Assembly (NCBI GenBank): GCA_004322325.1
Contig: SCTP01000175.1
Coordinates: 1 to 11,188, forward strand
Origin: Gammaproteobacteria bacterium
GTDB taxonomy: Bacteria > Pseudomonadota > Gammaproteobacteria > DSM-16500
DNA length: 11,188 bases
Direction: 5' to 3'
How positions within the stretch are numbered: the stretch's first letter is position 1; each line of letters begins with the position of its first letter. The notes under the pieces are model-generated. The model worked only from the letters and a program-made list of their open reading frames with translations. It was not told the DNA's origin and made no database searches. The position numbers and the translations under genes were made by a program. This document shows positions 1 to 11,188 of this stretch, one piece after another.

Positions 1-1245
1 GAAAACTTAGGAATTTCCGTTAAAGTCATCACGGAATTAGCCTGGCATAATTTGTTTGCCAGCGTATTATTTATTCGCCCAGACAAAGAACCATCTGCCA
101 CTACGCCACAATGGACGATCTTAAGCGTGCCCGGGTTGAAAACCAATCCTGCTGAAGATGGCGTCAACAGTGATGCAGCGGTGATATTGAACTTTAGCGC
201 ACGCCGCCTGCTGATTTGCGGTACGTATTACGCTGGTGAAATAAAAAAAGGGATGTTCTCTGTTCTCAATTTTATTTTACCGCCACATGATATTTTGCCT
301 ATGCACTGCGCCGCCAACATTGACGCAACGGGTGATACGGCACTCTTTTTCGGCTTATCGGGAACAGGTAAAACAACGTTATCAGCCGATCCTGAACGTT
401 TCTTGATTGGTGATGATGAGCACGGTTGGGGCGAAGAAGGTGTGTTTAATTTTGAAGGTGGTTGTTATGCCAAGTGCATCGACCTTTCACAAGAGCGTGA
501 ACCATTGATTTGGAATGCGATCCGTGACGGAGCGGTCATTGAGAATGTCGTGTTAGATCCTGCGACGAAAGATCCTGTTTACTCGGATGCTAGCTTAACG
601 CAAAACACACGCGCTGCTTATCCGCGCGAATTTATTCCGCAGCGAGCCGAAACCAATCGCGGTCAACAGCCTAGCGCTATTCTTTTCTTAACGTGCGATT
701 TATATGGCGTATTGCCTCCTGTCGCCAAACTTACGCCCGAGCAAGCTGCTTATTATTTCTTAAGCGGCTATACCGCTCTCGTCGGTAGCACGGAAGTTGG
801 TCAAGGCAGCGGTATCAAACCAACCTTCAGCACTTGCTTCGGCGCACCCTTTTTCCCACGACCGCCGCAGGTTTATGCTGAATTATTAATGAAACGACTG
901 CGCCATCATCATGCGCAAGTTTATCTCGTCAACACCGGTTGGACAGGGGGTGGTCATGGTGAAGGCGGCCAACGTTTCTCCATTCCTACCACACGCGCTG
1001 TGGTCAGTGCCATCGTCAATGGTCATTTAAAACACGCGGAATATGAAACATTACCTGGCTTTCATTTTGCTATTCCGAAAGAAGTTCCAGGCGTCGATTC
1101 TAATTTACTCAATCCGCGTAAAACCTGGCGCAATCAAGCCGCACACGATGCGAATAAGCAGTTACTGATTGGATTATTTATCGAAAACTTTAAACGGTTT
1201 ACAGTAAGTGATGCCATTAAAGATGCAGGACCTACAACTTCTTAA
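1..1245 (+). CDS. pckA: Phosphoenolpyruvate carboxykinase (ATP), 5'-truncated by window edge
   Basis: This is the C-terminal 414 residues of ATP-dependent PEP carboxykinase, the cytosolic gluconeogenic enzyme that converts oxaloacetate and ATP to PEP, CO2 and ADP. The frame is open from base 1, so the gene begins upstream. By comparison with the roughly 540-residue E. coli enzyme, about 115-125 N-terminal residues are missing. The PEPCK-specific P-loop [14 protein letters not shown] is at 352-393, followed by the kinase-2 motif GDDEHGWG near 409-432 and FEGGCYAK near 451-474. Further family segments are [16 protein letters not shown], the nucleotide-contacting NTGWTGGG stretch and [11 protein letters not shown]. 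The C-terminus (FIENFKRF...DAGPTTS) aligns with the E. coli end, so the 3' end is intact. The stop at 1243-1245 lies inside the start of yggS, which implies co-transcription. The TTG at 52 is an internal leucine, not the start. Identification is secure. Confidence 0.96.
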
Positions 1246-1891
1246 GGTTAAAAAGCTCATCACGGAATACGAGCAAAAATATCAGCGAGCGCCGCATGCT
1301 GTGACGCTATTAGCGGTGAGCAAAGGCCAGCCTGTCGAAAAAATCGAGGCGCTCTTTCACGCAGGCCAAGTTTTATTTGGCGAAAGCTATGTTCAAGAAG
1401 CGCTGCCTAAAATACACGCCTTGGCTGATAAACCGATCGAATGGCATTTTATTGGTCCTATTCAAAGTAACAAGACGCGAAAAATTGCTGAACATTTTAC
1501 ATGGGTCCACAGTGTTGATGCGATAAACATTGCCAAGCGCTTGAATGATCAACGTCCTGCACATTTACCGCCATTAAATATTTGTCTTGAAGTCAACATC
1601 AATCATGAAACCACCAAATCGGGGGTCTTGCCAGAAGATGTCTCATCGCTTGCTACTTATTGCACTGCATTGCCGCGCCTCCGATTACGTGGATTAATGG
1701 CTATCCCTGCTAAACAATCTACTTTTACCGCGCAACGTGAAACGTTTCATTCCTTATTTTTATTATGGCAATCATTACGTCATCAAGGATTTGCGCTTGA
1801 TACATTATCAATGGGAATGTCTAACGATTTTGAAGCAGCCATTGCAGAAGGATCAACATTAGTGCGGATTGGAACAGCTATTTTTGGCTAA
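1223..1891 (+). CDS. yggS: YggS family pyridoxal phosphate homeostasis protein
   Basis: This gene encodes a 222-residue cytosolic PLP-binding protein of the YggS/PROSC family, which has an alanine-racemase-type TIM barrel without known catalysis and maintains vitamin B6 and amino-acid homeostasis. The PLP-lysine motif LLAVSKGQ has its Lys at about residue 34, as in E. coli (36). Next come [19 protein letters not shown], the EVNIN..TKSG strand, [10 protein letters not shown], and the phosphate-binding end [20 protein letters not shown] chose ATG 1223 because it gives the usual N-terminal helix length. GTG 1208 and ATG 1211 are in frame and would add 5 or 4 residues. No start has a good Shine-Dalgarno sequence. 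The start lies 23 nt before the end of pckA, so translational coupling is likely. In many gammaproteobacteria yggS directly precedes proC and yggT; here those genes lie about 1.6 kb further on. Confidence 0.93.
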
Positions 1892-1994
1892 TCGACTTCG
1901 TAATTATACCACAAGCAAAAAAGCATGATCGGCGTATAAATAGAATTAAAGGACTTCAAAAGAAAGGCGGCCAATCACGAAAACGTATTTAAGG

Positions 1995-2870
1995 ATGGCA
2001 CTTTTATCTTGTTTACTTCTCTTCTCTACCTTCACCTTCGCAGGCAGCGTCAAAGGCATTTACGTCACGCAGTATAACTTTGAAAATACCGCTTTTCTCA
2101 ACAACTTAATTAAAAATGCCAAAGCATCTGGCATTGATACCTTTGTGGTGGATTTAGAATTCACTTCCAAGCGTTATCAAACCAACTTAAGTTTATTAAA
2201 AGACAATAATATCAAATACGTAGCGCGCATTATCATGTTTCCTGATGGAGGAAAACCGGAACAAATCAAAAATCCGGAAGTTTGGCAAAAAAAATATACA
2301 TTAGTGCAACAAGCGGTCGATTGGGGTGCAACTGAAATCCAATTAGACTATATCCGTTACAGTTCAAAACAAAAGCCGTCCCCGCAAAATGCAAAAGATA
2401 TTTTAACGATTATTCAATGGTACAAAAATAAGCTATCGGGGCAAAACATTCCGCTTCAAGTGGATGTATTTGGCATCGCAAGTTTCGGTGAGTCAAAATA
2501 TATCGGACAAAATATAAAATTATTCTCACAGACAGTGGATGCCATTTGCCCCATGGTTTATCCATCGCATTACACGCCGTTCGCTGAACATTACAAAACG
2601 CCTTATGAAACTGTTTATACGTCACTCACGAGTATCAAAGATCAATTTGATGATGATATGCCGATTAAAATGATTCCTTACATTGAATTATCGAATTATC
2701 ACTATCCATCCATGTCCCGGGCACAAAAGATTGCTTATATCAAAGCACAATTGAAAGCGGTGAAAGAAGCGGGTGCGGATGGGTGGTATGCGTGGAGTCC
2801 GCATAATCGGTATGATAATTTGTTTTATGTGCTGCAGAATCAAGATCAAGAAGAGAATGAACAGGAATAA
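1995..2870 (+). CDS. Putative exported glycoside-hydrolase-like TIM-barrel protein (DUF4015-type)
   Basis: The product has 291 residues. Residues 1-16 are hydrophobic and end in TFTFA, which looks like a signal peptide cleaved before GSVKGIYV, so export is likely. The body resembles the putative glycosyl-hydrolase family DUF4015 (PF13200). It shows an early strand TFVVDLEF (49-56, Asp53/Glu55), a strand EIQLDYIRY (114-122, candidate catalytic Asp118), VDVFG (156-160), CPMVYPSHY (185-193), and a C-terminal GWYAWSPHNRYDN (263-275). The substrate cannot be told from sequence. ATG 1995 is the only canonical start before the in-frame stop at 1947, but AAGG abuts it too closely for a standard ribosome site. 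The resulting signal peptide lacks the usual basic N-terminus, although in-frame codons just upstream would supply Lys and Arg. The acidic tail DQEENEQE is encoded by the left arm of a terminator hairpin. Family call moderate, function unknown. Confidence 0.72.
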   Translation: MALLSCLLLFSTFTFAGSVKGIYVTQYNFENTAFLNNLIKNAKASGIDTFVVDLEFTSKRYQTNLSLLKDNNIKYVARIIMFPDGGKPEQIKNPEVWQKKYTLVQQAVDWGATEIQLDYIRYSSKQKPSPQNAKDILTIIQWYKNKLSGQNIPLQVDVFGIASFGESKYIGQNIKLFSQTVDAICPMVYPSHYTPFAEHYKTPYETVYTSLTSIKDQFDDDMPIKMIPYIELSNYHYPSMSRAQKIAYIKAQLKAVKEAGADGWYAWSPHNRYDNLFYVLQNQDQEENEQE

Positions 2871-2890
2871 TGTTCATTCTCTCTTTAAAT
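2852..2890 (+). terminator. Intrinsic terminator spanning the stop codon
   Basis: AGAGAATGAACA (2852-2863) and TGTTCATTCTCT (2871-2882) form a perfect 12-bp inverted repeat with a 7-nt loop (GGAATAA) that contains the TAA stop. CTTTAAATTT follows on the plus strand, a short and imperfect T-rich tract. It sits between the converging exported-protein gene and ankyrin gene. On the minus strand the bases after the hairpin are less T-rich, so it should work mainly for the plus-strand gene. Confidence 0.72.
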
Positions 2891-2893
2891 TTC

Positions 2894-3388
2894 TTACATT
2901 TTTAACTGCTTCTGTAATTGCTCCGGGTTATCTTGATCAATGTCAGTTTCGATTCCATTCCATGAAACTGTATTCGCATTATTATCAGGTTTAAACAAAC
3001 TATACCAGGGGAGGTCATCACAAACCCCTTTTAATTTTTCTCGTTTTTGAAGCGATTCTTTATTAGCCCCTTTTAACAAAAGAAATTTCACCGTTTCCAT
3101 ATGACCGTTAACCTCAGCATTCACTAAAGCGGTGGATCCATTCTTGCTTTTTGTATTAAGTAAATCAGGAAATGTTTCGATTAATAGCGTTACGATATTT
3201 AAATGACCATTATAAGCCGCCCAGTGTAATGGATTGCCACCATACTCTACATCTTGAATATCTTCTATTTTACTTATATGAGGTAAAAGTATTTCACATA
3301 ATTTTTTAAATCCTTTTTGAGCAGCTTCCAAAACAACTTCTGCTATATATTGATCTTCTGATTTTTCTACGGGTCTAGTAGTAAACAT
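2894..3388 (-). CDS. Small ankyrin-repeat protein
   Basis: The product has 164 residues, no signal peptide and no membrane segment. It has an N-terminal helical part (residues 1-45) and two clear ankyrin repeats. The first is about 49-81, with the hallmark NPLHWAAYNGHLNIVTLLIE. The second is about 82-112, with STALVNAEVNGHMETVKFLL and LKGANKES. The remaining 50 residues are hydrophilic with no recognised domain. Ankyrin repeats bind proteins and have no catalytic role. In intracellular gammaproteobacteria such proteins are often type IV secreted effectors, but nothing here proves secretion. ATG at 3388-3386 is preceded by AGGGA about 7 nt upstream. The gene is on the opposite strand to all the neighbouring housekeeping genes, is AT-rich, and lies between yggS and proC, which suggests insertion into an older cluster. 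The target is unknown. Confidence 0.8.
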   Translation of the reverse strand: MFTTRPVEKSEDQYIAEVVLEAAQKGFKKLCEILLPHISKIEDIQDVEYGGNPLHWAAYNGHLNIVTLLIETFPDLLNTKSKNGSTALVNAEVNGHMETVKFLLLKGANKESLQKREKLKGVCDDLPWYSLFKPDNNANTVSWNGIETDIDQDNPEQLQKQLKM

Positions 3389-3404
3389 GAATTATTCCCT
3401 ATAA

Positions 3405-3432
3405 TTGGTTATACTTTTGCCAGCATTATAAT
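3405..3432 (+). promoter_or_regulatory. Candidate sigma70 promoter of proC-yggT
   Basis: TTGGTT (3405-3410) and a perfect TATAAT (3427-3432) are 16 bp apart. The predicted start is near 3439, about 25 nt before the proC ATG. The -35 is weak (3 of 6 matches). The element overlaps the candidate minus-strand promoter of the ankyrin gene. Confidence 0.55.
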
Positions 3433-3435
3433 CAA
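3408..3435 (-). promoter_or_regulatory. Candidate promoter of the ankyrin-repeat gene
   Basis: Read on the minus strand, TTGATT (3435-3430) and TATAAC (3413-3408) are 16 bp apart, upstream of the ankyrin gene whose ATG ends at 3386. The element covers almost the same bases as the proC promoter. A second possible -10, TATAGG, lies closer to the gene. Confidence 0.4.
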
Positions 3436-3464
3436 CGTCACTTGTGAATAAAAGTAGGGTAACT

Positions 3465-4292
3465 ATGGAAAAATCTATTGCCATTATCGGTGCTGGCCAC
3501 ATGGGTACCAGCCTCATCGGCGGCCTCATCAACGATGGCCATCCTGCCGATAAAATTTGGGCAGCGAATCCAACGCCAGAAAAACTCTCTCGGCTGCAAC
3601 AACGTTTTCACATCCACACCACCACCGATAATAGCGTGGCCGCGCAAGCAGCCGATATCGTGATTCTCACTGTCAAACCTTTTATCATCACCACCGTCAC
3701 TGCTGAGTTACGCCCCATTATTCACGCACGCAAATCACTCGTCATTTCTGCCGCTTCCGGCATACGCGAGACCAGCATTCAACACAGTCTAGGTGGTAAC
3801 ATCCCCCTGGTTCGCGCCATGCCCAATGTGCCAGCTCTCATCGGCTGCGGCGCCACCGCGCTTTTTGCCAATCCATTCGTGACTGAAGACCAACATAGCG
3901 CCGCTGAATCCATCTTTCGAGCCGTCGGAATGGTAGTGTGGTTAGAAAAAGAAGAATTAATGGACACCGTCACGGCGCTTTCCGGTTGCGGTCCGGCTTA
4001 TTTTTTCTTGGTCATGGAAGCATTACAAACCGCGGCCGAAGAATTAGGCCTTCCCTCTGAAACAGCACGTCTGTTAACCTTGCAAACAGGATTAGGAGCA
4101 GCGCGCATGGCACTTGAGAGTCACTCCACCTTGGCGGAATTAAGACGTAGTGTTGCTTCGCCGGGTGGGTCTACCGAAAGAGCTTTATCTGTGTTAGAAG
4201 AAAAGAATGTGCGCGGCTTATTTAAACAAGCACTGCTTGCTGCTAAACAGCGAGCGGAAGAACTGGCAACGACAGTAGGAGAAAAAAAATAA
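3465..4292 (+). CDS. proC: Pyrroline-5-carboxylate reductase
   Basis: ProC is a 275-residue cytosolic enzyme that catalyses the last step of proline synthesis, NAD(P)H-dependent reduction of 1-pyrroline-5-carboxylate. The N-terminal Rossmann fold begins IAIIGAGHMGTSLIGG (GxGxxG at residues 9-14) with AANPTPEK after strand 2. VKP (70-72) and RAMPN (117-121) are family motifs. The C-terminal helical dimerisation domain carries SGCGPAYFF (173-181) and the substrate-binding VASPGGST (230-237). Length matches the family (about 270). ATG 3465 has AGGG 7-10 nt upstream and places the nucleotide-binding strand at residue 5. An in-frame GTG at 3444 would add seven unneeded residues and lacks a ribosome site. 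The stop overlaps the yggT start by one base (TAATG), so the two are translationally coupled. Confidence 0.96.
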   Translation: MEKSIAIIGAGHMGTSLIGGLINDGHPADKIWAANPTPEKLSRLQQRFHIHTTTDNSVAAQAADIVILTVKPFIITTVTAELRPIIHARKSLVISAASGIRETSIQHSLGGNIPLVRAMPNVPALIGCGATALFANPFVTEDQHSAAESIFRAVGMVVWLEKEELMDTVTALSGCGPAYFFLVMEALQTAAEELGLPSETARLLTLQTGLGAARMALESHSTLAELRRSVASPGGSTERALSVLEEKNVRGLFKQALLAAKQRAEELATTVGEKK

Positions 4293-4864
4293 TGGCGAAT
4301 ACCATGAATGCTGCATCCTTGTTTCTCATCAATACCTTGTTTGATTTGTATTTGTTTGTTTTAGTCTTACGTATCTTATTGGTATACAGCGGCGTGAATT
4401 ATTTTGACCCTATCACGCAATTTGTCGTCAAGCTAACGGATTTTATCGTCAAACCTTTACGACGCCTCTTACCTACTGTCCGTGGTTTTGAATTAGCCAG
4501 TATTATCTTAGTATTAGTCTTACAAATGATTAAATTTTTACTGGTCTCTCTACTCAGTATGGGCATGCCAGGTATTTTAGGTTTATTGATTTTGGCGATA
4601 GGGGACAGCATTAAAATCGTCTTACTCACTTTTTTCTATGCGATTTTACTGCAAGCCATTCTCAGTTGGGCGCAACCTTACTCCCCTGTCACCCGTACGC
4701 TATACCAAGTCACTTCCCCTATCATGCGACCATTTCAACGTTTGATTCCGCTGATTAATGGTATTGATATTTCACCCATTCCCGCCTTGATTGTATTGCA
4801 GCTACTGATTATTTTGCTGGTGAATCCCATCATGTCATTGGGGCTTGGGATTGCGTTTGGATAA
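4292..4864 (+). CDS. yggT: YggT family integral membrane protein
   Basis: The product is a 190-residue inner-membrane protein made of two tandem YGGT units. The first unit has the amphipathic stretch DPITQFVVKLTDFIVKPLRR (39-58), and the second repeats the pattern as SPVTRTLYQVTSPIMRPFQR (131-150). Each is flanked by hydrophobic segments (about 10-33, 67-89, 95-122 and 162-186). The family's role is unclear; osmotic-stress and division-site functions have been reported for relatives. Length agrees with the gammaproteobacterial two-unit form (about 185-190). AGGAG lies about 10 nt before the ATG, inside the end of proC. The gene ends 4 bases from the convergent antitoxin gene, leaving no room for a separate terminator between them. 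Confidence 0.93.
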   Translation: MANTMNAASLFLINTLFDLYLFVLVLRILLVYSGVNYFDPITQFVVKLTDFIVKPLRRLLPTVRGFELASIILVLVLQMIKFLLVSLLSMGMPGILGLLILAIGDSIKIVLLTFFYAILLQAILSWAQPYSPVTRTLYQVTSPIMRPFQRLIPLINGIDISPIPALIVLQLLIILLVNPIMSLGLGIAFG

Positions 4865-4868
4865 AAAA

Positions 4869-5063
4869 TTATGAAGAGCTCAAACGTAATTCATCTAGTG
4901 CATCTAGCAATTCCTTATAAAACGCTGGAGAAACCACATACGCCGTCGGCCTGTTTCTATTTAAAATAGCGATTGTTTCACCGGCTGCGCGCTCAATAAC
5001 ACCACTGGGATTAGCTTTTAACTCGCTGATGCTTACTGTATATTCAGCTAAAATATGCTCCAT
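4869..5063 (-). CDS. Phd/YefM-family antitoxin, apparently solitary
   Basis: This 64-residue protein has the Phd/YefM (StbD-like) N-terminal DNA-binding fold. YTVSISELKANPSGVIERA (8-26) is followed by ETIAILNRNRPTAYVVSPAFY (29-49) and a short helical tail (LLDALDELRL) that would normally clamp the toxin. Such antitoxins neutralise a RelE/ParE- or Doc-type toxin and repress their own operon as dimers. The usual toxin gene would lie immediately downstream on the minus strand, but that space is occupied by yggT on the other strand and no toxin-like frame is visible there. None is found upstream either, where the metN leader begins. AGAGG about 8 nt before the ATG is a good ribosome site. It may be a relic, a retained antitoxin with a distant partner, or a stand-alone regulator. 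Confidence 0.85.
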   Translation of the reverse strand: MEHILAEYTVSISELKANPSGVIERAAGETIAILNRNRPTAYVVSPAFYKELLDALDELRLSSS

Positions 5064-5069
5064 AAATCT

Positions 5070-5109
5070 GACCTCTTTAAAGACCTATTATATGGACTAA
5101 TTATAGGTC
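5070..5109 (-). promoter_or_regulatory. Operator-like inverted repeat around the antitoxin -10
   Basis: GACCTAT (5082-5088) and ATAGGTC (5103-5109) are an exact 7-bp inverted repeat with 14 bp between. An extra GACCT half-site lies at 5070-5074. Read on the minus strand, a consensus TATAAT (5092-5087) lies at the left arm of the repeat, so a bound repressor would cover the -10. No good -35 is seen at the proper distance. The arrangement matches autoregulation as known for Phd/YefM antitoxins; binding is inferred. Confidence 0.55.
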
Positions 5110-5142
5110 ATATTGAAATAAAAATCAAAATACCCCTTGCGA

Positions 5143-5171
5143 TTGCGCTTAACCCAATTTTTTGCTAGGAT
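5143..5171 (+). promoter_or_regulatory. Promoter of the metN leader (extended -10)
   Basis: TTGCGC (5143-5148) and TAGGAT (5166-5171) are separated by 17 bp, and TG at 5163-5164 makes an extended -10. The predicted start near 5178 puts the riboswitch at the very 5' end of the transcript, as expected for a short leader. Confidence 0.6.
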
Positions 5172-5179
5172 AGTCCTCC

Positions 5180-5232
5180 AGCGCTGATTTGAGCTACAGC
5201 TTGCAAGCGCTATATAAATTTGGCTAAAGCGT
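5180..5232 (+). promoter_or_regulatory. SAM-II riboswitch aptamer upstream of metN
   Basis: The stretch has the ordered conserved blocks of the SAM-II (metA-type) aptamer: GCGCTGATTT (5181-5190), TTGCAAGCGC (5201-5210), ATAAAT (5214-5219) and GCTAAA (5223-5228). Stem P1 is AGCGCT (5180-5185) with AGCGCT (5206-5211). The loop GCTT (5199-5202) can pair with AAGC (5227-5230), giving the H-type pseudoknot that defines the class. SAM-II RNAs bind S-adenosylmethionine and shut off methionine synthesis or uptake genes. The downstream genes here are a methionine transporter, which supports the call. The class is known mostly from Alphaproteobacteria and Bacteroidetes. The match is by eye against remembered family sequence, not a covariance search. 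Confidence 0.88.
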
Positions 5233-5238
5233 GTGAAT

Positions 5239-5272
5239 AAACCACCGATTGCTTTAGCAGGTGGTTTTTTTT
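5239..5272 (+). terminator. Attenuator terminator of the SAM-II leader
   Basis: AAACCACC (5239-5246) and GGTGGTTT (5260-5267) form an 8-bp stem, and the Ts run from 5265 to 5272, giving a standard intrinsic terminator before metN. Its 13-nt loop contains GCTTTAGC (5251-5258), the exact complement of GCTAAAGC (5223-5230) at the 3' end of the aptamer. Pairing those two traps the left terminator arm in a hairpin loop and acts as an antiterminator. SAM binding would hide 5223-5230 and let the terminator form. Confidence 0.85.
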
Positions 5273-5316
5273 CGCCTTTATTTAGCCGTGTATTAACCAG
5301 AAAAAGGCTAATGGCA

Positions 5317-5994
5317 ATGATTGAACTAAGAGCACTTCATAAGAATTATTATGTTAATAAACAACCGCTTCCAGCGCTAAAAAACATCAACTTGACGATT
5401 CGTCGCGGGGAAATTTTCGGTGTCTTAGGCAAAAGTGGCGCGGGCAAATCCACCTTGTTGCGCTGCATTAACCTGCTAGAAAAACCGACCAGCGGGCATG
5501 TGATTGTTAATAACGTAGAATTAACCACCCTTTCTACTAAGCAGCTACGAGAACATCGTCATAAAATTGGCATGATTTTTCAACATTTCAACTTACTCGA
5601 CTCCCGTACCGTTTTCGAGAATGTAGCCTTGCCCTTAGAAATTATCCATCAATCTAAAGCCGCTATTCAGAAAAAAGTTTCCGCTCTATTAGAATTAGTT
5701 GATCTCACTGAAAGACAACATCATTTGCCCTCCCAATTAAGCGGCGGACAAAAACAACGCGTCGCCATTGCCCGTGCACTTGCTGCGGATCCTCATGTGT
5801 TACTTTGTGATGAAGCTACTTCATCACTTGATCCAGAATCCACACAATCTATTCTTAATTTATTAAAAAAAATTAATCGTGAATTTGGCCTGACTATACT
5901 ACTGATCACTCATGAGTTAGACGTCGTAAAACAAATTTGCGATCGTGTTGGCGTGATTGAAGAAGGTCAATTAATCGAGAAAGTGGTGAGGTAA
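5317..5994 (+). CDS. metN: Methionine ABC transporter ATPase, short form without NIL domain
   Basis: MetN is the cytoplasmic ATPase of the MetNIQ importer for methionine. The 225-residue product has Walker [10 protein letters not shown] (38-46), Q-loop IFQHFN (Gln89), signature [15 protein letters not shown] (141-155), Walker B VLLCDEAT (161-168), D-loop SSLD and H-loop His199. [13 protein letters not shown] is typical of MetN. E. coli MetN has 343 residues; here the protein stops right after the ATPase core ([10 protein letters not shown]), so the C-terminal NIL domain that mediates inhibition by internal methionine is absent. ATG 5317 is preferred because AAGG is 9 nt upstream; ATG 5311 would add two residues. 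A GTG at 5233 keeps the frame but lies within the riboswitch platform. The next gene follows after 5 bases, with GAGG at the end of metN as its ribosome site. Confidence 0.92.
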
Positions 5995-5999
5995 TATCT

Positions 6000-7445
6000 A
6001 TGCATAGCGAATTGATCGCCTTATTTAAAGCAACATGGGAAACGATTTATATTGTTTTCTTATCCAGCGTCATCAGTGTCACCATCGGTTCTTGCATCGG
6101 GACACTCTTATTTTTGACGAGAGAAAAACAAGCCTTCGAAAATAAATGGTTTAACCAATCCATTGGCTTCATTGTCAATGCAACACGCTCTATTCCTTTT
6201 ATTATTCTCATGATCAGCATTTTGCCGCTCACACGCTGCATTATGGGCACCACCATTGGCACGAATGCCGCTATTGTACCCCTCTCTCTCGCGGCTATTC
6301 CCTTCTTTGCACGAATCTGTGAAAGTGCTTTTGCAGAAATCCCTTATGCTTTGATTGAAACCGCTCATGCCTTAGGCGTCAGTACCTGGCAATTAATTAG
6401 CAAAATTCTGATTCCTGAAAGTTTACCTTCCCTCATTAGAGGTATCACACTCACCATTATCGGTTTAATCGGTTACTCTGCGATGGCAGGCGCCATTGGT
6501 GGCGGCGGATTAGGTGAATTAGCCATCAACTACGGCTATCAGCGTTTTAATGTGGCAGTGACACTAGAAACTGTCGTGGTATTAATTGTGATCGTGCAAT
6601 CTATTCAACTAGCAGGTGATATATTAGCGAAAAAACGTCAATTTAAACCGATTCTTTTAGCTAGTCTTTTCTTAGGTATTGCCTGCATTGGCAGTCAACT
6701 TTATCCTTTGTTCAATGTACAAGAAAACACACTGAAGATTGGTGTTTCGTCGGGCTGGTCTGAAGAAGTTATGAAAGTCGCACAACAGGTGGCATTAGAA
6801 CAATATCATTTACATCTTGAAATTGTACCCTTTAATGATTATGTGTTACCGAATACGGCGCTAGCAAATGGCAATATCGATGCGAATATTTTTCAGCACA
6901 TCCCTTATTTAGATGCGCAAGTTAAATCGCATGGTTATCCCTTAGTGCCGATCGCTAAAACCTTTGTCTATCCCATGGGATTTTATTCCCGCAAGTTATC
7001 TCATCTTTCCGCCTTAAAAACGGGCGACATCATTGCCCTACCCAATGACCCTAGTAACGAGGCTCGGTCACTCTTGTTGTTACAAAAAGCAGGCTTGATT
7101 ACTTTAAATCCCCGCATCGGCACATTAGCCACTATTAATGACATTGTAGAGAATCCCAAGCACTTGCAATTTAAACTACTCGATGCAGCACAACTACCAC
7201 GTGTATTGCAAGATGCCGCCTTAGTCGCCATTACGAATGATTATGTTGGGCCAGCAGGATTGGATATTCATCAAGCATTATTAAAGGAAGGACCGGATTC
7301 TCTTTATGCCAATGTGATTGTCGTGAGAAAAGCGGATCAACATAATCCTGCCTTTCAACAACTAACCGCCGTGATGCATTCTCGGTCAGTAGTGGAAGAA
7401 ACAAAGAAAATTTTTCCAAATGGAGCAGCCATCGCCGCTTTTTAA
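6000..7445 (+). CDS. Methionine ABC transporter permease fused to substrate-binding protein (MetI-MetQ)
   Basis: This single 481-residue protein joins two MetNIQ subunits. Residues 1-212 are the permease MetI: membrane segments near 15-38, 56-79, 88-106, 147-168 and 188-207, the family stretch RSIPFIILMISILPLTR (63-79), the EAA coupling loop ETAHALGVSTWQLISKILIP (120-139) that contacts MetN, and GYSAMAGAIGGGGLGE (158-173). A sixth hydrophobic segment (216-234) leads to the outside, where residues 245-481 form a MetQ/NlpA-type methionine-binding domain. That domain shows LKIGVSSG, NIDANIFQHIPYLD, ALPNDPSNEARSLLLLQKAGL and GPDSLYANVIVVR. E. coli MetQ is instead a separate lipoprotein. The reading frame is continuous with no sign of a broken junction. 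Topology puts the binding domain in the periplasm, tethered to its permease. With metN it makes a two-gene importer under SAM control. Confidence 0.92.
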   Translation: MHSELIALFKATWETIYIVFLSSVISVTIGSCIGTLLFLTREKQAFENKWFNQSIGFIVNATRSIPFIILMISILPLTRCIMGTTIGTNAAIVPLSLAAIPFFARICESAFAEIPYALIETAHALGVSTWQLISKILIPESLPSLIRGITLTIIGLIGYSAMAGAIGGGGLGELAINYGYQRFNVAVTLETVVVLIVIVQSIQLAGDILAKKRQFKPILLASLFLGIACIGSQLYPLFNVQENTLKIGVSSGWSEEVMKVAQQVALEQYHLHLEIVPFNDYVLPNTALANGNIDANIFQHIPYLDAQVKSHGYPLVPIAKTFVYPMGFYSRKLSHLSALKTGDIIALPNDPSNEARSLLLLQKAGLITLNPRIGTLATINDIVENPKHLQFKLLDAAQLPRVLQDAALVAITNDYVGPAGLDIHQALLKEGPDSLYANVIVVRKADQHNPAFQQLTAVMHSRSVVEETKKIFPNGAAIAAF

Positions 7446-7468
7446 AAAAATTTATTTATATTTACTAG

Positions 7469-7497
7469 TTGACCTCTTCTTTAAATTACGCGATAGT
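7469..7497 (+). promoter_or_regulatory. Candidate sigma70 promoter for the unrecognised ORF and rdgB
   Basis: TTGACC (7469-7474, 5 of 6 consensus) and GATAGT (7492-7497, 4 of 6) are 17 bp apart, about 38 bp before the next ATG. No clear terminator hairpin separates this from metI-metQ, so read-through from upstream is also possible. Confidence 0.6.
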
Positions 7498-7534
7498 TTT
7501 TGAGTGATAAGAAAATACATATTAAGGAGAGGTT

Positions 7535-8269
7535 ATGGAATCACTCGTTAAAATAATTAGACCAGAAAAGTCTGGATTACGTGAAGTGGAATTGAATGAA
7601 TCTAGCATAGCACTTTATTTTTGTATTCATCCTCACAACCCATCTCTTATGAAAACACCACTTATTAAGACGCCACTTTATAAATATAAATTAACTGATT
7701 TCAGCCTAGAAAAAATTCCAGAAGAAGCAGGCACCCCCTCTTTACAGGAAAAATATAAAGTATCTTTTCCTAAAAATGATAAAACGACGTTAAAAAATGT
7801 AATAGAGTTTATTATTGCTCAATTAAACACGCCTGAACTGATTGACTCTAATACAGCTATCTTAGCTGCTCTGAAAGAAAAGGTAGAAAAGTTAGGCCTG
7901 AGCCTTTGCCACTCTTCGCAAGAACTTTTAACAAGAAAAGCTACTGATTTTACTAAATACCATGATGCTTTAGAAAATTACTTGAATAGCCAGTTAAAAC
8001 GGTTACCTAAAAATTCTGCTCGATACAAGCAATTAAAATTATTTTTAGACGATCTAAAAGAAATCGCTGGCATCAAGCAAATGAAAGACACGGTTAGCGA
8101 ATTAAAAAAAATCACTAAAATACATATTGACACTGGCGTCACAGGTTTTTTCAAGGGAACGTGGGCATTTGACACCAAGCGTCATCGCCATCTCAAGGAA
8201 GTATTTGGTGAAAACAATGAATTACTTTCTAATAACGTAGCAAAGCTTCCTCTTAGAGTAGCGAGATAA
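7535..8269 (+). CDS. Hypothetical protein, AT-rich, family not recognised
   Basis: I do not recognise this 244-residue protein. It has no signal peptide and no membrane segment. It is rich in Lys, Leu and Glu with long predicted helices at about 84-122, 137-156 and 160-195. A more distinctive segment near the C-terminus combines TGVTGFFKGTWAFDTKRHRH (200-219), with Gly, Phe, Trp and basic residues, and is followed by the polar GENNELLSNN. AAGGAG lies 5 nt before the ATG, and a promoter precedes it. Its stop is 6 bases before rdgB, so the two are probably co-transcribed. AT-rich composition and position between otherwise conserved genes suggest an acquired or fast-evolving gene. A secreted effector is one possibility if the organism has a type IVB system, but no decisive signal is visible. 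Confidence 0.75.
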   Translation: MESLVKIIRPEKSGLREVELNESSIALYFCIHPHNPSLMKTPLIKTPLYKYKLTDFSLEKIPEEAGTPSLQEKYKVSFPKNDKTTLKNVIEFIIAQLNTPELIDSNTAILAALKEKVEKLGLSLCHSSQELLTRKATDFTKYHDALENYLNSQLKRLPKNSARYKQLKLFLDDLKEIAGIKQMKDTVSELKKITKIHIDTGVTGFFKGTWAFDTKRHRHLKEVFGENNELLSNNVAKLPLRVAR

Positions 8270-8275
8270 CGTCAC

Positions 8276-8869
8276 ATGAAAATCGTTTTAGCAAGTAATA
8301 ACGTGGGAAAGATTCGTGAATTTAAAGCGTTATTAAAAGATTTTCCCATCGAACTTATTTCACAAGCAGAATTTGGTGTGGAAGAAGTCGAAGAAACAGG
8401 GTTAACGTTTATCGAAAACGCACTCCTCAAAGCGCGTCATGCTTCACGCTTAACCGACTTACCAGCCCTTGCAGATGATTCAGGGCTGGCGGTGGCTGCT
8501 CTTAACGGTGCACCGGGTATTTATTCGGCACGTTATGCAGGGAAACCAACGGACGCACAAAAAAATATACAAAAGTTATTGGCTGATCTTAAAGACATTC
8601 CCGATGATCAACGCCACGCCTCTTTTCATTGTGTGTTAGCTTTCATGCTGTATGAAAAAGACCCCGTTCCCTTGGTTTGTGATGGCCAATGGTCTGGCAT
8701 GATTTCACGCGAACCGCGAGGTGAGCATGGGTTTGGATATGATCCTATTTTTTACGTACCTGCCGAAAAGAAAACTGCCGCGGAATTGCCGCCTGCTGTC
8801 AAACATCAAATGAGTCACCGAGGACAGGCACTCAACATGTTAACTTGTTTGCTAAAAGAAAAACTATAG
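8276..8869 (+). CDS. rdgB: XTP/dITP diphosphatase (Ham1/RdgB)
   Basis: RdgB is a 197-residue cytosolic pyrophosphatase that hydrolyses dITP, XTP and other non-canonical purine triphosphates, keeping them out of DNA and RNA. Visible family motifs are [11 protein letters not shown] (6-16, nucleotide binding), [12 protein letters not shown] (45-56), the metal and catalytic loop ADDSGLAV (66-73), [12 protein letters not shown] (78-89), [14 protein letters not shown] (near 148-161) and the C-terminal MSHRGQAL. Length equals E. coli RdgB (197). One oddity is [11 protein letters not shown], where E. coli has LAVDVLGGAPG, so an acidic residue next to the active-site loop is Ala here. There is no strong Shine-Dalgarno before ATG 8276 and the gap to the previous gene is 6 bases, so coupling is likely. 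In E. coli rdgB lies in the yggS-yggT-yggU-rdgB cluster; no yggU is visible in this window. Confidence 0.95.
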
Positions 8870-8884
8870 TAGAAAATACATTCT

Positions 8885-9811
8885 ATGAAAGCCTTATCCG
8901 TCAGACAATTAACCAAAACCTACCCCAACGGCCTCACCGCCCTGAAAGGTATCGATCTTGAAGTTGCACAAGGCGATTTTTTCGCCCTGCTGGGCCAAAA
9001 TGGCGCGGGAAAATCGACGACGATTGGCATTATCTGCTCACTCGTCAATAAAACTGCCGGCAAAATTCACATCTTCGGCCATGATACCGATACCGAATTA
9101 GCACAAGCCAAATCCTTGATTGGTGTTGTGCCGCAAGAAATGAACTTCAGCCTCTTCGAGAAAATTTCACATATTCTCCTTAACCAAGCCGGCTACTACG
9201 GCATCCCTAAACCTATCGCAGAAGAACGTGCGGAAATGTATCTGAAAGAAATGGGTATTTGGCACATGTACGATCAACCCGCGATGCGATTATCAGGCGG
9301 CATGAAACGGCGTTTGATGATTGCGCGGGCGTTAATGAATGAACCGAAGCTGCTTATTCTCGATGAGCCTACCGCCGGTGTCGATATCGAATTACGCCAT
9401 ACGCTGTGGCGCTTTCTGACCAAGCTCAATCAAGCTGGTACCACTATTATCTTAACCACTCATTATCTCGAAGAAGCCGAGCATCTTTGTAAAAATGTCG
9501 CGATTATTGATCATGGTGAAATCATCGAGCATGAAACCATGAAATCTCTCATTAATCGCATGAATGTACAAACCTTGGTATTAGATGTCGACAGCCCCTT
9601 ATCTCACCTACCTGCGCTAGATGGTTATCATGCGCGATTAGTGGATGACTCTTCGATAGAAATCGAAATCCATCGTGGCCAATCGATTAACGATTTATTT
9701 AGTTTATTGTCGCAGCGAAAAATCATTATCAATAGCATGCGCAATAAAACGAATCGCTTAGAAGAATTATTTATCCACTTAATTGCGAAAAATAAAAGAG
9801 AAGTAACATGA
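8885..9811 (+). CDS. yadG: ABC-2 type transporter ATP-binding protein (YadG-like)
   Basis: This 308-residue cytoplasmic ATPase matches E. coli YadG along its length. It starts LSVRQLTKTYPNGLTALKGI and has Walker A GQNGAGKST (38-46) followed by TIGIICSLVNKTAGK. The Q-loop is VVPQEMNF, the signature LSGGMKRRLMIARAL (136-150), Walker B LLILDEPTAGVD (156-167) and the H-loop THYLEEAE (His193). The C-terminal part (about 230-308) is the usual YadG extension ending NKTNRLEELFIHLI. It pairs with the permease encoded next, whose ATG overlaps this stop (ATGA), so the two are made together. The exported substrate of YadGH is not established; NodIJ-type and other exporters are related. Only 15 bases separate it from rdgB and no Shine-Dalgarno or promoter is obvious there. 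Confidence 0.93.
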   Translation: MKALSVRQLTKTYPNGLTALKGIDLEVAQGDFFALLGQNGAGKSTTIGIICSLVNKTAGKIHIFGHDTDTELAQAKSLIGVVPQEMNFSLFEKISHILLNQAGYYGIPKPIAEERAEMYLKEMGIWHMYDQPAMRLSGGMKRRLMIARALMNEPKLLILDEPTAGVDIELRHTLWRFLTKLNQAGTTIILTTHYLEEAEHLCKNVAIIDHGEIIEHETMKSLINRMNVQTLVLDVDSPLSHLPALDGYHARLVDDSSIEIEIHRGQSINDLFSLLSQRKIIINSMRNKTNRLEELFIHLIAKNKREVT

Positions 9812-10593
9812 TTGAAAGAACCGGCTTATATCCCAACATGATCGCACTCCGCACTTTATTGCGGAAAGAAATCATGCGTTTCATGCGCATTTGGTCGCAG
9901 ACAATTTTACCGCCCGCCATCACCATGAGCTTATATTTCCTCATTTTCGGCAAATTTATCGGCTCGCAAATTCAACATATTCAAGGCTATGCCTACATCC
10001 AATACATTGTCCCTGGTCTTACCATGATGTCGATCATGACCAATGCTTATGCCAATACCGCCTCTTCTTTTTTCATCACCAAATTTAATAAAAGTATTGA
10101 AGAGATGTTAGTCTCGCCCATGTCAAACTTCATCATACTGATCGGCTTCATGCTAGGTGGCATGGTACGCGGTATCCTCGTGGGAGCGATTGTATTACTG
10201 GTTTCACTTTTATTTACTCATCTTCCCATTCATCACCCGAGCATTGTCCTTTTTATGGCTATCCTCTCAGCGGCCGTCTTTTCGCTGGGCGGCCTGATTA
10301 ATGGAATTTATGCCAAGCGTTTTGATGATATTTCCTTTATCCCCACCTTTGTACTGACCCCACTGACTTATTTAGGTGGCGTTTTTTATTCTTTACAGCA
10401 ATTACCACCCGTTTGGCAGACGATTTCAGCCTTAAACCCCATCCTCGACATGGTAGATTCTTTTCGTTATGGCATGTTAGGCATCTCGGATGTGAACATC
10501 TACTTTGGATTTGCCCTCATTGTTGTTTTATTTTTTATCATGTTTAGTTGGGCTTGGTTATTATTGCATAAAGGTACGGGAATTAAGGTCTGA
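9808..10593 (+). CDS. yadH: ABC-2 type transporter permease (YadH-like)
   Basis: The product is a 261-residue inner-membrane permease, the membrane half of the YadGH exporter. It follows E. coli YadH closely: LLRKEIMRFMRIW with ILPPAITMSLYFLIFG, YIQYIVPGLTMMSIMTNAYAN, SSFFITKFNKSIEEMLVSP, the ABC-2 signature region FDDISFIPTFVLTPLTYLGG with VFYSLQQLPPVWQ, and LNPILDMVDSFRYGMLGI. Six hydrophobic segments are visible, at about 31-50, 65-80, 114-141, 150-170, 181-199 and 230-252. The cytoplasmic N-terminal amphipathic helix should contact YadG. Translation is coupled to yadG by a 4-base overlap. The gene is intact and about five residues longer than the E. coli protein. The substrate is unknown. 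Confidence 0.93.
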   Translation: MIERTGLYPNMIALRTLLRKEIMRFMRIWSQTILPPAITMSLYFLIFGKFIGSQIQHIQGYAYIQYIVPGLTMMSIMTNAYANTASSFFITKFNKSIEEMLVSPMSNFIILIGFMLGGMVRGILVGAIVLLVSLLFTHLPIHHPSIVLFMAILSAAVFSLGGLINGIYAKRFDDISFIPTFVLTPLTYLGGVFYSLQQLPPVWQTISALNPILDMVDSFRYGMLGISDVNIYFGFALIVVLFFIMFSWAWLLLHKGTGIKV

Positions 10594-10597
10594 GTGT

Positions 10598-10626
10598 TTG
10601 ACATGACCCTCACATCTGATTAACCT
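10598..10626 (+). promoter_or_regulatory. Candidate promoter for the small membrane protein
   Basis: A perfect TTGACA (10598-10603) is followed after 17 bp by TAACCT (10621-10626), a weak -10 (3 of 6). It lies in the 75-base gap between yadH and the next ORF, so that ORF may be transcribed separately. Confidence 0.4.
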
Positions 10627-10668
10627 TCTCCTATCACCTGACAGCAATTTTTTACAAGGACCCTCGTT

Positions 10669-10995
10669 ATGCTAAAACAAGCAACCGCTCTGATTGCCTT
10701 GAGTATCGGCACTATTTTGACTATGTCTTACGGACAAGAAGCTGTTCAAATGTTAATTCAAGCACATGATTGGGTGTCCGACGGCTTAACCCAAGTTTTT
10801 TCCGGCGGCCAGGCGGGAAACTTGATTCGGGGACTCATTGCCTTGTTGAGCATACCCGTTTTAGTTGGCTTAATACCGGCTATCACTTATTGGGTCATTA
10901 AGCGGCATTGGTTTCCGTATTTTATGGAAGTGGTTTGGGTGGTGTGGTTGATTCAGGCAGGGGCATTATTGGTAGCGTATAAAATAGCGGCGTGA
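10669..10995 (+). CDS. Small hypothetical membrane protein, three hydrophobic segments
   Basis: This 108-residue protein is not assigned to a named family. Hydrophobic segments are at about 5-21 (could be a signal anchor or cleavable signal), 52-77 (RGLIALLSIPVLVGLIPAI) and 86-106 (MEVVWVVWLIQAGALLVAYK). Between the first two lies a polar, probably periplasmic, stretch with QAHDWVSDGLTQVFSGGQAG. KRHWFPYF links the second and third. AAGGA 8 nt before ATG 10669 is a good ribosome site. It follows yadH by 75 bases with its own possible promoter and has no predicted partner in the window. It could be a small subunit or an envelope-stress protein, but nothing in the sequence decides this. That it is a real gene is likely from the ribosome site and clear helix pattern. 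Confidence 0.7.
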   Translation: MLKQATALIALSIGTILTMSYGQEAVQMLIQAHDWVSDGLTQVFSGGQAGNLIRGLIALLSIPVLVGLIPAITYWVIKRHWFPYFMEVVWVVWLIQAGALLVAYKIAA

Positions 10996-11032
10996 GATAG
11001 ATAGGCTTCCCACATAGTTAAAAGGCTCTTTG

Positions 11033-11188
11033 CTATAAAATAATCTGACCCGCATAGAGTCTTTTTAGAAACTCTTCCCATGGCAATACCAACCCAAAAT
11101 CTTTTTGTAAAACTTCCTGGCCACAATAGACTCCATAACAATTTTTAGGTTTTACAGATGATGCCTGCAAACTCTGAAAACCCACACC
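11033..11188 (-). CDS. C-terminal fragment of an unidentified protein, cut by window edge
   Basis: The minus strand is open from the window end (11188) to a TAG at 11035-11033, giving 51 residues. They include CYGVYCGQEVLQKDFGLVLP and WEEFLKRLYAGQIIL, a plausible globular C-terminus with mixed helix and strand and two cysteines. No start codon is needed because the gene would begin beyond the window. It converges on the small membrane-protein gene with a 37-base gap and no obvious terminator. I do not recognise the family. A shorter ATG-started frame on the same strand (11141-10953) overlaps the membrane-protein gene and has poor protein-like composition, so this frame is preferred. Confidence 0.5.
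   Translation of the reverse strand, partial: GVGFQSLQASSVKPKNCYGVYCGQEVLQKDFGLVLPWEEFLKRLYAGQIIL

What the first reader, a model, noticed from the sequence alone, without database searches (positions are those of the whole stretch)
5180..5232. SAM-II riboswitch controlling a methionine importer in a gammaproteobacterial context
The leader reproduces the SAM-II blocks in order (GCGCTGATTT, TTGCAAGCGC, ATAAAT, GCTAAA) with P1 and a possible pseudoknot pairing. SAM-II is established mainly from Alphaproteobacteria and Bacteroidetes, while E. coli-type relatives use the MetJ repressor for metNIQ. Finding it here suggests acquired or lineage-specific RNA control of methionine uptake.
Basis: partly seen in the sequence, partly recalled or inferred. 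Interest (0 to 1): 0.75.

Follow-up and report, generated by a model that had tools for sequence, protein, structure and literature searches.

The report
SAM-sensing RNA switch controlling methionine importer

Summary
The SAM-II blocks are at 5180-5232 as claimed. Rfam RF00521 matches 5171-5244 with 30.6 bits: below its gathering score of 36, yet E = 2e-5, and the next-best place found in the genome has 14.4 bits. Nine genomes of the order carry the aptamer, upstream of metN (5), metE, a metZ-like gene and an unknown gene (2). Forty distinct aptamers show paired changes in P1 and P1a; the P2 pseudoknot is nearly invariant. Downstream lies an intrinsic terminator (5239-5272). The P2 strand GCUAAAGC (5223-5230) can instead pair with GCUUUAGC (5251-5258) and block it. 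Most likely mechanism: SAM locks P2, the terminator forms, metN-metIQ is off. MetJ was found in 0 of 36 genomes of the order. The 'acquired or lineage-specific' reading fails: a model from this clade hits 189 of 369 genomes drawn across the class, MetJ 4 of 369. SAM binding was not tested. Verdict: a genuine new member of a known riboswitch class, under-reported at Rfam's threshold; the importer's MetN also lacks the methionine-sensing NIL domain.

The parts
5143..5171 (+). possible sigma-70 promoter: -35-like TTGCGC (5143-5148), 17-nt spacer with TG at 5163-5164, -10-like TAGGAT (5166-5171); transcription start would fall a few bases before P1
   Evidence: read by eye; not listed by the consensus scan, so inference only
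5180..5232 (+). SAM-II aptamer (P1, loop L1, P1a pair, P2 pseudoknot)
   Evidence: RF00521 30.6 bits at 5171-5244; clade model R1 84.2 bits at 5177-5234, but the window is one of its 9 training rows
5181..5185 (+). P1 5' strand GCGCT
   Evidence: 100% of cells paired over 40 distinct aptamers; two pairs with changes on both sides
5206..5210 (+). P1 3' strand AGCGC
5196..5204 (+). P2 pseudoknot 5' strand (ACAGCTTGC)
   Evidence: 92.1% of cells paired; 4 of 8 pairs never vary, 1 has changes on both sides, 3 depart only by unpaired cells
5223..5232 (+). P2 pseudoknot 3' strand GCTAAAGCGT; its 5223-5230 is also the 5' half of the antiterminator
5205..5221 (+). P1a pair A5205-U5221 (A-U here, G-C in most relatives)
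   Evidence: GC 29, AU 6, GU 1, other 4 among 40 distinct rows; such a pair was predicted in PMC2258182 (passage)
5251..5258 (+). GCTTTAGC, 3' half of the antiterminator, exact complement of 5223-5230; lies in the terminator loop
5239..5272 (+). intrinsic terminator: AAACCACC (5239-5246), loop, GGTGGTTT (5260-5267), U-tract 5265-5272
   Evidence: in the minimum-energy fold, -28.7 kcal/mol; not listed by the consensus scan, whose loop limit is 8 nt (it lists another hairpin at 5259-5277)
5301..5307 (+). likely Shine-Dalgarno AAAAAGG of metN, 9 nt before ATG 5317
   Evidence: coordinates; role is inference
5317..5994 (+). metN, ATPase of the methionine ABC importer, 225 aa, without the C-terminal NIL (C2) domain. 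The GTG start at 5233 listed lies within the leader and is unlikely
   Evidence: TIGR02314 MetN is the best NCBIfam match, below its cut-off, on profile positions 1-222 of 343; translation; no PF09383
6000..7445 (+). metI-metQ fusion (permease plus NlpA/MetQ substrate-binding domain), 481 aa
   Evidence: PF00528 at residues 46-210, PF03180 at 245-480; MetI and MetQ models

Best explanation
A SAM-II riboswitch that turns the metN-metIQ operon off at the level of transcription. Step 1: RNA polymerase starts a few bases before P1 (inferred). Step 2: the P1 hairpin folds; if SAM is present it binds between L1 and P2 and locks GCUAAAGC (5223-5230) into the P2 pseudoknot (inferred from family membership). 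Step 3a, SAM high: GCUUUAGC (5251-5258) has no partner, so the 5239-5267 hairpin forms before a U-tract and transcription stops. Step 3b, SAM low: 5223-5230 pairs with 5251-5258 as soon as the latter is transcribed, a few nucleotides before the terminator's 3' arm is complete. The two hairpins should exclude each other, because only one nucleotide joins 5258 to the terminator arm at 5260 and could not cross an 8-bp helix (reasoning from geometry); the importer is then transcribed. The window's MetN lacks the NIL/C2 domain through which E. coli MetNI is inhibited by internal methionine, so the RNA may be this importer's main feedback control (inference).
For: RF00521 match and clear top score in the genome. 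The same aptamer in nine genomes of the order, upstream of five metN genes, one metE, one Cys/Met PLP enzyme (metZ-like) and two copies of an unknown gene. In the 29 top-scoring other genomes of the class, 27 have a Met/SAM-pathway ORF behind the aptamer. Covariation in P1, P1a and one P2 pair beyond shuffled and slid controls. An exact complement of 6 nt or more to the P2 strand within 75 nt downstream in 24 of 40 loci (3.3 expected from shuffles), and a hairpin plus T-tract in 34 of 40 (no control run for the latter). Folding of the growing RNA: antiterminator probability 1.00 at 5259-5262, terminator overtaking it from 5268. MetJ found in 0 of 36 genomes of the order.
Against: The Rfam score stays below the curated cut-off (30.6 versus 36 bits). 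P2 is nearly invariant, so covariation supports it only weakly; in the nine order-level aptamers only one P1 pair covaries and the scores do not exceed shuffles clearly (65 of 500 reach the covariation score). 16 of 40 loci show no complement of 6 nt or more. Among the five metN leaders of the order, only the window and L013 have terminator and 8-nt antiterminator together; L014 has the terminator with an imperfect complement, L010 and L016 have no terminator close by, about 300 nt more before metN, and in L016 the metN frame is split in two. The 40 loci are related, not independent. No promoter passed the scan, and the terminator is not in its list. The fold of the leader is not unusually stable. 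ViennaRNA cannot model the pseudoknot or SAM. Nine metI-metQ relatives (L024, L025, L027-L032, L036) have no confident SAM-II before metN. Nothing here measures SAM binding.
Confidence: 0.88

Rival explanations
1. SAM-II aptamer that acts on translation: P2 formation hides the ribosome-binding site of metN, and the terminator is incidental or only makes a short RNA.
For: Some relatives (L010, L011, L015, L016) lack a terminator close behind the aptamer and have hairpins near the Shine-Dalgarno. In S. meliloti a terminator behind the metA SAM-II aptamer was not predicted to be affected by SAM (PMC9373788, passages).
Against: In the window the likely Shine-Dalgarno (5301-5307) lies about 70 nt beyond P2 and shares no bases with it; the U-tract terminator and its 8-nt antiterminator sit between them and recur in the metN leader L013 and the metE leader L012.
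Confidence: 0.08
2. A related but different sensor: a SAM-V-like or SAM/SAH-type pseudoknot, or a SAM-II relative with a shifted ligand.
For: SAM-V shares the SAM-II core and binding pocket (PMC6061858, passages); the Rfam score is below gathering.
Against: RF00521 is the best of the 9 matches listed and RF01726 (also SAM-II) is another; no SAM-V or SAM/SAH family is among the 9. Target genes are Met/SAM genes in most loci examined. The GATTT and GCTAAA blocks are kept.
Confidence: 0.03
3. Chance resemblance; the leader is an ordinary attenuator or terminator without a ligand.
For: No hit at Rfam gathering threshold; unremarkable fold energy.
Against: E = 4.1e-5 in the genome with a 16-bit gap to the next place; recurrence before different Met genes; covariation.
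Confidence: 0.01

Closest known systems
SAM-II riboswitch (Rfam RF00521, SAM_alpha; PMC1273637)
   Same: P1, L1, P2 pseudoknot, GAUUU, UUGC and GCUAAA blocks, upstream of Met genes, terminator between P2 and the ORF as reported for many members (passages)
   Different: Scores below the Rfam cut-off; controls a methionine importer. Genes that the passages seen name behind SAM-II are metA, metX, metY, metZ, metC, metW, hom and bhmt
SAM-II long loop (Rfam RF01726)
   Same: also matches, 20.6 bits
   Different: fits less well than RF00521 and is far below its gathering score of 44
SAM-V riboswitch
   Same: pseudoknot fold and SAM pocket (PMC6061858, passages)
   Different: SAM-V is translational with a short P2a; here a terminator follows and no SAM-V match is listed
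MetJ repressor control of metNIQ in E. coli (recalled)
   Same: feedback of SAM on methionine uptake
   Different: protein repressor; found in 0 of 36 genomes of this order

Membership tests
SAM-II riboswitch | P1 stem closing the conserved GAUUU...UUGC loop | tested here: met
   5181-5185 with 5206-5210; 100% of cells paired, changes on both sides at two pairs over 40 distinct rows
SAM-II riboswitch | P2 pseudoknot between UUGC region and GCUAAA region | tested here: met
   8 pairs possible in the window, 92.1% of cells paired over 40 rows, little covariation
SAM-II riboswitch | significant covariance-model match | tested here: met
   E = 2e-5 and 4.1e-5 in the genome
SAM-II riboswitch | Rfam gathering threshold reached | tested here: not met
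   30.6 of 36 bits. A curation threshold, not a structural feature: in the class 136 of 369 genomes match at E <= 0.01 and 30 of 369 pass it
SAM-II riboswitch | located before methionine or SAM genes | tested here: met
   window metN-metIQ; 27 of 29 top class loci
SAM-II riboswitch | binds SAM and discriminates against SAH | not testable with these tools
   needs in-line probing or calorimetry
Transcription-terminating riboswitch | intrinsic terminator plus mutually exclusive antiterminator using aptamer bases | tested here: met
   computation only
MetNIQ methionine importer | MetN ATPase, MetI permease, MetQ/NlpA binding domain | tested here: met
   MetN is below the equivalog cut-off, at least partly because it is shortened
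MetNIQ methionine importer | C-terminal NIL/C2 domain on MetN for transinhibition | tested here: not met
   no PF09383 in the window MetN or L022; present in L023 as control

The most novel reading that the evidence does not exclude
SAM-II, not MetJ, is the prevailing sensor of methionine/SAM status across the lineages of the class Gammaproteobacteria (GTDB sense). It has been under-counted, perhaps because Rfam's cut-off suits other members better and because the well-studied gammaproteobacteria are a MetJ-bearing minority. The aptamer is a portable module with interchangeable switches and structural variants (the inserted hairpin in Legionella), and in the window's sub-clade the importer has lost its protein-level feedback domain and relies on the RNA.
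Probability: 0.6. Interest if true: 0.55.

Novelty: new member of a known kind. Interest (0 to 1): 0.4.

Why it matters
The single locus is ordinary for its class. The wider count matters more: if about half of evenly drawn genomes of the class carry SAM-II (189 of 369 at E <= 0.01) and 4 of 369 carry MetJ, the usual picture (MetJ for gammaproteobacteria, SAM-II for alphaproteobacteria) may reflect which species were studied first. A study of about 200 proteobacterial genomes found SAM_alpha only in Rhizobiales and Rhodobacterales (PMC4239095, passage). A better covariance model would annotate regulators that Rfam's threshold leaves out, and unknown genes behind SAM-II could reveal new methionine or SAM functions.

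Tried and rejected
The snR36 match (25.1 bits, gathering 43) and the microRNA and VA matches in L035 were taken as chance, being eukaryotic or viral families below cut-off. Weak RF00521 rows (L017-L021, 18.6-21 bits) were dropped after reading them; in that call, at E <= 0.05, 3 of 14 control genomes also rang, none over the cut-off. Weak R1 rows (22.6 bits or less) were dropped by score alone. L058 (G027, 32.4 bits) was read and left out of the alignment A3: short P1 and no gene recognised behind it. The Legionella leaders were also not given. The GTG start of metN was rejected because it lies in the leader. The unknown protein behind SAM-II in L011 has no Pfam or NCBIfam match at E <= 0.001; the protein search returned one cluster, itself; the family is in 2 of 36 genomes of the order. 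A literature search for a methionine leader peptide before metN listed one paper, a Streptomyces reannotation, not opened. PMC8416018 was opened for metI-metQ fusions; it has no such word. No structure prediction was run, since the question is about RNA.

R1 was trained on nine aptamers of the order, so order-level hits are partly by construction. R1 E-values are rough, off by a factor of about five near E = 0.01, so a few of the 189 may be false. The 29 class loci inspected are one each from the 29 top-scoring genomes other than the own; the other genomes' hits were not inspected. The shuffle control keeps base composition only. The terminator-like count of 34 has no control and includes L010, whose T-tract lies far downstream. 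Counts at E <= 1e-6 were made by eye from the table.

Full report
WHAT IS THERE. The window is one whole contig (G000:C140) of a 2.03-Mb genome in 353 contigs, about 93% complete. By its relatives it is an uncultured gammaproteobacterium: the titled records with the closest metI-metQ genes are gammaproteobacterial, Coxiellaceae and Legionellales assemblies and Legionella species. The leader lies between a divergent small Phd/YefM antitoxin gene (4869-5063, minus strand) and metN (ATG 5317), followed by a metI-metQ fusion at 6000-7445.

IS IT SAM-II? Rfam at gathering thresholds reports nothing. With E-values, RF00521 is the top family: 30.6 bits against a gathering score of 36, E = 2e-5; RF01726, the long-loop version, scores 20.6 bits. 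In the own genome the window has E = 4.1e-5 and the next place 14.4 bits. In the order, 12 of 36 genomes have an RF00521 match at E <= 0.05; nine of these have a match of 26.8-35.5 bits and none of the 36 is over the cut-off. At that loose threshold 3 of 14 control genomes ring as well, none over the cut-off. The nine lie upstream of metN (window, G015, G023, G013, G003), metE (G025), a Cys/Met PLP enzyme, metZ-like (G021), and a gene of unknown function (G007, G020). In G013 and G003 about 300 further bases separate aptamer and metN, and in G003 the metN frame is split. I built a covariance model (R1) with P1 only from these nine. P2 was left out of its structure, so P2 pairing on alignments made with R1 is not imposed by paired positions. 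With R1, 17 of 36 genomes of the order match at E <= 0.05; 11 of them at 32 bits or more, nine being the training rows, the others G032 (metE, 43.8 bits) and G027 (32.4 bits).

COVARIATION. On the nine alone only one P1 pair changes on both sides, and 65 of 500 shuffles reach the covariation score: weak. On 42 aptamers (40 distinct) from 40 loci (window, L009-L016, L042, L057, L072-L100) P1 is paired in all cells with two co-varying pairs. The single P1a pair is G-C in 29, A-U in 6, G-U in 1 and broken in 4. P2 is paired in 92.1% of cells, but 4 of its 8 pairs never vary and 3 depart only by broken cells. The covariation score is 0.140 against 0.073 in shuffles (0 of 500 reach it), and slid structures give 0.064 or less. 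The tool warns that related sequences can exceed shuffles without structure. P1 and P1a are therefore supported by covariation, P2 mainly by conservation.

THE SWITCH. Downstream lie AAACCACC (5239-5246), a loop holding GCTTTAGC (5251-5258), GGTGGTTT (5260-5267) and a T-run (5265-5272). GCTTTAGC is the exact complement of 5223-5230, the 3' strand of P2. Folding prefixes of the RNA gives antiterminator probability 1.00 at lengths ending at 5259 and 5262, 0.94 at 5265, 0.42 against 0.58 for the terminator at 5268 and 0.08 against 0.92 at 5274; at full length the terminator form has -28.7 and the forced antiterminator -24.6 kcal/mol. So without ligand the antiterminator forms first and must be displaced; with SAM its 5' half would be occupied. 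In 24 of 40 loci an exact complement of 6 nt or more to this strand occurs within 75 nt, where shuffles give 3.3; 34 of 40 have a hairpin followed by at least six T within the next 110 nt. Sixteen of 40 lack such a complement, so other designs exist. L011, L015, L010 and L016 look translational: the same strand pairs with a sequence next to a hairpin near the first start codon (inference). The simple scan lists neither the promoter I suggest nor this terminator (loop longer than it allows).

HOW UNUSUAL IS IT? R1 hits 189 of 369 genomes drawn evenly from the class at E <= 0.01, the own genome among them; by my count of that table 167 of 369 are at E <= 1e-6. RF00521 itself hits 136 of 369 at E <= 0.01, with 30 of 369 over its cut-off and 0 of 14 controls. 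MetJ (PF01340) hits 4 of 369, with E. coli as a positive control, and none of those four genomes is among the 189. From the 29 top-scoring genomes other than the own I read one locus each (L072-L100): 27 of 29 have an ORF of the Met/SAM pathway behind the aptamer, namely 15 Cys/Met PLP enzymes, 7 SAM synthetases, 2 methylenetetrahydrofolate reductases, 2 cobalamin-independent methionine synthases and 1 MetN-like ATPase. The other two (L092, L095) have tandem aptamers and an ORF without a Pfam match. The remaining 159 genomes' hits were not inspected.

LITERATURE. Seen as passages found by term search, not whole papers: PMC1273637 (SAM-II in a few other proteobacterial lineages, Coxiella burnetii in a figure legend, terminators common), PMC2258182 (SAM-II in gamma-proteobacteria sporadic, possibly horizontal transfer; [quoted passage not shown] metNIQ of beta-proteobacteria without a known regulator), PMC9373788 (metZ SAM-II predicted to terminate transcription), PMC6061858, PMC5352136, PMC10710835 (C2 domain of MetN and transinhibition) and PMC8416018. 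Searches for SAM-II with Legionella, gammaproteobacteria/metN, SAM riboswitch with Coxiella, SAM-II with distribution/betaproteobacteria, SAM-II riboswitch alone (40 of 82 listed), and SAM-II/SAM_alpha/RF00521 with Legionellales/Gammaproteobacteria/metZ listed no paper whose title or printed abstract start describes SAM-II before metN in this group. The listed papers not named above were not opened, so this is not proof of absence.

THE TRANSPORTER. The window MetN (225 aa) and that of L022 lack the NIL domain (PF09383), while L023, with the same riboswitch, has it. Of 26 loci with a metN-like frame, leaving out L029 (frame broken) and L047 (distant), 24 range from 226 to 345 aa in the frame measured; three are short (L022 226, L026 242, L031 249), and L026 and L031 were not scanned for NIL. 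In E. coli this domain lets internal methionine stop transport (PMC10710835). The own genome has a cobalamin-dependent methionine synthase (PF02965), no match to the cobalamin-independent one (PF01717) and one strong Cys/Met PLP enzyme plus a weak one. No other SAM-II is confident in it (second-best 14.4 bits with RF00521; 19.9 bits with R1), so uptake is probably the only methionine step under this switch here.

VERDICT. Confidence 0.88 for a SAM-II OFF switch by transcription termination, lowered slightly from 0.9 on rechecking because only two of the five metN leaders of the order show the full terminator-antiterminator pair; SAM binding remains inferred.

Noticed in passing
L025:1769-1843 and L028:1766-1852, upstream of metN: Two related assemblies without a SAM-II hit have a short similar ORF (MQLMRSKRMMMLNLDTALWLGLRD and MHIMRLQRMMMLNLGTALWLGLECIVKR) with three consecutive Met codons, followed by an inverted repeat (CCTGGACACTG/CAGTGTCCAGG in L025): a candidate methionine leader-peptide attenuator in place of the riboswitch (no Rfam match at E <= 0.5).
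   Followed up: partly
L033-L035, L037-L041, upstream of metN: Eight Legionella metN leaders carry SAM-II halves with an extra hairpin of 22-72 nt inserted between P1 and the AAA-ACGGCTAAAGCG block; RF00521 is not listed for them at E <= 0.05.
   Followed up: partly
L011:1623-2195 and L015:1617-2258: A protein pair of unknown function (38% identical, no Pfam or NCBIfam match) sits behind a SAM-II aptamer in two genomes; found in 2 of 36 genomes of the order.
   Followed up: partly
L092:1501-1670 and L095:1389-1558 (minus strand): Two SAM-II aptamers in tandem, the first followed by a terminator-like hairpin, before an ORF without a Pfam match.
   Followed up: no
window 5317-5994 and 6000-7445: MetN lacks the NIL domain that senses methionine, and MetI is fused to MetQ.
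   Followed up: partly
window 4869-5063 (minus): Phd/YefM antitoxin gene; no ORF of 20 aa or more next to it in 4800-5330 looks like a partner toxin.
   Followed up: no
window 2894-3388 (minus): Ankyrin-repeat protein of 164 aa, weakly similar to Dot/Icm effector models, far below their cut-offs.
   Followed up: no
window 7535-8269: 244-aa ORF without any Pfam or NCBIfam match at E <= 0.001.
   Followed up: no
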